A stretch of DNA of 55,143 nucleotides from Chromatiales bacterium (GTDB taxonomy: Bacteria > Pseudomonadota > Gammaproteobacteria > JAGRGH01): positions 1 through 55,143 of the forward strand of contig JAGRGH010000010.1 in NCBI GenBank assembly GCA_020445605.1. Reading direction: 5' to 3'. The notes beneath the pieces were generated by a model, which had not been told where the DNA came from, ran no database searches, and saw only the letters and a program-made list of their open reading frames with translations. A program made the position numbers and the translations under genes. Shown here in pieces: positions 1-55,143 of this stretch. Numbering within the stretch: the first letter of the stretch is position 1; each line of letters opens with the position of its first letter.

Positions 1-6
1 GGCCAT

Positions 7-61
7 CGGAAGCCATATAGATGGCTTCCGAAGCCGCGAACGCCTTTCAGGGATGAAAGGC
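7..61 (+). other. Two consecutive hairpins upstream of tRNA-Thr
   Basis: Positions 7-30 form a 10-bp perfect stem (CGGAAGCCAT / ATGGCTTCCG) with a 4-nt loop. Positions 42-61 form a second stem (GCCTTTC / GAAAGGC). There is no T-run after either, so they are not typical intrinsic terminators. They could be the end of an upstream transcript or part of the tRNA leader. Confidence 0.5.
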
Positions 62-110
62 TGGGCAAAGCTACAGGGACGTAAACCAGCACTGCGGTGT
101 TGCGAAGAAC

Positions 111-186
111 GCTGGCGTAGCTCAGTCGGTAGAGCAACTGATTTGTAATCAGTGGGTCGCGGGTTCGATTCCTGTCGCCAGCTCCA
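111..186 (+). tRNA. tRNA-Thr (anticodon TGT)
   Basis: A complete cloverleaf is visible. The 7-bp acceptor stem GCTGGCG (111-117) pairs with CGCCAGC (176-182), and the CCA end is encoded at 184-186. The anticodon stem ACTGA/TCAGT encloses the loop TTTGTAA, which places anticodon TGT at 144-146. The T arm carries the usual GGTTCGATTCC core. It therefore decodes ACA and other Thr codons by wobble. Two strong hairpins lie upstream (7-30 and 42-61). Confidence 0.97.
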
Positions 187-191
187 GATCT

Positions 192-222
192 TCTAAAATG
201 AGTTTCAACAGCCTCCTAAAAC
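192..222 (+). repeat. Degenerate end of a family-B multi-hairpin element
   Basis: The segment containing TTTCAACAGCCT resembles the terminus of the full family-B element at 14242-14411, with the following CTGTTAA changed to CCTCCTAA. Only one end is recognisable, so this is a remnant just behind the tRNA. The rest of the 187-490 interval holds no recognisable gene, apart from the immediate rhlE upstream region with a TACAAT box at 373-378. Confidence 0.4.
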
Positions 223-490
223 GTCTGGGGGGGCTTCCCGCTCGATTCGCGTAATCAAGGCTTACTGCTCGCCAATGAGTTGTAAAGTCTTGGCTCGGTT
301 GGCGGCCTAGGGTGCAATCGGCACTCGCGGTGATCAGCGAGAGCGCTGAGGCGATCAGCGCCCGTTCCGGTGTACAATACCCGCTCACGGTCTGGCTGAA
401 CGCAGCCGCTGACCATTCCCCCGACAAAGATCCCTCATCCCCCTCCCTAGTCTTTACTGCCGCCGCGGCGGCCAACGGTAGCTTTCTCTG

Positions 491-1819
491 ATGTCCTTTG
501 ATTCTCTTGGCCTCAAGGCCGAACTCCTGCGCGCGATTGCCGCCCAGGGTTACACCATTCCGACCCCCATCCAGGCGCAGGCGATTCCGGTCGTGCTGGC
601 CGGTCGCGACGTGCTCGCGGGCGCGCAGACCGGCACCGGCAAGACGGCGGCCTTTACGCTGCCGCTGCTGCAACGCCTGGACGATGGGCGCGGACCGCTG
701 CGTTTTCCCCGCGCGTTGATCCTGACGCCGACCCGCGAACTGGCCGCACAGGTGGCCGAGAGTGTCGCCACCTACGGGCAGAACCTCGCCCTGCGCCACG
801 CGGTGGTGTTCGGCGGCGTGGGCATCAACCCGCAGATCGACAAACTGCGCAGGGGCGTGGACATTCTGGTGGCGACGCCCGGGCGGCTGCTCGACCTCGC
901 CAGCCAGCGCGCGGTGAACCTGTCCAAGGTGGAGATTCTCGTGCTGGACGAGGCCGACCGCATGCTGGACATGGGCTTCATTCATGACATTCGTCGCGTG
1001 CTGGCCCTGCTGCCTGCGCAGCGCCAGAACCTGTTGTTCTCGGCGACGTATTCCGACGACATCAAGCGCCTCGCCGACTCGCTGCTGCACAACCCGGCGC
1101 TGATCGAGGTCGCGCGTCGCAATACCGCCGCCGAGACCGTGGCGCAGGTGGTGCACCTTGTGGACCGCAAGCGCAAACGCGAGCTGCTCTCGCATCTGAT
1201 CCGCGACGGAAACTGGCATCAGGTGCTGGTGTTCACGCGCACCAAGCACGGTGCGAACCGGCTCGCCCAGCAGCTGGAGCAGGACGGCATCCGCACCGCG
1301 GCCATCCACGGCAACAAGAGCCAGGGGGCGCGCACCTCCGCGCTGGCAGGCTTCAAGGCCGGCAACATCCAGGCCCTGATTGCGACGGACATCGCCGCCC
1401 GTGGCCTCGATATCGATCGTCTGCCCCGGGTGGTGAATTACGAGCTGCCGAATGTCCCCGAGGATTACGTGCACCGCATCGGCCGCACGGGCCGCGCCGG
1501 TGAGAACGGCATGGCCCATTCCCTGGTCAGCGGGGATGAGTCCGGTTTCTTGAAGGACATCGAGCGGCTGCTCAAGCGCACGATCGATCTGCGTCTGGTT
1601 CCGGGTTTCGCGCCCACCGGCGACGATGGGCCGGACCCTGATGTCCGCCCCGACCACCGGGGGCGCCCTGGCAACGGTGGACGTCAGGCTCGCGCGGGTG
1701 CAGGTCAGGGCGGCAACCGGAATCACGCATCGCAGCCGCGCTCAGGCGATGGAGCGGCGAATGCCCCGCCGCGCAGACGCCGCGTCCGCCGGCGCAGAGC
1801 ACCGGCGACCGCGCACTGA
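491..1819 (+). CDS. rhlE: DEAD-box ATP-dependent RNA helicase, RhlE type
   Basis: A 442-residue cytoplasmic RNA helicase that unwinds short RNA duplexes using ATP. The whole motif series is present in order: an upstream Q-motif region ([10 protein letters not shown]), Walker A AQTGTGKT near residue 45, PTRELA near 80, DEAD in [13 protein letters not shown] near 150, SAT near 183, and [10 protein letters not shown] near 330. The last 70 residues are a basic Gly/Arg/Pro-rich tail typical of RhlE, likely to bind RNA. The start ATG at 491 gives the usual RhlE N-terminus MSFDSLGL. It stands alone between the tRNA and an opposing small gene. The long open frame on the opposite strand (149-1726) is a composition shadow. 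Exact paralogue assignment within RhlE/DeaD relatives is inferred from the N-terminus and tail. Confidence 0.95.
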
Positions 1820-1885
1820 GGGATCCGCTGTCCAACGGCCGCGGACGCTCGGGCTTCGCGAGCTTTCAGGTCCGGTTCGGAAGGG

Positions 1886-2131
1886 TCACTTGGTTCGGCC
1901 GGGGCGGATACGTCGGCCGCGATAGGCACAGGCGGCGATGAGCGACAGTCCGGCCGCGATCAGCGCCAGCCCCGGTATGGAGTAGGCGGGAACCGCTTCG
2001 GGGACCCCGCCGAATACGGCCAGCCCGAATCGTGCGTCCCCGAACAAGGGAAAGATGTGGGCCGCTGCGCCGGCGCTTGCGAGGGCGAGGCCGGCGACGA
2101 CCAGCCAGCGTGAGTGGGGCGATCTGCTCAT
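1886..2131 (-). CDS. Small two-helix membrane protein, function unknown
   Basis: An 81-residue minus-strand ORF with two clear hydrophobic stretches. One is near residues 8-27 ([19 protein letters not shown]) and one near 50-68 ([19 protein letters not shown]), followed by a positively charged tail ([11 protein letters not shown]). This charge layout fits a small inner-membrane protein with a cytoplasmic C-terminus. It lies convergent to rhlE and divergent from the collagen-Hint gene. I do not recognise a family. It is supported by the hydrophobicity pattern rather than by homology. Confidence 0.6.
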
Positions 2132-2209
2132 TGGCGCTCCAATTTGGTTCGTTTTTGCGACCTGTGCGAGACTCTACCCCGAAACGTACAAACAGGGGGA
2201 GTCCGGTCG

Positions 2210-3628
2210 ATGAAGCTTCGAGTTCTCGCGGTCGCGGTCAGTAGCGCGATCTCCACGATGGTCTGCGCACAGACCTCAGTCCCCCACACCTTTGCAAACG
2301 GCGAAATCATCGACGCGGCCAAGTTCAATGAGAACTTCGACGCGCTCGAAACCGCCATCGACAGCATTTCCCCTGGTCCGCAGGGCCCGGCAGGACCTCA
2401 GGGCCCGCAAGGTCCCGCAGGCCCGACTGGAGCGGACGGTGCAGCGGGTCCAGCAGGCCCCGCCGGTCCGGCAGGCCCCCCCGGAGCGCCTGGAGCGCCA
2501 GGTCCGCCCGGCGCCGCAGGCGCGCCTGGTGCCCCTGGAGCGCCTGGTGCTCCGGGAGCCCCGGGAGCCGATGGTGCTCAGGGCATCCCCGGCCCCCCCG
2601 GCGCGGACGGCGCACCCGGCCCTGCCGGTCCGCCCGGCGCGGACGGCGCAGACGCCATGGACCTCTGTCCGGTCACGGTCACCACGACGGTCAGCCTGAA
2701 CTGCCTGGATCTGTCCGGAACCAGTATGGACGGCGACGGCGAATGTCAGCTGACGGTCACGAGCCTGGATGTGCCGGGGATCGGCGCCGGCATCCTGATG
2801 ACCGTTCCGCCGACCTCCATCACCGATGGAGGCGAGCCAACCTTCGTCTGGGATTCAACGCTGCAGGCGCCGCAGACCAACAAGTCGTTCATCATCAATG
2901 GCCACTACGGGTTTGAAACGTTCACCGCGGTGGGTTTCTACCATACGGTCTGCGGAACGGTGTATTCGACAGCGTCGAGCGGCAAGACCAGCAATATCTG
3001 CGTCGCGGAAGGGACCCTGATCCGGCTCGCCTCGGGTGATCTGGTTCCGGTCGAACGGATTGGCTATGACGATGATCTGCTGGTGTGGGATTTCGACAAG
3101 GGCGAGTTCGCTTCGGCGAAACCCGCGTGGATCAAAGTCACTGAACTCACCGACCGATACAATCTGCTGCGGTTCTCGAACGGTTCGGAACTGCGCACGA
3201 TCCTTCAGCACCGCATCTTCAACCAGCAGGCCGGGCGCTTCACGCCATGCATGGATGACGAAACCCCGCTGGGGACCCGCACGCTGACCAGCACGGGTGA
3301 GATGGCCACGCTGGTTTCCAAGACGGTCGTTCACGAACCGGTGCGCTATTACAACCTGATCACCGAAGGTCACTTCAACGCGTTTGCCGGCGACGTGCTG
3401 ACGAGCTGCCGGCTGAACAACCTGCGGCCGATCGAGAACCTGAAGTTCACCGGTGAGGCACGGCAATACCACGATGCCGGGGCGCTCAAGGGGCTCGATC
3501 CGTATCTGGTTCGCACGCTGCGCCTTGCTGAGCAACCGTTGCCGGCAGAGGAAATCCAGTGGTACGTGCGCCGGCTGCAACGCTTCGCGCTGCCGCGGCA
3601 GGCGACCAGTCGCCGGGCATATGGCTAG
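2210..3628 (+). CDS. Secreted collagen-like protein with C-terminal Hint domain
   Basis: The ATG at 2210 follows a GGGGGAG ribosome-binding site and starts a clean signal peptide ending near STMVCAQ, so I prefer it to the upstream in-frame start at 2114. The 472-residue product has a linker, then about 31 Gly-X-Y triplets (residues 56-148, mostly GPQ/GPA/GAP), a 110-residue globular part with several Cys, and from Cys264 a Hint (hedgehog/intein) fold. The Hint N-motif is [19 protein letters not shown] and the C-motif is near residue 380 ([17 protein letters not shown]). Hint domains autoprocess by N-S acyl shift at the first Cys. Here that Cys follows the collagen and globular region. No splicing Asn-Cys junction is visible, so hedgehog-like cleavage is the more plausible chemistry. 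A family-A element lies 22 bp after the stop. Confidence 0.85.
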
Positions 3629-3650
3629 CCCGGAACGGCATCCGGTATAG

Positions 3651-3801
3651 GGAAACTCTGAACGATTCAGAGTTTCCCGCGGCACAGGGAGGTGCCGCCA
3701 TTTTCAACGGATGTAAGACGTTGAAAATGAGAGAAAACGGGAAATGACACTTTTTCGGGCTCAACGCTCTGGCAATCCGGGACGGACTGGTCAGAGCTTC
3801 C
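3651..3801 (+). repeat. Family-A multi-hairpin element, copy A1
   Basis: A 151-bp element bounded by GGAAACTCTG and CAGAGCTTCC. Its consecutive stem-loops are an AACTCTGAA/TTCAGAGTT end hairpin, a GCGGCAC/GTGCCGC hairpin, an ATTTTCAACG/CGTTGAAAAT hairpin and an end hairpin around GGCAATCC/GGACTGG. It begins 22 bp after the collagen-Hint stop codon. Copies A2, A3 and A4 run in the opposite orientation. Confidence 0.85.
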
Positions 3802-3825
3802 ATAGTGTTTTACGGGGGTCCGTCG

Positions 3826-4479
3826 GTGACAAACGTTGTCGGCGCCGAGCATGAGTTCCACAGCGAGGAATACGCCATCGGGTGGTCGGAGCGATTCGTG
3901 CCGACCCCTGAGCGCCGCCGCCTGTTTGCGCTGATCAGCGCCGAGCTTGCCGAGCGAATCCCGCCCGATGCGTGCGTCGTCGAGCTGGGACTTGGCCCGG
4001 GCTATCTGGCGAGCCACCTGCTGGAGCGCATGCCGGGCATCCGTTATTGCGGGATCGATTTCTCGACGCCGATGTTGCGGATTGCACGGGAAAGACTTCA
4101 GCAATTTCCGTCACGCGTGAGCTACCTGCAAGCCGATCTTGTCGAGGAGGCCTGGGAAGAAGCCACACCCCGGCCGGTTCACGCGGTCGTCTCCACCTGG
4201 GCATTGCACGATCTCGGTAGCGAGGAAAACATCCGCGTCGTCTACGAACGGGCGTACCGTGCGCTGGAATCCAGCGGCCTGCTGATCAACGGCGACTTCA
4301 TCAAACCCGACGCTGCACGACAGGATTTCGAAGCGGGGCGTCTGTATGTGTCCAGCCATCTGAAACTGCTGGACCATGCGGGTTTTTTGCAGCCTCGGTG
4401 TCTGTCGATGTTCGAGGAGGAAATCGAGCATCCGACCTCGGCGCAGAACTACGCCTGCATCCGGGCACAGCGGCGGTGA
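3826..4479 (+). CDS. Class I SAM-dependent methyltransferase
   Basis: A 217-residue Rossmann-fold methyltransferase. Motif I is VVELGLGPGYLA, followed by an acidic strand end (YCGIDFSTPML) that would bind the SAM ribose, then LQADLVEEAW (motif II region) and the catalytic-strand segment AVVSTWALHDLG. I choose GTG at 3826 because GGGGG at 3813-3817 sits at good distance. An in-frame GTG at 3805 lies only four bases beyond the repeat. The substrate is not evident. The SxxALHDL segment recalls methyltransferases acting on small molecules, but this is weak. It is isolated between a family-A element and a lipoprotein gene. Confidence 0.8.
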   Translation: MTNVVGAEHEFHSEEYAIGWSERFVPTPERRRLFALISAELAERIPPDACVVELGLGPGYLASHLLERMPGIRYCGIDFSTPMLRIARERLQQFPSRVSYLQADLVEEAWEEATPRPVHAVVSTWALHDLGSEENIRVVYERAYRALESSGLLINGDFIKPDAARQDFEAGRLYVSSHLKLLDHAGFLQPRCLSMFEEEIEHPTSAQNYACIRAQRR

Positions 4480-4769
4480 GCGCAACGCAACGACGGAGAG
4501 ACTGCAGCGTGCGGTGACCGCCGCAGCCGTGACGAACGACCGCGTTGAAGCCGACACTGTGGATCTGTTCGTGGTTACGTATCTTGCATGCCCGGGCTGA
4601 TGGCTTCGGCAATTGATTGCAGCACCCGGATTTCGGCGAGCATCCCGCTCGGCCAGGAACGCCAGGGTGCGGACGGCGCGGGGCCTGCCGCTCCGAATAC
4701 CCTGCAACCGTAGGTCCAATCAGGGACAATACCGGCGCGGAGATCGAGCCCGTGTTCTCGCCCACATCC
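4480..4769. other. Intergenic region without recognisable gene
   Basis: About 290 bp between the methyltransferase and the ankyrin lipoprotein. Several short overlapping frames exist on both strands, but none shows a family signature, a good ribosome-binding site or a signal peptide. The promoter of the ankyrin gene probably lies at its 3' end. Confidence 0.4.
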
Positions 4770-5432
4770 ATGACTTTGCGTTCCCTCTGCTGCAAACACG
4801 TACTGCGAGTTGTGCTCGTGGCGGTCATGGCGTCTTCCGTCGCGGCCTGCGGACGTCCGGCCGAGCCGACGATGTCGCTGTACCGCGCGGTCGAGATGGG
4901 CAATCTCGATCAGGTCCTCCGTCATGTCGCCTGGGGCAGCGACTTCAACGAGCGCGACGTGCGCGGTCAGACGGTGCTGCACCGGGCGGCGGCCGCGGGC
5001 CGCTCGACGATCGTCGAGAAGCTGCTGGCCGGCGGGGCCGATCCGAACCTGGGCGATTCGCTCGGCGACACGCCGCTGGTGCTGGCCGCACGGGCCGGAC
5101 ACCTCGCCGCGGCGCGCGCGCTGTTCGACGGTGGCGCGAAGGACGATCCAACCGCGCTGCTGTTCGTGGTCGCGGCACAGGGCCTGCCGGATCGACGCCT
5201 GCTCGACCTCGTGCTGCAACGCGGCGCGAAGATCAATGCGAAGAACGACCGCGGCGAGACCCCGCTGCACGTTGCCGTGGTCAATGGTGACCGACTCGTC
5301 GTGCGGGCGCTGGTGGCCGAACGCGCGGACCTGAATGCCACCGATGCCGACGGCCGCAGGCCTGCCGATATTGCACTGCAAAACGGCGACAATTACCTGT
5401 ACAGTCTCCTGCAACGTCAGGGCGGCAGCTGA
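4770..5432 (+). CDS. Ankyrin-repeat lipoprotein
   Basis: The ATG at 4770 gives a lipoprotein signal: basic start, hydrophobic core VVLVAVMASS and lipobox VAAC near residue 27. The rest of the 220-residue protein consists of about five ankyrin repeats. Recognisable helix-turn cores are GQTVLHRAAAAGRSTIVEKL, GDTPLVLAARAGHLAAARAL, GETPLHVAVVNGDRLVVRAL and GRRPADIALQNGD. Ankyrin repeats are protein-binding scaffolds, so this is presumably a periplasm-facing interaction protein. The partner is unknown. An in-frame GTG at 4752 is an alternative start that would put extra residues before the signal peptide. The gene ends 30 bp before the GDP-mannose gene. Confidence 0.85.
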   Translation: MTLRSLCCKHVLRVVLVAVMASSVAACGRPAEPTMSLYRAVEMGNLDQVLRHVAWGSDFNERDVRGQTVLHRAAAAGRSTIVEKLLAGGADPNLGDSLGDTPLVLAARAGHLAAARALFDGGAKDDPTALLFVVAAQGLPDRRLLDLVLQRGAKINAKNDRGETPLHVAVVNGDRLVVRALVAERADLNATDADGRRPADIALQNGDNYLYSLLQRQGGS

Positions 5433-5462
5433 CGAAATCCGGCGCATGGCCGGATCCAATTC

Positions 5463-6938
5463 ATGACCTCGACCCAAACAGACTCCCAACCCGAGCGCAT
5501 CGATATCGCGCCGGTGCTGCTCTCGGGCGGCTCCGGCACGCGGTTGTGGCCGCTGTCGCGCGCGCTGTTTCCGAAGCAGTTTCTCGCCGTGGACGGTGCG
5601 CCGCACACGCTGTTGCAGCGCACGCTGGAACGACTGGACGGGCTCGACCCGGCCTTTGGCCTGCGCGATGCGCTGGTGATCTGCAACGAGCAGCACCGGT
5701 TTCTCGTCGCCGAGCAGCTGCGCAGCATCGGCCGGCGCAGCGCCGGGATCTGGCTGGAGCCCGTAGGCCGCAACACCGCACCGGCCGCGACGATCGCCGC
5801 ATTGGTCGCCGAGACCGGCGATCCGGTGCTGCTGATCATGCCGGCCGACCACGTCGTCGCCGATGGCCGGGCCTTTCGCGCCGCGGTCGAGACCGGCGCA
5901 CGGCTCGCCGCCGCCGGTCGGCTGGTGACCTTCGGCATCGTCCCGGACGCGCCGGAAACCGGCTTCGGCTATATCCGCGTCGGCCACTCGCTGGAGGGCG
6001 CCGATGCGTTCGGTCTCGCCGCGTTTGTCGAGAAACCGCACGCCGCGCATGCGCAGGCCTACGTCGCCAGCGGCGAATATCTCTGGAACAGCGGCATCTT
6101 CATGATGCGCGCAAGCCGCTGGCTCGAGGAGATCGCGCGGTTCCGCCCGGAGATCGACGCCGCCTGCCGTGCCGCGCACGCCGCAGCCGTGATCGATGGC
6201 GATTTCGCCCGCGTTGACCGCACGGCATTTGCGGCCTGTCCGTCGGATTCGATCGATTACGCCGTCATGGAACACATCGCCGGCGGTGACGCCGCCGTGG
6301 TGGTGCCACTGGATGCCGGCTGGTCGGACATCGGCTCGTGGTCACAGCTCTGGCGCATCGGTGAACACGATGCCGCCGGCAATGTGAAACGCGGCGATGT
6401 ATTGGTCGAGGACGCGCAGAACAACCTGGTGATCGCCGGACACCGGCTGGTCACGGCCGTCGGCGTGGAAGACCTCGTCATCGTCGAGACGCCCGACGCC
6501 GTGATGGTCACGCATCGCGATCGCGCGCAGGACGTGAAGAAACTCGTCACACGGCTCGACGCGAACGGACGCGAGGAGGCGAAACTGCCGCGTTGCGTGC
6601 ATCGGCCGTGGGGCAGTTTCGAATCACTCGATCACGGCTCGCGCTTCCAGGTGAAGCGCCTGAGCGTGAAACCGGGCGCCGCACTCTCGCTGCAGAAGCA
6701 CAGACATCGAGCCGAACACTGGGTGGTCGTGCGCGGTACCGCGACGGTGACCTGCGACGAACGCGTGTTCGATCTCCACGAGAACGAGTCGACCTACCTG
6801 CCGGTCGGCGCGGTGCACCGGCTCGAAAATCGCACCGGTCAACCGCTCGACATCATCGAGGTGCAGTCGGGCGACTACCTTGGTGAAGATGACATCGAGC
6901 GCATCGAAGACCGCTACAAGCGCAATAGCGACGACTGA
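5463..6938 (+). CDS. manC: Mannose-1-phosphate guanylyltransferase / mannose-6-phosphate isomerase
   Basis: A 491-residue bifunctional type II enzyme supplying GDP-mannose for surface polysaccharide. The N-terminal nucleotidyltransferase shows the signature [15 protein letters not shown] near residues 19-33, and later PADHVV near 124 and VEKPHAAHA near 190. The C-terminal 110 residues form the cupin phosphomannose-isomerase domain ([40 protein letters not shown]) with the His/Glu metal-binding pattern. The full length matches the AlgA/ManC family. It could be cpsB, algA or manC by naming. No other polysaccharide biosynthesis genes are next to it. Confidence 0.93.
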
Positions 6939-6994
6939 ACTCCAATCGCCACGTCTCACCGTGGCGAGTGCAACCAGCCTCCGAGAGACACCCC

Positions 6995-8086
6995 ATGGGA
7001 TTCAAATGCGGAATCGTCGGCCTGCCGAACGTCGGCAAGTCGACGCTGTTCAATGCGATGACGCGCGCGGGCATCGCCGCGGAAAACTACCCGTTCTGCA
7101 CGATCGAGCCGAACATCGGCGTCGTGCCGGTCAACGATCCGCGTCTCGACCGGCTTGCTGCAATCGTCAAGCCCACGCAGGTGCTGCCCTCGACCATGCA
7201 GTTCGTGGACATCGCCGGGCTGGTTGCCGGCGCGTCGAAGGGTGAGGGGCTGGGCAACCAGTTTCTCGCGAACATCCGCGAGACCGATGCCATCGTGCAT
7301 GTCGTGCGCTGTTTCGAAAACGACGATGTGATCCACGTCGCCGGGCGAATCGATCCGCTCGCGGATATCGAGGTCATCGACACCGAACTCGCGCTGGCCG
7401 ATCTGGACAGTGTCGAAAAGGCGCTCTACAAGGCCGTGCGTCAGGCCAAGGCGCAGGACAAGCTCGCGATCGCCCGCAAGGCGCTGCTCGAGCGTCTGCG
7501 CGATCATCTGAACACCGGTGCGCCGGTGCGTGCGCTGGCCGTTGACGACAACGAACGCGCGCTGCTCTACGAGTTCCACCTGCTGACCGCGAAGCCCGTG
7601 CTGTATGCCGCGAACGTGGCCGAGGACGGCTTCGATCACAACCCGTTCGTCGAGCGCGTGCGTGCGCATGCCGCGGGCGAGGGCGCTGCGGTCGTCGTGA
7701 TCAGCGCGGCGATCGAGGCTGAACTCGTGGAACTGGATGCCGCCGAACGCGCGGAGTTCCTGCAGTCCATGGGCCAGGAGGAGCCCGGGCTGGACCGGCT
7801 CGCACGCGCCGGACAGACACTGCTTGGGCTTCAGACCTATTTCACGGCCGGGCCGAAGGAGGTCCGTGCCTGGACCATTCCCATCGGTGCGACCGCGCCG
7901 CAGGCGGCCGGCGTGATCCACACGGACTTCGAACGTGGCTTCATTCGGGCCGAGGTGATCGGTTACGAGGACTTCATTGCCTGCAACGGGGAGACCGGTG
8001 CCAAGGAGGCCGGCAAGTGGCGGCTCGAGGGCCGCGACTATGTCGTCGCCGACGGCGATGTCATGCACTTCCGGTTCAACAACTAG
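6995..8086 (+). CDS. ychF: Redox-regulated ATPase YchF (Obg-family GTPase fold)
   Basis: A 363-residue protein, exactly the usual YchF length. The start [20 protein letters not shown] contains the P-loop GLPNVGKST. The switch region [20 protein letters not shown] and the DxxG motif in [20 protein letters not shown] are present. The C-terminal TGS domain is visible in [17 protein letters not shown] and the end GDVMHFRFN is diagnostic. The ATG at 6995 is chosen because upstream in-frame codons add residues not found in the family. YchF binds ATP in preference to GTP and associates with ribosomes. pth often neighbours it but is absent here. A family-A element begins 22 bp after the stop. Confidence 0.97.
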
Positions 8087-8108
8087 TGGCCTGTCCCACA
8101 ATTATCTA

Positions 8109-8262
8109 GGGAAGCTCTGATCAATCCGTCCCGGATTGCCAGAGCTTTGAGCCCGAAAAAGTGTCATTTTTCGTTTTCTTTCATTTTCAACGTCTTACAT
8201 CGGTTGAAAATGGCGGCACTTCCCTGTGCCGCGGGAAACTCTGAATTGTTCGGAGTTTCTCC
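8109..8262 (-). repeat. Family-A multi-hairpin element, copy A2
   Basis: A full copy opposite to A1, running from GGAAGCTCTG to AGTTTCTCC. Five stem-loops follow in order: CAATCC/GGATTG, GAAAAA/TTTTTC, CATTTTCAAC/GTTGAAAATG, GCGGCAC/GTGCCGC and AACTCTG/CGGAGTT. It begins 22 bp after the ychF stop. Confidence 0.85.
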
Positions 8263-8264
8263 AG

Positions 8265-8306
8265 GGAAGCTCTGAGCCGGCCCGGAAGGGGCGGTCAGGG
8301 CCTTCC
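8265..8306. repeat. Short solo hairpin related to family-A end
   Basis: Directly after A2, GGAAGCTCTGA and TCAGGGCCTTCC form the arms of a single imperfect hairpin with the family-A terminal sequence. It may be a minimal or collapsed element. Confidence 0.5.
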
Positions 8307-8453
8307 TCGACTCCGGAATCGGCGCGGGTATTGATTCAGGTCTGCTTTCCGGCACATTTCCGGGGCTATATTCTGGAGAAGGCGCCGATCCGCGATTTCC
8401 GTTGCGGCCCGGAGCGCGCGGTCCATGGCTGATCCACGAGGAGTGTCGGGAAC

Positions 8454-8891
8454 ATGATCACCTTCGACGAGTTGAATACCCACAACCACAAGATCACAGA
8501 GCTCAGCACCGTGCTGAGCTACCTGCTCGCCGAGCGCGGCATGTGCGATACCTCGGTCACGAGCCGGCTGTTTTTCGAGTATGTCGATCTGGTTCATGAA
8601 CACCTTGAACTCGAGGACCGCACCCTGTACGCGAAACTGCTCGTGCATGGCGACAAGAAGGTCTCGAACACCGCGCGACTGTTCATGTCCGGCGAGGTCG
8701 AGATCAAGCGCATCTTCGGCGCGTATCTGAAGAAGTGGTGCGTGCGCAAGAAACACGCCCTGAACATCCACGACTACGACGCGTTTCGCCGCGAGACCGA
8801 GGAGATGTTCGAGATGGTCCTGAGCCGCATCCAGGACGAGACCGAGAAGCTCTATCCCCTGGTGCGCCGGGTCGAGGCCGAAGCGGCCTGA
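8454..8891 (+). CDS. Hemerythrin-like (HHE) domain protein
   Basis: A 145-residue all-helical protein with His/Glu spacing of a hemerythrin four-helix bundle: His10 and His12 (THNHK), His48 and His50 followed by Glu52/Glu54 (VHEHLELED), His101, and a last helix with Asp128, Glu129 and Glu131. HHE proteins bind a di-iron centre and sense or carry O2, NO or iron. There is no signal peptide, so it is cytoplasmic. The pattern is weaker than in canonical hemerythrins because the HxxxE of helix 3 is not clear, so metal binding is inferred. It is a single gene between family-A copies A2 and A3. Confidence 0.65.
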   Translation: MITFDELNTHNHKITELSTVLSYLLAERGMCDTSVTSRLFFEYVDLVHEHLELEDRTLYAKLLVHGDKKVSNTARLFMSGEVEIKRIFGAYLKKWCVRKKHALNIHDYDAFRRETEEMFEMVLSRIQDETEKLYPLVRRVEAEAA

Positions 8892-8965
8892 GACGCCTGC
8901 CCGCCAGTTGGCGGGTCAGCAGAACGTCCCGCGGTACAGCAGTAAGGCGTCAGCACTTTGATTAG

Positions 8966-9117
8966 GGAAGCTCTGATTAATCCATCCTGGATTAACAGAG
9001 CGACGAAAACGAAAAAGCGCGGTTTTTCGTTTTCTTACCATTTTCAATGGCTGGCGCACATTGAAAATGGTGGCACGTCCCTGTGCCACGGGAAACTCTG
9101 AATTGATCAGAGTTTCC
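8966..9117 (-). repeat. Family-A multi-hairpin element, copy A3
   Basis: A full 152-bp copy in the A2 orientation. Its stems differ from A2 by paired changes: TTAATCC/GGATTAA replaces CAATCC/GGATTG, GTGGCAC/GTGCCAC replaces GCGGCAC/GTGCCGC, and CATTTTCAATG/CATTGAAAATG closes the third hairpin. It lies 56 bp upstream of the RAYT remnant. Confidence 0.85.
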
Positions 9118-9173
9118 TTCGCTTGCCGCAGGTGTTACGACCCCGTTTCTGCTGCGAAGTGGGGGGGGGGTAA

Positions 9174-9320
9174 ATGCCACGAAAACCAAGGTTCCATCTG
9201 CCCGGCGTGCCGGTCCATGTCGTCGGGCGTGGCCACAGTCGCGAGCCGGTGTTCTTCGAGGATTCCGACTACGCGGCCTTCCTTGGCTGGCTGGGTGAGG
9301 CGACCGTGCGCTATGGCTGT
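9174..9320 (+). pseudogene. Truncated REP-associated tyrosine transposase (RAYT) remnant
   Basis: The first 49 codons read like the N-terminus of RAYT/TnpA_REP Y1 transposases: MPRKPRFHLPGVPVHVV, then RGHSREPVFFEDSDYAAF, then GWLGEATVRYGC. Family members continue with an HxH metal-binding motif and a later catalytic Tyr. Here similarity stops at RYGC and the frame runs into the 3' side of the opposing OmpA-family gene, so HUH and Tyr are absent and the protein cannot be active. A run of about ten G residues precedes the start. RAYTs mobilise palindromic REP elements, so its position 56 bp from family-A copy A3 is meaningful. Confidence 0.8.
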
Positions 9321-9363
9321 TTGGCTCAGGCATTGATGTTCTGCCCGCAACCGCCGATAGGTT

Positions 9364-10281
9364 TCAGCGCTGCACCAGCACCACCCGACGATTGCTTGCG
9401 CGACCGCCTTCGGACGCATTAGTCGCCACCGGTGCAAGCGGACCGACGCCCCTGCCTTCCAGCCGCGCGCCATCAATCCGGTATTCTGCCATCAGCGCCT
9501 TGACGACTGACTTGGCGCGACCTTCCGACAAACTCATGTTGTGTGCAAGACTGCCCTGCATATCGGTATGCCCGACCACATAGAGTTTCAGGTCGGCACG
9601 CTCGTTCAGGAGCTTTGCGACTTCGTCGAGCGCGGGCTTTGATTCCGGCTTGAGATCGGTCTTGTCCGTGTCAAAAAATATACCTTCCACCACCACATAA
9701 CCCTGCTTGTCGAGGTCTTCAGTTAGCGCCGCCATATTCAGCGTGGCCATGCCGGTGTCCATCTTTTTCATTTCGACGACATGCACGTCGGTGTTGTTGT
9801 CGCCCACGGCGAGAACCAGGTACGCGATTTGATCGCCCTGATCCAGCTTTGCGAATACGTAGCGGCCGGATTGGTTGCCAATCGAGGCAATGGCGAATTG
9901 CTGCCGCAGATGTGCCCCGACGTAGCCATCGACGCATTCCTTGTCGGCCTGATTGCACTGATAGAGAATCTCGACACCCTCCTTCTTCAGGGCTACCTCA
10001 TAATTACGGTAGATTTCCAGCACCGAACGTTCCTTCGGATTCTTGTACAGTAGCTTGGTTACCTTTCCTTCCAATTTCTCGGTATTGTACTGTTTTGCTT
10101 CTTTGTCCCAGCCCTTGAAGACACGGTACTCATCATACTGTTTTACGTCTTTGCTATAGACAGTTGAACCGGCATAGGGCGCAACCAGGGGGTGGTCGGA
10201 TTTGTCGGGTTTGGCAGCCAGAACCGGCTGCGACGCCAAGCACACCAGAATCGACAAAAACTGAAACAACGTCCCGCGCAT
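9364..10281 (-). CDS. OmpA-family outer-membrane/peptidoglycan-binding protein
   Basis: The start at 10281 has a strong GGAGG site and gives a Sec signal peptide (MRGTLFQFLSILVCLASQPV, cleavage after LAA). The mature 280 residues have an N-terminal region (SKDVKQYDEYRVFKGWDKEA onward) resembling DUF4892-like domains found before OmpA domains. The C-terminal OmpA domain runs from IFFDTDKTDLKPES, through VVGHTDMQGSLAHNMSLSEG, to the ASNRRVVLV end, which would bind peptidoglycan. Base composition is visibly lower in GC than its neighbours. The gene is bracketed by family-A copies A3 and A4, and the RAYT remnant abuts its 3' end. All three suggest acquisition. Longer upstream in-frame codons run through repeat A4 and are not a credible start. 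Confidence 0.85.
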   Translation of the reverse strand: MRGTLFQFLSILVCLASQPVLAAKPDKSDHPLVAPYAGSTVYSKDVKQYDEYRVFKGWDKEAKQYNTEKLEGKVTKLLYKNPKERSVLEIYRNYEVALKKEGVEILYQCNQADKECVDGYVGAHLRQQFAIASIGNQSGRYVFAKLDQGDQIAYLVLAVGDNNTDVHVVEMKKMDTGMATLNMAALTEDLDKQGYVVVEGIFFDTDKTDLKPESKPALDEVAKLLNERADLKLYVVGHTDMQGSLAHNMSLSEGRAKSVVKALMAEYRIDGARLEGRGVGPLAPVATNASEGGRASNRRVVLVQR

Positions 10282-10422
10282 ACAGTCCTCCGCAACCAGA
10301 ATTGAACCATCAACAGCGACTTTCTCAGCACATGATATACCTGCAAAAAAAATGTCATCCAGAAAAACCGCCTCAAAGAACAGCTTCCCGTAATATAGAT
10401 CGCGATTGAATTGAGCCGTTAG

Positions 10423-10572
10423 GGAAACTCTGGTCAATCCATCCCGGATTGCCAGAGCTTTGAGCCCGAAAAAGTGCGATTTTTCGTTTTCTCTCATTTT
10501 CAACGTCTTACATCCGTTGAAAATGGCGGCACATCCATGTGCCGCGGGAAACTCTGACAATTCAGAGTTTCC
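10423..10572 (-). repeat. Family-A multi-hairpin element, copy A4
   Basis: A full 150-bp copy in the same orientation as A2 and A3, from GGAAACTCTGG to AGAGTTTCC. It lies in the divergent interval between the OmpA-family gene and the MMPL transporter, one of the few copies not behind a stop codon. Confidence 0.85.
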
Positions 10573-10722
10573 TTCGAGGGAAGACGCTGCCACGCAAGCC
10601 ACGCTCTGAGTTTCCCGGTGTCCCCCGGCACCTTGTGCTGCGGGGTAACCTGCTGCCCGGCACGGGTTTCATCACCTGGGGCGCTCCAATCGTTGGGGGT
10701 TCCGTTGCAATAGAATAGCCCG

Positions 10723-13461
10723 ATGGAATCCCTGCTGCTGCGGTTTGCCCGGCATCCCTGGTGGACGCTGTTCGCGCTGTTCGCCCTGTGCGTGCTGGCC
10801 GCGACCAGGCTCGGCGACGTCCGGGTATACATCGGCGCGGACGAGTTGCTGGTCCGTGGCGACCCGCAGCGCAGCTACTACGAGGAGATTTCCAGACGGT
10901 TTGGCGAGGAGCGCGTAGCACTTCTGTACCTCGCTGACGACGCGGCGCTCGACCCAGAACGCCTCAAGGTTCTGCAAAGGGCCATCAGCGCGATTGAGGC
11001 GCTGCCCTTCGTCGAGCGGGTCGACAGCCTGTTTTCGATTCCCGAGGTGCGCACCGTCGACGGCTTCATCACCAAGGAGCCGTATCTCAAGGAACTGCCG
11101 AAAACGCAGGCCGCCGCGGATGAGATTCACACCAAGGCGCTGAACAACGCGTTTCTGCGCGACGTGCTGCTGTCGGTGGACAGACGGGTGATCGCCGCTG
11201 CGATCGTGCTGCGCGACGACGGCAGCGCGGACGAGGACATCGCGCTCACGCTCGACGAGCGTATAGCACCCTTGCGCGAGATCTATGCGCAGGCGTTCGT
11301 CATCGGCTATCCCGAGGTGCGTCTGGAGATCGCCGAACGCATCCGTGCGGAGCAGGGTCGTCTGCTGCCCTGGGCCGTCGGTGCCCTGTTGCTGACGCTG
11401 TTCATCTCGCTCCGTCAGGTCGTCGACGTGCTCGTGCCACTGATGACCTCGGCGGTGAGCATTCTGTGGACCCTCGGACTCATGGGCGCGGCGGGGATCC
11501 CGCTGAACATCGTCACCTCCATGGTGCCGATCCTGCTGATCATCATCGGCTCGACCGAAGACGTGCATCTGCTCGCTGAGTTTCGCTTCGCGCAGCGACG
11601 TGGCCGCAATGTCGACGCGGCGATCGGCGACATGTCGAGACGCATGGGCCGCACTGTTTTGCTGACTTTCGTCACGACCTTCATGGGCTTTCTGTCCGTG
11701 GCGTTCGGCGGCGTGGAGCTGTTGCAGCAGTTCGGGCTGGTGGCCGCGGCCGGACTGCTGTTCAACTTCATTGCGACGATCATGCTGATACCCGCGATCC
11801 TGAAGCTGATCGGCCGCTGGCGCCTTGATGGCCGTTCACCGTTTCTGGCCCGGCACGAGTTCGGCATCGCGCGGACGTATTGCCGGCATCTGCGCATGGG
11901 GCGCCATGTCGTCGTCGCGCTGATGATCGGTCTCACGGTGGCCGCGGCCATCGGTGTGCCGCGAATCTCCATCAACGGCAATCCGGTCGAGACCCTGCCG
12001 CCGGATTCACAGTCGCGCGAACAGTTTCGCCTGGTCAGCGAAAACCTCGCCGGCATGGAGACGGTTTCCATTGTCGTCGATGCGCGAATCCAGGATACTT
12101 TTCTGAAGGCGCGTTATGTCGACGAACTGAAGAAACTTCAGACGTTTGTCGAAGGCACAGGCCGCAGCCGCTCCACGACCTCGTTCGCGGACTATCTTGC
12201 GCTGCTGAACGCGGCGTTTCAGGAATTCGAAACGCCCCGCATTCCGCAGACCGACGCGGAGGTCAATGAGCTGATGCTGTTCCTCGACTACTCGCATGTG
12301 CGGGGCTATGTGTCGGAGGACTACAGCAGCGCGCGGGTGTTGATCAGACACCGTCTTACCGACGAGCGCGAATTGCGGGCGTTCCTGCGCGATATCGCGG
12401 CCTATCTGGGGACGGAACTCGACCGCGGCCTCGACTGGCATATCACCGGCCCGTCCGTGCTGTCGCTGTCGTCCACGCATGCGATGATTCGCGGGCAGTT
12501 GCAGTCCGTCGGTGTGCTGCTGGCAGCCATCGTGTTCATGATGGCGCTGATGTTCGCCGACATCCGCGTGGGCCTGATCGCGGCGCTGCCGAACCTGTTT
12601 CCCGTCATCGTGCTGTTTGGCGCGATGGGCTGGTTCGACATTCCGCTGAATATCGGCACGACGATGGCCGCGGCGATCACGATCGGCATTGCGGTCGACG
12701 GGACCATGCACCTGATGCTGCGCTACAACGAACGCCTGAAAACCCAGGGCGATTTCGCGCGCGCGATCCACACGACGATCCAGAGCGAGGCGCTGCCGAT
12801 GATTGCGACCTCGGCCGCGCTTGTCGCCGGGTTTCTCGTGTTCACGCAGTCCGAGTTTCTGCCGGTGCGCCAGTTCGGCATCCTCAGTGCGCTGGCGATC
12901 AGTGTCGCGCTGGTCGCCAACTTCGTGGTGCTGCCGCTGGCAATTGCGTCGTTGCGCGTTGTCACCCTGTGGGATCTGCTTTCGGTTCCGGAGATCAAGG
13001 AGGTCATTCGCAGCAGCGTGGCGTTCAAAGGGCTCAGCGACTGGCAGATCCGCCGATTCATCGCATCCGGCGCGATCCGGCGCCAGCGCGCGGGCGATAT
13101 GGTGTATGCGGTGGGTGACTCCAGCGACGCGATGTATCTCGTGCTCGAGGGCGCCTTCGAGTCGCGCCTGCCGGTCGGCGAGGGTGAGCAGGTGGTGGCC
13201 CGTTTCGGGCCCGGCGATCTGCTGGGCGAGATCGCGCTGCTCGCGAACGAACCGCGTCACGCGCGCGCCGTGGCCGTGGCGGACAGCCGGCTTCTGGCGC
13301 TGACGCGCGATAGCATAGAGAACAACCGACGCTGGCACCCTTATTTCACCTCGCAGTTGTTCGTAAATCTTGCGGAAACGGCGAGCCGACGGCTGTTGCG
13401 GCTGATCGATCGTGAATACACCGGCCCTGCAAAGGCGCAGGAGAATCCTGATGAAAATTGA
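10723..13461 (+). CDS. MMPL/RND-family transporter fused to a cyclic-nucleotide-binding domain
   Basis: A 912-residue inner-membrane protein with the two-fold RND/MMPL layout. There is one N-terminal helix (WWTLFALFALCVLAATRLG), a periplasmic domain to about residue 205, a five- or six-helix block, a second lone helix near 395 (VVVALMIGLTVAAAIGVP), a second periplasmic domain and a second helix block. The block signatures are LNIVTSMVPILLIIIGSTED and LNIGTTMAAAITIGIAVDG, the latter carrying the acidic residue expected for proton coupling. From about residue 770 a cNMP-binding domain follows, with the phosphate-cassette-like segment LLGEIALLANEPRHARAV. Fusion of a CAP_ED module to an MMPL pump suggests nucleotide-gated or nucleotide-tethered transport. 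The substrate is unknown; hopanoid or lipid export is typical of relatives. It overlaps the next gene by 11 bp, indicating translational coupling. Confidence 0.88.
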   Translation: MESLLLRFARHPWWTLFALFALCVLAATRLGDVRVYIGADELLVRGDPQRSYYEEISRRFGEERVALLYLADDAALDPERLKVLQRAISAIEALPFVERVDSLFSIPEVRTVDGFITKEPYLKELPKTQAAADEIHTKALNNAFLRDVLLSVDRRVIAAAIVLRDDGSADEDIALTLDERIAPLREIYAQAFVIGYPEVRLEIAERIRAEQGRLLPWAVGALLLTLFISLRQVVDVLVPLMTSAVSILWTLGLMGAAGIPLNIVTSMVPILLIIIGSTEDVHLLAEFRFAQRRGRNVDAAIGDMSRRMGRTVLLTFVTTFMGFLSVAFGGVELLQQFGLVAAAGLLFNFIATIMLIPAILKLIGRWRLDGRSPFLARHEFGIARTYCRHLRMGRHVVVALMIGLTVAAAIGVPRISINGNPVETLPPDSQSREQFRLVSENLAGMETVSIVVDARIQDTFLKARYVDELKKLQTFVEGTGRSRSTTSFADYLALLNAAFQEFETPRIPQTDAEVNELMLFLDYSHVRGYVSEDYSSARVLIRHRLTDERELRAFLRDIAAYLGTELDRGLDWHITGPSVLSLSSTHAMIRGQLQSVGVLLAAIVFMMALMFADIRVGLIAALPNLFPVIVLFGAMGWFDIPLNIGTTMAAAITIGIAVDGTMHLMLRYNERLKTQGDFARAIHTTIQSEALPMIATSAALVAGFLVFTQSEFLPVRQFGILSALAISVALVANFVVLPLAIASLRVVTLWDLLSVPEIKEVIRSSVAFKGLSDWQIRRFIASGAIRRQRAGDMVYAVGDSSDAMYLVLEGAFESRLPVGEGEQVVARFGPGDLLGEIALLANEPRHARAVAVADSRLLALTRDSIENNRRWHPYFTSQLFVNLAETASRRLLRLIDREYTGPAKAQENPDEN

Positions 13462-14245
13462 TGCCTGGTCATCTGGTGCGGCCCTTGGCGCCATGTTGCT
13501 GGCGGCTGGCCCGCTGCATGCGAACCCCCAGGGGGCCGAGCCGCTCGGCGCGAGCCCGGCACAGTTCGCCGAACCCTACAGTGGACGGCGCGTCGCCGAA
13601 TACGAGGTGACGCTGCCTGTTTCCAGTGAAGAGAGACATCTGTATCGCGTACCCGCGGACTGCACTGCCGCGCGCGCGGCACTGGCTGGTGGCGCGTGGC
13701 AATACGGAACGCAGGTCGAACGGCGCGTGTGGACGAAAGTCGACAACGACTGCGTGTACGCATCGATCATCGGACAGGCGGCGCGCCATGCCGACAACGA
13801 TTTCGTGACCGCCTACGACTTCATGAACTCGCCGCTTGCGATGCTGCCGGTCGTGCAGCCCTGCGCGGCAGCGCTGGGCGCCGACTGTGTTCAGCTGAGC
13901 CCCGTGTTCGGATTTCTGGGCGTGCGCAAGAGCGTCGGCGAGACCGGCCCCTGTGAAATACGCAATGGCGTGTTTCGCGGCTACATTGCGCGGCGCGGCG
14001 ATGAACTGGTGTGTTCGCGCGATCCGGCTGCCCCGGGCTTCCGGGTGATGTCGGCCTACTGCGCAGATGTGGATGGCGACAAGCACAACGATGTTCTGCT
14101 AAGAATTCTGCCGATCGGACCGGTAGCCGGCGCGCGACCGGTCATCGTGCCGCTGAGGCGTCCGGCCCATGGCGCGCCATTCGCGCTGCTGGAGGGCGTC
14201 AGCCTGCCGCAGCCGCTTGCGCTGCCGGGCCTTGGATTGCCTTAA
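13451..14245 (+). CDS. Exported protein of unknown function, coupled to MMPL transporter
   Basis: The ATG at 13451 lies inside the end of the MMPL gene and starts a signal peptide (MKIDAWSSGAALGAMLLAAG, cleaved near LHANP). The 264-residue product has six or more Cys spread through the mature part, which fits periplasmic disulfides. I recognise no family. The 11-bp overlap implies a shared mRNA with the transporter, so it may be a periplasmic partner. Its stop codon TAA (14243-14245) is part of the terminal sequence of family-B element B1. Confidence 0.75.
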   Translation: MKIDAWSSGAALGAMLLAAGPLHANPQGAEPLGASPAQFAEPYSGRRVAEYEVTLPVSSEERHLYRVPADCTAARAALAGGAWQYGTQVERRVWTKVDNDCVYASIIGQAARHADNDFVTAYDFMNSPLAMLPVVQPCAAALGADCVQLSPVFGFLGVRKSVGETGPCEIRNGVFRGYIARRGDELVCSRDPAAPGFRVMSAYCADVDGDKHNDVLLRILPIGPVAGARPVIVPLRRPAHGAPFALLEGVSLPQPLALPGLGLP

Positions 14246-14411
14246 CAGGTTGTTGAAAAAGGCCCATCCATGGCCTTTTCAACGTCGCAACCGAAAAGCG
14301 CGGTTTTCGGTTGCTCACGAAAATCAAACACTTGTGCGTTCGATTTTCGGGCGACACGTCCCTGTCTCGTGCTAACAGGCTGTTCAAAATAGAATTTCAA
14401 CAGCCTGTTAA
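14242..14411 (+). repeat. Family-B multi-hairpin element, copy B1
   Basis: A 170-bp element with termini TTAACAGGTTGTTGAAA and TTTCAACAGCCTGTTAA as inverted repeats. Internal stem-loops are GTTGAAAA..GGCC/GGCC..TTTTCAAC, GCAACCGAAAA/TTTTCGGTTGC, CGAAAATC/GATTTTCG, a short GACAC/GTCTC hairpin with loop GTCCCT, and a final hairpin from TAACAGGCTGTT to AACAGCCTGTTA. Its outer TTAACAGG supplies the stop codon of the preceding gene. Confidence 0.85.
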
Positions 14412-14519
14412 GAATGCGACAGCTTTTTCAGCTTGCAGGGGTGCGGCGACGGGGGGCCATTGGAGTATGATGCCGGGCCGTCCGGCGCAACCCTGCGACC
14501 TGGAGGCAGGCATCCCCGC

Positions 14520-15188
14520 ATGAAAGAACTCGAATTCGCCAGGAAATACGATCGCGAGCATTCGCAGAAGTATTTCGAGAAGCACCGCAAGGGCCTTCGC
14601 CGGCGGTTGACCAACTGGCGTGAGCTGCAGCTCGCGCGCAAGGGGCTGGTGCTGGCAGGCAATCCCGCAGTGGTGCTCGATCTGCCCTGTGGCGCAGGGC
14701 GCTTCTGGCCGGTGTTGCTGGAGGACCCGGCTCGCAGGGTGCTCGCCGCGGATGTGAACGAGGGCATGTTGCAGTCGGCGCGCGAGAACCAGCCGCCGGA
14801 GGTCGTTGCGCGCATTGAGCGAATCTTTCAGACCTCTGCGTTTGAGATCGGGCTCGCCGATGCGAGTGTCGATGGCATTCTGTGCATGCGCCTGATCCAT
14901 CACATTACCGAGTCGGCCGACCGCATGCAGATCCTGCGCGAGTTCGCGCGTGTGAGCCGTGATTCGGTGGTGATGTCGCTGTGGGTGACTGGCAACCGGC
15001 AGGCCAGCCGACGGCTGCGCCAGGCCGCCGTACGGCCCAAGTCTGCGCATCTGCACACTGCGGTGCTGGAGCCTGGGGCGATCGAGGCGGAGTGTCGCGC
15101 GGCCGGCTTTTCGATCGCCGGACACTTCGACGTGCTGCCCGGGTTGTCGATGTGGCGTTTTTACGTATTGCGCAAACCGGCGGCCTGA
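14520..15188 (+). CDS. Class I SAM-dependent methyltransferase
   Basis: A 222-residue methyltransferase. Motif I is VVLDLPCGAGRFWPVLLE and the acidic end of strand 2 is VLAADVNEGMLQSARE. A DASVDGILCMRLIHHI segment resembles the UbiE/type-11 group. The ATG at 14520 gives MKELEFARKYDREHSQKYF. An upstream frame extension is not supported by any family feature. Being next to an InaA/Kdo-kinase-like gene on the other strand suggests a lipid or LPS-related role, but this is inference. Substrate not identifiable. Confidence 0.8.
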   Translation: MKELEFARKYDREHSQKYFEKHRKGLRRRLTNWRELQLARKGLVLAGNPAVVLDLPCGAGRFWPVLLEDPARRVLAADVNEGMLQSARENQPPEVVARIERIFQTSAFEIGLADASVDGILCMRLIHHITESADRMQILREFARVSRDSVVMSLWVTGNRQASRRLRQAAVRPKSAHLHTAVLEPGAIEAECRAAGFSIAGHFDVLPGLSMWRFYVLRKPAA

Positions 15189-15201
15189 TTTGCTCGCGCA
15201 T

Positions 15202-16008
15202 CTAGCCCGCGGAACGTCGGCGTTGCCGTCTTGCCTCTGATGCGTTGACCTTGCGCTCGACGCGTGCCGCCAGTCGGCGGAACAGGATCTTGGCCCGGGC
15301 ATCCAGTCGTTCGATGCCGAGATAACGGCGTAGAAAGCTCGCGCGCTCGCGCGGTGACACCCACAGGGTGTTGCGCGCGAGGATGCCGACGTCGCGCAGC
15401 ATCGTGTAGCCGCGCCGGATCCCGAACCGCGCCATCTCCCAGTCGATGATCGCAACCTCACCGGTGTGCGGGTTGGCCATGACGTGCTGATCGCTGGGCT
15501 TGTTGTGCTGGATGCGGGCCGCATGCAGGATCGCCAACTGCTGCGCGGCGGCGTTGGTCAGCCTGCGCAGGTCGGCGCGCGAAAGCGCGCCGCACTCGAA
15601 CTGCCGCTGTATTTCATCGAGCGCAACAAAGCCTTTCAATTCCCGGGTCGCAATCAATGCTTCGGCGCCGCGGATTTCGAAGAACACACATTCCGGCACA
15701 TGGACCCCGGCCTGTGCGGCGTTGCCCAGCATGCGCTTCTCCCGGTTCAGTGTCGGCTCGCGGCCGATGCCCAGAAACGACGAGGTGTAATGCTCATGTT
15801 GCACCTTGACGTAGAGCGTGTCCGCCGGGCTGCCGGCGTGACCTTTGAGATGGAGCCGGTAGACACCACTCCAGCCGCCGCGGCGTTTGTTCGGTGGCTC
15901 CACCCAGTCGCTGTCGTGCTGCCACAGGCGCTCAAACAGACTCTCGGGTGCGATCCCGTAGCGGGCGAAGTACGCGCGGTCGATGAACGGTTCGAGGATG
16001 GCCGGCAT
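15202..16008 (-). CDS. InaA/lipopolysaccharide-kinase-family protein
   Basis: A 268-residue protein-kinase-like fold of the InaA/RfaP (WaaP) group. Seen are a glycine-rich start (RRGGWSGVYRLHL), the ATP-binding Lys in LYVKVQHEHY, a Glu-containing helix (LNREKRMLGNAAQAG), the catalytic-loop-like HNKPSDQHVMANP, and the metal-binding Asp in AIIDWEMARFG. Family members phosphorylate LPS core sugars, or are stress-induced with unknown targets. The start at 16008 opens MPAILEPFIDRAYFARYGI. The upstream in-frame extension to 16263 lacks support. It converges with the methyltransferase gene and diverges from the 16245 membrane protein. Confidence 0.82.
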   Translation of the reverse strand: MPAILEPFIDRAYFARYGIAPESLFERLWQHDSDWVEPPNKRRGGWSGVYRLHLKGHAGSPADTLYVKVQHEHYTSSFLGIGREPTLNREKRMLGNAAQAGVHVPECVFFEIRGAEALIATRELKGFVALDEIQRQFECGALSRADLRRLTNAAAQQLAILHAARIQHNKPSDQHVMANPHTGEVAIIDWEMARFGIRRGYTMLRDVGILARNTLWVSPRERASFLRRYLGIERLDARAKILFRRLAARVERKVNASEARRQRRRSAG

Positions 16009-16244
16009 GGGTGTTCGGTCTGATAGGTCGACAGGGCGCACAACAGCGCGACCGCGGGAGGCGGAATCATACCCGAGGGCGCCTCGATGGCGGCGCCTGT
16101 CCCACCCATATGACGCCTGAACGACTGCATGGTCGCCTGCGCTTGTAGGGCTGCTATGATCTCGATGCGCCTGCCCCGGCACCTGTCGTTGGGTCCCGTT
16201 CCGGTCCCTGATTCGGGGCCGACACACAAGCTCCAGAGTCACGG

Positions 16245-17510
16245 ATGTCATCGTCATCTGCACGTCAGCGTATTGCCCCGCAACGGATCGAACCGTTCTG
16301 GAACCGCATTCCGGCGTTTTTCCGCTATGCGCTTTCTCCCGTGCCGCTGATCCTTTACGCCGTGGTTGGCGCCGTGACGGCCATCCTGCCGTTTTTTGCG
16401 GTACTGATCATCGTCTATGCGCTGATGACCAAGTACGCGTTTGAGGTCCTGATCCAGACCTCGGAGGGCGAGATGCGTCCACCGGGCCTGACCGGTGATG
16501 TTCTGAACGAACACTACGAACTGGTCTTCAAGCAGATCTTCATCTACGTGTTGTTCGGCGGCATTGTCGGCGGACTGGCGTCACAGGGACTCGTTGGACT
16601 GGCCGGGGTGGTCGTGGTGATCGGGCTGTTCCTGCAGCCGGCGATGACCATGGTGCTGGCATCCACGAACAGCTTCGTGGCGGCGGTGAATCCGGCGATG
16701 CTCGTTGCGATGGTCGTGCGCGTGGGCTGGTCCTACCTTGCGCTGTACGGGCTGCTGCTCGTCGTGTACATGGGCGAGGAGAACCTGATGGGATTCCTGC
16801 TCGCGCATCTCGGCACGCGTGGCCAGATCGCCACCGCGATGATGATCAGTCTGTTCTTCGCCGTGCTGGCATATCACATGATGGGCTATCTCTTGTACGA
16901 GCATCACGAGGACTTCGGCATCGAGCAGCGCGCGAAGACCGCTTCCACGGATGAAGGGACGGAGGCGCGGCTGGGGCTGTTCTACTCGTACATGGATCGC
17001 GGCCTGACCGATGCCGCCAAGGCCGAGCTACTTTCGCTGGCTGCCGAAGACCCGGCCGACAACAAGCTGCAACGCAAGGTCTGCGCGCTGCTCATGACCA
17101 GTGGCTCGGAGACCGAAAAACTGCGCTATGCGCGGTCCATCATTCCGGTCCTGCTCGAGTCAGGGGGCGTCGGCATGGCCGCCGCGGTCTATCGTGACCT
17201 CGTGGCCGGCAATCCTGATTTCGCGCTGCGTAAGCCGGGGTTGTATCGCGCGCTCGCCAACGCGCTGAATGCCGTGGGCGAGCACAAACTCGCGGTGAGC
17301 CTGACCCGCAATCTTCACAAGCGGTTTCTGAACGACAACGAGGTTGCGGAAATCTATCTGGATGCGGCGATGGTGCTCAGCGACAAGCTCGATCGTGACG
17401 ATCTGGCCATCCGCCTGCTTGATTTTGTCGTGGCGAACTACGCGAACCATCCGCGATGCAATGAGGCTTTTCAGCTCGCGACGGCGCTGCGCGACGCGGC
17501 GGTGAAGTAG
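16245..17510 (+). CDS. Membrane protein with C-terminal helical repeat region, unknown function
   Basis: A 421-residue protein. The first 215 residues contain about five membrane helices: VPLILYAVVGAVTAILPFFA, IFIYVLFGGIVGGLA, LAGVVVVIGLFLQPAMTMV, a helix around SYLALYGLLLVVYM and MMISLFFAVLAYHMMGYLL. The remaining 200 residues are soluble and look like TPR-type helix pairs (LGLFYSYMDRGLTDAAKAEL, VYRDLVAGNPDFALRKPGLY). I do not recognise a named family beyond DUF4013-like membrane proteins. It converges with the rhomboid gene, 3 bp between stops. That rhomboid protein also has a C-terminal helical repeat region, so the two may be functionally linked. Confidence 0.7.
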   Translation: MSSSSARQRIAPQRIEPFWNRIPAFFRYALSPVPLILYAVVGAVTAILPFFAVLIIVYALMTKYAFEVLIQTSEGEMRPPGLTGDVLNEHYELVFKQIFIYVLFGGIVGGLASQGLVGLAGVVVVIGLFLQPAMTMVLASTNSFVAAVNPAMLVAMVVRVGWSYLALYGLLLVVYMGEENLMGFLLAHLGTRGQIATAMMISLFFAVLAYHMMGYLLYEHHEDFGIEQRAKTASTDEGTEARLGLFYSYMDRGLTDAAKAELLSLAAEDPADNKLQRKVCALLMTSGSETEKLRYARSIIPVLLESGGVGMAAAVYRDLVAGNPDFALRKPGLYRALANALNAVGEHKLAVSLTRNLHKRFLNDNEVAEIYLDAAMVLSDKLDRDDLAIRLLDFVVANYANHPRCNEAFQLATALRDAAVK

Positions 17511-17513
17511 ACC

Positions 17514-18956
17514 TCAGGCGCGCGCCTTTTCGGCATAGGCAATCAGCTTGCCACCGCGCTCGCGATCGCCGCTTTGCATGTGCTTGCGGCCGAGGGCGGC
17601 GGCCAGTGCCGCGACCTGTTCGGTGCGCCCCAGTTTTTTCGCAAGATTCACGATCAGGCGTTCGGCCTCGTCCAGTTCGCCGGTTTCGGTGAAGCGTCCG
17701 GCCAACTGGGCGACGAGGGTGGTGCCCAGACGTGGAAGCGGTCTGGCACGTTCGATGTATTCTCGAAACGTTTCCAGCACCCAGGCGTCGGTGTGGGGGT
17801 CGTGTCCCGGCAGTGCAAGGATTTGCTGACTCAGGCGGTGATACTCGTCGCTGGAAGGGTCCATGCGGCTGCACTGATGCAGGTGGTAGAGCACTCGTTC
17901 ATCGTCGGGATGTCGTGCATGCAGCCGCGCCAGGGTCGGCCGAGCGCTGCGGTATTCCAGCTTTTCACACAGTGCCACGGCGGTGTCGAGTTCGCGGTCG
18001 AATTCCTTGCGGTCGTCCTCCTCATCGATGTGTGCAAGTGAAAACGATGGCAGCAGCCGGCGCACGCCCGCGGCGATGACGCCGCCCGTGACGAGACCGC
18101 CCAGGTGCGCGGCATAATTGATGTTCGATTCGGTGTTTACGAAAAGCTGGTACACCTCGTTGGCGATCCACAGCGGCAACAGCGTGATCGCCGGCAACAT
18201 CGCAAAACCAAACACGACGAAGAAAAAGTAGAAAAACCGGATCTTGCGGGTCCAGAACAGCACGGCATACATGCCCATGAGCCCGGAGATTGCACCCGAG
18301 GCGCCAATGCCCGGCACCCGGTCAGCGGGATTCAGCAGGAAATCGAAGCCTGCCGAACCCAGCCCCGCCAGCAGATAGCACAGCAGATACGCAACCGAAC
18401 CGAAGGTGCGTTCGACGAGAAAGCCGACTGCAATCAGAAAGAACAGGTTGCCAAACAGATGCATGACATCGGCATGCAGGAACATGTGTGCGGCAAGTTC
18501 CACGGGTCGAACCGCGATGGTTTTGAGTCCGTATTCGCGGTAGACGACTCCTGCCATCATTCCGTCGAACTGTTCACGCAGCGCCCGCCAGCGCCGATAC
18601 TGGGCGGAGTCTGGCCGGATCAGCTGGCCCCCTTCAACGGCTCCGAGAAAGTCGTCGTCGTGGATGGCCCACCAGCTCCACGCGAACAGCGGGGGTTCGT
18701 CGGCGCCGGCGGCTGCTTTTGCATTGGGAAAGATTTCCGGCAGGGGCAGCCCGCGCGCACCGAGATAGGTCTTGTAGGCGTCGCGCTCGATCCCGGCCAG
18801 CCCGGATTCGTGATAGTAGTCGAGCGCGTCGCTGAGCCGCTCGTTGTCCCCGGACTGCCAGCCGAAGTAGATGAGGATGTTGATCAGCGCCAGCAACAGG
18901 GTGGCGACCGGCGGATGCTTCCAGTCGATCTGACGGTCAAACGGGATGATCAGCAC
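17514..18956 (-). CDS. Rhomboid-family intramembrane serine protease
   Basis: A 480-residue membrane protease starting at GTG 18956 behind an AAGGA site. An ATG at 19016 would add 20 residues. The rhomboid core has six helices, with the catalytic Ser in GIGASGAISGLMGMYAVLF and the catalytic His in NYAAHLGGLVTGGV. The His/Asn pair of helix 2 appears as HMFLHADVMHLFGNLFFL, an H-x3-H-x3-H-x2-N pattern. A cytosolic loop insertion of about 100 residues lies between helix 1 and helix 2. The 170-residue C-terminal tail is TPR-like (ARPTLARLHARHPDDERVLY). It cleaves transmembrane segments of unknown partners. Confidence 0.92.
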   Translation of the reverse strand: MLIIPFDRQIDWKHPPVATLLLALINILIYFGWQSGDNERLSDALDYYHESGLAGIERDAYKTYLGARGLPLPEIFPNAKAAAGADEPPLFAWSWWAIHDDDFLGAVEGGQLIRPDSAQYRRWRALREQFDGMMAGVVYREYGLKTIAVRPVELAAHMFLHADVMHLFGNLFFLIAVGFLVERTFGSVAYLLCYLLAGLGSAGFDFLLNPADRVPGIGASGAISGLMGMYAVLFWTRKIRFFYFFFVVFGFAMLPAITLLPLWIANEVYQLFVNTESNINYAAHLGGLVTGGVIAAGVRRLLPSFSLAHIDEEDDRKEFDRELDTAVALCEKLEYRSARPTLARLHARHPDDERVLYHLHQCSRMDPSSDEYHRLSQQILALPGHDPHTDAWVLETFREYIERARPLPRLGTTLVAQLAGRFTETGELDEAERLIVNLAKKLGRTEQVAALAAALGRKHMQSGDRERGGKLIAYAEKARA

Positions 18957-19184
18957 GTGTGGTCCTTGTTCCTCGGGCTTGCTGACGCCGTAAATCCGGT
19001 GGCCGCGCCGTCGCATGGCACGGTCGCCGCATTGTCGGGGGCAGGCGCGAGGGGCGCAAGGTCGACTGCCAGACAGCGCAGCCGAGTGCCCGCTTCTACC
19101 GGCCCGGCTTGAAAGCCCAAACCGCTTGGCTCACCCTAGACGGCAATCTGGCCCGGGACGCCGGGTCTCTCACATGCCCTGAGC

Positions 19185-20087
19185 ATGCATTTTCCGCGCT
19201 TGATGTCATTAGGTTTGGTGATGCTGTTGGCGCCGGCGTCACGGCTGGCGTGGGCCCTGCCCATGGTGATGCAGGGCGAGCTGACGGGCAATCCGGTCGA
19301 GCGGTTCGGCGATCTGAGCACGGTTACCCTGGCGTCACCGGCGCCGGGTTCTGGCTGGATGGCCACGGACACCACCCTGGGGCCGATCGGCACCGCCGCG
19401 TTCGAGTACAACGCGATGGGCTGGCGCGACGATGGCTTTCTTTACGGGCTTGAACTGATTGAAACCGGCAACACCGGCCTGGTCGTTCGTATCGATCCGA
19501 CGACCGCCATGCTTGCAGGCGCGAAGCTGAGTCCGAATTTCGCGGGTGCACCAGGCTGGAACGCAGGTACACGCTACGACGCCGGCGATGTCAACAACCT
19601 TGACGACGTGTTGTACCTGTCGACGAACAACACCGCGCTGTTCATGTACAGTTTCCTGACCAACACCATGAGCCAGATCGCCATCAGCGGCGATGTCGGC
19701 TATGTCGCCGACTGGGCCTTCAATCCTGCGACAGGTCTGCTGTATGGCGCGGATACCCAGGGCCAGCTGGCCACTTTGAATCCGGTGACGGGCGTGCGCA
19801 CGGACAGTGCGGCGATCATGGGCTCTGGCGTTGCATTCGGCGCCGCCTGGCACAACCCGGCCGACGGCCTGCTGTATTTCTATCGCAATCAACCGACCGC
19901 GACCGGGGTGAGCATCTACGGTGTCACCTCCGGTGGAACTGTTCAGAATCGCTGGGGCGCGCCGACGGCGACCCTCAACGACGGCGCGTTCGTCGCGTTC
20001 ACACCGCTTGCCGCGCCGCCCGCGTGGGGGTTTTTCGTGCTCGGTCTGCTCGCAATGAGGGCGCTGGGGCGCACACGGTTCAACTGA
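19185..20087 (+). CDS. Exported beta-propeller-like protein with PEP-CTERM-like anchor
   Basis: A 300-residue protein. A signal peptide (MSLGLVMLLAPASRLAWA) opens it, with a possible second start at 19203. The body has repeated YG/LYG...ID segments (GFLYGLELIETGNTGLVVRI, GLLYGADTQGQLATLNPVTG), typical of DUF6923/DUF4394-like beta-propellers. The C-terminus is a short motif plus helix plus Arg cluster: APPAWGFFVLGLLAMRALGR. That is the tripartite layout of PEP-CTERM sorting signals, but the PEP is replaced by APPAW. If an exosortase exists elsewhere in the genome this would be a substrate. No exosortase is in the window. Confidence 0.75.
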   Translation: MHFPRLMSLGLVMLLAPASRLAWALPMVMQGELTGNPVERFGDLSTVTLASPAPGSGWMATDTTLGPIGTAAFEYNAMGWRDDGFLYGLELIETGNTGLVVRIDPTTAMLAGAKLSPNFAGAPGWNAGTRYDAGDVNNLDDVLYLSTNNTALFMYSFLTNTMSQIAISGDVGYVADWAFNPATGLLYGADTQGQLATLNPVTGVRTDSAAIMGSGVAFGAAWHNPADGLLYFYRNQPTATGVSIYGVTSGGTVQNRWGAPTATLNDGAFVAFTPLAAPPAWGFFVLGLLAMRALGRTRFN

Positions 20088-20100
20088 CAGGGAGACTGAT

Positions 20101-20517
20101 ATGAGTGAGTCCGAGAATGTCGCGATCCTGAAGGCGGGCTACGACCACTGGAATGTGAATCGCGAACAGGCCTTTGACAGCTGGCTAGGGCTGATTGCCG
20201 AAGACATCCGCTTCCGGTCGCTGGCGAATGGCCTGGACGGAATGGCATTCACCACGGAATGCAATTGCAAGGAAGACATGCTGCGATACTTCCAGGGACT
20301 TGCCGCGGACTGGGAGATGCTCCACTACACGATCGATGAGTACGTCGCGCAGGGCGATCGCGTGGTTGCCATTGGCAGTTGTGGCTGGCGCCACAGGGCG
20401 ACCGGAAAGGAACTCGAAACCCCCAAGGTCGATCTTGTAACGATGCGCGACGGAAAGATAACGGATTTTTTTGAGTTGTATGACACTGCACGTGCAATTG
20501 CGTGCACGACGCCATAG
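20101..20517 (+). CDS. SnoaL-like / NTF2-fold protein
   Basis: A 138-residue soluble protein with the SnoaL polyketide-cyclase/NTF2 layout: N-terminal helices (NVAILKAGYDHWN), then the DSWLGLIAEDIRFRSLA segment, central FTTECNCKEDMLRYFQGLAA, and C-terminal strands with GDRVVAIGSCGWRHRATGKE and VDLVTMRDGKITDFFELYD. The fold binds small hydrophobic ligands, and the ligand here is unknown. It starts 13 bp after the upstream gene with an AGGGAGA site, so both may share an mRNA. The TAG stop is immediately followed by a family-A element. Confidence 0.85.
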   Translation: MSESENVAILKAGYDHWNVNREQAFDSWLGLIAEDIRFRSLANGLDGMAFTTECNCKEDMLRYFQGLAADWEMLHYTIDEYVAQGDRVVAIGSCGWRHRATGKELETPKVDLVTMRDGKITDFFELYDTARAIACTTP

Positions 20518-20805
20518 GGAAGCCCTGATCGAGCCGTCTGACTTGTCAGGGCAACAGAATCAGGCTGGCAGGGTTTTTCGTCTTCTGTACGGAACCTCTG
20601 ATCAATCCATCCAGGATTGCCTGTGCGGCGAAACCGAAAACGTGCGATTTTTCGCTTTCTTGCATTTTCAACGGCCTGCAGTCACCGAAAATGGCGGCAC
20701 TTTCTTGTGCCGCGGGAAACTCCGCGTTGTTCAGGGTTTTCCTGATCTTCAAACGCTGGCCGCCGTCGAAGATGGTCGTACGATTCTGTGCCCCGGGAAA
20801 CTCTG
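20518..20805 (-). repeat. Tandem cluster of degraded family-A elements (A5)
   Basis: Three adjoining copies in the A2 orientation. The first (20518-20590) has the start hairpin and is internally shortened. The second (20591-20742) is essentially complete, from GGAACCTCTGATCAATCC to GGGTTTTCC. The third (20743-20805) keeps only the TCTTCAAACG..CGAAGA, CTGTGCCC and GGAAACTCTGA parts. The first base directly follows the SnoaL-like stop codon. Confidence 0.75.
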
Positions 20806-21137
20806 ACCCGACCGCAGTGGTCCGGGCAGGGGCGTCATTAGCCGGTGCGTCGTGTCCGGTCAATTGCCGTCCGAGTGAAGGATGAATCGGGCCAGGAACC
20901 TCCCGTTGGCCGCAATTCATCGACGATATGCTATGACAAATATCTAAATTATCGACTTTGTTCTGGCGCCTCGGTTCGTAAACTGCTCGCCATGAAGATT
21001 TCCATTCAAGTCCATGGTCCGGCCGCCTGAGCGTCGTGACGCCCGCTGCGCGGACGGCGCGATCACATTTTCCCGACATGGCGTAGCGCTGCGCGGATCA
21101 GTCGGCGTCGGGAGATCGACGCGCACGGCGGGCACGC
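20806..21137 (+). promoter_or_regulatory. Upstream region of the DAB operon
   Basis: 332 bp without a convincing gene. It contains a distinctly AT-rich island at 20923-20961 (ATATGCTATGACAAATATC followed by TAAATTATCGAC). This includes an ATAT-N10-ATAT near-palindrome of the kind bound by LysR-type regulators. A short frame at 20992-21030 (12 codons) is too small to judge. It is the likely promoter/operator region for dabB, with CbbR a candidate regulator. Confidence 0.45.
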
Positions 21138-22817
21138 ATGGATAAGCTGGTTTTCGCACTATTGCTGCTGCCGCTCGCCGGCGCGCTGCTTACCCAGATG
21201 CTGGCGGCACGACTCGGCCGCGACAGCGCGCGTTTCAGCATCCTGGGTGGAACGGCAACGCTGGGCGTGGCCGTCGTGCTGCTGGGGCTTGCACTCGCCG
21301 GCGTGCCCGCAACTCAGCTCCAGATCGGCTCTGGATGGGGTGTGCTGCTGTTCGATCCGCTCAGCAGCCTGATGGCGTTCGTCGTTGCAGGCATCAGCCT
21401 GCTGGTGCACGTGTATTCGATCCGGTACATGGCCGAGGAGCGCGGTTACGCGCGCTTTTTCGTGCTGCTCGATCTGATGACCGCGGCGCTGCTGCTGATG
21501 GTCAGCGCCGGGGACCTGGTCACGCTGCTGATCGCCTGGCACCTGATCGGCGTGCTGCTGTACTTCCTGCTCGGCCATGACGTCACCAGCCACACGGCGC
21601 ATCGCTATGCCGCGTGGACGCTGCTGACCTATCGCTTCGGCGATCTGCCGCTGCTGGCCGCCGCTGCGCTGCTGTATCAGGCGTTCGGCACCTGGTCGCT
21701 GCCCGACATCTTTGCCCGGCTGGCTGCCGCGCCCGAAACCACGACGCTGTTTGACCTGCCATTGGCCGAGACCGTGGGCGGCCTGGTCGCATTATCGGCG
21801 TTTGCGCGTTCCGCGCAGTTCCTGCTGCACACCTGGCTGCCGTATTCCATGAGCGGGCCGACGCCGGTGTCGGCGCTGATGCATGCCGGCATCGTCAATG
21901 CCGGCGGCTTTCTCATCAATCGCTTCGCGCCGGTGTTCGTGGCGACGGATGGAGTCTTGCACTGGATCTTTGTGGTCGGCCTGGTTACCGCGGTGATTGG
22001 TTCGATGCTGATGCTCGCGCAGAACGACATCAAAAAGGCGCTGGGCTACTCGACCATGGGCCAGATGGGTTTCATGATCATGGAATGCGGCGTGGGTGCG
22101 TTTTCGCTCGCGGTTTTCCACCTCATCGCCCATGGTCTGTTCAAGGGCACGCTGTTTCTCGGCGCCGGCAGCGTCATCAACGAGGCGCGTCACGATGACG
22201 GCGTGCCCAAGGACGATCTGTACACCTTCGTGGTCGAGCGACGTCCGGCAAAAAGCCGTCAGCCGTGGCTGCTGATGGCGGGCGTCACGCTGGTCGTCCC
22301 GCTGACGATTCTCGCGCTGTCGCACTGGCTGGTCGCAAACGACTTTTTCCAGAAGCAGGGCGCCGTCGTGCTGCTGTTCTTCGGCTGGGTCACGGGCGCG
22401 CAGCTGATCTTCTCCACGTATCGCATGCGTACGGAAAACGTCTGGCGGCTGATGGGGCTGATCCTGTTTTCGTTCACGGTCGTGGTCATCGGCTACACGT
22501 TGATCAGCCACGCATTCGATGTGTTTCTGTATCCGGATGAGGCATTTCGTTCGGGCATCTATGCCGCGGCGGGGATCGACCTCGTCTGGTTCGATGCGCT
22601 CGTCATCCTGATGACGCTGGTCGTCGTGCTGGGCTGGCTGGTGACCTATTACACCGAGCAGTCCGGCGTACGCGGACAGCGACGTCTGGGTACGGCATGG
22701 CGCCATTTCTACACCGTGGTCGCGCGCGAATTTTTCGTGCAGAACTTCTATGCCCGGCTGTCGTCCACGCTGATCGGTCTGGCGAAACGCCTGAATGTGC
22801 TGCTGCGGTGGGCGTGA
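21138..22817 (+). CDS. dabB: DabB: proton-conducting membrane subunit of DAB inorganic-carbon transporter
   Basis: A 559-residue NuoL/Mrp-antiporter-like membrane protein with about 14 helices. The antiporter core motifs are present: HLIGVLLYFLLGHDVTSHTA, FLLHTWLPYSMSGPTPVSAL with the Lys/His-rich channel, HAGIVNAGGFLINRFAPVF and NDIKKALGYSTMGQMGFM. DabB pairs with DabA (DUF2309) to drive unidirectional hydration of CO2 to bicarbonate using the cation gradient. The assignment rests on being in an operon with dabA. Alone it could be mistaken for NADH dehydrogenase subunit L. The next ORF starts 1 bp beyond its stop codon. Confidence 0.93.
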   Translation: MDKLVFALLLLPLAGALLTQMLAARLGRDSARFSILGGTATLGVAVVLLGLALAGVPATQLQIGSGWGVLLFDPLSSLMAFVVAGISLLVHVYSIRYMAEERGYARFFVLLDLMTAALLLMVSAGDLVTLLIAWHLIGVLLYFLLGHDVTSHTAHRYAAWTLLTYRFGDLPLLAAAALLYQAFGTWSLPDIFARLAAAPETTTLFDLPLAETVGGLVALSAFARSAQFLLHTWLPYSMSGPTPVSALMHAGIVNAGGFLINRFAPVFVATDGVLHWIFVVGLVTAVIGSMLMLAQNDIKKALGYSTMGQMGFMIMECGVGAFSLAVFHLIAHGLFKGTLFLGAGSVINEARHDDGVPKDDLYTFVVERRPAKSRQPWLLMAGVTLVVPLTILALSHWLVANDFFQKQGAVVLLFFGWVTGAQLIFSTYRMRTENVWRLMGLILFSFTVVVIGYTLISHAFDVFLYPDEAFRSGIYAAAGIDLVWFDALVILMTLVVVLGWLVTYYTEQSGVRGQRRLGTAWRHFYTVVAREFFVQNFYARLSSTLIGLAKRLNVLLRWA

Positions 22818-22818
22818 C

Positions 22819-23577
22819 ATGACGACGTTCGCATTGCTTGCGGCCGCGCTGTTCCTGCCGCTGTTTCCGGCGAGCATGCTGTTCAGCCTTGTCTATGCCC
22901 GCATCGCCAATGTCTGGGTGCGCATGGCGCTGTTGCTTGCCTGGCCACAGATCGGTCTGCTGGTGCTGGTGCAATCCGGCGCGGAGCCTCCGGAATGGGT
23001 CGCGTACTGGGCCGTGTTCACCGCGGCACTGTACGGATTCAGGGCCGTGGCACTGCGTGATCTGGCATTGTGGACCGCGTTCATGGCGGTCGCGTCCTGG
23101 TCGCTGCTGTGGGTGGCGGTCATGTTCGGCACTGCTGATGTGTGGCCGTACATTCATGCCGTGGGACTGAGCATCCCGTTCATGTTGCTGGCCTGGATTA
23201 CAGCGCGGCTCGTGGCGGCCTGCGGGGCGGCGTTTGCGGGCGCGTGTGGCGGGCTTGCCATGAGCATGCCGCGCATCTCGCTCGTTCTGGTGCTTGCGAT
23301 ACTGGCGGCAGTCGGCACACCGTTGTTCCCGGCGTTCTTCACAATGTTGATGAACGTAACCGGTGCAATCGCGACCTTGCCGGGTGTCGCGCTGGCCATC
23401 CTGCTCGTATGGATGTTGTGGGCCTGGGCGAGTGGTCAGCTGATCCGTGGCATGGTCGTCGGGCCGGCGTCCGGTGAGCCGGCGACCGACCTCGGGCGTG
23501 TCGCCACAACGGCTTCACTCGCGATCCTGGGCGCCGTGGCGGCGGCCGGCCTTGTTGCGGCGGGGCGGTTCACATGA
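22819..23577 (+). CDS. Small NuoM/NuoN-like membrane protein of the DAB operon
   Basis: A 252-residue, almost entirely hydrophobic protein with about seven or eight helices (ALLAAALFLPLFPASMLF, MALLLAWPQIGLLVLVQSG, ISLVLVLAILAAVGTPLFPA, LPGVALAILLVWMLWAWASG). The segment VGTPLFPAFFTMLMNVTGA resembles the helix-12 region of NuoM/MnhD subunits, so it looks like half of an antiporter-type subunit. A shortened membrane protein at this position between dabB and dabA is known from DAB1-type operons. Its start lies 1 bp after the dabB stop and it overlaps dabA by 4 bp (ATGA). It probably forms part of the membrane complex. Its role is unproven. Confidence 0.75.
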   Translation: MTTFALLAAALFLPLFPASMLFSLVYARIANVWVRMALLLAWPQIGLLVLVQSGAEPPEWVAYWAVFTAALYGFRAVALRDLALWTAFMAVASWSLLWVAVMFGTADVWPYIHAVGLSIPFMLLAWITARLVAACGAAFAGACGGLAMSMPRISLVLVLAILAAVGTPLFPAFFTMLMNVTGAIATLPGVALAILLVWMLWAWASGQLIRGMVVGPASGEPATDLGRVATTASLAILGAVAAAGLVAAGRFT

Positions 23578-26500
23578 GCCCGGTACTTGCCGAGAAGCTG
23601 CGCGTTCGCGCCATGATCTACGTCGCGGGCAGACCGGTGCCGTTTTTCTGGCCCATGCGCTCGTTCATCCATCACAACCCGCTGCACGGGTTCGAGCATC
23701 TGCCGTTCAGTCAGGCGGTCGAGCAGGGCGCGCGGCTGTTCCATGCGCAGGGGTTCCTTCCGCGCGCGGTCTACCGTCGCTATCTCGCCGATGGCCAGGT
23801 TGACCGGGCGACGCTGGAATCCGGAGTCCGCGGTTTTGCCGCCGCGCGGGGCGACCATCTGCCGTTTGATCTCGCCGACTGGCTGCTCGCCGAGCTGGAG
23901 CACCATGATCGGCCGGTTGCGATAGAGTCCGCGCTTGCCGACGCCTCGGACGTGCATGCGGCGCTGAACGGCGCTGCGTCACCGGAGGCGGTTGAAATCA
24001 CCGATGAAGCGCTGGCCGGCGCGCTGGAACGCGAATCGCTGCGCGCCCGGCCCGTCTACGAAGTCGTCGACTGCCTCTATGGTACGGACATCGGTACGGA
24101 ACTCGATGAACGCGTCATCCGCGCCTGTCTCGACTTCTTCGACGAAGGGCAGTCGATCTGGTGCATGCCGGATCGCGGCATGGGCTTTTTCAAGGCCTGG
24201 CTGGCGGTCGCCGGCAATGATGTGCGGAGAACGCTTGATACGCTGCAAGCGGACGCACCGGACGGATTCGATTCCGATTCCGAGAGCATCATTGCGCGGG
24301 TGCTGACCGAACTTGGCGTCCACGAAAGCGACTGGCAGCCGTATCTCACGCGGGAACTCGCGCGTCTGCATGGCTGGGCCGGTTTCATACGCTGGCGTTC
24401 GGATGCCACCAACTATCACTGGGAGCAGCAATACCCGGGCGACCTGGTCGACTATGTTGCGGTGCGGATGTTGCTCTCGCTCACCCTGCTGCGCAAGCAC
24501 GCACACGGCAGGCTGCCGACGACCGTCGGCGCGCTGCGCGAGTCGCTCAGGGCCAATCCGCGGGAATTCTATCTGCGCCGTGAATTCCATTCCGGTGGCC
24601 TGTTCGTCGAAATGGCGCAGCAACTCGAAGACGCGCTGTCACGCGGTAACCGTGCCCGTATCACGCAGGTGTTCGCGCAATACCGTGCGCGCAAACGACG
24701 CTTCGAAGCGGAACGCCAGGCGCGCAGCATGAAGGCGTTCGCACAATCCGCCGGTTTCTCCGACCAGCTTCGCGGCATGTCGGTTGAACAGTTTGGTGCG
24801 CTGGCCGACGCCCTGCATGCCTTCAAGGCCCACGAGGGCATGATCTGGCTTCAGGCCATGGAGGCGCATGCCATCGACGATCTGCTCAACGGCATTGAGC
24901 TCACCCTGCCGCAGCCGCGGGACAAGCGGCCGTTCGCGAAAGCGGCGTTCTGTATCGATACGCGCTCCGAACGCCTGCGCCGCAAACTCGAGTCCATTGG
25001 TGACTATGAAACCTATGGAATCGCCGGATTCTTCGGTGTTCCCGTGAGTTTCATGGAACTCGGCAAGGGCAGTGAAAACCACCTCTGTCCGGTTCTGCTC
25101 ACCCCGAAGAACCTGGTCATCGAGATGACCACGGCCGGCGCGCAGGACGCGGCGGCGTTTTCCACGCTCGGCAAGGCCATGCACGACCTCAAGGAATCCG
25201 TGCTTGCGCCGTTTGTCACGGTGGAGGCCATCGGTTTGCTGTTCGGATTTGACATGGTCGGCAAGACACTGATGCCGACGAGCTATCAGCGCTGGCGCTC
25301 GCGACTCGACGAGCGCAAGCCGCTGACGCATCTCATCGTCGACAAGCTCAGTCGCGAGCAGGCGGATTCGTTCGTTCGCGCGGTGCAGCGTGCCGTGATC
25401 GTAAAGGCGGTGGAACGGGAGTTTGGCATCGCATCCGAGCAGATCACCGACGATCTGGTTCGTGAACTGCGCGAGGCGGCCCTCGGCCATCAGCCGGGTT
25501 GCCCGGTCTGTCAGGCGGCGCTGAAACTGGATGAGGCACGAACGAACAAATTCATCGACCGGCTGCGTGAGGGCTACCGGATCAACCAGGCCTTTGCGCA
25601 GTTGCAACTGGAACGTCTGGGGCGAATCGGGTTTTCGCTCGACGAACAGGTCGGCTTTGTGACACAGGCACTGCGCTCGATCGGTCTGACCAGCGATTTC
25701 TCGCGTTTCATCTTGCTGGTCGGGCACGGCAGCAGTTCCGAGAACAACCCCTACGAGTCCGCGCTGGATTGCGGTGCGTGCGGTGGCAGTCATGGCCTGG
25801 TCAGCGCGCGCGTGCTTGCGCAGATGGCGAACAAGCCCGAGGTGCGCCGTCGCCTGCGCGAGAAGGGGATCGACATTCCGGACGATGCATGGTTCGTGCC
25901 GGGCCTGCACAACACGACGACCGATGAAATCGCGCTGCACGATCTGGAGCTGTTGCCGCCATCGCACCTGATGTATCTCGATCGTCTGCGCAACGGACTG
26001 ACCTCGGCGTCGCGCCTGTGCGCGCAGGAACGCCTGCCCAGTCTCGACCGGAACGCGCGTGGTCTCGACCCCGCCAGTGCCTACCGCAGCGCGCGGCGCA
26101 ACGCCATGGACTGGTCGCAGGTGCGCCCGGAGTGGGGCCTGTCGCGCAACGCCTATTTTATCATCGGGCCGCGGGTGCTTACCCAGCACAAGACGCTCGA
26201 CGGCCGTGCATTTCTGCACTCGTACGACTATCGCGTCGATCGCAAGCGCCGCCTGCTGGAGAACATCCTGACCGGTCCGCTGGTCGTCGGCCAGTGGATC
26301 AACATGGAGCACTACTTCTCCACCGTCGACAACGAGCGTTTCGGCAGTGGCAGCAAGGTCTATCACAACGTCGCCGGACATTTCGGCGTGATGACCGGCA
26401 ACCTCAGCGATCTGCGCACCGGCCTGCCGGCGCAGACGGTGCTGGACCAGGGCAGGCCGTTCCACCAGCCGATGCGGCTGATCACCGTGATCGAGGCGCC

Positions 26501-26705
26501 GTTCGAACACGCCCTGAAGGCGGTCGAGGGTGTTGCCGTGATCAAGCGTCTGGTGCGCAACGGCTGGATTCGTCTGCTGATCGCCGACCCCGAAACCTCC
26601 ATCGTTCATCTCTACGAGGACGCCGGCTGGCGCCAGTGCACGGGTGCTGACGCAGCCGCAATCGCCGCCGACGTCGCTGTCACACAGGAGTCAGCCAGCC
26701 CATGA
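23574..26705 (+). CDS. dabA: DabA: DUF2309 catalytic subunit of DAB inorganic-carbon transporter
   Basis: A 1043-residue soluble, membrane-associated protein (UPF0753/DUF2309). It carries the beta-carbonic-anhydrase-like zinc site: Cys460 and Asp462 (FCIDTRSER), His718 (LVGHGSSSENNP) and Cys733 (LDCGACGGSHG). The 15-residue spacing between the last His and Cys matches the family. DabA hydrates CO2 to bicarbonate in an energy-coupled way together with DabB. The length is in the longer DabA1 class rather than the about 830-residue class. It overlaps the upstream membrane gene (ATGA) and the downstream PII-like gene (ATGA), so expression is tightly coupled. All four predicted metal/catalytic residues are intact. 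Confidence 0.96.
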   Translation: MSPVLAEKLRVRAMIYVAGRPVPFFWPMRSFIHHNPLHGFEHLPFSQAVEQGARLFHAQGFLPRAVYRRYLADGQVDRATLESGVRGFAAARGDHLPFDLADWLLAELEHHDRPVAIESALADASDVHAALNGAASPEAVEITDEALAGALERESLRARPVYEVVDCLYGTDIGTELDERVIRACLDFFDEGQSIWCMPDRGMGFFKAWLAVAGNDVRRTLDTLQADAPDGFDSDSESIIARVLTELGVHESDWQPYLTRELARLHGWAGFIRWRSDATNYHWEQQYPGDLVDYVAVRMLLSLTLLRKHAHGRLPTTVGALRESLRANPREFYLRREFHSGGLFVEMAQQLEDALSRGNRARITQVFAQYRARKRRFEAERQARSMKAFAQSAGFSDQLRGMSVEQFGALADALHAFKAHEGMIWLQAMEAHAIDDLLNGIELTLPQPRDKRPFAKAAFCIDTRSERLRRKLESIGDYETYGIAGFFGVPVSFMELGKGSENHLCPVLLTPKNLVIEMTTAGAQDAAAFSTLGKAMHDLKESVLAPFVTVEAIGLLFGFDMVGKTLMPTSYQRWRSRLDERKPLTHLIVDKLSREQADSFVRAVQRAVIVKAVEREFGIASEQITDDLVRELREAALGHQPGCPVCQAALKLDEARTNKFIDRLREGYRINQAFAQLQLERLGRIGFSLDEQVGFVTQALRSIGLTSDFSRFILLVGHGSSSENNPYESALDCGACGGSHGLVSARVLAQMANKPEVRRRLREKGIDIPDDAWFVPGLHNTTTDEIALHDLELLPPSHLMYLDRLRNGLTSASRLCAQERLPSLDRNARGLDPASAYRSARRNAMDWSQVRPEWGLSRNAYFIIGPRVLTQHKTLDGRAFLHSYDYRVDRKRRLLENILTGPLVVGQWINMEHYFSTVDNERFGSGSKVYHNVAGHFGVMTGNLSDLRTGLPAQTVLDQGRPFHQPMRLITVIEAPFEHALKAVEGVAVIKRLVRNGWIRLLIADPETSIVHLYEDAGWRQCTGADAAAIAADVAVTQESASP

Positions 26706-27031
26706 AAAACCTGAATTTCAGCCAGCTGAAGAAGCTCGAGATCATCCTCGGCGGCGAGCATCGCGGGTTCGCCACGGATCTGCTGGACCGCGCCGGGGTC
26801 AAGGGCTACACGATCGTGAACAACCTGTCCGGCAAGGGCAGCCACGGTTTTCACGAAGGGCATCTGATGTTCAACGAGGACGACGTCCTGATCATGATCA
26901 TCGCGGCGGTGCCCGAAGAACTCGTCAACCCGATCCTGCAGGGCTTCGCGCCGTTCTACAACGAACACTCCGGCGTGGTGTTCATCTCGGATATCCAGGT
27001 CACACGCCTGGTGAAATTCCGCGGCGGCTGA
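26702..27031 (+). CDS. PII-like regulatory protein (carboxysome-associated CPII type)
   Basis: A 109-residue PII-fold protein. The beta-alpha-beta pattern is seen in LKKLEIILGGEHRGFATDLL, VKGYTIVNNLSGKGSHGF, VLIMIIAAVPEELVNPILQG and VVFISDIQVTRLVKF. The T-loop is short (GKGSHGFHEGHLMF) and lacks the uridylylated Tyr51 region of GlnB. This fits the CPII family, which senses adenine nucleotides and bicarbonate rather than glutamine status. It begins within the last codons of dabA and presumably tunes DAB activity. It stands about 260 bp before cbbL, linking uptake and fixation. Confidence 0.88.
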   Translation: MKNLNFSQLKKLEIILGGEHRGFATDLLDRAGVKGYTIVNNLSGKGSHGFHEGHLMFNEDDVLIMIIAAVPEELVNPILQGFAPFYNEHSGVVFISDIQVTRLVKFRGG

Positions 27032-27149
27032 GCGCGCGGCTTCCGGCATATTCCGCGGCCGCCTGGCGGGCGGCCATTTGCTGCGTCCAAACGCGAGCCG
27101 GCGTTGCGATTTCGGCCGTCGACATCCAGCGGCGGCTCCGTAAGCCACC

Positions 27150-27280
27150 CCTCGATGCATAGATAAAAATCAATATGAATCGAAGATAGGATTTATTTGA
27201 TCCATAGCCCATCATCTACCTATGCTGATCTACACATCTACCGGATTCGTTCATCACTGCCACCCCAGCAACCGAACCAG
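27150..27280 (+). promoter_or_regulatory. Candidate cbbL promoter and CbbR operator region
   Basis: An AT-rich segment upstream of cbbL in an otherwise GC-rich interval. A candidate -35 TTGATC (27197-27202) and -10 TATGCT (27221-27226) are spaced 18 bp. Upstream, 27157-27195 is dominated by A/T with repeated GAT words (GATAAAAATC, GATTTATTTGATC), as expected for a LysR-type activator site. The words CATCTACCTATG and GATCTACA resemble the region upstream of the CbbS-like operon (about 39990-40045). Confidence 0.5.
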
Positions 27281-27289
27281 GAGTTGACC

Positions 27290-28705
27290 ATGGCATCGAA
27301 AGCGTATGACGCGGGCGTAAAAGAGTACCGCGAAATGTATTGGACGCCGGACTATGTCCCGCTCGATACGGACCTGCTTGCCTGCTTCAAGGTGACCGGC
27401 CAGCCCGGTGTGCCGCGCGAAGAGGTCGCCGCTGCGGTGGCAGCCGAATCCTCGACCGGCACCTGGTCGACGGTGTGGTCGGAACTGCTGACCGATCTCG
27501 AGTACTACAAGGGACGCGCCTACCGCATCGAGGATGTGCCGGGCGACAACGAGTCGTTCTATGCGTTCGTTGCGTACCCGATCGACCTGTTCGAGGAAGG
27601 CTCCGTGGTGAACGTGCTGACCTCGCTGGTCGGCAACGTGTTTGGCTTCAAGGCCCTGCGTCATCTGCGTCTGGAAGACATCCGCTTCCCGATTGCCTAC
27701 ATCAAGACCTGCGGTGGTCCGCCGAACGGCATCCAGGTGGAGCGCGACAAGCTGAACAAGTACGGCCGTCCGCTGCTGGGCTGCACCATCAAGCCGAAGC
27801 TGGGGCTGTCGGCGAAGAACTATGGCCGTGCCGTGTACGAATGTCTGCGCGGCGGTCTGGACCTGACCAAGGACGACGAGAACATCAACTCGCAGCCGTT
27901 CATGCGCTGGCGCGATCGTTTCGAGTTCGTCGGCGAGGCCATCCAGAAGGCGCAGGTCGAGACCGGTGAGCGCAAGGGTCACTACCTGAACGTCACCGCG
28001 CCGGACCCGGAACAGATGTACGAGCGCGCCGAGTTCGCGAAGGAGGTCGGTTGCCCGATCATCATGCACGACTTCCTGACCGGCGGTTTCACCGCGAATA
28101 CCGGTCTGGCGAAGTGGTGCCGCAAGAACGGCATGCTGCTGCACATCCACCGCGCCATGCATGCGGTCATCGACCGTCATCCGAAGCACGGCATCCACTT
28201 CCGCGTGCTCGCGAAGTGTCTGCGTCTTTCCGGCGGCGATCATCTGCACACCGGCACCGTGGTTGGCAAGCTGGAAGGCGACCGGCAGTCGACGCTCGGT
28301 TTCGTTGATCAGCTGCGTGAATCGTTCGTGCCGGAAGACCGCTCGCGTGGCGTGTTCTTCGATCAGGACTGGGGCTCGATGCCCGGCGTGTTCGCCGTCG
28401 CCTCCGGTGGTATCCACGTCTGGCACATGCCGGCGCTGGTGACGATCTTCGGCGACGACTCCTGCCTGCAGTTCGGTGGCGGCACCCAGGGTCACCCGTG
28501 GGGCAACGCGGCCGGTGCCGCGGCCAACCGCGTGGCGCTCGAGGCCTCCGTCAAGGCCCGCAACGAGGGTCGCGAGATCGAGAAGGAAGCACGCGACATC
28601 CTCACCGAGGCGGCGCGCAACAGCCCTGAGCTGGCGATCGCGATGGAAACCTGGAAAGAGATCAAGTTCGAGTTCGACACGGTGGACAAGCTCGACGTCG
28701 GCTGA
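27290..28705 (+). CDS. cbbL: RubisCO large subunit, form IA
   Basis: The 471-residue catalytic subunit that carboxylates ribulose-1,5-bisphosphate. The ATG at 27290 follows a CAGGAG site. Signatures seen: [16 protein letters not shown] with the carbamylated Lys194, the loop-6 region [26 protein letters not shown] and [16 protein letters not shown]. Sequence and length fit the carboxysomal form IA type, as does the csoS2 gene downstream. It is the first gene of the cso operon and works inside the carboxysome. It is strongly expressed in this context, consistent with the regular codon use. Confidence 0.99.
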
Positions 28706-28759
28706 TCGACGCAGCGCCACCATCACGTGTCAACGAGACGTTTAACCGAGGATTAACCG

Positions 28760-29101
28760 ATGCCTAAATCACAGATGGGTGATTTCCAGACCGCGCAGAC
28801 GCTGGAAACCTTTGGCTTTCTGCCGAAGCTCTCGCAGGATGAAGTACTCGATCAGATCGCATACCTGATCGCGCAGGGCTGGACGCCGGCGATCGAGCAC
28901 GAGCATCCGAGCCGTTCGTTCAACCACTACTGGACCATGTGGAAGCTGCCGTTTTTCGGCGAGAAGGACCTCGGCAACGTCGTTGCCGAGCTGGAATCCT
29001 GCCACCGCGCCTATCCGGACCACCACATCCGGTTGCTGGGCTACGACAACTACACCCAGAGCCAGGGTGTCGCGTTCGTGGTCTACGAAGGCCGCGGGTA
29101 A
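28760..29101 (+). CDS. cbbS: RubisCO small subunit
   Basis: A 113-residue small subunit capping the L8 core. Typical segments are QTLETFGFLPKLSQDEVLDQ, AQGWTPAIEHEHP, YWTMWKLPFFGEKD, AELESCHRAYPDHHIRLLG and VAFVVYEGRG. It lies 54 bp after cbbL with an ACCGAGGA site and is cotranscribed. A diverged second small-subunit-like gene lies at 39547-39858 on the opposite strand. The two share QG..(P/C)..IEH and PDHHIRL. Confidence 0.99.
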   Translation: MPKSQMGDFQTAQTLETFGFLPKLSQDEVLDQIAYLIAQGWTPAIEHEHPSRSFNHYWTMWKLPFFGEKDLGNVVAELESCHRAYPDHHIRLLGYDNYTQSQGVAFVVYEGRG

Positions 29102-29192
29102 TCAGCGGCGGAGCGACAGCAAATGGTGGCAGCGGTCAGGCGCGTCCTGACCGTGCCGACCGGTGACTCAAACGATCCAGGCGAGTGAACAC

Positions 29193-31508
29193 ATGACACA
29201 GCAAAGCGGTGCCCAGGGACAAAGCGGACGCGCGTTGGCATTGGCCCGGCGCAAGGCCCTGTCCAGCGCCGGCAAGACGGCCGAGAAGTCGTCTGCGCCG
29301 GAACGTACGCGTGCGGACTCCATGAGTGGTTCCGGCGCCGCGCTGGTCCGCGTGGCGAGTGCCGCTACTTCGTCATCGGCGCCGAGCCGCGCGGGCGGCA
29401 GTGACTCGGGCTCCAGCCGCGCGGCGGCACTGGCCCGTCGCAAGGCGATGTCGAGCCGCGGCAAGCTGGCCGTGTCCAGTCAGGATCGTATTCGCGAGGG
29501 ATCACGTGCGCAGACCAAGGCCGCATCGCAACCCGCGCCGGCCGAAGCGCCGCGCAAGCAGGACGGCGATTGTGGCTGCGGCTGCAACGGTGCCGGCGAT
29601 TGCGGTGACCAGGCCGCGACGCGGACCGAATCCTCGGCCAGGCTCAACGGCCGTACGAAAACCCGTTCCGCCTCGCGCGGTAACGGCAGTAAGGATCCGG
29701 GCCGAGCGGCGTCCATGGCGCGGCGTCGTGCCCAGTCCGGGCGCGGCAAGGCGGGCCTGAGTACCTCGGGCATAACGACCGCGCAGACGGCACGTGCCGG
29801 CAATCCCGATCTGACCAGCCGCGAGCTGTCCAAGGCCCTGCGTGAGGCACGCAGCAAACGCGGCGGGGCGGGCCAGAAAAAGTCTGCACCGACCGGGCGT
29901 GTGCGTCCGGCACCCGAGTCTCGGACCCAGGCGGCTGCGCAGGACGCACCGTGGAAGGTCGGCGCCAGCCAGACCACCCGCGGCCAGACCGTGACCGGCA
30001 CGATGGTGGGTCGCAGCCGCGATGTGACCGGCGATGAGGCGAGCACCTGTCGTGCCGTGACCGGCACCGAATACATGGGCGCGGACATCTTCCGCGATTT
30101 CTGTCAGACCGAGCCGAAAAAGGGCTTCAACCGGGTCGGCGCCAGCGCGACTTCGCGCGGCAATACCGTGACCGGCAACAAGGTCGGTCGCAGCAATCGC
30201 GTGACCGGCGACGAGCCCGGCACCTGCAAGAAGGTCACGGGTACCGAATACGTCGGCGCCGGGCAGGGCGAGGCGTTCTGCGGCACGAAGGCCGCAGCTG
30301 GCCCGTCCAAGATCACCAGCGCCGAGACACGCGGTGGCAAGTCCGTGACCGGCAACAATGTCGGCCGTTCGAGCAAGGTCACCGGCGACGAGGTCGGTGC
30401 CGACCGCGCGCTGACCGGCACGCAGTACATGCAGCTCGGCGACGACCGCGCCCCGAACAAGGTCGGCACCAGCAAGACCCTGCGCGGCGGCGCCGTGACC
30501 GGCACGATGGTCGGGCGTCGCGAGCGCATGACCGGCGACGAGGCCGGCAGCTGCCGCAACGTCACCGGCGATGACTACATTGGCCAGGAACAGTTCGGCT
30601 CCTTCTGTGCGTCCACGCCGGCGCCGAAGGACCGCAAGGTGGGCGTGTCGGCCACGCCGAATGGCGAGCGTGTCACCGGCACCATGACCGGACGTGGCGA
30701 GCGCGTGACGGGTGACGAACCCGGCACCTGCAAGGCCATCACCGGCACGCCGTATGCGGGTGCCGAGCAATACGGCGCATTCTGCGAACCGGACAAGGCG
30801 AAGGCCGCCGCGGCGCGCATGCAGGACAGCAAGCGTCGCTTCGGTTCCGTGATGACCGGCCTGCAACCGTCGGTCCTCGGCAAGATGACCGGCGATCACA
30901 AGGGCGCCTGCGAACCTGTGACCGGCACGCCGTACGTGGGCTCCGACCAGGTCGCCGCCGCTTGTCCGGCCAGCGCCGCGGAACCGGGCAGCCCGGATTT
31001 CCCGCAGGCCATGGGTTCCACCCCGTGGGGCGCGTTCAGCGTCGAATCGCCTTCGCATGCCGCGACACCGCCGCAGATCGTCTCCGGCGTGACCGGCTCG
31101 GTGTACGAGGGCGGGGCGATCACCGGCCCGTTCGGCATGGCACCCGGCAAGGTGACCGGCACCGAAGAGGCGCGCTTTGGCCATCGTCAGACCCGCCGCG
31201 AAGCGGCGCCGGCCGAGGCGCCGATGATCGACGGACGCGTGAAATCGCGCATCACCGGCGAAGGTCAGGATGCGGGCTCGAAGATCACCGGCGACGACTG
31301 GGCCCGTGGCGACCGCGTGACCGGCACCGAGGGCAGGTCCGCCCTGGCCCGCAACCCGAGCCGCCGCGGCCCGGCGATGTCCATGGCCGCGGCCATGGCG
31401 CATGGTCGCCCGGACGACGTGCCGAACCCGGTCAGCAAGGTGACCGGCGGCAGTGGCAACACCGAAAAGGGCGCGCTGATCACCTATTCGGGTGGCGCGC
31501 GCGGCTAA
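29193..31508 (+). CDS. csoS2: CsoS2 carboxysome assembly scaffold
   Basis: A 771-residue disordered scaffold linking RubisCO to the shell. I choose ATG 29193 over GTG 29163. The N-region has four RubisCO-binding helix repeats (ALARRKALSSAGK, ALARRKAMSSRGK, SMARRRAQSGRGK, ALREARSKRG). A Cys-rich patch (DCGCGCNGAGDCGD) lies after the second. The middle has repeated VTG..VGR...VTGDE..TC..VTGT.Y units. The third unit, near 30310-30450, lacks the TC and FC cysteines found in the others. The C-region ends with the conserved ITYSGGARG-type peptide. Two AAA AAG sites (29880 and 30117) follow a G and could slip, relevant because some CsoS2 genes make short and long forms by -1 frameshifting. Here that is only a possibility. 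Confidence 0.97.
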   Translation: MTQQSGAQGQSGRALALARRKALSSAGKTAEKSSAPERTRADSMSGSGAALVRVASAATSSSAPSRAGGSDSGSSRAAALARRKAMSSRGKLAVSSQDRIREGSRAQTKAASQPAPAEAPRKQDGDCGCGCNGAGDCGDQAATRTESSARLNGRTKTRSASRGNGSKDPGRAASMARRRAQSGRGKAGLSTSGITTAQTARAGNPDLTSRELSKALREARSKRGGAGQKKSAPTGRVRPAPESRTQAAAQDAPWKVGASQTTRGQTVTGTMVGRSRDVTGDEASTCRAVTGTEYMGADIFRDFCQTEPKKGFNRVGASATSRGNTVTGNKVGRSNRVTGDEPGTCKKVTGTEYVGAGQGEAFCGTKAAAGPSKITSAETRGGKSVTGNNVGRSSKVTGDEVGADRALTGTQYMQLGDDRAPNKVGTSKTLRGGAVTGTMVGRRERMTGDEAGSCRNVTGDDYIGQEQFGSFCASTPAPKDRKVGVSATPNGERVTGTMTGRGERVTGDEPGTCKAITGTPYAGAEQYGAFCEPDKAKAAAARMQDSKRRFGSVMTGLQPSVLGKMTGDHKGACEPVTGTPYVGSDQVAAACPASAAEPGSPDFPQAMGSTPWGAFSVESPSHAATPPQIVSGVTGSVYEGGAITGPFGMAPGKVTGTEEARFGHRQTRREAAPAEAPMIDGRVKSRITGEGQDAGSKITGDDWARGDRVTGTEGRSALARNPSRRGPAMSMAAAMAHGRPDDVPNPVSKVTGGSGNTEKGALITYSGGARG

Positions 31509-31540
31509 CCGAATCACGAACACAGAACCCGTAATCGACC

Positions 31541-33094
31541 ATGCAACGCATGCACCGCCAATCTCCGGAGAACGTCATCGGCCCCGCGCCGTTGCGGCGG
31601 CCGGGTGCGGTTGGCCTCACGACGCCAGGACCGGTCGTCGCCGGGGCCGTACCTGCGGAGCGCCGGCAGACCGCCCGGCCCGGCCGGGCCAGGCCCGTGC
31701 GTGGTCATGCGCTGGTGCGCAGCGGCGAGAACACCCGCCTGCATGACTACGAACAGGGCGTAAAGACCGCGTTCGACGACATCGTGCCGGTGCTGCGCAA
31801 GGTCTCGGCCCTGCAACACGAGCGCGAGTTCGAGGATCTGGCGCAGGCGATCGCGCGTCGCGAACTCGGTTTCGAACTGCCGCAGGACATCCTCGCCGAT
31901 GCCTGGGTCGAGCAGCTCGACATGCGTCGGCTGTATGCATGGTGCACGTTCGCGACCTACCGCCGATTCTGTGACGAGTTCTTTGCCAACGATCCGCTGG
32001 CCGCAGACGATGCGACGAGCTTTGATGGCTTCCTGCAGACCTGCGGCTTCCACACGCTGGACATCTCGCCGTGCGCGGACGGTCGTCTCGCGCATGTGAT
32101 CCGCTACGTGCTGCGTCTGCCGCATCGCGCGGTGCGTCGCAAGTCGTATGCCGGCGCGATGTTCGACATCGAGGACAGCATCCAGAAATGGGTCGAGACC
32201 GAGATGCTGCGCTTCCGCGAAGGGCGGCCGAACACCGCCGATGCGCCGACGCGCTATCTGAAACTCGTTGCGTATCACTTCAGCTCGGTCGATCCGGCGC
32301 ACGAAGGCTGTGCCGCGCACGGTTCGGATACCGCAAAGGCCGCAGCCGCCGGTCTCGAGCGACTGATCGGATTCCAGACCGCGATCGAGAACAGCTTCTG
32401 CTGCGGCGCGTCGATCGATCTGCTGCTGATCGGTGTGGACACCGACACCGATGCCATTCGCGTGCACGTGCCGGATGCCGATGGCGACATCGATCTGCAC
32501 CGCTTCGTCGATGCGCTGGAGCTGTTCGATGTCAGTGCACGTTCGGACGCCGATCGCGCGAGACATGACATCCAGGATGCGATCCGCCAGGCCTCGCCGG
32601 GCGTGGTGCAGGGCACCGCGCGCCTGATCGAGCGCCTGATCGAGAACAACTTCTCGCAGATCGCCTATGTACGCGACTACCACGGTGAACACTACGCGGA
32701 CATCGGCCACGCCGAGCGCTTCATTGGCGCGGGCGTGGGGTTCGAGGAGATCCAGCTCCGCAATCTCATGTATTTCGCGTACCTCAACACCGTCGAGGAA
32801 GCCACCCAGGACCTCGATGTCGGCATCAAGATCTTCACGGGTCTGAACATCCGCCATGGGTTGCCCGCGCCCGTCGTGGTGCGGTTCGACTACCACGGCC
32901 AGGTGCCTGGCGCGCGCGAACGTGCCGTGCAGCACTGCCAGCGCGTGACCGGTGCGATCAAGGCGCGTTATGCGGATCTGTTCGATCGCGGCCTTCTGCA
33001 TGTCATGCAGGTCGCGCGCGACTGCAACTCGGACGCGCCGATCGAACTTCTGGAATGCACCGTGAACACGGACACCAAGGCGGGGGCGCACTGA
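31541..33094 (+). CDS. csoSCA: Carboxysomal carbonic anhydrase CsoSCA
   Basis: A 517-residue enzyme that dehydrates bicarbonate to CO2 inside the carboxysome. The zinc ligands are visible as Cys178 (SPCADGRLAH), His246 (VAYHFSS) and Cys257 (HEGCAAHGSD). The Asp-Arg pair of beta-type enzymes follows Cys178. The second, degenerate catalytic-like half and the C-terminal domain are present at full length. The Arg-rich N-terminal 80 residues ([29 protein letters not shown]) are likely disordered and contain the RubisCO-binding segment described for this family. The stop overlaps the start of csoS4A (TGATG). Confidence 0.98.
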   Translation: MQRMHRQSPENVIGPAPLRRPGAVGLTTPGPVVAGAVPAERRQTARPGRARPVRGHALVRSGENTRLHDYEQGVKTAFDDIVPVLRKVSALQHEREFEDLAQAIARRELGFELPQDILADAWVEQLDMRRLYAWCTFATYRRFCDEFFANDPLAADDATSFDGFLQTCGFHTLDISPCADGRLAHVIRYVLRLPHRAVRRKSYAGAMFDIEDSIQKWVETEMLRFREGRPNTADAPTRYLKLVAYHFSSVDPAHEGCAAHGSDTAKAAAAGLERLIGFQTAIENSFCCGASIDLLLIGVDTDTDAIRVHVPDADGDIDLHRFVDALELFDVSARSDADRARHDIQDAIRQASPGVVQGTARLIERLIENNFSQIAYVRDYHGEHYADIGHAERFIGAGVGFEEIQLRNLMYFAYLNTVEEATQDLDVGIKIFTGLNIRHGLPAPVVVRFDYHGQVPGARERAVQHCQRVTGAIKARYADLFDRGLLHVMQVARDCNSDAPIELLECTVNTDTKAGAH

Positions 33095-33366
33095 TGAAAA
33101 TCTGTCAGGTGGAACGACCGCTGGTCGCAACCAATCGCATCACGGGTCTCGAACACAAGCACCTGCAGGTGGTTCGCGACGGCTCGACGCTGCAGGTCGC
33201 TGTGGATTCGGTCGGCTGCATACCCGGCGACTGGGTGATCTGCGTCGGCAGTTCCGCTGCGCGCGAAGCGGCCGGGAGCAAGGAATATCCCAGTGATCTG
33301 ACTATCGTCGGCATCATCGATTACTGGCCGCCCGAACAGGGCGGGGGCCAGGCCGGGGCGTCGTGA
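33094..33366 (+). CDS. csoS4A: Carboxysome shell vertex protein CsoS4A
   Basis: A 90-residue BMC-P (CcmL/EutN) protein forming pentamers at shell vertices. It opens MKICQVERPLVATNRI, with the family core VAVDSVGCIPGDWVICVGSS and SDLTIVGIIDYW. The start overlaps the csoSCA stop and the stop overlaps the csoS4B start, both as TGATG, giving coupled translation. Confidence 0.97.
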   Translation: MKICQVERPLVATNRITGLEHKHLQVVRDGSTLQVAVDSVGCIPGDWVICVGSSAAREAAGSKEYPSDLTIVGIIDYWPPEQGGGQAGAS

Positions 33367-33656
33367 TGGAAATCTTTCAGGTCGAATCGCCGCTGGTCAC
33401 GACCAGCCGTGTGGACGGGCTCAAGCACATCAGCCTGCGCGTGCTGCGCAACTCGAGCGGCAAGCAGCAGGTGGCCGTGGACACGATCGGTGCGCGCCCG
33501 GGCAACTACGTCTTCACGGTCAGTGGTTCTGCGGCGCGTTACGCGGCCGGTGATTTCGGGATTCTCACTGATCTGACGATCGGCGGAATCATCGACTACT
33601 GGGACGAACAACCGGGCTCGGCGGGCGCGACGACGCAGGTCCCGACGAACGTTTGA
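33366..33656 (+). CDS. csoS4B: Carboxysome shell vertex protein CsoS4B
   Basis: A 96-residue paralogue of CsoS4A with the BMC-P core VAVDTIGARPGNYVFTVSGS and TDLTIGGIIDYWDE. I take ATG 33366, which overlaps the csoS4A stop, rather than the GTG three bases earlier. Pentamers seal the icosahedral vertices. Having both A and B is normal for alpha-carboxysomes. Confidence 0.97.
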   Translation: MEIFQVESPLVTTSRVDGLKHISLRVLRNSSGKQQVAVDTIGARPGNYVFTVSGSAARYAAGDFGILTDLTIGGIIDYWDEQPGSAGATTQVPTNV

Positions 33657-33690
33657 TGATCACAACTCAAGTTCACTAGGAGACACGAAG

Positions 33691-33981
33691 ATGGCAACTG
33701 AAAACTACGGTATCGCACTGGGCATGATCGAGACGCGCGGGCTGGTGCCCGCCATCGAGGCCGCCGACGCCATGACCAAGGCGGCGGAGGTTCGTCTCAT
33801 CAGCCGCGAGTTCGTTGGTGGCGGCTACGTCACCGTGATGGTGCGCGGCGAGACGGGTGCGGTGAACGCTGCCGTGCGTGCAGGCGCGGATGCCTGTGAG
33901 CGCGTCGGCGATGGTCTGGTCGCGGCGCACATCATTGCGCGTCCGCACCGCGAGGTGGAGCCGGTGCTTGCCAAGCCGTAA
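33691..33981 (+). CDS. csoS1: Carboxysome hexameric shell protein CsoS1 (first copy)
   Basis: A 96-residue single-BMC-domain protein forming hexagonal shell facets. An AGGAG site lies just before the ATG. Family core: GIALGMIETRGLVPAIEAAD, VRLISREFVGGGYVTVMVRG and AHIIARPHREVEPVL. It is almost identical to the following copy, differing mainly at ISRE/IGRE, VMVRG/VLVRG and the C-terminus, pointing to a tandem duplication or gene conversion. Confidence 0.98.
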   Translation: MATENYGIALGMIETRGLVPAIEAADAMTKAAEVRLISREFVGGGYVTVMVRGETGAVNAAVRAGADACERVGDGLVAAHIIARPHREVEPVLAKP

Positions 33982-34039
33982 CCGGCCGCACACACGCTCA
34001 TTGGTAACGATTGACTCCTTTACTATCGGAGATAAGACG

Positions 34040-34357
34040 ATGGCTAGCGAAAATTACGGTATTGCGCTCGGCATGATCGAGACCCGCGGTCTGGTTCCGG
34101 CGATTGAAGCTGCGGACGCAATGACCAAGGCCGCCGAAGTGCGACTGATCGGTCGTGAATTCGTCGGCGGTGGTTATGTCACCGTGCTGGTGCGCGGTGA
34201 GACCGGTGCCGTCAACGCGGCGGTCCGTGCCGGCGCCGATGCCTGTGAGCGCGTGGGTGACGGTCTGGTCGCGGCGCACATCATTGCGCGTCCGCACCGC
34301 GAGGTCGAACCGGTTCTGCCGACCGGCGGCGTCGCTTCGTCGGCCCGGGCCGCCTGA
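34040..34357 (+). CDS. csoS1: Carboxysome hexameric shell protein CsoS1 (second copy)
   Basis: A 105-residue BMC-H paralogue with a C-terminal extension (PTGGVASSARAA) lacking in the first copy. The ATG at 34040 follows a TCGGAGATAA site. The two copies are nearly identical over 93 residues, but synonymous codons differ throughout, so selection rather than very recent duplication keeps the protein sequences alike. The naming as CsoS1A, B or C cannot be decided here. Confidence 0.98.
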   Translation: MASENYGIALGMIETRGLVPAIEAADAMTKAAEVRLIGREFVGGGYVTVLVRGETGAVNAAVRAGADACERVGDGLVAAHIIARPHREVEPVLPTGGVASSARAA

Positions 34358-34385
34358 GCCCTGACGGTTTCGTCAGAGCGAACGG

Positions 34386-34865
34386 ATGCCGGCATCGCCG
34401 CCCGACACCAAGGTTCTCGGCTATCTGGGACGCGGTCTCAGCCTGGAACTCTCGGCGGTGCAGATGTACAGCACCCAGTCGCGGCTGGCCGCGACCTGGG
34501 GGCTGGACGAAGTCGCGAAGCGGCTGCGTGACGAATCACTCGAGGAGCTGGGGCATGCGGAGCGGATCATCGCCCGCATGCTGGCCCTCGGGGTCGCACC
34601 CAACGCCTCGCAGCTTCGGCCGGTCAAGCCCGTCGCAGACCTGCTGGGCCTGCTCCGGCAGGACCTCGACTTCGAGAACGAGCTAGTCGGGCTGTATGCC
34701 GACGCGGCCCGGCATGGTGCGCGGATCGGCAGTCACGACGATCGTGTATTCTTTCAGGCACTGCTCGAGGAAGAGCAGGCCCACGCCCGGGAACTCGTGC
34801 AGTGGATCCAGGAGCTGGAAACCCCGCATGCCGAACCGTCCACCCGGGCGGCACATCGTCGCTGA
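34386..34865 (+). CDS. Carboxysome-associated bacterioferritin-like protein
   Basis: A 159-residue four-helix-bundle protein of the ferritin superfamily. Di-iron-type ligands are visible in LSLELSAVQMYS, LEELGHAERIIARM, DFENELVGLYADA and LEEEQAHARELVQWI, and the Met in ARML could coordinate haem in bacterioferritins. Genes of this kind are regular members of proteobacterial cso operons. The role there is unproven, perhaps iron or redox handling near the carboxysome. It is transcribed with the shell genes, 28 bp after csoS1. Confidence 0.9.
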   Translation: MPASPPDTKVLGYLGRGLSLELSAVQMYSTQSRLAATWGLDEVAKRLRDESLEELGHAERIIARMLALGVAPNASQLRPVKPVADLLGLLRQDLDFENELVGLYADAARHGARIGSHDDRVFFQALLEEEQAHARELVQWIQELETPHAEPSTRAAHRR

Positions 34866-34883
34866 TTGCATGAAGAGCCGCTG

Positions 34884-35147
34884 ATGAAAGAGGCCTGGCA
34901 GGAGCGTTCGCGTCCCGCGCGTCTCGAACGCCGCTATCAGTTTCCGAACTATTCGGCGCTGCGTGATTTTCTCGATTGCGCGGCCGAGGTTTCGGAGCGT
35001 GAGGGTCTGTACCCGGACATGGGTTTTGGCCGCGACTACGTGAACATCACGATCCACTGCGACGAAGGCAGCACGGAGCTCAATGAGCGTCAGCGCAGAT
35101 TTGCGGTGCTGCTCGACGAACACTGCCCAGCGGCCACTTCGGGCTGA
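34884..35147 (+). CDS. acRAF: acRAF: alpha-carboxysome RubisCO assembly factor
   Basis: An 87-residue protein of the pterin-4a-carbinolamine-dehydratase fold. Segments RRYQFPNYSALRDFLDCAAE, YPDMGFGRDYVNITIHCDEG and LNERQRRFAVLLDEH match the cso-linked branch. The paired catalytic His-His of true dehydratases is not present (TIHCDE instead), as expected for the chaperone form that helps RubisCO folding. ATG 34884 is used. A TTG at 34866 would add six residues. Confidence 0.9.
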   Translation: MKEAWQERSRPARLERRYQFPNYSALRDFLDCAAEVSEREGLYPDMGFGRDYVNITIHCDEGSTELNERQRRFAVLLDEHCPAATSG

Positions 35148-35156
35148 TCGATTGCC

Positions 35157-35783
35157 ATGGCCGTCGTCGCACTGGTCGGAAACAAGGGCGGTGCCGGCAA
35201 GACGACGCTGTGCATCAACCTCGCGGCCGGTCTCGCCACGCGGGCGCCGACGGTCATCCTCGACGCCGATCCGCAGCGATCATCACTACAATGGCGCACA
35301 CTGGCCGACCGCGATGATGCGGTGGCGGTGATGGACGCGACGGACGATGTCGCCGGCGCGGTTCGGCGCACACGCAGCCAGCATCGCTATGTGGTGGTGG
35401 ACTGTCCGCCATCGGTACATGCCGAACAGACCGCGCAGGCACTCCAGGTCTGCGATCTCGCGCTGGTACCGGTGCAGCCCTCGCCGCTGGATCTCTGGGC
35501 CACGGTGCACATCGAGGACAAGGTGACCGAGGCGCGGCGCGTCAATCCGGGGCTGCGCGCGGTGCTGGTCATCAACCAGCTCGAACCCAGAACCAGACTC
35601 TCAAGACTCATGCATCAGGCGCTGGCCGAGCTGGGTCTGCCGGCGGCGCAGACCGCGATCCGCCGTCGCGCCGTCTATCGCAGCAGTGTGCTCGAAGGCC
35701 GCTCCGTCGTGGAGATCGGCAGCCGTGGCAAGGCCGCTGCCGACGAGATCAACGAACTCATCGAGGAGGTAGTCGCAACATGA
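35157..35783 (+). CDS. mcdA: McdA: ParA-type ATPase for carboxysome positioning
   Basis: A 208-residue ParA/MinD-family ATPase. The deviant Walker A is NKGGAGKTTLCINLA (residues 9-23), with a Walker A' region VILDADPQRSSLQW and Walker B YVVVDCPPS. McdA coats the nucleoid and moves carboxysomes when stimulated by McdB. Assignment as McdA rests on its place in the cso operon and on the small basic McdB-like ORF that overlaps its stop (ATGA). Confidence 0.93.
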   Translation: MAVVALVGNKGGAGKTTLCINLAAGLATRAPTVILDADPQRSSLQWRTLADRDDAVAVMDATDDVAGAVRRTRSQHRYVVVDCPPSVHAEQTAQALQVCDLALVPVQPSPLDLWATVHIEDKVTEARRVNPGLRAVLVINQLEPRTRLSRLMHQALAELGLPAAQTAIRRRAVYRSSVLEGRSVVEIGSRGKAAADEINELIEEVVAT

Positions 35784-36028
35784 CGACAACAGACAAGACC
35801 GGCGACAAGCTCGTGGCGTCCATCCGCCGCACCAAGGCGAATGCGGCGAAGCCCACGGACGCAGCGGCCAAGCCGGCCGCGAGCGCTGCCGCATCAGGGC
35901 CGGCGAAGCGTGCGCCGCGACGCCGCACGAGTGCCGGCAACGGCGACGCCGCTTCGGCGATAGCCGCCGTCACGCAGCAGGCCTCGACCGATCCGTTCCA
36001 GTCGCGCGGTCGCATCTGGCCGGATTGA
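35780..36028 (+). CDS. mcdB: McdB: carboxysome-positioning adaptor
   Basis: An 82-residue low-complexity protein rich in Ala, Lys, Pro and Arg (ASIRRTKANAAKPTDAAA, KRAPRRRTSAG). It ends FQSRGRIWPD with a single C-terminal Trp, characteristic of alpha-McdB proteins. It is expected to be disordered, to bind the carboxysome and to stimulate McdA ATPase through basic N-terminal residues. The 4-bp overlap with mcdA fits a functional pair. It is the last gene of the operon before cbbR. Confidence 0.9.
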   Translation: MTTTDKTGDKLVASIRRTKANAAKPTDAAAKPAASAAASGPAKRAPRRRTSAGNGDAASAIAAVTQQASTDPFQSRGRIWPD

Positions 36029-36115
36029 TCGGCCAGTGGACCTGAGCAGGCGGCCGGGGAGAACCCAGTCGCCCAAGCGCCGTCACGCGAGACCCACAAC
36101 ACGATAGCGACCACC

Positions 36116-37165
36116 ATGCCACCGTATAGCGAACAGACCTACACACCGCCGGCCGCGATGCCGGACTACCTGATCCGCTACGCAACGCTGCGCCAGTTGC
36201 AGGTATTCGAGGCGATCGTGCGTCTGGGCAGCTTCACGCGCGCCGCTGAGGAATTGTTTCTTACGCAGCCGACGGTCTCCATGCAGATCAAGAAGCTGGC
36301 CGATTCCATGGGGCTGCCGCTGTTCGAACACGTTGGGCGCAACGTGCGGCCGACCGAGGCGGGGCTGGAACTCTACGAATCCTGCCGGCGCATCTTCGAG
36401 ACGCTCGCGAATCTCGAGATGAAGATCGCCGATCTCAAGGGCATCAAGCGCGGTCGTCTGCGCCTTGGCGTGATCACCACCGCAAAGTATTTCGCACCGG
36501 AAATCCTCGGCGAGTTCTGCAAGCTCTATCCGGGCATCGACGTGGCGCTGAAGGTCTCCAACCGTGACCGCATCCTCGAGCGAATCAACGCCAACGAGGA
36601 CGATCTGTACATTCTCGGCCAGCCGACCGACCAGGTCGATGTCCAGATGTATCCGTTTGCCCCGAACCCGATGGTGGTGCTGGCGCCGCGCGATCATCCG
36701 CTGGTCGGCAAGAAAAACATTCCACTCGCGCGGCTGTCCGAACATCCGTTCATCCTGCGCGAACCGGGCTCCGGCACGCGCGACGCAACACTGCGTGCGT
36801 TCGATGCGATCGGTCTGCGGCCGAACGTGCGCATGGAACTCGGCAGCAACGAGGCCATCAAGCATGCCATCGTCGGCGGGCTCGGACTTTCCGTGCAGTC
36901 ACTGCACACGCTGACCCTGGAAGGCTCGGATGGACCACTCGCCATCCTGGATGTCGAGGGCTTCCCCATCATGCGCCAGTGGTACCTGGTGCATCCCAAG
37001 GGCAAGGAACTCTCGTTGGTCGCGAAGGCCTTCCTCGAGTATGCGCTCGAAGTCGAGCCACACATGCGCGAACGCATGCAGAACCTGTGGCCGAAGCTCA
37101 GCGGCCTGTTCAAGACGATGAAAAAGAGCGCGGCACCGCCGCGTAAGAAGGCTAAGGGCCAATGA
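36116..37165 (+). CDS. cbbR: CbbR: LysR-type regulator of CO2-fixation genes
   Basis: A 349-residue LysR regulator. The N-terminal winged helix-turn-helix is IRYATLRQLQVFEAIVRL to FTRAAEELFLTQPTVSMQI, and the effector domain follows from about residue 100 (LRLGVITTAKYFAPEILGEF). The RYATLRQLQVFEAI start is typical of CbbR. ATG 36116 gives a 14-residue leader that family members often lack. ATG 36158 is a good alternative. It lies downstream of and in the same direction as the operon, rather than divergent from cbbL as is common. Its candidate targets are the AT-rich regions before dabB, cbbL and the CbbS-like gene. Confidence 0.93.
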   Translation: MPPYSEQTYTPPAAMPDYLIRYATLRQLQVFEAIVRLGSFTRAAEELFLTQPTVSMQIKKLADSMGLPLFEHVGRNVRPTEAGLELYESCRRIFETLANLEMKIADLKGIKRGRLRLGVITTAKYFAPEILGEFCKLYPGIDVALKVSNRDRILERINANEDDLYILGQPTDQVDVQMYPFAPNPMVVLAPRDHPLVGKKNIPLARLSEHPFILREPGSGTRDATLRAFDAIGLRPNVRMELGSNEAIKHAIVGGLGLSVQSLHTLTLEGSDGPLAILDVEGFPIMRQWYLVHPKGKELSLVAKAFLEYALEVEPHMRERMQNLWPKLSGLFKTMKKSAAPPRKKAKGQ

Positions 37166-37408
37166 CTGACTACCGTGAAATCAAGCTTTCCGCTCTTTGA
37201 AATCTGTCTGAGGAAGGCGACGTAAGTGGATTCGTAGAGTGTTCACTCGACAACGAGCTCGCATCTCCTAGCTCATTCAAGACTCGTCGCGTGGAAGCAC
37301 GATTACCAGAACAAATACTTTCATTGCAAGCGCTGCTTCCTGGTTCGCAAACCTAGAGCACCCAAGGACGCGTGCTTCGCCCAATTTCGTGTGACCTAGA
37401 GGTTGGCC
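37166..37408. other. Intergenic region after cbbR without confident gene
   Basis: The base composition drops visibly compared with cbbR and stays lower to about 38160. A short open frame ends at 37399 and includes HDYQNKYFHCKRCFLV, a CxxC-containing peptide. No start, ribosome-binding site or family is evident, so it is at most a gene fragment. Confidence 0.35.
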
Positions 37409-38044
37409 TCATCGACAAGTAAGCTCGCCGTCAGGTTCATGTCGGCATCGTAATCTTGGCAGGTCAGGAAAAGGTGGCTTCAGGCTCTTTCCCGCGAGAG
37501 ACCACTTCACATCTTTTGCCGGAAACCAGTCTCCGCCCGGATCATTGCACTGAATTGACGATTCCGGAGCTAGCTTCCCCCGCATGGTCGAGGGCCCAAA
37601 GTCTTTACAGCCGCCCTCCCACTGCCACCACCTCGTTAGAGGCATCAGCACCGCGCCTTCCCATGTTGGCAGTCGATAGGAGTAGTACTTGCCGTTGTAG
37701 TCCCGAATCAGTAGGTCGCGTTGCCCGGGCGTTAACTCTGATCGATCCGGAAAATCGTCTTGTCTGCTCTCCTTAAATTGGCGAATCATTACCTCGCCTG
37801 GGCGAAGTTCGGGGACCGGTGGAGTGCCTCCGGCGTGCCATGCTGCGCGGGCTTTTGACGATGGGAACAGGCTTCCAATGAATGGTGTGGCGGCGACTGC
37901 AGCACCAAAGACCGCCAGCATAATCAGGACAATACGTAACTTTCGCCGATAGCCAACTATGGCGAACGACCGCTGGACCAGTGTTTCGCTGCGCGCTAGC
38001 TGCGCTAGGTGGTCTAACGAACTTGGTTGTATTTGCCGCTCCAT
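37409..38044 (-). CDS. Rieske-subunit-like membrane-anchored protein lacking the cluster motif
   Basis: A 211-residue protein. One membrane helix near residues 36-58 (LRIVLIMLAVFGAAVAATPF) is followed by IGSLFPSSKARAA and then ELRPGEVMIRQF. This strongly recalls the N-terminal anchor and hinge of the ubiquinol-cytochrome c reductase Rieske protein (PF..SL.PSA.A.A, L.PG). The C-terminal domain has GGCKDFGP and IQCNDPGGDW where Rieske proteins carry CTHLGC and CPCHGS. The His ligands and one Cys of each box are missing, so a [2Fe-2S] cluster cannot be bound in the usual way. The N-terminal 30 residues are soluble, without a twin-Arg motif. Lower GC than neighbours suggests transfer. The similarity is by eye. 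Confidence 0.6.
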   Translation of the reverse strand: MERQIQPSSLDHLAQLARSETLVQRSFAIVGYRRKLRIVLIMLAVFGAAVAATPFIGSLFPSSKARAAWHAGGTPPVPELRPGEVMIRQFKESRQDDFPDRSELTPGQRDLLIRDYNGKYYSYRLPTWEGAVLMPLTRWWQWEGGCKDFGPSTMRGKLAPESSIQCNDPGGDWFPAKDVKWSLAGKSLKPPFPDLPRLRCRHEPDGELTCR

Positions 38045-38212
38045 GGGCGTGCAAGTCTCTAGAGGGCGATCGATTCACGAGGTACGGGTGAGCGTAGCAG
38101 CCGCCCGGCCAATTGGAAACCTCGAGAGGTGGGAGTGGCGTCGGTCGCACGCGATTTAGGGGGCGTCGTCTATACGGGCCGATAGACGACTGCGGCGGAC
38201 AGCCTGCGGCGG

Positions 38213-38767
38213 CTAATGCCCGCGCATGCGGCGGGTCTTTTCCACCATGCGGTGGGTCGAGCGGTTGTTGTTGAACCGCGCGACCTGATGCAGCGGCACC
38301 CAGCGGATCTGGTGCGATTCGTCGTTGCCGGGAATCTCCAGGTCGTCATCCATCTCGATCAGAAAACGCACGTCGATGTGTTCGTGCCGCGGGCCAAGGT
38401 GGCTTCCCGGGATGGTGTGGATGTCCACGTCAAAGATGTCCGTGTCGACCAGCCGGATGTGTGACGGCTGCATGCCGGTCTCTTCCGAGGTTTCGCGCAG
38501 CGCCACCCGCAGGATGTCCGCATCACCGTCGGCATGACCGCCGGGCTGAAACCACTGGTCGTGCTTGCGATGGTGCAACAGCAGCACGCGGTCGCGACGC
38601 GGGTTCACGACCCAGGCCGAGCCGGTGACATGCGCGGGCCACAGATCGCGGTGAAAACAGTCTTCGTGCGCCTGCACGAACGCCCGGGCGCGGGACAGGT
38701 AGGCCGCCTCTTCCATGAAGCTGGTCGGGTGCGCGTCGAGCAGATCGAGCAGGTCCTGGCGGTGCAT
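38213..38767 (-). CDS. NUDIX hydrolase linked to csoS1D
   Basis: A 184-residue pyrophosphohydrolase. The NUDIX box reads GGHADGDADILRVALRETSE followed by ETG, with REx2SEE intact (the first box Glu is replaced by Asp/Ala). Additional features are a DQWFQPGG loop and the C-terminal HQIRWVPL strand. NUDIX enzymes cleave X-linked diphosphates; the substrate here is unknown. It starts 11 bp after csoS1D in the same direction, so it is cotranscribed and may act on a Calvin-cycle by-product, nucleotide or cofactor. This context role is inference. Confidence 0.9.
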   Translation of the reverse strand: MHRQDLLDLLDAHPTSFMEEAAYLSRARAFVQAHEDCFHRDLWPAHVTGSAWVVNPRRDRVLLLHHRKHDQWFQPGGHADGDADILRVALRETSEETGMQPSHIRLVDTDIFDVDIHTIPGSHLGPRHEHIDVRFLIEMDDDLEIPGNDESHQIRWVPLHQVARFNNNRSTHRMVEKTRRMRGH

Positions 38768-38778
38768 GGCGGCGCGGG

Positions 38779-39393
38779 TCAGGTCGTCGAGGGGTTCTCG
38801 ACGGCCTCGATCGCGGCGGCCGCGGCCTCGTCCACATCGCCCTCGCGGCCGGACAGGATCAGGCGCCCGAACGCGCCCACGGCGCGCACATCGACCAGGG
38901 TGATGTTCGCGGCCTTCTCCGCCTGGTTCGCGGCATAGATGATGTAGCCGGCCGGCTCGGTCTCGAGGATGAACATGCTCTGGCCGGGCAGGATCATGGA
39001 GCCGCGCCGGTCCTGGCGATTGATCAGCACGGCGTGATCGGGCGTCATGCCGCGGATGACCTCCTGCCAGGCGATGCGGCAGCGTTCGCGGTCGTGCGCG
39101 CTCGCCCGCATGTTCGCCAGCACGATGCGGCCTGCCTCACGCACGTCGCTCTGGTCGCGCTGGTGGATGACCATGGAGCCATACGCCCGCTCGACGACCT
39201 GCTGCGAGAGATGCACGCGGGTCGCCTTGAGTGCGATGTCCGTCAGCCGATGGATCGCCATGCCGGGCGAGACCTCGACCCACAGGCAGGCATCGCCCGG
39301 CACCGGCAGAAACCCGCGCGACACCGTCGCCATATAGGCGGCGAGCTGCGGCTGCAGCGAGTCGATGTAGACGTAGGTTCTTAGCTTGATCAT
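38779..39393 (-). CDS. csoS1D: CsoS1D tandem-BMC shell protein
   Basis: A 204-residue protein with two fused BMC domains that form pseudo-hexamers with a large, gateable central pore, presumed to pass RuBP or 3-PGA. Recognised by the start [20 protein letters not shown], then [18 protein letters not shown] in the first domain, and [20 protein letters not shown] and [19 protein letters not shown] in the second. The ATG at 39393 is chosen; the upstream extension to 39450 has no family support. It is encoded apart from and opposite to the main cso operon, between a RubisCO-small-subunit-like gene and a NUDIX gene. Confidence 0.93.
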
Positions 39394-39546
39394 CCGGTTC
39401 AGGGGCCCAGGCCAACAACGGACCAACGCTAACCACGCAACGCCAGCCATGGATCACGGCAGGGCATGACGGCCCCGCCCATGGCGGCGATCGAGTCGCT
39501 GGCTGGTTGTACCTGTGCCCGGAACCGGCCGGGCAGACGGGAGGGT

Positions 39547-39858
39547 CTAGGCGGCGGCGGCGAGCGGGCTGTGGACGACCAACGAGAAGCGGCTGTGGAA
39601 GCTGAAGTCCTCGATATTCAGTCGTATGTGATGGTCGGGGTGCGCGGCAAGGCAGCGGTCAAGCTCGGTCACGAGCTTGTGGTCATCGCCGCTGTAACAA
39701 CATTCCTGCCCCCACTTCCGCCACGGCGTGAACCGTGCGCCCATCACGGGCGTGTGCTCTATGCAGATCACACAGCCCTGTCTCAAACATGATCCAATCG
39801 TCTCGAGCACCGAGTCCGCAACGGAATGAACGCCGGCACTGTGTTGATCAGGTCGCAT
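39547..39858 (-). CDS. Stand-alone RubisCO-small-subunit-like protein
   Basis: A 103-residue protein starting at 39858 behind GAAGGGG. It aligns with the CbbS of this window over its last 85 residues: QGCVICIEH versus QGWTPAIEH, PWRKWGQ versus YWTMWKL, TELDRCLAAHPDHHIRL versus AELESCHRAYPDHHIRL, and FSLVVHSP versus VAFVVYEG. It lacks the N-terminal strand region of CbbS. It has six Cys (SCLRQGCVIC, ECC, RC), unlike CbbS, which has one. It could compete for or bind RubisCO like the small-subunit-like domains of CcmM in beta-carboxysomes, or be a regulatory variant. It lies 153 bp upstream of csoS1D in the same direction. Homology is clear by eye, function is inference. Confidence 0.82.
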   Translation of the reverse strand: MRPDQHSAGVHSVADSVLETIGSCLRQGCVICIEHTPVMGARFTPWRKWGQECCYSGDDHKLVTELDRCLAAHPDHHIRLNIEDFSFHSRFSLVVHSPLAAAA

Positions 39859-40060
39859 TGGCAAGCCCCTTCGCTTGTGGCGGTTAGAGCCGAGCTCTGC
39901 GGTGCCCCGTTCGGGGGCCATACGCAGATCGGCAAAGGGACTCTAATCGGAACGCCCGTGCAACGGAAATTGCAATTTTGCGTGTCCGACATCAACATCA
40001 ATCTATAACCTATGGAACCGTCGCTGACCTATAGATCATCTGCACATCGTGCCCGGTGCC
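39859..40060 (-). promoter_or_regulatory. Upstream region of the CbbS-like/csoS1D operon with LysR-type dyad
   Basis: The segment at about 39995-40040 contains ATCTATA and TATAGAT as an inverted repeat, with CCTATGG and ACCTATAG between and beside them. On the minus strand this reads CATAGGTTATAGATTGATG. The cbbL upstream region read on its minus strand has the similar CATAGGTAGATGATG. This is a candidate CbbR operator. Confidence 0.45.
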
Positions 40061-40290
40061 TGTGAACAGCCCCGTTTTCGGGGGCCGGGAGGCGGGGCGT
40101 CGGTCCGTGCGAAGCCGCCGAAAACGAACCGGCAGCCGGCCCGTCGGGAGAACGGGCGGGCCGGCTGCCCAAGGTGTCTTTCAGGTTGCTTCTGACACGA
40201 CACCTTTATATACGGTGCGCGCGCCTCATTGGAAACTGATAGTTTCGATCCGAACCATCGAAATATGTCTATGCATCAGCCGGCACGTCG
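40061..40290. other. Hairpin-rich non-coding region
   Basis: At least three strong stem-loops: GCCCC..GGGGC (40069-40085) with a TTTT-containing loop; a 13-bp stem GGCAGCCGGCCCG/CGGGCCGGCTGCC (40131-40169); and AAGGTGTC/GACACCTT (40171-40206) followed by TATATA. A weaker GTTTCGAT/ATCGAAAT pair lies near 40243-40266. No credible gene is visible. It may be terminators or a structured RNA. The rest of the interval up to 40474 shows nothing recognisable. Confidence 0.45.
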
Positions 40291-40474
40291 CGTGCGGTGC
40301 CGCGCGCCGGGCGTGTTGCGAGCTCAGTTGCCCCGCGGGTGGCCCGATCGTTGGCCGGGGGCGCTTTTGTAGCCGTTGAGGGGCGCAGTGTCCGAAGCGG
40401 GTCCGGCCGCTTGGATCTTCACCGGAATCGGCGCCGTTCGAATCGCCGCGACTCAGCGCGCGCCCGGCGGCATT

Positions 40475-40641
40475 GGAAGACTGTCGAAATTTCCCTTTTA
40501 GCAGCCCGATATCGCGAGACGGGGTCGTCTCGCCCGAAAATCGAACACGCAAGTGTTCGATTCTATTGAGCAACCGAAAACCGCGCTTTTCGGTTGCGAG
40601 GTTGAAAAGGCCATGACCGGGCCGTTTTCAACAACCTGTTA
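40475..40641 (-). repeat. Family-B multi-hairpin element, copy B2
   Basis: A 167-bp copy opposite to B1, with good conservation from CGAGACGGGGTCGTCTCGCC to its TCAACAACCTGTTA end. One end (40475-40510) is degenerate. Stems covary with B1, for example in the AATCGAACAC..GTGTTCGATT hairpin. Its terminal TTA is the stop codon (TAA on the minus strand) of the neighbouring gene. Confidence 0.85.
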
Positions 40642-41358
40642 GACCCGGCGGTCTGTCTTGCGGCTGCGTGATCGGCAGGCGACCAGCGCGCCCAGCGTCA
40701 GCAGCGCAATGGCGCCCGGGGCCGGGACGGAGCCGCCGAACGGTGGCGTTGTCGCGGACCAGTGATGCACGGCAAACCCGCCTCGTGGATCAAATGCGGC
40801 CGCTGCGGCCGCACCTTGAACGAATCCCCAGAGCTGATCGAGCGCAAGCGCGGCGGCGACGGCGTCCGGACCGGTCGCAATGTCGAGCAGGTCGATTGTG
40901 TCCTGTTCGCCCTGTCCAAACAGGATGCTGAACTTCACGCCGAGGAAGTTGGCAACCAGATCGTCGCTGAAGCCTGTGTCGATCAGCGTGAACAGATGAC
41001 GTTTCTCATCCCCGACGCCGGGCTTGGCGTCGAGATAGCCGATGACGAAGGCATGGGTCGGGTCGAAAGAAATCACATGTTCCAGCCTGGTTGGGCCGGA
41101 GCTGTTGATTGCAAAGGGATAATCCGCGCTGCGTTCGATGGCGTTCCACTCGAAGATGATGACGCTGTGAATGTCTTCGCCGGTGGGGGTTTCGGAAAAC
41201 AGTTCTAGGTCATAGGTGATCTTGAAACCACCCCCGATCTCCATGACGCTGGCCAGGGCGTGGTCCGCTCCAAGCAACAGTAACAGTGCGAGAACGGTTC
41301 GGCCGAGTGCGTTCCGACGCCTCGGCGCCAAGCCGGCAATATCGACATGTGCGTTCAT
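40639..41358 (-). CDS. Exported protein with VPAP-type C-terminal sorting signal
   Basis: A 239-residue protein starting at 41358 behind GGGGGAA. A long signal peptide (TVLALLLLLGADHALAS) precedes a beta-rich domain (GGGFKITYDLELFSETPTGE). The C-terminus SVPAPGAIALLTLGALVACR plus an Arg/Lys tail is the tripartite layout of PEP-CTERM-like anchors, with VPAP in place of VPEP. The function of the body is unknown. The stop codon is contributed by family-B element B2. Confidence 0.75.
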   Translation of the reverse strand: MNAHVDIAGLAPRRRNALGRTVLALLLLLGADHALASVMEIGGGFKITYDLELFSETPTGEDIHSVIIFEWNAIERSADYPFAINSSGPTRLEHVISFDPTHAFVIGYLDAKPGVGDEKRHLFTLIDTGFSDDLVANFLGVKFSILFGQGEQDTIDLLDIATGPDAVAAALALDQLWGFVQGAAAAAAFDPRGGFAVHHWSATTPPFGGSVPAPGAIALLTLGALVACRSRSRKTDRRV

Positions 41359-41463
41359 ATTGTTTAGATTCCCCCGCAAGAACTGCCATTCTGTAACAGA
41401 ATGCACGTGGCTGGGAAGCCCTGGCGCGCACGGCATTCGGCGGGCCCGGCTGCGGCATTCCGC

Positions 41464-41567
41464 TACTATCGACCGCTGCAAGCCGTTGAAATTGAGATAA
41501 AACGAAAAATCACACTGCATGGGTTTCGGGGCTCCGGCAGTCTGGGACGGATTGACGAGAGCTTTCC
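41464..41567 (+). repeat. Degenerate partial family-A element (A7)
   Basis: Aligns with the right two thirds of A1: GCCGTTGAAATTGAGA for the third hairpin arm, AACGAAAAATCACAC and GGGTTTCGGGGCTC for the spacer, then GGCAGTCTGGGACGGATTGA and GAGAGCTTTCC for the end hairpin. The left end is lost. It lies just upstream of the nuclease gene. Confidence 0.6.
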
Positions 41568-41648
41568 TGGTTGGCTGCGGGCGAGCGTTCAAATTCGCCG
41601 CCCGCGGGGTCAGCCCCATCTCGATTCAGAGTCTAGAGCGAGACGACA

Positions 41649-44600
41649 ATGCGAAATTTCCACCCTGTCACTGGCTCGTTGCTGCTGGCAACGCTCGGTC
41701 TTGTCGGGACTGGTTCCCAGGCTGCCGGGAATCTCATCATCACCGAGATCATGTACAACCCGGCCAGTTCCGAAGACAACTGGGAATGGATCGAAATTCA
41801 TAACAACGGCGACATGACCGTTGATCTGGCCGGCTATGTCGTTGACGACAACAACGGGGTGGCTCATCTGGGCGCGAACATCGCCAGCGGTTCGGTGGCC
41901 GCCGGCGAGTCGGCGGTTCTCTACAACGCCGACGACGTCAGCGCGGCGAACTTCCAGGCGGCCTGGGGCACGGTTAATCTGATCGCCGTGACCAACTGGT
42001 CCGCGATGTCGCTGAACAATAGCGGTGACACCGTTGGCATCTGGAACAGTTTTGCCAACTACAGCGGCGACAGCGTGACCCAGGCCAATGTCATTGAGCA
42101 GGTGGTCTATGGCACCACTGCGCCATGGCCCGTCGATGATGGTGCTGGCTCCATCTACCTGACCGGTCTCGCCGCCGACAACAACAATGGCGCCAATTGG
42201 GCGCTGAGCACGGACGGTGCCAGCACGCCGGTCTTCGATGCCTACACCGCCGCTGCCGCTGGCGGTAACAGTGGAACCGACATCGGCTCGCCCGGGCTGT
42301 CGCCGCCGAAGCTCATCGTCACCGAGATCATGTACAACCCGGCCAGCGCGGAAGACAACTGGGAATGGATCGAGATCTACAACGCCGGTGGTTCCACAGC
42401 TGATCTGGCCGGCTATGTCGTTGATGACAACAATGGAGTGGCTCATCTGGGCGCGAACATCGCCAGCGGTTCGGTGGCTGCCGGCGAGTCGGCGGTTCTC
42501 TACAATGCCGACGACGTCAGCGCGGCGAACTTCCAGGCGGCCTGGGGCACGGTCAATCTGATCGCCGTGACCAACTGGTCCGCCATGTCATTGAACAATG
42601 CCGGTGACACCATCGGCATCTGGAACAGCTTTGCCAGCTACAGCGGCGACAATGAACTCCAGGCCAATGTGATCGAGCAGGTCGTCTATGACGATGAAGC
42701 GCCATGGCCCGTCGATGACGGCGCGGGCTCCATCTACCTGACCGGTCTCGCCGCCGATAACAACAATGGCGCCAATTGGGCGCTGAGCACGGACGGTGCC
42801 AACACACCGGTCTTCGATGCCTACACCGCCGCTGCCGCTGGCGGTAATAGTGGAACCGACATCGGCTCGCCGGGAACGCCCGTGGTGGTTCCGGCGCTCA
42901 GGATTCACGAGGTGCAGGGTTCGGGCGCGGGTGTAACCAGCCCGGGGACCGCCGTGATGATTGAAGGCGTGGTGATCGGCGACTACCAGGAGACCGACGA
43001 GCTGGATGGCTTCTTTGTCCAGGAAGAGGACGCCGATGCCGACGCCGATCCCGCCACCTCCGAAGGCATCTTCGTCTATTGCGGTGGCGCCTGCGGCACC
43101 TTCCCCGTCAGCGAGGGGCAGATCGTTGAGGTGACCGGCATTCAGGAAGAGTTCTTCGGCATGAGCCAGATCGACGTTTCCGGCGCTGGCGCCAATGTTG
43201 TCGTCACCGACGCCGGAGACAACCTGGGGCTGATCACGGCCACCACGGTCTCGTTGCCTGCCGCGGCCGGAACGGATCAGGCGGGAACGTTTGAAAATGT
43301 CGAAGGCATGCTGGTGACGTTCGATGTTCAGCTGACCGTGACCGAACTCTTCGAGCTGGCCCGCTACGGGCAGATCGTGCTCTCCGAGGACGGGAAGCTG
43401 CGCCACTTCACCGATCAGAATGCACCGGATGTCGCGGGTTATGCAGATCATCTGGCGGATATCGCGAAGCGACGGATCATTCTGGACGATACCAATGACG
43501 TCCAGAACCAGCCGGACAACGTTTTCCATCCGCAACCCGCTGGCTTCGCGGTGGACAACTTCATCCGTGGCGGTTACACGGTGGGCAACCTGACCGGCGT
43601 CATGCACTGGTCCTGGGCCGGCCTTGGCGGCACGGATGCGTGGCGAATCCGTCCGCAGCTCAGCAGCCCGGTGAGCTTCAATGCGGACAACGCCCGCCAG
43701 GCGACACCAACGGACGTGGGCGGGGACATCAAGCTCGCCGCGCTGAACCTGCTGAACTACTTCAGCACCATCGATGCCACCGCCAGCAACAGCATCGGGG
43801 ATTGCGGTCCCGGTCTCACACTGGATTGCCGCGGTGCCGACAGCGCGGCCGAGCTGACGCGCCAGACGCAGAAACTGACCAGCGCGCTGCTCGCCATGGA
43901 CGCTGATGTCGTCGGTCTGGTCGAGATCGAAAACAATGAAACGGCATCCTTGCAGGCGATTGTCGATGCGCTGAATGCGATTGCCGGCGCCGGAACCTAC
44001 GACTATGTCGACACCGGCTTCATCGGAGACGATGCCATCAAGGTCGGTTTCATCTACAAGCCTGCCGTGGTTGGCCTGTCGGGCGCCGCGGCAGTTCTCG
44101 ACACCGGGGTGGACGCCCGTTTTGACGACTTCCGGAACCGTCCGACGCTGGCGCAGACATTTGAAGTGGTCGATGTCGCCAACGACAGCTTTGGAGAAAA
44201 ATTCACTGCCGCAATCAACCACTTCAAGTCCAGAGGCTCGGCCTGTGACGATGTCGGCGATTTCGACGCCAACGATGGCCAGGGCAATTGCAATGGAACG
44301 CGTACCGGGGCCGCCGAGGCCCTGGTCGACTGGCTGGCCACGGATCCCACGGGCAGCGGCGACCCGGACTTTGTGATTCTGGGGGACCTCAACGCGTTTG
44401 CGATGGAGGATCCCGTTGCCGCGATCCTGGAAGGGGCCGATGACGTTTCCGGCAACAGCGATGACTTTGTGAATCTGATTGACCAGTTCCTTGGAGCCAA
44501 TGCCTATAGTTTTGTCATCGGCGGACAGTGGGGCTATCCGGACCACGCCCTTGCCAATGGACCACTGGCGGCACAGGTCACTGGAGTGACCCAATGGCAC

Positions 44601-45641
44601 ATCAATGCCGACGAGTCGAGTCTGCTGGACTACAACGACAAGGTCCTCGACACAGGAGAAGCGAGCTTCGAGGTCAAGCCCGGCACGAACACCCTGTTTG
44701 CGCCGGACCCGTATCGCGTCTCCGATCACGACCCGGTCATCATCGGCCTGAGCCTGTTCACTCCGGGCAACATCATCATTCGCAAAGTGACGGATCCCGC
44801 CGGAGAGCCCGGAGCCTTTGAGTTCACCGGTGCGGTCAGCGGCAACATCGGTCATGGGCAGCGGATCGTCATGAACGGCCTGCCACCCGGAAACCATGTC
44901 GTGACCGAAACCGATCCCGCACCATCGTTCGAGCTTACGGCGATCAGTTGTGACGATGGAAACAGTAGCGGCGACATCGGCGCGCGATCAGCCAGTATCA
45001 ACCTCGAGGAAGGCGAAACGGTAACCTGTACCTTCACGAATACCGTGGATGACGCGGACGGCATCGCTGCCGCGATCGAAGACAGCGTGCCTGGTTACAA
45101 CGGCTCCGCTCAGGGCGATGGCAACAACGACGGCATTCGCGACGTACTTCAGGGCAATGTCAGCTCGATTCAGGACCTCGCCAGCGGCTGCTGGTGGACA
45201 ATCGAGTCAGACGGCGAGGGCCATCGCGACGTTGCCACCGAAGCGGTTCCGGCGGATGCGCCGCCGGGCTATTACCCGTGCAACTTCATCAGCTTCACGG
45301 CCGATCTGGCCGTGGATCAGACCGAACTGCAAGTGAGCCTGTACCTTGCGCCGCAGAACGTCGCTATCGGCGGAGCGGTTAAGTTCAATCACGTCGCCGG
45401 TGAGTGGCAGGTGATCGGTGACGTCGATCAGGGCGGAGACAAGACCGTCATCCATTACTCCGTGACGGACGGCGGACCGTTCGATGGAGACGGGACGGTG
45501 AACGGCCAGATCGAAGACCCGGTCGGGCCGATCGTCCAGGCGCGCCCGATTCCAACCATGTCCCTTGCCGGCTTGGCGCTATTGATCGGGCAATTCGCAT
45601 GCCTGCTGATGCTGATGGGTCGCAGGCAGCGTAGACGATAG
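41649..45641 (+). CDS. Large extracellular nuclease with two lamin-tail domains and IPTL-like anchor
   Basis: A 1330-residue secreted protein. Order: signal peptide (SLLLATLGLVGTGSQAAG); two nearly identical lamin-tail domains (about 27-215 and 219-410); an OB-like nuclease-associated region (about 415-690); an endonuclease/exonuclease/phosphatase domain (about 690-1035) with VGLVEIENNE, NHFKSRGSACDD, FVILGDLNAF and SDHDPVIIGL; an SpaA-like beta domain (GNIIIRKVTDPAGEPGAFEF); a choice-of-anchor-U-type domain (DADGIAAAIEDSVPGYNGSA); and a C-terminal PIPTMSLAGLALLIG plus Arg tail, an IPTL-CTERM-like anchor. It resembles ExeM/NucH nucleases that degrade extracellular DNA. All catalytic motifs are intact. 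The duplicated lamin-tail unit has a period of 576 bp. Confidence 0.9.
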   Translation: MRNFHPVTGSLLLATLGLVGTGSQAAGNLIITEIMYNPASSEDNWEWIEIHNNGDMTVDLAGYVVDDNNGVAHLGANIASGSVAAGESAVLYNADDVSAANFQAAWGTVNLIAVTNWSAMSLNNSGDTVGIWNSFANYSGDSVTQANVIEQVVYGTTAPWPVDDGAGSIYLTGLAADNNNGANWALSTDGASTPVFDAYTAAAAGGNSGTDIGSPGLSPPKLIVTEIMYNPASAEDNWEWIEIYNAGGSTADLAGYVVDDNNGVAHLGANIASGSVAAGESAVLYNADDVSAANFQAAWGTVNLIAVTNWSAMSLNNAGDTIGIWNSFASYSGDNELQANVIEQVVYDDEAPWPVDDGAGSIYLTGLAADNNNGANWALSTDGANTPVFDAYTAAAAGGNSGTDIGSPGTPVVVPALRIHEVQGSGAGVTSPGTAVMIEGVVIGDYQETDELDGFFVQEEDADADADPATSEGIFVYCGGACGTFPVSEGQIVEVTGIQEEFFGMSQIDVSGAGANVVVTDAGDNLGLITATTVSLPAAAGTDQAGTFENVEGMLVTFDVQLTVTELFELARYGQIVLSEDGKLRHFTDQNAPDVAGYADHLADIAKRRIILDDTNDVQNQPDNVFHPQPAGFAVDNFIRGGYTVGNLTGVMHWSWAGLGGTDAWRIRPQLSSPVSFNADNARQATPTDVGGDIKLAALNLLNYFSTIDATASNSIGDCGPGLTLDCRGADSAAELTRQTQKLTSALLAMDADVVGLVEIENNETASLQAIVDALNAIAGAGTYDYVDTGFIGDDAIKVGFIYKPAVVGLSGAAAVLDTGVDARFDDFRNRPTLAQTFEVVDVANDSFGEKFTAAINHFKSRGSACDDVGDFDANDGQGNCNGTRTGAAEALVDWLATDPTGSGDPDFVILGDLNAFAMEDPVAAILEGADDVSGNSDDFVNLIDQFLGANAYSFVIGGQWGYPDHALANGPLAAQVTGVTQWHINADESSLLDYNDKVLDTGEASFEVKPGTNTLFAPDPYRVSDHDPVIIGLSLFTPGNIIIRKVTDPAGEPGAFEFTGAVSGNIGHGQRIVMNGLPPGNHVVTETDPAPSFELTAISCDDGNSSGDIGARSASINLEEGETVTCTFTNTVDDADGIAAAIEDSVPGYNGSAQGDGNNDGIRDVLQGNVSSIQDLASGCWWTIESDGEGHRDVATEAVPADAPPGYYPCNFISFTADLAVDQTELQVSLYLAPQNVAIGGAVKFNHVAGEWQVIGDVDQGGDKTVIHYSVTDGGPFDGDGTVNGQIEDPVGPIVQARPIPTMSLAGLALLIGQFACLLMLMGRRQRRR
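41731..42880 (+). repeat. Direct tandem duplication of a 576-bp lamin-tail-domain unit
   Basis: The ATCATGTACAACCCGGCCAG at 41748 and 42324 mark equivalent points, 576 bp (192 codons) apart. The two units are almost identical at the DNA level over long stretches (for example the region around GCGGCGAACTTCCAGGCGGC), with scattered mostly synonymous changes. This points to recent duplication or ongoing conversion within the nuclease gene. Confidence 0.9.
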
Positions 45642-45777
45642 CCGCAGCAGCCCGGTCGCATGGCTGCGTGCCGGGCTGCCGCCTGAGCCGTCTTTCCGGG
45701 AAGGGCACCTTGGTTCGGGTTGGGCACGACTGTGCGTCGTACCGTCGCCTTATTGCCCGAGCGGCTAGAATGCGAAC

Positions 45778-45984
45778 ATGGACATTCACGATCCGTACAC
45801 CATCGCCGCAATCGCTTTGCTCGCCGTCATCTTCGGCGGCGTGTGGATCGTTGTCTGGTTGATCGCGGGTTGGCTTTGGGCCGCTCTGGCCTGTCTGGCC
45901 GTGTTTTTCCTTCTGGGCGTACTGAGCGTCAGCGGCTACAGCCGTGGTGGCGGATTTCTGGACAACACCGGCTGGATTGACTAG
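45778..45984 (+). CDS. Small two-helix membrane protein
   Basis: A 68-residue protein with two adjoining hydrophobic helices (AAIALLAVIFGGVWIVVWLI and LWAALACLAVFFLLGVLSV) and a short polar tail (GYSRGGGFLDNTGWID). No family recognised. It lies between the nuclease gene and ssrA. Support is its hydrophobic pattern and a clean start. Confidence 0.6.
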   Translation: MDIHDPYTIAAIALLAVIFGGVWIVVWLIAGWLWAALACLAVFFLLGVLSVSGYSRGGGFLDNTGWID

Positions 45985-46043
45985 ACCGGGTTCTTTGGAA
46001 ACGGCAATTCAAGCCGCCTTCCGGCGGCTTCAATCAAGGCGTT

Positions 46044-46405
46044 TGGTGGAGGCGGCGGGAATCGAACCCGCGTCCGAAAGCCCTACGTCCCAAGCTCTAC
46101 ATGCTTATTCCGCCTATTGTTTTAACCGCGCGCTACCCGACGGACAGGGAAGACGCGCGGCGAGCCCGGTAAGGTTTTAACGCTCCGGCCCCAGGCGAGC
46201 CTCGGCGCGATTCTGTGAGGTATGACGCCTGGAATCCGCACGCACAGACACGGCTGCGGTCAGACGGCACCCTACCGGGTATTAAGCGGCGAGTGCGTAG
46301 TTGTCGTCGTTGGCAACTAAGATTTTGCGGCTGGATTTACGAGGTCCTCCGCGCCTCGGCATGCACCTGAGGTTTCGCGACCCCCGTCGAAGCCAGGTCG
46401 CCCCC
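46044..46405 (-). ncRNA. ssrA: tmRNA (ssrA)
   Basis: On the minus strand the gene opens GGGGGCGACCTGGCTTCGAC and closes with a tRNA-like T arm (GGTTCGATTCCCGCC) and encoded CCA at 46044-46046, so the tRNA-Ala-like domain is complete. The tag frame (46282-46314, minus) reads Ala-Asn-Asp-Asp-Asn-Tyr-Ala-Leu-Ala-Ala-stop, the standard degradation tag ending in ALAA. About 362 nt, one-piece form. It rescues stalled ribosomes together with SmpB, which is not in the window. Confidence 0.97.
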
Positions 46406-46563
46406 AGTCGCTGTCAGTTTAGGCCCCGTGGCCCGCACTGGCAACGAGGGCTTAGATGGGCGCTCGCAGCGATGGTTCAACCGCGGAGCGGCGTGGCGCT
46501 GACGCCGTGGCCGTGGGAGACTGTTTCGGGTCTCGATCTTGTTGGCACCTGGCAACGTTTCAC

Positions 46564-46749
46564 ATGGCCAAGTCACCGAAAATCCGTCCCCGCAATCCCG
46601 TTGCCCGCGCGCCGATCCTGCGCAAGGGTGGGGCGCATCAGCGCCGCCCGGAGGCCGCCGATGCGGACCTGGAAACCGAACTCGACGAGGCGCTCGAAAC
46701 CGACCGTCCGCCGCCCCGGCGCCCGCCGCGCAAGCCCGCGTCGGGTTAG
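46564..46749 (+). CDS. Conserved small basic/acidic protein
   Basis: A 61-residue protein starting MAKSPKIRPRNPVARAPILR and continuing KGGAHQRRPEAADADLETEL. The RNP.AR...LRKGGAH core resembles short uncharacterised proteins widespread in gammaproteobacteria. A basic N-terminal half, a short acidic helix and a Pro/Arg tail (PPPRRPPRKP) suggest nucleic-acid binding, which is inference. It lies beside ssrA in the divergent orientation. Confidence 0.65.
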   Translation: MAKSPKIRPRNPVARAPILRKGGAHQRRPEAADADLETELDEALETDRPPPRRPPRKPASG

Positions 46750-46927
46750 TTTGCGCAACTCCGGGGTGCCGGAGTGCACCGGGCAATGCTGCAGGTGTCG
46801 GCCATCTGGCCCGTCGGGGGTCGAAAGTGTCGCTATCGCGGCGCGGAGATCGGTGTCAGGAAACCTCGCCGGGGACGGGGGTGTCTACCGGGCGATGGGT
46901 TTTGCTCGATTGGACGTGGCTTTCCTG

Positions 46928-46966
46928 CTTGGGAAAACGAAACGGCCCTCGATGGGCCCTTTTCGA
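46928..46966 (-). terminator. Intrinsic terminator after the 46974 gene
   Basis: On the minus strand, AAAAGGGCCC and GGGCCGTTTCGTTTT form a hairpin with a following T-rich run a few bases beyond the stop of the exported protein gene. On the plus strand the sequence also ends in TTTTC, so it may work both ways. Confidence 0.6.
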
Positions 46967-46973
46967 CACGAAT

Positions 46974-47750
46974 TCAGCGCTTGGAGTCGGCTTGCAACCT
47001 GCGCCGGCTTGCGAACGCCAGCAGGCCGGCGGCGAGCAGGAGTTCGCTGGTCGGTGCCGGGATCAGCTGAATCTGGGCGATCAGGTCCTGCTGGGTGGCG
47101 TTCACCAGGGAATACAGGCCCGTCGCCTGTGGGCCGGTGACCAGATCGTTGACGTACAGGTCGAGCCAGCTCTGCGCCAGCGCGATGGCGCCCGCCACGC
47201 TCTCGCTGCGAAACCGCGTGTTGCCGGCGCCTGGCGCACCATTGGCCACGACAAAGCCGCCAGCGGTTACGGTTTCGCGGACGATCTCCCAGATCGCGAT
47301 CTGAATCGCCAGCGCCTGCTGGTTGGTCAGGGTGGTCGCGCCAAAGACCGGGTAGACGCCACCGAGCAATTCGCCGACGTATCCCGCGCGCACCGCGCCC
47401 ATGCCGCCGATGTTGTTCGCGCCGCTGGACACACCCAGGACTTCCCAGGTGTAGGTCTGCCCGGTCGAAACACCCTGCTGGGGTTCGACACAGAACGCGA
47501 GGAAATTTGCGCTGCCACTCGGCAGGAGGTCGCCGGCGAAGTCACCGCCGGTTACGGTCATGCTGAACAGGCCCGCGCCCAGATTCGTCCAGCCCGTGCT
47601 GCCGGTGGTGCTGTCGGAAATGATGCGCTGGACCTGCCCGCCGGCAATGGTGCCGTTGTAGGTCGCGGTGATCGTGGTCGCGTGCAGGGGCGAACCCAGA
47701 AAAACCAGGAGCCAAGCCAGCCATCGAAATCCGGCGCTGAATCGGAGCAT
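46974..47750 (-). CDS. Exported protein with thioester-domain-like core and IPAP-type anchor
   Basis: A 258-residue protein. The signal peptide is WLAWLLVFLGSPLHA. The core has FLAFCVEPQQGVSTGQTYTW and later LAIQIAIWEIVRETV. A Cys followed by a C-terminal Gln-containing A.QIAIWE segment is the pattern of TQXA-type thioester domains, but assignment is by eye. The C-terminus LIPAPTSELLLAAGLLAFAS plus SRRRLQADSKR is a PEP-CTERM-like sorting signal with IPAP. It is followed by an intrinsic terminator. If a Cys-Gln thioester forms, the protein could attach covalently to surfaces. This is a hypothesis only. Confidence 0.7.
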   Translation of the reverse strand: MLRFSAGFRWLAWLLVFLGSPLHATTITATYNGTIAGGQVQRIISDSTTGSTGWTNLGAGLFSMTVTGGDFAGDLLPSGSANFLAFCVEPQQGVSTGQTYTWEVLGVSSGANNIGGMGAVRAGYVGELLGGVYPVFGATTLTNQQALAIQIAIWEIVRETVTAGGFVVANGAPGAGNTRFRSESVAGAIALAQSWLDLYVNDLVTGPQATGLYSLVNATQQDLIAQIQLIPAPTSELLLAAGLLAFASRRRLQADSKR

Positions 47751-47931
47751 CTACGGTCGTTCGTCTCCGTCGAGACTGCGTGCCAATGTCGTTGTTTTCC
47801 AAGAAGTTGTCAACCGGCGGGCTGCCGCAGGCTGCCCGGCGGTGAACTCCGGTGGTCCACTGGCGGTCTCACGGGCGCGGTGTGGTGGCGGTCCCGGTCC
47901 TGTCCGATCGATGCGTTGTCGGAATGCCCCA

Positions 47932-47962
47932 TTGACTTGGAGCCGGCTCCAGGTTCTATGCT
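47932..47962 (+). promoter_or_regulatory. MerR-type promoter/operator of the copper cluster
   Basis: -35 TTGACT (47932-47937) and -10 TATGCT (47957-47962) are separated by 19 bp, the long spacer typical of MerR-family promoters. The spacer contains the dyad ACTTGGAGCC/GGCTCCAGGT (47935-47954), which resembles CueR sites. The ATG of the regulator (47969) begins about where transcription should start, suggesting a leaderless message. Confidence 0.75.
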
Positions 47963-47968
47963 GTATGC

Positions 47969-48415
47969 ATGCAGTCGGCCGCATCGATCTCCGCGCCGCT
48001 TTCCATCGGCCAGGCCAGCCGCGAACTGGGCGTTGCGGCCGACACCCTGCGCTATTACGAGCGTATCGGGCTGGTGCCGCGCACGGCACGCTCCGGCGGC
48101 GGTCAGAGGCGATATGCGCCGGGCGACCTCGCGCGGCTGCGCTTCATCCGGCGTGCCCAGGCGATGGACTTCACGCTCGCTGAGATCGGCGCGCTGCTCG
48201 AGCTTCGCGCGGCATCTGGTGACGTACGCGCGGACGTGCGGGCGCTGGCACGGATGAAACTGGCGGATATCGATGCGCGGCTTTCCGAGCTCGAAGCCCT
48301 GCGCGCTGAACTCGGCGCTCTGATTGATCGCTGCGCGGCATCGAATTCAGGGCCGTGCCCGATTTTGACGCGACTCGGCGGAGAAATCCGTACGGAGGAC
48401 CAGGACCATGCTTGA
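47969..48415 (+). CDS. MerR-family copper-responsive regulator, CueR-like
   Basis: A 148-residue regulator. The winged helix-turn-helix is LSIGQASRELGVAADTLRYY and ERIGLVPRTARS, then RRYAPGDLARLRFIRRAQ, followed by a dimer helix. The metal loop has Cys-x7-Cys-Pro-Ile (CAASNSGPCPIL), the spacing of CueR-type Cu(I)/Ag(I) sensors. It sits directly behind a 19-bp-spacer promoter and at the head of a chaperone, efflux and oxidase gene set, so it probably activates the cluster in response to copper. The downstream chaperone overlaps by 8 bp. Confidence 0.88.
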   Translation: MQSAASISAPLSIGQASRELGVAADTLRYYERIGLVPRTARSGGGQRRYAPGDLARLRFIRRAQAMDFTLAEIGALLELRAASGDVRADVRALARMKLADIDARLSELEALRAELGALIDRCAASNSGPCPILTRLGGEIRTEDQDHA

Positions 48416-48680
48416 ACTACAGGTCGAAAACATCAAATGTGCCGGCTGTGCGAACACCATCCGCAAGGCGGTCGGTGAAGACGACCGCGTGCGCGGCGTG
48501 GACGTGGACATCGACAACCAGATCGTGCGTGTCGACGCCGAAGAAGACGCGCGCGAACAGGCCGTGGCCACGCTCGCGCGTCTGGGTTATCCATTGGCCG
48601 GATCGGTCAAGGGCCTGTCCAGCGCGGGCGCGAAGGCCCGTTCGTTCGTGAGCTGTGCCATCGGCCGGATCAACGACTGA
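48408..48680 (+). CDS. Heavy-metal-associated (HMA) domain copper chaperone
   Basis: A 90-residue CopZ/Atx1-like protein. The ferredoxin-like HMA fold runs LELQVENIKCAGCANTIRKA, with the metal-binding Cys-Ala-Gly-Cys rather than the usual Cys-x-x-Cys variants, and ends with LARLGYPLAGS. A C-terminal extension of about 20 residues has an additional Cys (SFVSCAIGRIND). It carries Cu(I) in the cytosol. It overlaps the regulator gene by 8 bp. Confidence 0.88.
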   Translation: MLELQVENIKCAGCANTIRKAVGEDDRVRGVDVDIDNQIVRVDAEEDAREQAVATLARLGYPLAGSVKGLSSAGAKARSFVSCAIGRIND

Positions 48681-48700
48681 ATACTTCTCGCCGACATTCA

Positions 48701-49036
48701 ATGCGCCGTACAGCCTCACGCATCGCAAGCGTCCTGATCAGCCTGCTGGTGGCAATGTCACCCGTGCGTGTCGCGTTTGGCTGTCTGCACGATGCGGCAG
48801 CCGCGACATCGCAATCCGGTGCACAGACTTTCTGTCACTCCACTGCCATCGACACCACCCGGCATGACTCCGGTTATTGCGATTCCGGGGCCTGTTGCCA
48901 GCCGATGGCCGCGGCGTTGCAGAACTTCGTCACGGACATTCCCGCACTTGCGGCGGCTGTTGCGCAAGCCGTGTATCTGAGTGCCATGCATCCCGCACCC
49001 GAACGCCCGCGGCTGGACCGTCCACCCCAGGCCTGA
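48701..49036 (+). CDS. Cys-rich periplasmic protein of copper cluster
   Basis: A 111-residue protein with a signal peptide (VLISLLVAMSPVRVAFG). The mature part has CLHDA, TFCHSTA, YCDSGACC and several His residues, suggesting metal binding in the periplasm. A family name is not evident, though such small Cys-rich exported proteins often accompany multicopper oxidases. It starts 20 bp after the chaperone stop. Confidence 0.7.
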   Translation: MRRTASRIASVLISLLVAMSPVRVAFGCLHDAAAATSQSGAQTFCHSTAIDTTRHDSGYCDSGACCQPMAAALQNFVTDIPALAAAVAQAVYLSAMHPAPERPRLDRPPQA

Positions 49037-49136
49037 TCCCCGAGCGGGTATTTCACCCGCAAATCGCTGACGTTTCGCACGCCGGGCGTTCTCGCGCGTG
49101 CGGCCGATTGTCGTGCAACCTCGGGATATCACACTC

Positions 49137-49418
49137 ATGAGACTCATCACCCGTGCCGTGACCGTGGCCGGTTGCGGCCTGATATCAATCATTGCATCGG
49201 GCTGCGCCAGTCCGCCGCTGCCTGAGCTCACCAGCGCACATCCGGCCAGCGTCAATGCGCCGGCCGGTCATATTCCCGCTGCGACCGGAACTCTGGCGGT
49301 TGTCCCGGTCAGCCCGCGCGCGATGCCCGGCGCGATGGATCATTCCGGACATGCGGGCATGGACCATTCCGCACACGGGGGAATGGATCACACCGGGCAT
49401 CACGGGAGCCAGCCATGA
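49137..49418 (+). CDS. Met/His-rich lipoprotein
   Basis: A 93-residue protein. The signal peptide ends in a lipobox (IIASGC near residue 23), giving a lipidated Cys. The C-terminus has repeated MDHSGHAG, MDHSAHGG and MDHTGHHG units, typical Cu(I)/Cu(II) binding patterns of copper-resistance proteins. Probably a periplasmic copper trap. It overlaps the following efflux gene by 4 bp (ATGA). Confidence 0.8.
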   Translation: MRLITRAVTVAGCGLISIIASGCASPPLPELTSAHPASVNAPAGHIPAATGTLAVVPVSPRAMPGAMDHSGHAGMDHSAHGGMDHTGHHGSQP

Positions 49419-50842
49419 CCACTCATCGACTACGTGGCGCGTGCCCGGCGCTCGCAGCGCTCGCGCTGCTCGGCGGTTGTGCGAGCGTTCCGGAAAACGC
49501 CGGCCTGGCTGCCGTCAACGAGCGGGTCGCTCCCGCCACCGGCCAGACGCTGATCCAGCGCCGTGATGCCGAGTCGGACGCCGCTGCGCGTGCCGAGGTC
49601 GCGCGATTGCTGGCGCGGCCGCTCAGTGCGGACGATGTCGTTCGGGTGGCCCTGCTGAACAACTTCGAGTTGCAGTCGGCGCTGGCCGATCTGGGCATCG
49701 CGCGCGCCGAACTGATGCAGGCCTCGCTGGTGCCGAATCCGGTGTTTCACGGCGAGTGGAAATGGGAGCACGGCGAAGGTCGGCCACTGGTCGACATCGG
49801 CCTGATGCAACCCATCCAGGGTCTGCTGACGCTGCCGGCGCGAAAGCGTGCGGCCAGCGCGAGTTTCGACCTGCGCAAGATCGAGGTTGCCGACGCGGTG
49901 TTCGGACTGGTGCGTGAGACTCGCGTGGCGGTCGTCGAGTTGCAGGCCGAAAAGGCGCGCTGCGCGCTGCTCGAGGAGGTTGCCGGGTCCGCTTCCGCCT
50001 CGCTCGACGTGGCCCGTCGGCTGCACGCGGCCGGCAATCTGACCGACCGCGATCTCGATCGCCGCCAGGCCATGGAGGCCGAGGCGCGGCTGGCCCTGGC
50101 GGAGTCCGAAGAGGCCGTCGCGATGCGCGTGGAGGCATTGAACCAGGTCATGGGCGTGTTCGGCGACGACACGCGCTGGCGTCTGGCCGACGACCTGACC
50201 GAACCCGAACGATCGCCGCCGGATACCGCTGGCATCGAGCGCGCCGCCATCGAGGCCAGCCTGAGCCTGGCCGCCGCGCGTGCGCGGCTCGAAACGGCCG
50301 CGGAACGGGTCGGCATCGAAAACACGCAGTCGCTGTTCCGGCATCTGGAACTCGGGCCCGTGCATGAGCACAAGGGCGGTGAGCGCGAATACGGCTTCGG
50401 CTTGGGCTTCGAACTGCCGCTGTTTGACGTCGGTCAGGGCCAGCGCGCCGCCGCGCAGGCGATGTTCATCAAGCGTTCGGCCGAATATCGCGCGACCGCG
50501 CTCGCGGTGCGCTCGGCGGCGCGCAGCGCCGCGCTGCGCCTGTCGGCTGCGGACGACAAGGCGCGCTACACACGCGAGGTGCTCGCACCACTCGCGCAGC
50601 GACAGTTCGCAGGCAAGGTGCTTGAATACAACGCCATGCAGATCGGTGTGTTTCGCCTGTTGAGCGCATTTGATGCACAGACAGCAATGAAACGTCGCCT
50701 GATCGACGCAACCCGCGACTACTGGCTGGCCCTGATTGACATCGGTGCGCTGCATGCCGGGCATACACCCGCGTCAGGCACCATGACCGCCGGCTCGACG
50801 GCTGCAATGCCCATGGCCGGCGGCAGCGATGGAGGACACTGA
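49415..50842 (+). CDS. TolC/CusC-like outer-membrane efflux lipoprotein
   Basis: A 475-residue outer-membrane factor with a lipoprotein signal (LAALALLGGCASVPENAG). Two repeated TolC-type coiled-coil halves are visible: DDVVRVALLNNFELQSALAD, then VFGLVRETRVAVVELQAEKA, and later ALAVRSAARSAALRLSAADD. It would form a channel for copper efflux. No inner-membrane RND pump or membrane-fusion protein is next to it. The MCO gene starts 1 bp after its stop codon. Confidence 0.88.
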   Translation: MTTHRLRGACPALAALALLGGCASVPENAGLAAVNERVAPATGQTLIQRRDAESDAAARAEVARLLARPLSADDVVRVALLNNFELQSALADLGIARAELMQASLVPNPVFHGEWKWEHGEGRPLVDIGLMQPIQGLLTLPARKRAASASFDLRKIEVADAVFGLVRETRVAVVELQAEKARCALLEEVAGSASASLDVARRLHAAGNLTDRDLDRRQAMEAEARLALAESEEAVAMRVEALNQVMGVFGDDTRWRLADDLTEPERSPPDTAGIERAAIEASLSLAAARARLETAAERVGIENTQSLFRHLELGPVHEHKGGEREYGFGLGFELPLFDVGQGQRAAAQAMFIKRSAEYRATALAVRSAARSAALRLSAADDKARYTREVLAPLAQRQFAGKVLEYNAMQIGVFRLLSAFDAQTAMKRRLIDATRDYWLALIDIGALHAGHTPASGTMTAGSTAAMPMAGGSDGGH

Positions 50843-50843
50843 C

Positions 50844-52178
50844 ATGAAGCTCACACGTCGAAACCTGCTGACTGGCGCGGCGGTCGCCGCCGGCGCCGCT
50901 GCGCTGGCCTCGCGAAGCACACAGGCCGCACCGCGCTGGGACCGCTCCTACAGCGGGCTGGATCAACCCGACACCCCACGCAAGCCGGGCATGCCCGGCG
51001 TCGACTACCGTCCGGTCGAAACCCCGGGTGGCGCGAGCCTGCCGTGGAAGGTCGTCGATGGCGTGAAGGTCTATCACCTGATCGCCGAAGAGGTCGAGCA
51101 CGAGTTCGCGCCGGGCATGCAGGCGACCTGCTGGGGCTACAACGGCCGTGTGCACGGCCCGACCATCGAGGCCGTGGAGGGTGACCGCGTTCGCATCTAC
51201 GTGACCAATCGTCTGATAGCGCCGACCACCGTGCACTGGCATGGCGTGTTCCTGCCCAACGGCATGGATGGCGTGGGTGGCCTGAACCAGCGCGCGATCC
51301 AGCCCGGTGAAACCTATCGGTACGAATGGACGTTCCGCCAGCACGGCACCTTCATGTATCACTCGCATCATGACGAGATGACGCAGATGGGTCTTGGTCT
51401 CATGGGCATGATCGTCGTGCATCCGCGCGGCCAGACCGCGAGCGATTTCGTCGATCGCGACTTCGCGATCATGCTGAGCGAGTGGAAGCTCGAGCCGGGC
51501 GCGCGCAGGCCCGACCCGAACGAAATGACCGATTTCAACATTCTTACGATGAATGCGAAGTGCTACCCGGGAACCGCGCCGCTGGTCTGCAAGACCGGCG
51601 ATCGTGTGCGGCTGCGCATCGGCAACCTGTCGGCGATGGATCATCATCCGATCCATCTGCACGGGCACTACTTCCGCGTGGTCGCGACCGATGGCGGCGA
51701 CATCCCGCGCGAGGGTCAGTGGCCGGAAACGACCGTGCTGGTGCCGGTCGGTTCGACACGCGACTGCGAGTTCATCGCCGACGCGCCCGGTGACTGGGCC
51801 ATGCACTGTCACATGACCCACCACGTCATGAACCAGATGGGCCACGGGATCCCGAACATGATCGGTGCTGACGTGCGCGGCCTGGAACGGACGATCAGTC
51901 CGTTCGTGCCGTCCTACATGACGATGGGGCACGACGGCATGGGCGAACACGGCGCCCATATCGAGAGCGGTCACATGGCCGTGCCCGACAACAGCCTGCC
52001 GATGGTCGGCGCCTGGGGGCCGTACGACTACATCACCATGGGCGGCATGTTCACGATCGTTAAGGTGCGCGACCGGCTCGCGAACTACGCCGACCCGGGC
52101 TGGTACGAGATCCCCGCCGGCACGCAGTCGGTCGCGGCCACGGCCGCGGAACTCGTGCGTGACGGCATCGAAACCTGA
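50844..52178 (+). CDS. Periplasmic multicopper oxidase (copper-resistance type)
   Basis: A 444-residue Tat-exported protein (TRRNLLTGAAVAAGAAALAS). The four copper-binding His motifs are HWHGVFLPNG, HSHHDEMTQMG, HPIHLHGHYFRV and HCHMTHHVMNQMGHG, so type 1, 2 and 3 sites are complete. A Met/His-rich stretch near the C-terminus (MTMGHDGMGEHGAHIESGHM) is typical of CueO/CopA-like copper oxidases. It oxidises Cu(I) to Cu(II) in the periplasm. The start at 50844 follows a GGAGGACAC site. Confidence 0.94.
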   Translation: MKLTRRNLLTGAAVAAGAAALASRSTQAAPRWDRSYSGLDQPDTPRKPGMPGVDYRPVETPGGASLPWKVVDGVKVYHLIAEEVEHEFAPGMQATCWGYNGRVHGPTIEAVEGDRVRIYVTNRLIAPTTVHWHGVFLPNGMDGVGGLNQRAIQPGETYRYEWTFRQHGTFMYHSHHDEMTQMGLGLMGMIVVHPRGQTASDFVDRDFAIMLSEWKLEPGARRPDPNEMTDFNILTMNAKCYPGTAPLVCKTGDRVRLRIGNLSAMDHHPIHLHGHYFRVVATDGGDIPREGQWPETTVLVPVGSTRDCEFIADAPGDWAMHCHMTHHVMNQMGHGIPNMIGADVRGLERTISPFVPSYMTMGHDGMGEHGAHIESGHMAVPDNSLPMVGAWGPYDYITMGGMFTIVKVRDRLANYADPGWYEIPAGTQSVAATAAELVRDGIET

Positions 52179-52291
52179 GTGAGCCCGTTCCGGACTCCGG
52201 CGGGCCGGTTTTGTATACTCCGGCGCGCCGGCGATGCATGGCGGCCGTGAGGACCGCGACCGGTGTAAATCAATACGTACGAGGACGATCC

Positions 52292-53113
52292 ATGAACAAG
52301 CGAATTGGGTTTGTGTCGCTGCTGATGTTGTTGCCAGGCGTGGTGATGGCCGGCGCCAGCGGCAAGGTCGAAAAGGAGTTCTTCGGTGAAAAGAACACGA
52401 TCACCGTCACCGACGGTTACGCGTTCAACGCGCCGGATGTCTTTGACAAGACCCGGCAGGCCACGGTGATCTTTCTGTCCAGCCAGCCGATCGACCGCAG
52501 TGGTCTCGACCGTGCCCGTGACCGTGCCGAGGTGATCGAGGATCGTCTGCGTGACCTGGGCGCCAGCTACATCGAGCTGAACATCACGCAGGAAAACAGG
52601 GAGCTGAATTCCGCGAATTTCGTGTTTTCCGGCAGCGGCAACCTGTCGACCTCCGGCAACACCCTGGGCACGATCACGCGGCTCGACGCCGGCCAGGTCG
52701 CCGGCTCGCTGACCGATTCGACGGTTGAATTTGACCTGCCGATTGCGCCGCCGCCGAACCTGCCCAAGGGCAAGGCGCTTGGCGCAGGTGGCGGCGCGCC
52801 TGGCAAGGCCTACATGGCGAGTCGCGCAGCGATCGCCGCCGGCGATGTCGACACCATGGCGCGGTATATGAATCCGGACATGGCCGAAATGATGCTGGCC
52901 GCGCGCAAGGAGCCGGACTTCAAGGAACAGCTCGGTTTCCTGCAGGAGATGAATGCCGGCGAGGTCAAGATCGTCAGCGGCGAGCAGTTCGGCACGGACG
53001 AGGCCATTCTCCAGATGGAGGGCAGCATGGACGGTTCGGCGTTCACGGGCGAGATCACCATGAAGCTCGGCCCGAAGGGCTGGTATGTCGAAAAAGAATC
53101 GCGCTCGTTCTGA
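52292..53113 (+). CDS. Exported protein of unknown function
   Basis: A 273-residue protein. The signal peptide (FVSLLMLLPGVVMAGAS) follows ATG 52292 behind an ACGAGGACG site. A beta-rich N-terminal half includes EFFGEKNTITVTDGYAFNAP. The C-terminal half (AIAAGDVDTMARYMNPDMAE to EGSMDGSAFTGEITMKL) resembles a DUF4878/NTF2-like fold. A TATACT box lies at 52214-52219, so it probably has its own promoter. The family is not recognised with certainty, and a link to copper rests only on location. Confidence 0.65.
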   Translation: MNKRIGFVSLLMLLPGVVMAGASGKVEKEFFGEKNTITVTDGYAFNAPDVFDKTRQATVIFLSSQPIDRSGLDRARDRAEVIEDRLRDLGASYIELNITQENRELNSANFVFSGSGNLSTSGNTLGTITRLDAGQVAGSLTDSTVEFDLPIAPPPNLPKGKALGAGGGAPGKAYMASRAAIAAGDVDTMARYMNPDMAEMMLAARKEPDFKEQLGFLQEMNAGEVKIVSGEQFGTDEAILQMEGSMDGSAFTGEITMKLGPKGWYVEKESRSF

Positions 53114-53130
53114 TCACGACGGAGAGGCAG

Positions 53131-53520
53131 ATGTACGGTTTTGACCTGAAGCTTGCTTGTGATTTTGACGAGGCGATTGCGCGCGTGACCGCGGCGCTCG
53201 CGGTTGAAGGCTTTGGTGTGCTGGCGGATATCGATGTCGCCGGCACACTGAAGAAGAAGCTTGGTATAGAGCGCGGCGCGTACCGGATTCTCGGTGCCTG
53301 CAATCCGCCGCTGGCGAATCAGGCGATCGACGCCGAGCCCGACATCGGCCTGCTGCTGCCGTGCAATGTCGTCGTGCGTGCCGAGGACGACGGCAGCGTG
53401 ACGGTCGCGTTCATGGACCCGAACGCCGTCCTGAAACTCGTCGACAAGGCCGAGATCACGGCGCTGGCCGGCGAGGTGACCGCACGCCTGCAACGCGTGC
53501 GCGCCGCGCTCGCGCAATAG
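53131..53520 (+). CDS. DUF302-family protein
   Basis: A 129-residue protein of the DUF302 fold: FDEAIARVTAALAVEGFGVL, then GTLKKKLGIERGAYRILGAC and NPPLANQAIDAEPDIGLLLP, followed by VTVAFMDP. All segments match the family. DUF302 proteins are often in metal or sulfur stress loci; biochemical role unknown. It follows the preceding gene by 17 bp with a GGAGAGG site. Confidence 0.9.
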   Translation: MYGFDLKLACDFDEAIARVTAALAVEGFGVLADIDVAGTLKKKLGIERGAYRILGACNPPLANQAIDAEPDIGLLLPCNVVVRAEDDGSVTVAFMDPNAVLKLVDKAEITALAGEVTARLQRVRAALAQ

Positions 53521-53532
53521 GTGCCGGTCAGC

Positions 53533-53615
53533 GAAGCCCTGTAAGGATTCAGAGGGTCCTGCGGCAGACGTGAAGTGCCGCTCTGGCAATCCGTGATGGA
53601 TTGATCAGGGTTTCC
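53533..53615 (+). repeat. Internally deleted family-A element (A6)
   Basis: An 83-bp copy in A1 orientation. The left end (GAAGCCCTGTAAGGATTCAG) and the right hairpin (CTCTGGCAATCCG..GGATTGATCAGGGTTTCC) are kept, and the middle hairpins are missing. It begins 12 bp after the DUF302 stop. Confidence 0.7.
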
Positions 53616-53625
53616 TTGGGCAGGT

Positions 53626-54876
53626 TCAACGCCCGTCGGCAGTGCTTGTGTCGGCCTCTACGCGGTTGCGGCCGAGGCGTTTCGCGCGATACAGCGCGTT
53701 GTCGGCGGCGGTGATCAGCCGGTCCATGTCCTGGTCGCTGACCGGCACGCCACACGCGACCCCGGCGCTGATCGTGACGTGCACGGGTTCGCTGCGTGCG
53801 CCGACGGCGATTTCCACCTGTTCGACCGCCGTGCGCATGCGTTCCGCCAGCACGCTCGCACCGTCGAGATCCGTCCCCGGCAGCACGGCCACGAACTCCT
53901 CGCCACCGTAGCGGCCCAGCCGGTCGTTCGGCCGTTTCAGTTGCGCTGCCAATGCATCGCTGACCCCCTGCAGGCACAGGTCGCCGGCCTGATGACCATG
54001 GTCGTCGTTGAACTGCTTGAAGTGGTCGATATCGAGCATGATGCAGGCGACGATCTTCGCTTCGCGAACGTTGCGTTCCAGATTCTCGAACATGAACTCG
54101 TCCATCGACCGCCGGTTCGGCAACTGCGTCAGGTCGTCGGTGGTTGCCAGGTGGTGCAACTGCAGGTGTGCCTGCTCCAGGCGTTCGTTGGTTTCGGTCA
54201 GCTCCACGTTGACATGCTGCAACTGATCGAGCAGCCCCTGCTTCTCGAAACGGTCGCGAAGGCCGGCGAGCAGCATGGCCGTCGCGGTGCGGTGTGTGAT
54301 CAGCAGCATTGCCACGAATGCGACGAGCAGCACGCCGACGGCGAACGAGAACGCCGTCCGTCCGAGCAGCACCTCGACCAGCGCCGGTACGAACATCGCC
54401 AGCACGAACAGTGCGTAGGCACGCGGGTGCGAAATCATCGACGAGAACGCGCCGGCCGCCATGCCGCCCATCGCCCACAGGAACAGCAGCTGGTACTGCG
54501 AATCGAGGTGCGGGTCGATGACGACGAACCCGATGCCCCATGCCAGGCCGGTCACGGTCGAGCCAAGCGCAAAGGTGCGTTCGGCATGCTTCGGCACCGG
54601 CGCACGTTCAAACGCCTGTCGGGCGCGTGCCAGATGAATGATGCGTGCGACCGCGAGGACACTTAGCGCGATGAACCATCCGATCGCCAGTCCGCGCGCG
54701 CCGCTGTCGCGCAGGATGATGACGAGAATGATGGCGATGAGGATGTTGAACGGCACCGCGCGCAGCCCGTTCGCATACAGCATGCGCACGCGCTGGTCGT
54801 CGATGGCGGCCGCGACCGGCGCGGTCGGGACCTCGGTGCCCGTCCCCTTGCGGTGGGCAAGCTCGGTAGAACGCAT
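53626..54876 (-). CDS. Membrane-bound diguanylate cyclase (GGDEF domain)
   Basis: A 416-residue protein. About six N-terminal membrane helices form a MASE-like sensor (residues about 30-215; for example LGRTAFSFAVGVLLVAFVAM). A short coiled-coil follows (LLDQLQHVNVELTETNERLE), then a GGDEF domain with active-site RYGGEEFVAVLPG and the metal Asp in CIMLDIDHFKQFNDDHGH. GGEEF is a functional variant, so it probably makes c-di-GMP. No I-site RxxD is obvious five residues upstream (NDRLGRYGGEEF). It is read toward the DUF302 gene. Confidence 0.92.
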   Translation of the reverse strand: MRSTELAHRKGTGTEVPTAPVAAAIDDQRVRMLYANGLRAVPFNILIAIILVIILRDSGARGLAIGWFIALSVLAVARIIHLARARQAFERAPVPKHAERTFALGSTVTGLAWGIGFVVIDPHLDSQYQLLFLWAMGGMAAGAFSSMISHPRAYALFVLAMFVPALVEVLLGRTAFSFAVGVLLVAFVAMLLITHRTATAMLLAGLRDRFEKQGLLDQLQHVNVELTETNERLEQAHLQLHHLATTDDLTQLPNRRSMDEFMFENLERNVREAKIVACIMLDIDHFKQFNDDHGHQAGDLCLQGVSDALAAQLKRPNDRLGRYGGEEFVAVLPGTDLDGASVLAERMRTAVEQVEIAVGARSEPVHVTISAGVACGVPVSDQDMDRLITAADNALYRAKRLGRNRVEADTSTADGR

Positions 54877-55030
54877 GAAACCCCGCCCCCGCGGTTACGT
54901 TCAGTTGTGAACTCGCACCGCGCTGTCCCGCCATCAGGCAGGCCGCCGCGCCGGTGCGGCTTATGTCACAAGTCTGGCATGGAAATCGGCGGAGCGCCCG
55001 GCCCCCGGCGAGCCGTGACAATTGTTTGCC

Positions 55031-55143
55031 GGCTGGCGGCTGGCGGCTGGCGGCTGGCGGCTGGCGGCTGGCGGCTGGCGGCTGGCGGCTGGCGGCTGGC
55101 GGCTGGCGGCTGGCGGCTGGCGGCTGGGAGCTGGCGGCTGGGA
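55031..55143. repeat. 7-bp tandem repeat array at window end
   Basis: About 16 copies of GGCTGGC, the last two imperfect (GGCTGGGAGC). The array runs to the end of the window, so its full length is unknown. It is a likely length-variable locus. Confidence 0.9.

Follow-up and report, generated by a model that had tools for sequence, protein, structure and literature searches.

Five-hairpin mobile elements of a Chromatiales bacterium form a superfamily with IS5-type duplications and a putative CsrA/RsmA-binding RNA on the minus strand

Two families of short repeats, A (~151 bp) and B (162 bp), lie in the 55,143-nt stretch of Chromatiales DNA analyzed here over its whole length (hereafter the window). 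An earlier, sequence-only reading had proposed that they are branches of one ancient structured element whose ends diverged, perhaps with different mobilizing enzymes or target sites. The locus raises the questions of whether the two families are related, what moves them, and why an interior built of hairpins would be kept. Each family has at least 40 near-full copies in its own 3.36 Mb draft genome (63 contigs; the best 40 candidates were scored per search). Copies were retrieved with their flanks, and 46 A and 47 B copies were aligned, of which 39 A and 40 B rows served for the covariance models (and the 39 A rows for loop letter counts), truncated, disrupted and degenerate copies being excluded. 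The A model lacks hairpin 3, which was dropped by the automatic consensus.

Folding of the two consensus sequences bears out the proposed similar order of about five stem-loops, as A and B each form five hairpins in the same order and with the same loop motifs. The copies named in the proposal are A3 (8966..9117, plus strand, 173.5 bits with the A model), flanked by TTAG (8962-8965) and TTCG (9118-9121), i.e., a target site duplication (TSD) with 3 of 4 letters kept, and B1 (14246..14407, plus strand, 185.9 bits with the B model), flanked by TTAA on both sides (14242-14245 and 14408-14411). The hairpin 4 core that had been noticed in both is real: the 10-mer ACGTCCCTGT is common to A3 (9075-9084) and B1 (14356-14365, one base left of the 14357-14366 first given) and corresponds to hairpin 4 in both, with the pairs C9076-G9083 and C14357-G14364 each placed around GTCCCT (loops at 9077..9082 and 14358..14363). 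A third site of this 10-mer lies at 73-82 on the minus strand, for a chance expectation of 0.10 over the whole window. The core is shared by both elements, but GTCCCT is just one variant within A, where the loop reads C-N-TCC-N-T-G over 39 copies with both N free (C 39; G 18, T 11, A 6, C 4; T 38; C 37; C 39; C 18, A 16, G 3, T 2; T 37; G 39), and the six non-N letters are kept in 37-39 of the 39 copies. The sharing also exceeds what had been proposed, with NTCC(N)T in hairpin 1 and RYGYGR in hairpin 2, in addition to NTCCNT in hairpin 4, common to both families, and CTT(G/A) in hairpin 3 common too, if loosely. Hairpin 1 presents ATCCT in A3 (8984..8988) and CATCCAT in B1 (14265..14271), and hairpin 2 of A3 presents GCGCGG (9017..9022, without strand assignment). 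Within such RYGYGR loops, the first Y and last R seem by eye to covary (C-G, T-A), like a closed triloop.

At the outer termini the families do differ, with GGAA in A and CAGG in B. Family A starts with GGAARCTCTG, a near-inverse of which forms its other end (in A3, hairpin 5 at 9091..9117, plus strand, is a palindrome that constitutes the right terminal inverted repeat), and family B starts with CAGGTTGTTG and ends with CAACAGCCTG. The string previously taken as the B terminus, TTAACAGG, is however not one, as it consists of the TSD TTAA plus CAGG.

Single-sequence nhmmer searches at E 0.001 find no B with A and no A with B, and a sequence profile of A matches several B copies in register (E 0.0008 and up). 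Covariance models cross-detect throughout: the B model, with default filters, found 22 of 36 near-full A copies over positions 1-162 (18.8-57.7 bits) and, when rerun with filters off because 14 of the 36 had been missed, found these 14 as well (14.7-48.9 bits), while the A model found all 38 of the B copies given to it (14.7-39.2 bits, one only partially). Such a likeness could in principle come from chance or from convergence of GC-rich hairpins, and in a wrong-strand control, where hairpins persist but letters do not, the elements indeed score as much as 29.9 bits (B model) and 26.3 bits (A model), so that the weaker cross-matches, which fall in that range, could rest on hairpins alone. The stronger matches of the B model to A hold sequence evidence beyond hairpins, which is not clearly the case for many matches of the A model to B. 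Against the chance reading, cross-matches extend to 57.7 bits where, with filters off, the top B-model match in the window outside any element scores 13.7 bits, and the same loop motifs recur in order, with intermediates in many genomes; we regard it as the least probable of the alternatives, and reject it on the cross-detection.

Other copies in the window (A-model scores for A, B-model score for B) include family A elements at 3651..3801 (minus strand, 168.5 bits, TSD CTAT on both sides), 8110..8260 (plus, 178.4 bits), 10423..10572 (plus, 175.2 bits) and, in diverged form, 20591..20741 (plus, 150.6 bits), the last adjoined by an A-like fragment at 20740-20811, and a family B element at 40477..40638 (minus, 165 bits). 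A degenerate A copy (41414..41566, minus, 65.5 bits) and an A left-end remnant (53563..53615, minus, 25.5 bits) gave no match with the B model. Elsewhere in the window, 9-base repeats beginning with GG (2375-2650) may have the appearance of collagen-like Gly-X-Y coding, and an array of the 7-base unit TGGCGGC occupies the contig end (55027-55138).

Full-length relatives were detected with the B model in 14 of 94 relative genomes (E 0.001), 38 of 369 genomes of the class and 39 of 398 genomes of the phylum (both E 1e-6), in surveys that used strict filters, have overlapping genome sets and each count the own genome; 10 further hosts in the class survey were already present in the 94-genome one. 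Among the 39 hosts of the phylum survey, 36 lie outside the window's class, 30 of them in one family. The exact hairpin 3/4 pattern occurs in at least 80 named records, among the listed matches mostly uncultured Gammaproteobacteria (with Sedimenticola, Chromatiales, Candidatus Tenderia, Muproteobacteria and others), a few listed records bearing the labels Nitrospirae or Klebsiella (database labels only). Plasmid searches with two of the relatives' elements (L142 and L136) and a search of viral contigs with one pattern returned no match. In one genome (G018, loci L203 and L204), elements stand in tandem at a spacing of ~116-124 bases, unlike the single insertions elsewhere.

A set of 106 relatives (109 rows minus three wrong-strand shadows of other rows) and three own copies forms 37 clusters at 75% identity. 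Aligned by structure, these clusters keep the shared loops constant and in order while their stems diverge widely but covary, with 94.2% of cells paired and a covariation score of 0.677 (vs. 0.169 after shuffling and no more than 0.105 after sliding; the score profits from the alignment having been fitted to the model). Some intermediates in other genomes have A-like GGAA ends, and some B-like CAGG ends. Overall, A and B are well supported as two families of one superfamily, and the idea of one ancient structured element with diverged ends gains support from the model cross-detection, the common loop order, the covarying stems and these intermediates.

What moves these elements is indicated by their flanks. 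Identical 4-bp flanks were found in 17 of 46 A copies (shuffled mean 3.0, maximum 8) and 15 of 46 B copies (shuffled mean 5.5, maximum 13), the own 4-mers being mostly CTAG, TTAG, CTAA and TTAA, with longer repeats rare. A YTNR repeat with matching ends flanks 39 of 150 relatives (shuffled mean 3.4, maximum 7), and is YTAR in 38 of the 39; this count covers the 150 of 152 rows with both ends and includes the three wrong-strand shadow rows. YTAR is described as the IS5 duplication motif (available part of PMC10359306). The suggestion of different target sites is not supported, as A and B share one target. Among 30 DDE_Tnp_1 loci examined from 13 element-bearing genomes, three are insertion sequences with clear ends and duplications (1158-1294 bp, all in other genomes), and their transposases belong to NCBIfam NF033581 (IS5 family). 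Two have A-like ends (L103, with the duplication TAAG, not strictly YTAR; L105, with TTAG), and the third has B-like ends, CAGGCTGTTGAAAAA ... CAGGTTGTTGA (L123, with CTAG on both sides). The differing terminal repeats are in line with the different mobilizing enzymes that had been proposed for the two families, but both share the YTAR duplication and both end types delimit NF033581 transposases in relatives. Overall, with 4-bp YTAR duplications in own A and B and in relatives, and IS5-like inverted repeats in relatives, as in IS5-type MITEs, mobilization of the superfamily by IS5-type transposases is well supported. The own genome has no PF01609 transposase, only two truncated DUF772 pieces at contig starts, and no matching autonomous insertion sequence was found in its 63 contigs (an unassembled copy being possible in this draft), so that the present mobilizer is missing, of another family, or unassembled.

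Some elements meet or break into one another at a common YTAR site. In L031 (671-954), a B is truncated by an A that has CTAG on either side; in L006 (1470-1510), an A and a palindrome of B-end type meet at TTAG; in L044 (960-1050), a B and the remnant of an A meet at TTAA; and in L005 (1351-1654), two A copies have one CTAG in common.

Mobilization could alternatively be due to RAYT (Y1) transposases of the own genome acting on REP-like repeats, as in TIRtrons (described in the available part of PMC3733652). There are two RAYT matches in that genome, and a broken RAYT start at 9174 stands beside A3. However, the RAYT loci hold no element (L021, L022, L070 and L071 searched with the B model, L070 and L071 with the A and B sequence profiles), and the elements show inverted ends and duplicate a 4-bp YTAR target, whereas HUH transposition is not known to duplicate its target. 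With TSDs present and RAYT loci empty of elements, we reject this very improbable alternative. The broken RAYT itself (9174-9320, adjoining A3) retains ~49 residues (MPRKPRFHLPGVPVHVV...) like the 237-aa RAYT of L021, after which the likeness stops, and a run of ten G lies ahead of its start.

Given IS5-type mobilization, the hairpins might simply help the element as DNA, in an ordinary IS5-derived MITE that uses cruciforms or single-strand hairpins in replication or transposition and whose loop letters bind a DNA-binding factor. The TSDs and IS5-like ends agree with this, as do copies inserted without orientation bias relative to genes (see below). This reading nevertheless predicts equal numbers of G-T and A-C mismatches and equal strand stability, whereas both are skewed to one strand. 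Were the structure to act as RNA, only its working strand should tolerate G.U pairs, and a mismatch asymmetry would mark that strand. Only Watson-Crick pairs were used here to define stems, a rule neutral between the strands; an A-C on the plus strand is a G.U on the minus strand. Single mismatches in relatives were 82 A-C vs. 27 G-T (distinct ones 56 vs. 26, p = 0.0012), those of cluster representatives 23 vs. 9, and those of own B copies 48 vs. 7, about half of them within hairpin 3; the ratio was near even in own A copies (15 vs. 12). When folded as RNA, the minus strand was the more stable one in 28 of 37 clusters (mean -3.9 kcal/mol), 88 of 109 relative rows, 29 of 39 A and 28 of 40 B copies, with flanks at 98:108. 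The mismatch counts for relatives and the 109-row stability count include the three shadow rows, and the cluster counts do not.

Similar skews appear in a later set, for which 37 of 40 stretches came from outside the class and 8 overlapping rows of 51 were dropped: the 43 elements had 25 A-C vs. 10 G-T mismatches (p = 0.017) and a more stable minus strand in 31 cases (p = 0.0003), counts which still include 6 elements resembling earlier ones. These 6 were dropped for clusters only, and the 14 new clusters alone gave 9:5 for mismatches (p = 0.42, not significant) and 10:4 for stability (p = 0.09, marginal). All strand-test p-values treat related elements as independent. As the model derives from the plus strand, any bias from it should favor the opposite result. 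Also against a purely DNA-level role, a B-model search of five IS5-type transposase loci in relatives (L103, L105, L107, L123 and L125) detected no element interior, so these insertion sequences do not need it. Hairpins acting as DNA are thus an unlikely, though the foremost, alternative. The two strand tests, repeated over later elements but not clusters, together with the loop motif described below, support the minus strand as the probable functional RNA.

CsrA is a protein that controls many bacterial genes. The complement of the A hairpin 4 loop (39 copies) reads C-A-N-G-G-A-N-G, with two N free; in A3 it is AGGGAC, an ANGGAN loop closed by C-G, and in B1 likewise AGGGAC (ANGGAN), while hairpin 1 gives AGGAT on the minus strand of A3 (CAGGATG with the closing pair) and ATGGATG on that of B1. 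Known CsrA/RsmA sites are ANGGAN hexaloops with varying N, CsrB repeats are CAGGA(U/A/C)G, and the CsrA SELEX consensus is RUACARGGAUGU with AC pairing with GU (all from the available part of PMC7652899). The minus-strand loops of hairpins 4 and 1 hence look like a CsrA/RsmA-type hairpin site, which is new here.

For motif counts that use the fold only, we took the 18 of 37 clusters with exactly five predicted hairpins. Of these 18, 16 carry CANGGANG on the minus strand of hairpin 4 and 8 on that of hairpin 1, where 15 match the looser CN(N)GGANG. Neither hairpin 2 nor hairpin 3 shows the motif, and a single loose match falls in hairpin 5; the plus strand has no match in any hairpin, in these clusters or in the later set. 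Of 1952 background hairpins, 9 match CANGGANG on the minus strand and 2 on the plus strand; for the loose form these numbers are 36 and 28. In the later set, the 10 of 14 clusters folding into exactly five hairpins have CANGGANG 7 times in hairpin 4 and 7 times in hairpin 1 (8 and 9 for the loose form). Since relatives were found with a loop-scoring model, their loop shares are upper estimates, and since A copies were found by DNA similarity, the pattern within A is free of this bias. The conserved loops of hairpins 2 and 3 fall outside a CsrA-site explanation.

Read on the plus strand, the NTCCNT loops are C-rich and complementary to GGA, and could belong to a functional RNA whose UCC loops pair with Shine-Dalgarno sequences, like C-rich-loop antisense RNAs. 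Yet the free N in TCC-N-T and the fixed T fit a minus-strand ANGGAN and not a Shine-Dalgarno complement, and both G.U pairs and stability favor the minus strand; we consider such an anti-Shine-Dalgarno RNA improbable, and the loop letter pattern, mismatch skew and stability skew led us to reject it.

As in Csr/Rsm decoys, the minus strand thus displays two or more GGA hairpin loops (ANGGAN), hairpin 1 often in the looser form. The distance from first to last motif has a median of 92 nt (25 of 37 representatives with two motifs), which exceeds the limit of 63 nt reported for CsrA bridging (available part of PMC7652899) unless hairpins 2 and 3 bring the motifs together. In the same source, most SELEX-selected CsrA hairpins have four or fewer contiguous pairs, whereas the element stems are long and very stable, which counts against CsrA. 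A CsrA gene was found in 22 of 25 host genomes searched, own included (41 hosts known), and not in three, all assemblies of at least 300 contigs and one of them 75% complete. No Rfam family, Csr/Rsm included, matches any element at gathering score in the window or 13 loci, so a known Rfam family was rejected. One weak match, to the CsrA-binding sRNA RsmV (E 0.03, below gathering score), was seen at 1590-1850 of locus L002, minus strand, partly inside an A element. Our searches of open-licence PMC papers turned up neither CsrA sites described in MITEs or insertion sequences nor elements such as these. Predicted CsrA/RsmA targets in nonpathogens are enriched for transposase activity according to the available part of PMC12889724, which may bear on a link between CsrA and transposition.

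The genomic context was assessed for 82 own copies with codon-based gene predictions, and 72 of them are overlapped by no predicted gene. The 42 A copies lie between convergent (19), co-directional (18) or divergent (2) genes, and the 40 B copies likewise (9, 22 and 4), 8 copies over both families being left without assignment. Insertion shows no orientation bias, with 21 co-directional copies in which the plus strand is read and 19 in which the minus strand is, which counts against a function tied to host mRNAs and leaves an own promoter or selection on few source copies. A predicted stop codon is abutted by 25 of 82 own copies, vs. 7 of 40 usable YTAR sites in the window, an excess that is suggestive only. 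Because a YTAR target can overlap a TAA or TAG stop, copies end up directly next to gene ends, where the duplication may preserve the stop, as for B1, whose left TSD (14242-14245) contains the stop codon of ORF 13412-14245.

The explanation we favor, with a probability of about 0.6, is an IS5-mobilized MITE superfamily whose minus strand encodes a predicted CsrA-binding RNA, which would serve as a dispersed decoy or 3'-UTR module. The terminal repeats of A and B would be the ends recognized by an IS5-type transposase acting in trans and duplicating its YTAR target, and the interior would be kept because the transcribed minus strand folds into a five-hairpin RNA, in which hairpins 4 and 1 would present ANGGAN / CAGGAUG loops that bind CsrA/RsmA. 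Each transcribed copy might bind one CsrA dimer, and the family would then act either as a CsrA decoy scattered over the genome or as a 3'-UTR module that recruits CsrA, in both cases spreading by transposition. CsrA is the likely partner on account of the conserved loop that matches the published site. We infer transcription, CsrA binding and any decoy effect. For the superfamily as a putative transposable CsrA/RsmA-binding RNA, i.e., a selfish or domesticated mobile decoy, the odds appear about even.

Several known systems resemble parts of this picture. Like IS5-family MITEs, A and B are short and non-coding, with terminal inverted repeats, a YTAR duplication and ends like those of IS5-type insertion sequences in relatives, but their interior does not evidently derive from a transposase gene; it is a covarying five-hairpin module with fixed loops, and this type of interior is common to families with different ends, across classes. 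The CsrB/CsrC and RsmX/Y/Z decoys also have hairpins with ANGGAN / CAGGA(U/A/C)G loops (available part of PMC7652899), whereas A and B have only two such hairpins, with very long stems, and are mobile, in tens of copies. REP/BIME and the TIR repeats of RAYT/TIRYT (available part of PMC3733652) are similarly intergenic, palindromic and mostly between convergent or co-directional genes, but A and B are longer, with five ordered hairpins and a target duplication, and do not flank the RAYT genes found here. The Coxiella QMITEs, finally, are MITEs with transcripts predicted to fold stably (PMC5896051 and PMC10969869, as far as available), but QMITE2 differs in its 7-9 bp direct repeats and 23-29 bp ends as given there; the word CsrA is absent from the main texts of these two papers.

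Bacterial MITEs are commonly viewed as insertion sequences minus their transposase; here, the interior persists despite wide divergence: its stems covary, and a loop matches the sequence bound by a global regulator. Should the RNA bind CsrA, a genome could gain or lose CsrA decoys and CsrA-controlled transcripts through transposition. It is then tempting to speculate that copies, as they spread through a genome, can alter post-transcriptional regulation in many Gammaproteobacteria and in one or more other classes of the phylum, by a logic which, if this is true, would be comparable to that of SINEs derived from cellular RNAs.

Follow-up and report, generated by a model that had tools for sequence, protein, structure and literature searches.

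A stand-alone RuBisCO-small-subunit-like protein encoded with csoS1D in alpha-carboxysome loci of some Gammaproteobacteria

The SSL gene and its neighbours

The window, the whole stretch of 55,143 nucleotides that was analysed, carries an alpha-carboxysome (cso) supercluster and, on the opposite strand, three genes for a Nudix hydrolase, the shell protein CsoS1D and a stand-alone RuBisCO-small-subunit-like protein, here called SSL. L004 denotes the closest orthologous locus, from the gammaproteobacterial MAG HKST-UBA186. The relevant features are:

27290-28705, strand opposite to SSL: cbbL, directly before cbbS
28760..29101, forward strand: CbbS, the genuine small subunit (form IA) encoded by the cso operon, next gene after cbbL; 32% identity to SSL
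29163..31508, forward strand: CsoS2 scaffold, from translation and synteny
36116..37165, forward strand: CbbR-type LysR regulator where the cso supercluster ends; orthologues lie beside csoS1D or SSL in related loci
38213..38767, reverse strand: Nudix hydrolase (PF00293, 59.9 bits); same order in L004
38779..39393, reverse strand: csoS1D, BMC-T shell protein (PF00936 in two stretches, CcmP-type NCBIfam match); 94% identical in L004
39394..39546, reverse strand: spacer of 153 nt separating SSL from csoS1D; its folding is more stable than that of shuffles (z -3.15)
39547..39858, reverse strand: SSL, 103 aa with six cysteines; identified by Pfam RuBisCO_small, a model match to RbcS/SSUL, a 58% identical orthologue and dN/dS

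The SSL reading frame runs from an ATG at 39858 to a stop codon at 39547-39549, and a plausible Shine-Dalgarno sequence, GAAGGGG, lies about 9 nt 5' of the start. The 103 residues and six cysteines of the original prediction are present, and its ribosome-binding site is plausible. A longer form starting at ATG 39921 (124 aa) was rejected because the upstream DNA is unconserved and the L004 gene begins at the equivalent ATG. The length of the frame was also rejected as evidence for a gene; in this GC-rich region an equally long stop-free frame, of at least 131 codons, appeared in 47% of composition shuffles. Because such a length is expected by chance, the case for SSL rests on homology and conservation.

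SSL matched the Pfam family PF00101 (RuBisCO_small) at 40.5 bits and E 2.9e-10, above the gathering cutoff of 27 bits, and no other Pfam domain scored above its cutoff. It is 32% identical to the window's own CbbS over 82 residues (E 9e-7) and matched RbcS chains in the PDB at E 1.5e-7, which bears out the similarity to CbbS first noticed by eye. An HMM built only from CbbS sequences scored SSL at 36.4 bits and the best shuffle of the same protein at 9.2 bits (2,000 shuffles made, 1,588 scored).

The L004 protein is 58% identical to the window SSL. In both loci the genes run SSL-csoS1D-Nudix and face cbbR together with the cso operon, and conservation of the ORF in relatives with the same locus, on which the original prediction depended, is seen here in one relative. 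DNA identity is 68% over the SSL ORF, 43% in the 3' spacer and 47% in the upstream flank, so that conservation ends at the gene edges. Third codon positions hold 46 of the 97 nucleotide changes and the dN/dS is 0.15-0.23. SSL diverges faster than csoS1D, with its 94% identity. Judged from these substitutions, SSL is under purifying selection, faster-evolving than csoS1D yet constrained.

The claim that SSL is encoded with csoS1D was also upheld: the two genes share a strand and keep their order in L004, and no terminator-like site was found on the SSL strand of the 153-nt spacer. The csoS1D start (MIKLRTYV) was set by comparison with L004. SSL, csoS1D and, as third gene, the Nudix hydrolase probably form one transcription unit. 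An RNA element in the spacer was rejected, as it has no Rfam match and is unconserved (43% identity to L004). Two further reading frames lie nearby. A 211-aa ORF at 37409-38044 on the reverse strand, between cbbR and the Nudix gene, has no Pfam match and is missing from L004. On the forward strand at 41649-45641, beside the carboxysome region, is a gene for a large protein of 1330 aa that combines two lamin-tail domains with an endonuclease/exonuclease/phosphatase domain.

A small family in alpha-carboxysome genomes

A three-member SSL profile, searched against 369 gammaproteobacterial genomes, found three further SSLs above the CbbS background. The resulting six-member profile scored SSLs at 134-143 bits in the same genomes and all other small subunits at 56 bits or less, and then picked up four unseen SSLs in related families (80-126 bits). 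The family thus has ten members: the window, L004 and eight more from profile searches. Among the form IC CbbS matches at 45-56 bits, those fetched as loci were checked for a nearby cbbL and set aside. Six SSL relatives tested against PF00101 scored 33-48 bits. By sequence, the family profile is nearest to CbbS (56 bits), followed by CcmM (30 bits) and the Rca SSUL (18 bits).

In a maximum-likelihood tree the ten SSLs form one clade apart from CbbS (support 97/97; 98/85 in the six-member tree), a grouping of long branches that could partly reflect long-branch attraction. The automatic IA/IC labels in the ten-SSL tree are wrong for some form IC rows, and the SSL clade is independent of these labels. 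A rough signature of the wider family is DW[VA]I.I[EQ] ... W..W ... [IV]R[LI].A[ED]K..P, the last part of which reads IRLNIED[FY]S.HSRF in the window and L004. In a wider sample of 249 Pseudomonadota genomes SSL was found only in the window, and viral contigs held no SSL relatives. The family is rare, apparently undescribed and seen solely in alpha-carboxysome-building genomes.

Co-occurrence with csoS1D, proposed earlier as a check by profile search, was found in all ten SSL genomes. In an even sample of the class, SSL is present in 5 of 67 genomes with csoS1D and in 0 of 302 others (Fisher p 1.7e-4); the association is weaker within genomes with a detected CbbS (p 0.016). Presence in 5 of 67 csoS1D genomes, with a patchy distribution within families, means that SSL is dispensable in most alpha-carboxysomes.

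The association with cso genes is supported more strongly by physical linkage than by co-occurrence. Seven of the ten SSL genes lie in or beside the cso supercluster (window, L004, G035, G131, G123, G634 and G626). The other three lie away from it, elsewhere in the genome in G241 and G625 and on a contig with no nearby cso gene in G640. SSL adjoins csoS1D in the window, L004 and G035. In G131 the order is cbbR-SulP-SSL, with SSL following SulP where the cso cluster ends; SSL adjoins cbbR in G123 and G634, with SulP one gene away; and in G626 csoS1D-Nudix-SulP-SSL-cbbL-cbbS-csoS2 lie on one strand. Since the neighbours vary among csoS1D, SulP, cbbR and cbbL, SSL is tied to the alpha-carboxysome supercluster and not to csoS1D alone. 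The link to csoS1D suggested by the original prediction holds and widens to this supercluster in general. SSL is a descendant of a RuBisCO small subunit and part of the alpha-carboxysome gene set in some Gammaproteobacteria.

Several other arrangements were seen in these loci. A SulP-family gene (sulfate permease plus STAS) lies in the cso supercluster of G131 (L192/L200), G626 (L207), G123 (L194) and G634 (L205); the assignment was tested by Pfam in G131, G626 and G123 and made in G634 by similarity in place and sequence start. In G035 (L092) the csoS1D-SSL pair is flanked by two cbbR-type regulators on the same strand. G168, a genome with no csoS1D match, has an orphan small subunit resembling form IC, about 105 aa long, whose N-terminus is intact and whose gene has no cbbL beside it (G168:C2:39011-39331; L198:5011-5331). 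The gene lies about 1 kb upstream of csoS2; the cso operon there has no cbbLS, these genes being about 15 kb beyond it (L199). In an alpha-carboxysome locus this is a stray small subunit of a second kind, independent of SSL. Tandem pairs of CsoS1D-like genes, each 34-44% identical to the window's CsoS1D, occur at G006:C6:38881-41125 and G213:C82:486-2709, and at G041:C31:9140-9678 csoS1D lies in two frames, from a frameshift or an assembly error.

Predicted fold, conserved residues and tails

SSL is predicted to have the RbcS fold. The AlphaFold model, built from an alignment of three sequences (mean pLDDT 74, pTM 0.64), has the order helix-strand-strand-helix-strand-strand. Foldseek matched it to RbcS of CsoS2-bound RuBisCO (E 3.6e-6) and to CcmM SSUL1 (E 2.9e-5), and VIA gave Z scores of 12.9 for the Rca SSUL, 12.6 for H. 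neapolitanus CbbS and 11.2 for CcmM SSUL1. Both methods group the model with small subunits of RuBisCO and with SSUL domains and favour neither clearly. The original prediction had been staked on a structural match to RbcS, and one was obtained for the protein alone (VIA Z 11-13).

SSL and CbbS (PF00101) have this fold in common, and about 80 residues can be aligned, from helix A to the last strand. The alignable part begins at CbbS helix A, confirming that SSL lacks the N-terminal segment. Ten residues are nearly universal in CbbS: S9, L11, P12, Y25, E36, W48, L53, P54, F56 and E67 (PMC9164163). The window SSL keeps three of these (E34, W46 and E65, in its own numbering) and has lost seven; S9, L11 and P12 lie in the N-terminal segment, absent from SSLs, and S23, Q51, E52 and C54 stand at the positions of Y25, L53, P54 and F56. 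It also keeps C69 and R79. Of 19 positions with conservation of 85% or more across 83 CbbS sequences, six are kept in most SSLs. In H. neapolitanus CbbS the loop D94-S99 with Y96 contacts CsoS2 and CsoSCA peptides (PMC10614612); in SSLs this docking loop is replaced by the most SSL-specific conserved stretch (E83, S89, R90). In addition, a true cbbS directly follows cbbL, but the window cbbL is about 11 kb from SSL. As the N-terminal segment and most residues of the seated subunit are lost, SSL should not occupy the CbbS seat.

The cysteines of the window SSL are C24, C29, C32, C53, C54 and C69, and all but C53 have a counterpart at the same position in L004. Almost every CbbS also has C69. 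The extra cysteines C24, C29, C32 and C54 are found only in the window and L004 and are absent from the other eight SSLs. The redox cysteine pair of CcmM SSUL1, C261-C279, aligns to W49 and C69 of SSL, and a CcmM-type disulfide was rejected on this alignment.

The SSLs of G035, G241 and G640 are 153-161 aa long with a hydrophobic C-terminal stretch, and for the two of these tails that were computed the Kyte-Doolittle value over 19 residues is about 2.0. By hydropathy, this C-terminal helix is probably a membrane anchor. Other tails occur in the SSLs of G123, G634, G625 and G626, and those of G131, L004 and the window are tail-less.

Known RuBisCO-docking systems and a proposed role

In the usual account, beta-carboxysomes hold RuBisCO by folded small-subunit-like (SSU-like) modules (CcmM) and alpha-carboxysomes by motifs that are short and disordered (CsoS2, CsoSCA). 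On assembled RuBisCO, the SSUL modules of CcmM and Rca occupy the groove between CbbL dimers. SSL resembles the SSUL of CcmM (M35/M58) in having an RbcS fold with no N-terminal segment (Z 11.2, rmsd 2.6 over 86 residues of SSUL1) and in being linked to carboxysomes. It differs in being a single free domain in an alpha-type locus, with no gamma-carbonic-anhydrase domain or tandem SSUL repeats, in lacking the SSUL1 cysteine pair and in standing nearer to CbbS in sequence. As a 103-aa single domain scoring 18.8 bits against an NCBIfam CcmM cutoff of 550, SSL was rejected as a CcmM. The cyanobacterial Rca SSUL (6has, 6z1g) is the best VIA match (rmsd 2.5 over 85 residues), tied with CbbS chains; however, SSL is separately encoded, its sequence similarity to Rca is weak and it has no AAA+ domain by Pfam, on which ground it was rejected as an Rca. 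The CsoS2 N-peptide and the CsoSCA N-terminal domain share the gene cluster with SSL, and the same RuBisCO surface is proposed for SSL, but theirs are short motifs in disordered regions whereas SSL is a folded RbcS-like domain.

SSUL modules bind assembled RuBisCO at an outer site (PMC8580825). Because SSL keeps the small-subunit core, has lost the parts that seat CbbS and travels with RuBisCO-packing genes, we infer binding at such a site. The proposal, given about an even chance of being right, is that SSL works as an accessory factor of SSU-like type, docking on assembled RuBisCO at a site other than the small-subunit seat and modulating recruitment or tethering of the enzyme. SSL would dock on the outside of CbbL8S8 as a single-domain factor, like the SSUL of CcmM and Rca. 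Tailed SSLs, with Pro-rich or membrane-anchoring extensions, would keep RuBisCO or pre-carboxysomes in a different place, and the window SSL, which has no tail and would be made together with CsoS1D, would serve as a monovalent cap or would modulate how the scaffold docks during assembly. CcmM SSUL1 has a basic loop, DKRRFRT, that SSLs as a family do not conserve, so docking in the manner of CcmM finds no support at the level of residues. A free SSU-like adaptor, one of three readings put forward earlier, is the best-fitting class of function for a stand-alone RbcS-fold protein that is linked to csoS1D and conserved in a relative.

The other two readings fared less well. SSL might conditionally replace some CbbS copies in CbbL8S8, altering kinetics or blocking CsoS2 docking; its fold and clear CbbS ancestry agree with this, as does the changed loop used by CsoS2, which would alter docking. 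A condition-specific subunit is nonetheless quite unlikely with the N-terminal segment gone, seven of ten near-universal residues lost, no cbbL adjacent in the window, and long tails or probable membrane helices on its relatives. A redox sensor, in which the Cys-rich proteins of the window and L004 switch their affinity for RuBisCO via a disulfide or metal like the CcmM SSUL, appears distinctly improbable. Five cysteines do coincide in the two orthologues, and SSUL modules are redox-regulated in beta-carboxysomes (PMC8580825). But C69 is common to nearly all CbbS, the extra cysteines are missing from eight SSLs and the CcmM switch is not reproduced; in addition, C32 falls within a predicted strand (30-37) that C29 borders, a poor geometry for a CxxC disulfide.

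The tails and neighbours of SSL raise another explanation, in which the SSL family would connect RuBisCO or pre-carboxysomes with the membrane or with a transporter of inorganic carbon, and the window SSL would do so via a partner. The hydrophobic helices of G035, G241 and G640 speak for it, as do SSL genes directly after SulP in G131 and G626 and one gene from it in G123 and G634. Such a tether is an unlikely function for the family as a whole: the window and L004 SSLs have neither tail nor adjacent SulP, the transmembrane assignment comes from hydropathy, and SulP is a transporter by family assignment. A decaying cbbS paralogue or functionless chance ORF would account for the fast divergence, the patchy distribution and the insignificance of ORF length. 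It is very improbable, however, given the dN/dS, the kept position in the orthologous locus, the above-cutoff Pfam match and ten members in one clade tied to cso loci.

A 2026 review (PMC12918739) calls the assembly of RuBisCO in bacteria with alpha-carboxysomes relatively unknown and lists acRAF, CbbQ/O, McdAB, Dab and Ham1 as peripheral proteins, with no SSU-like protein among them. CcmM and Rca already provide examples of SSU-like docking modules; in the literature searched (open-licence papers), no description was found of a free, single-domain one in cso loci.

With SSL, a free protein of folded SSU-like type occurs in alpha-carboxysome loci, across the usual division between alpha- and beta-carboxysomes. 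It is conceivable, if unlikely, that alpha-carboxysome bacteria independently evolved an SSUL system of their own, a free RuBisCO-docking module derived from a small subunit and in some species membrane-anchored or SulP-adjacent, which would position RuBisCO or pre-carboxysomes or gate CsoS2 loading. If SSL binds RuBisCO, it would be a natural small adaptor for carboxysome engineering, and its tailed forms a tether.
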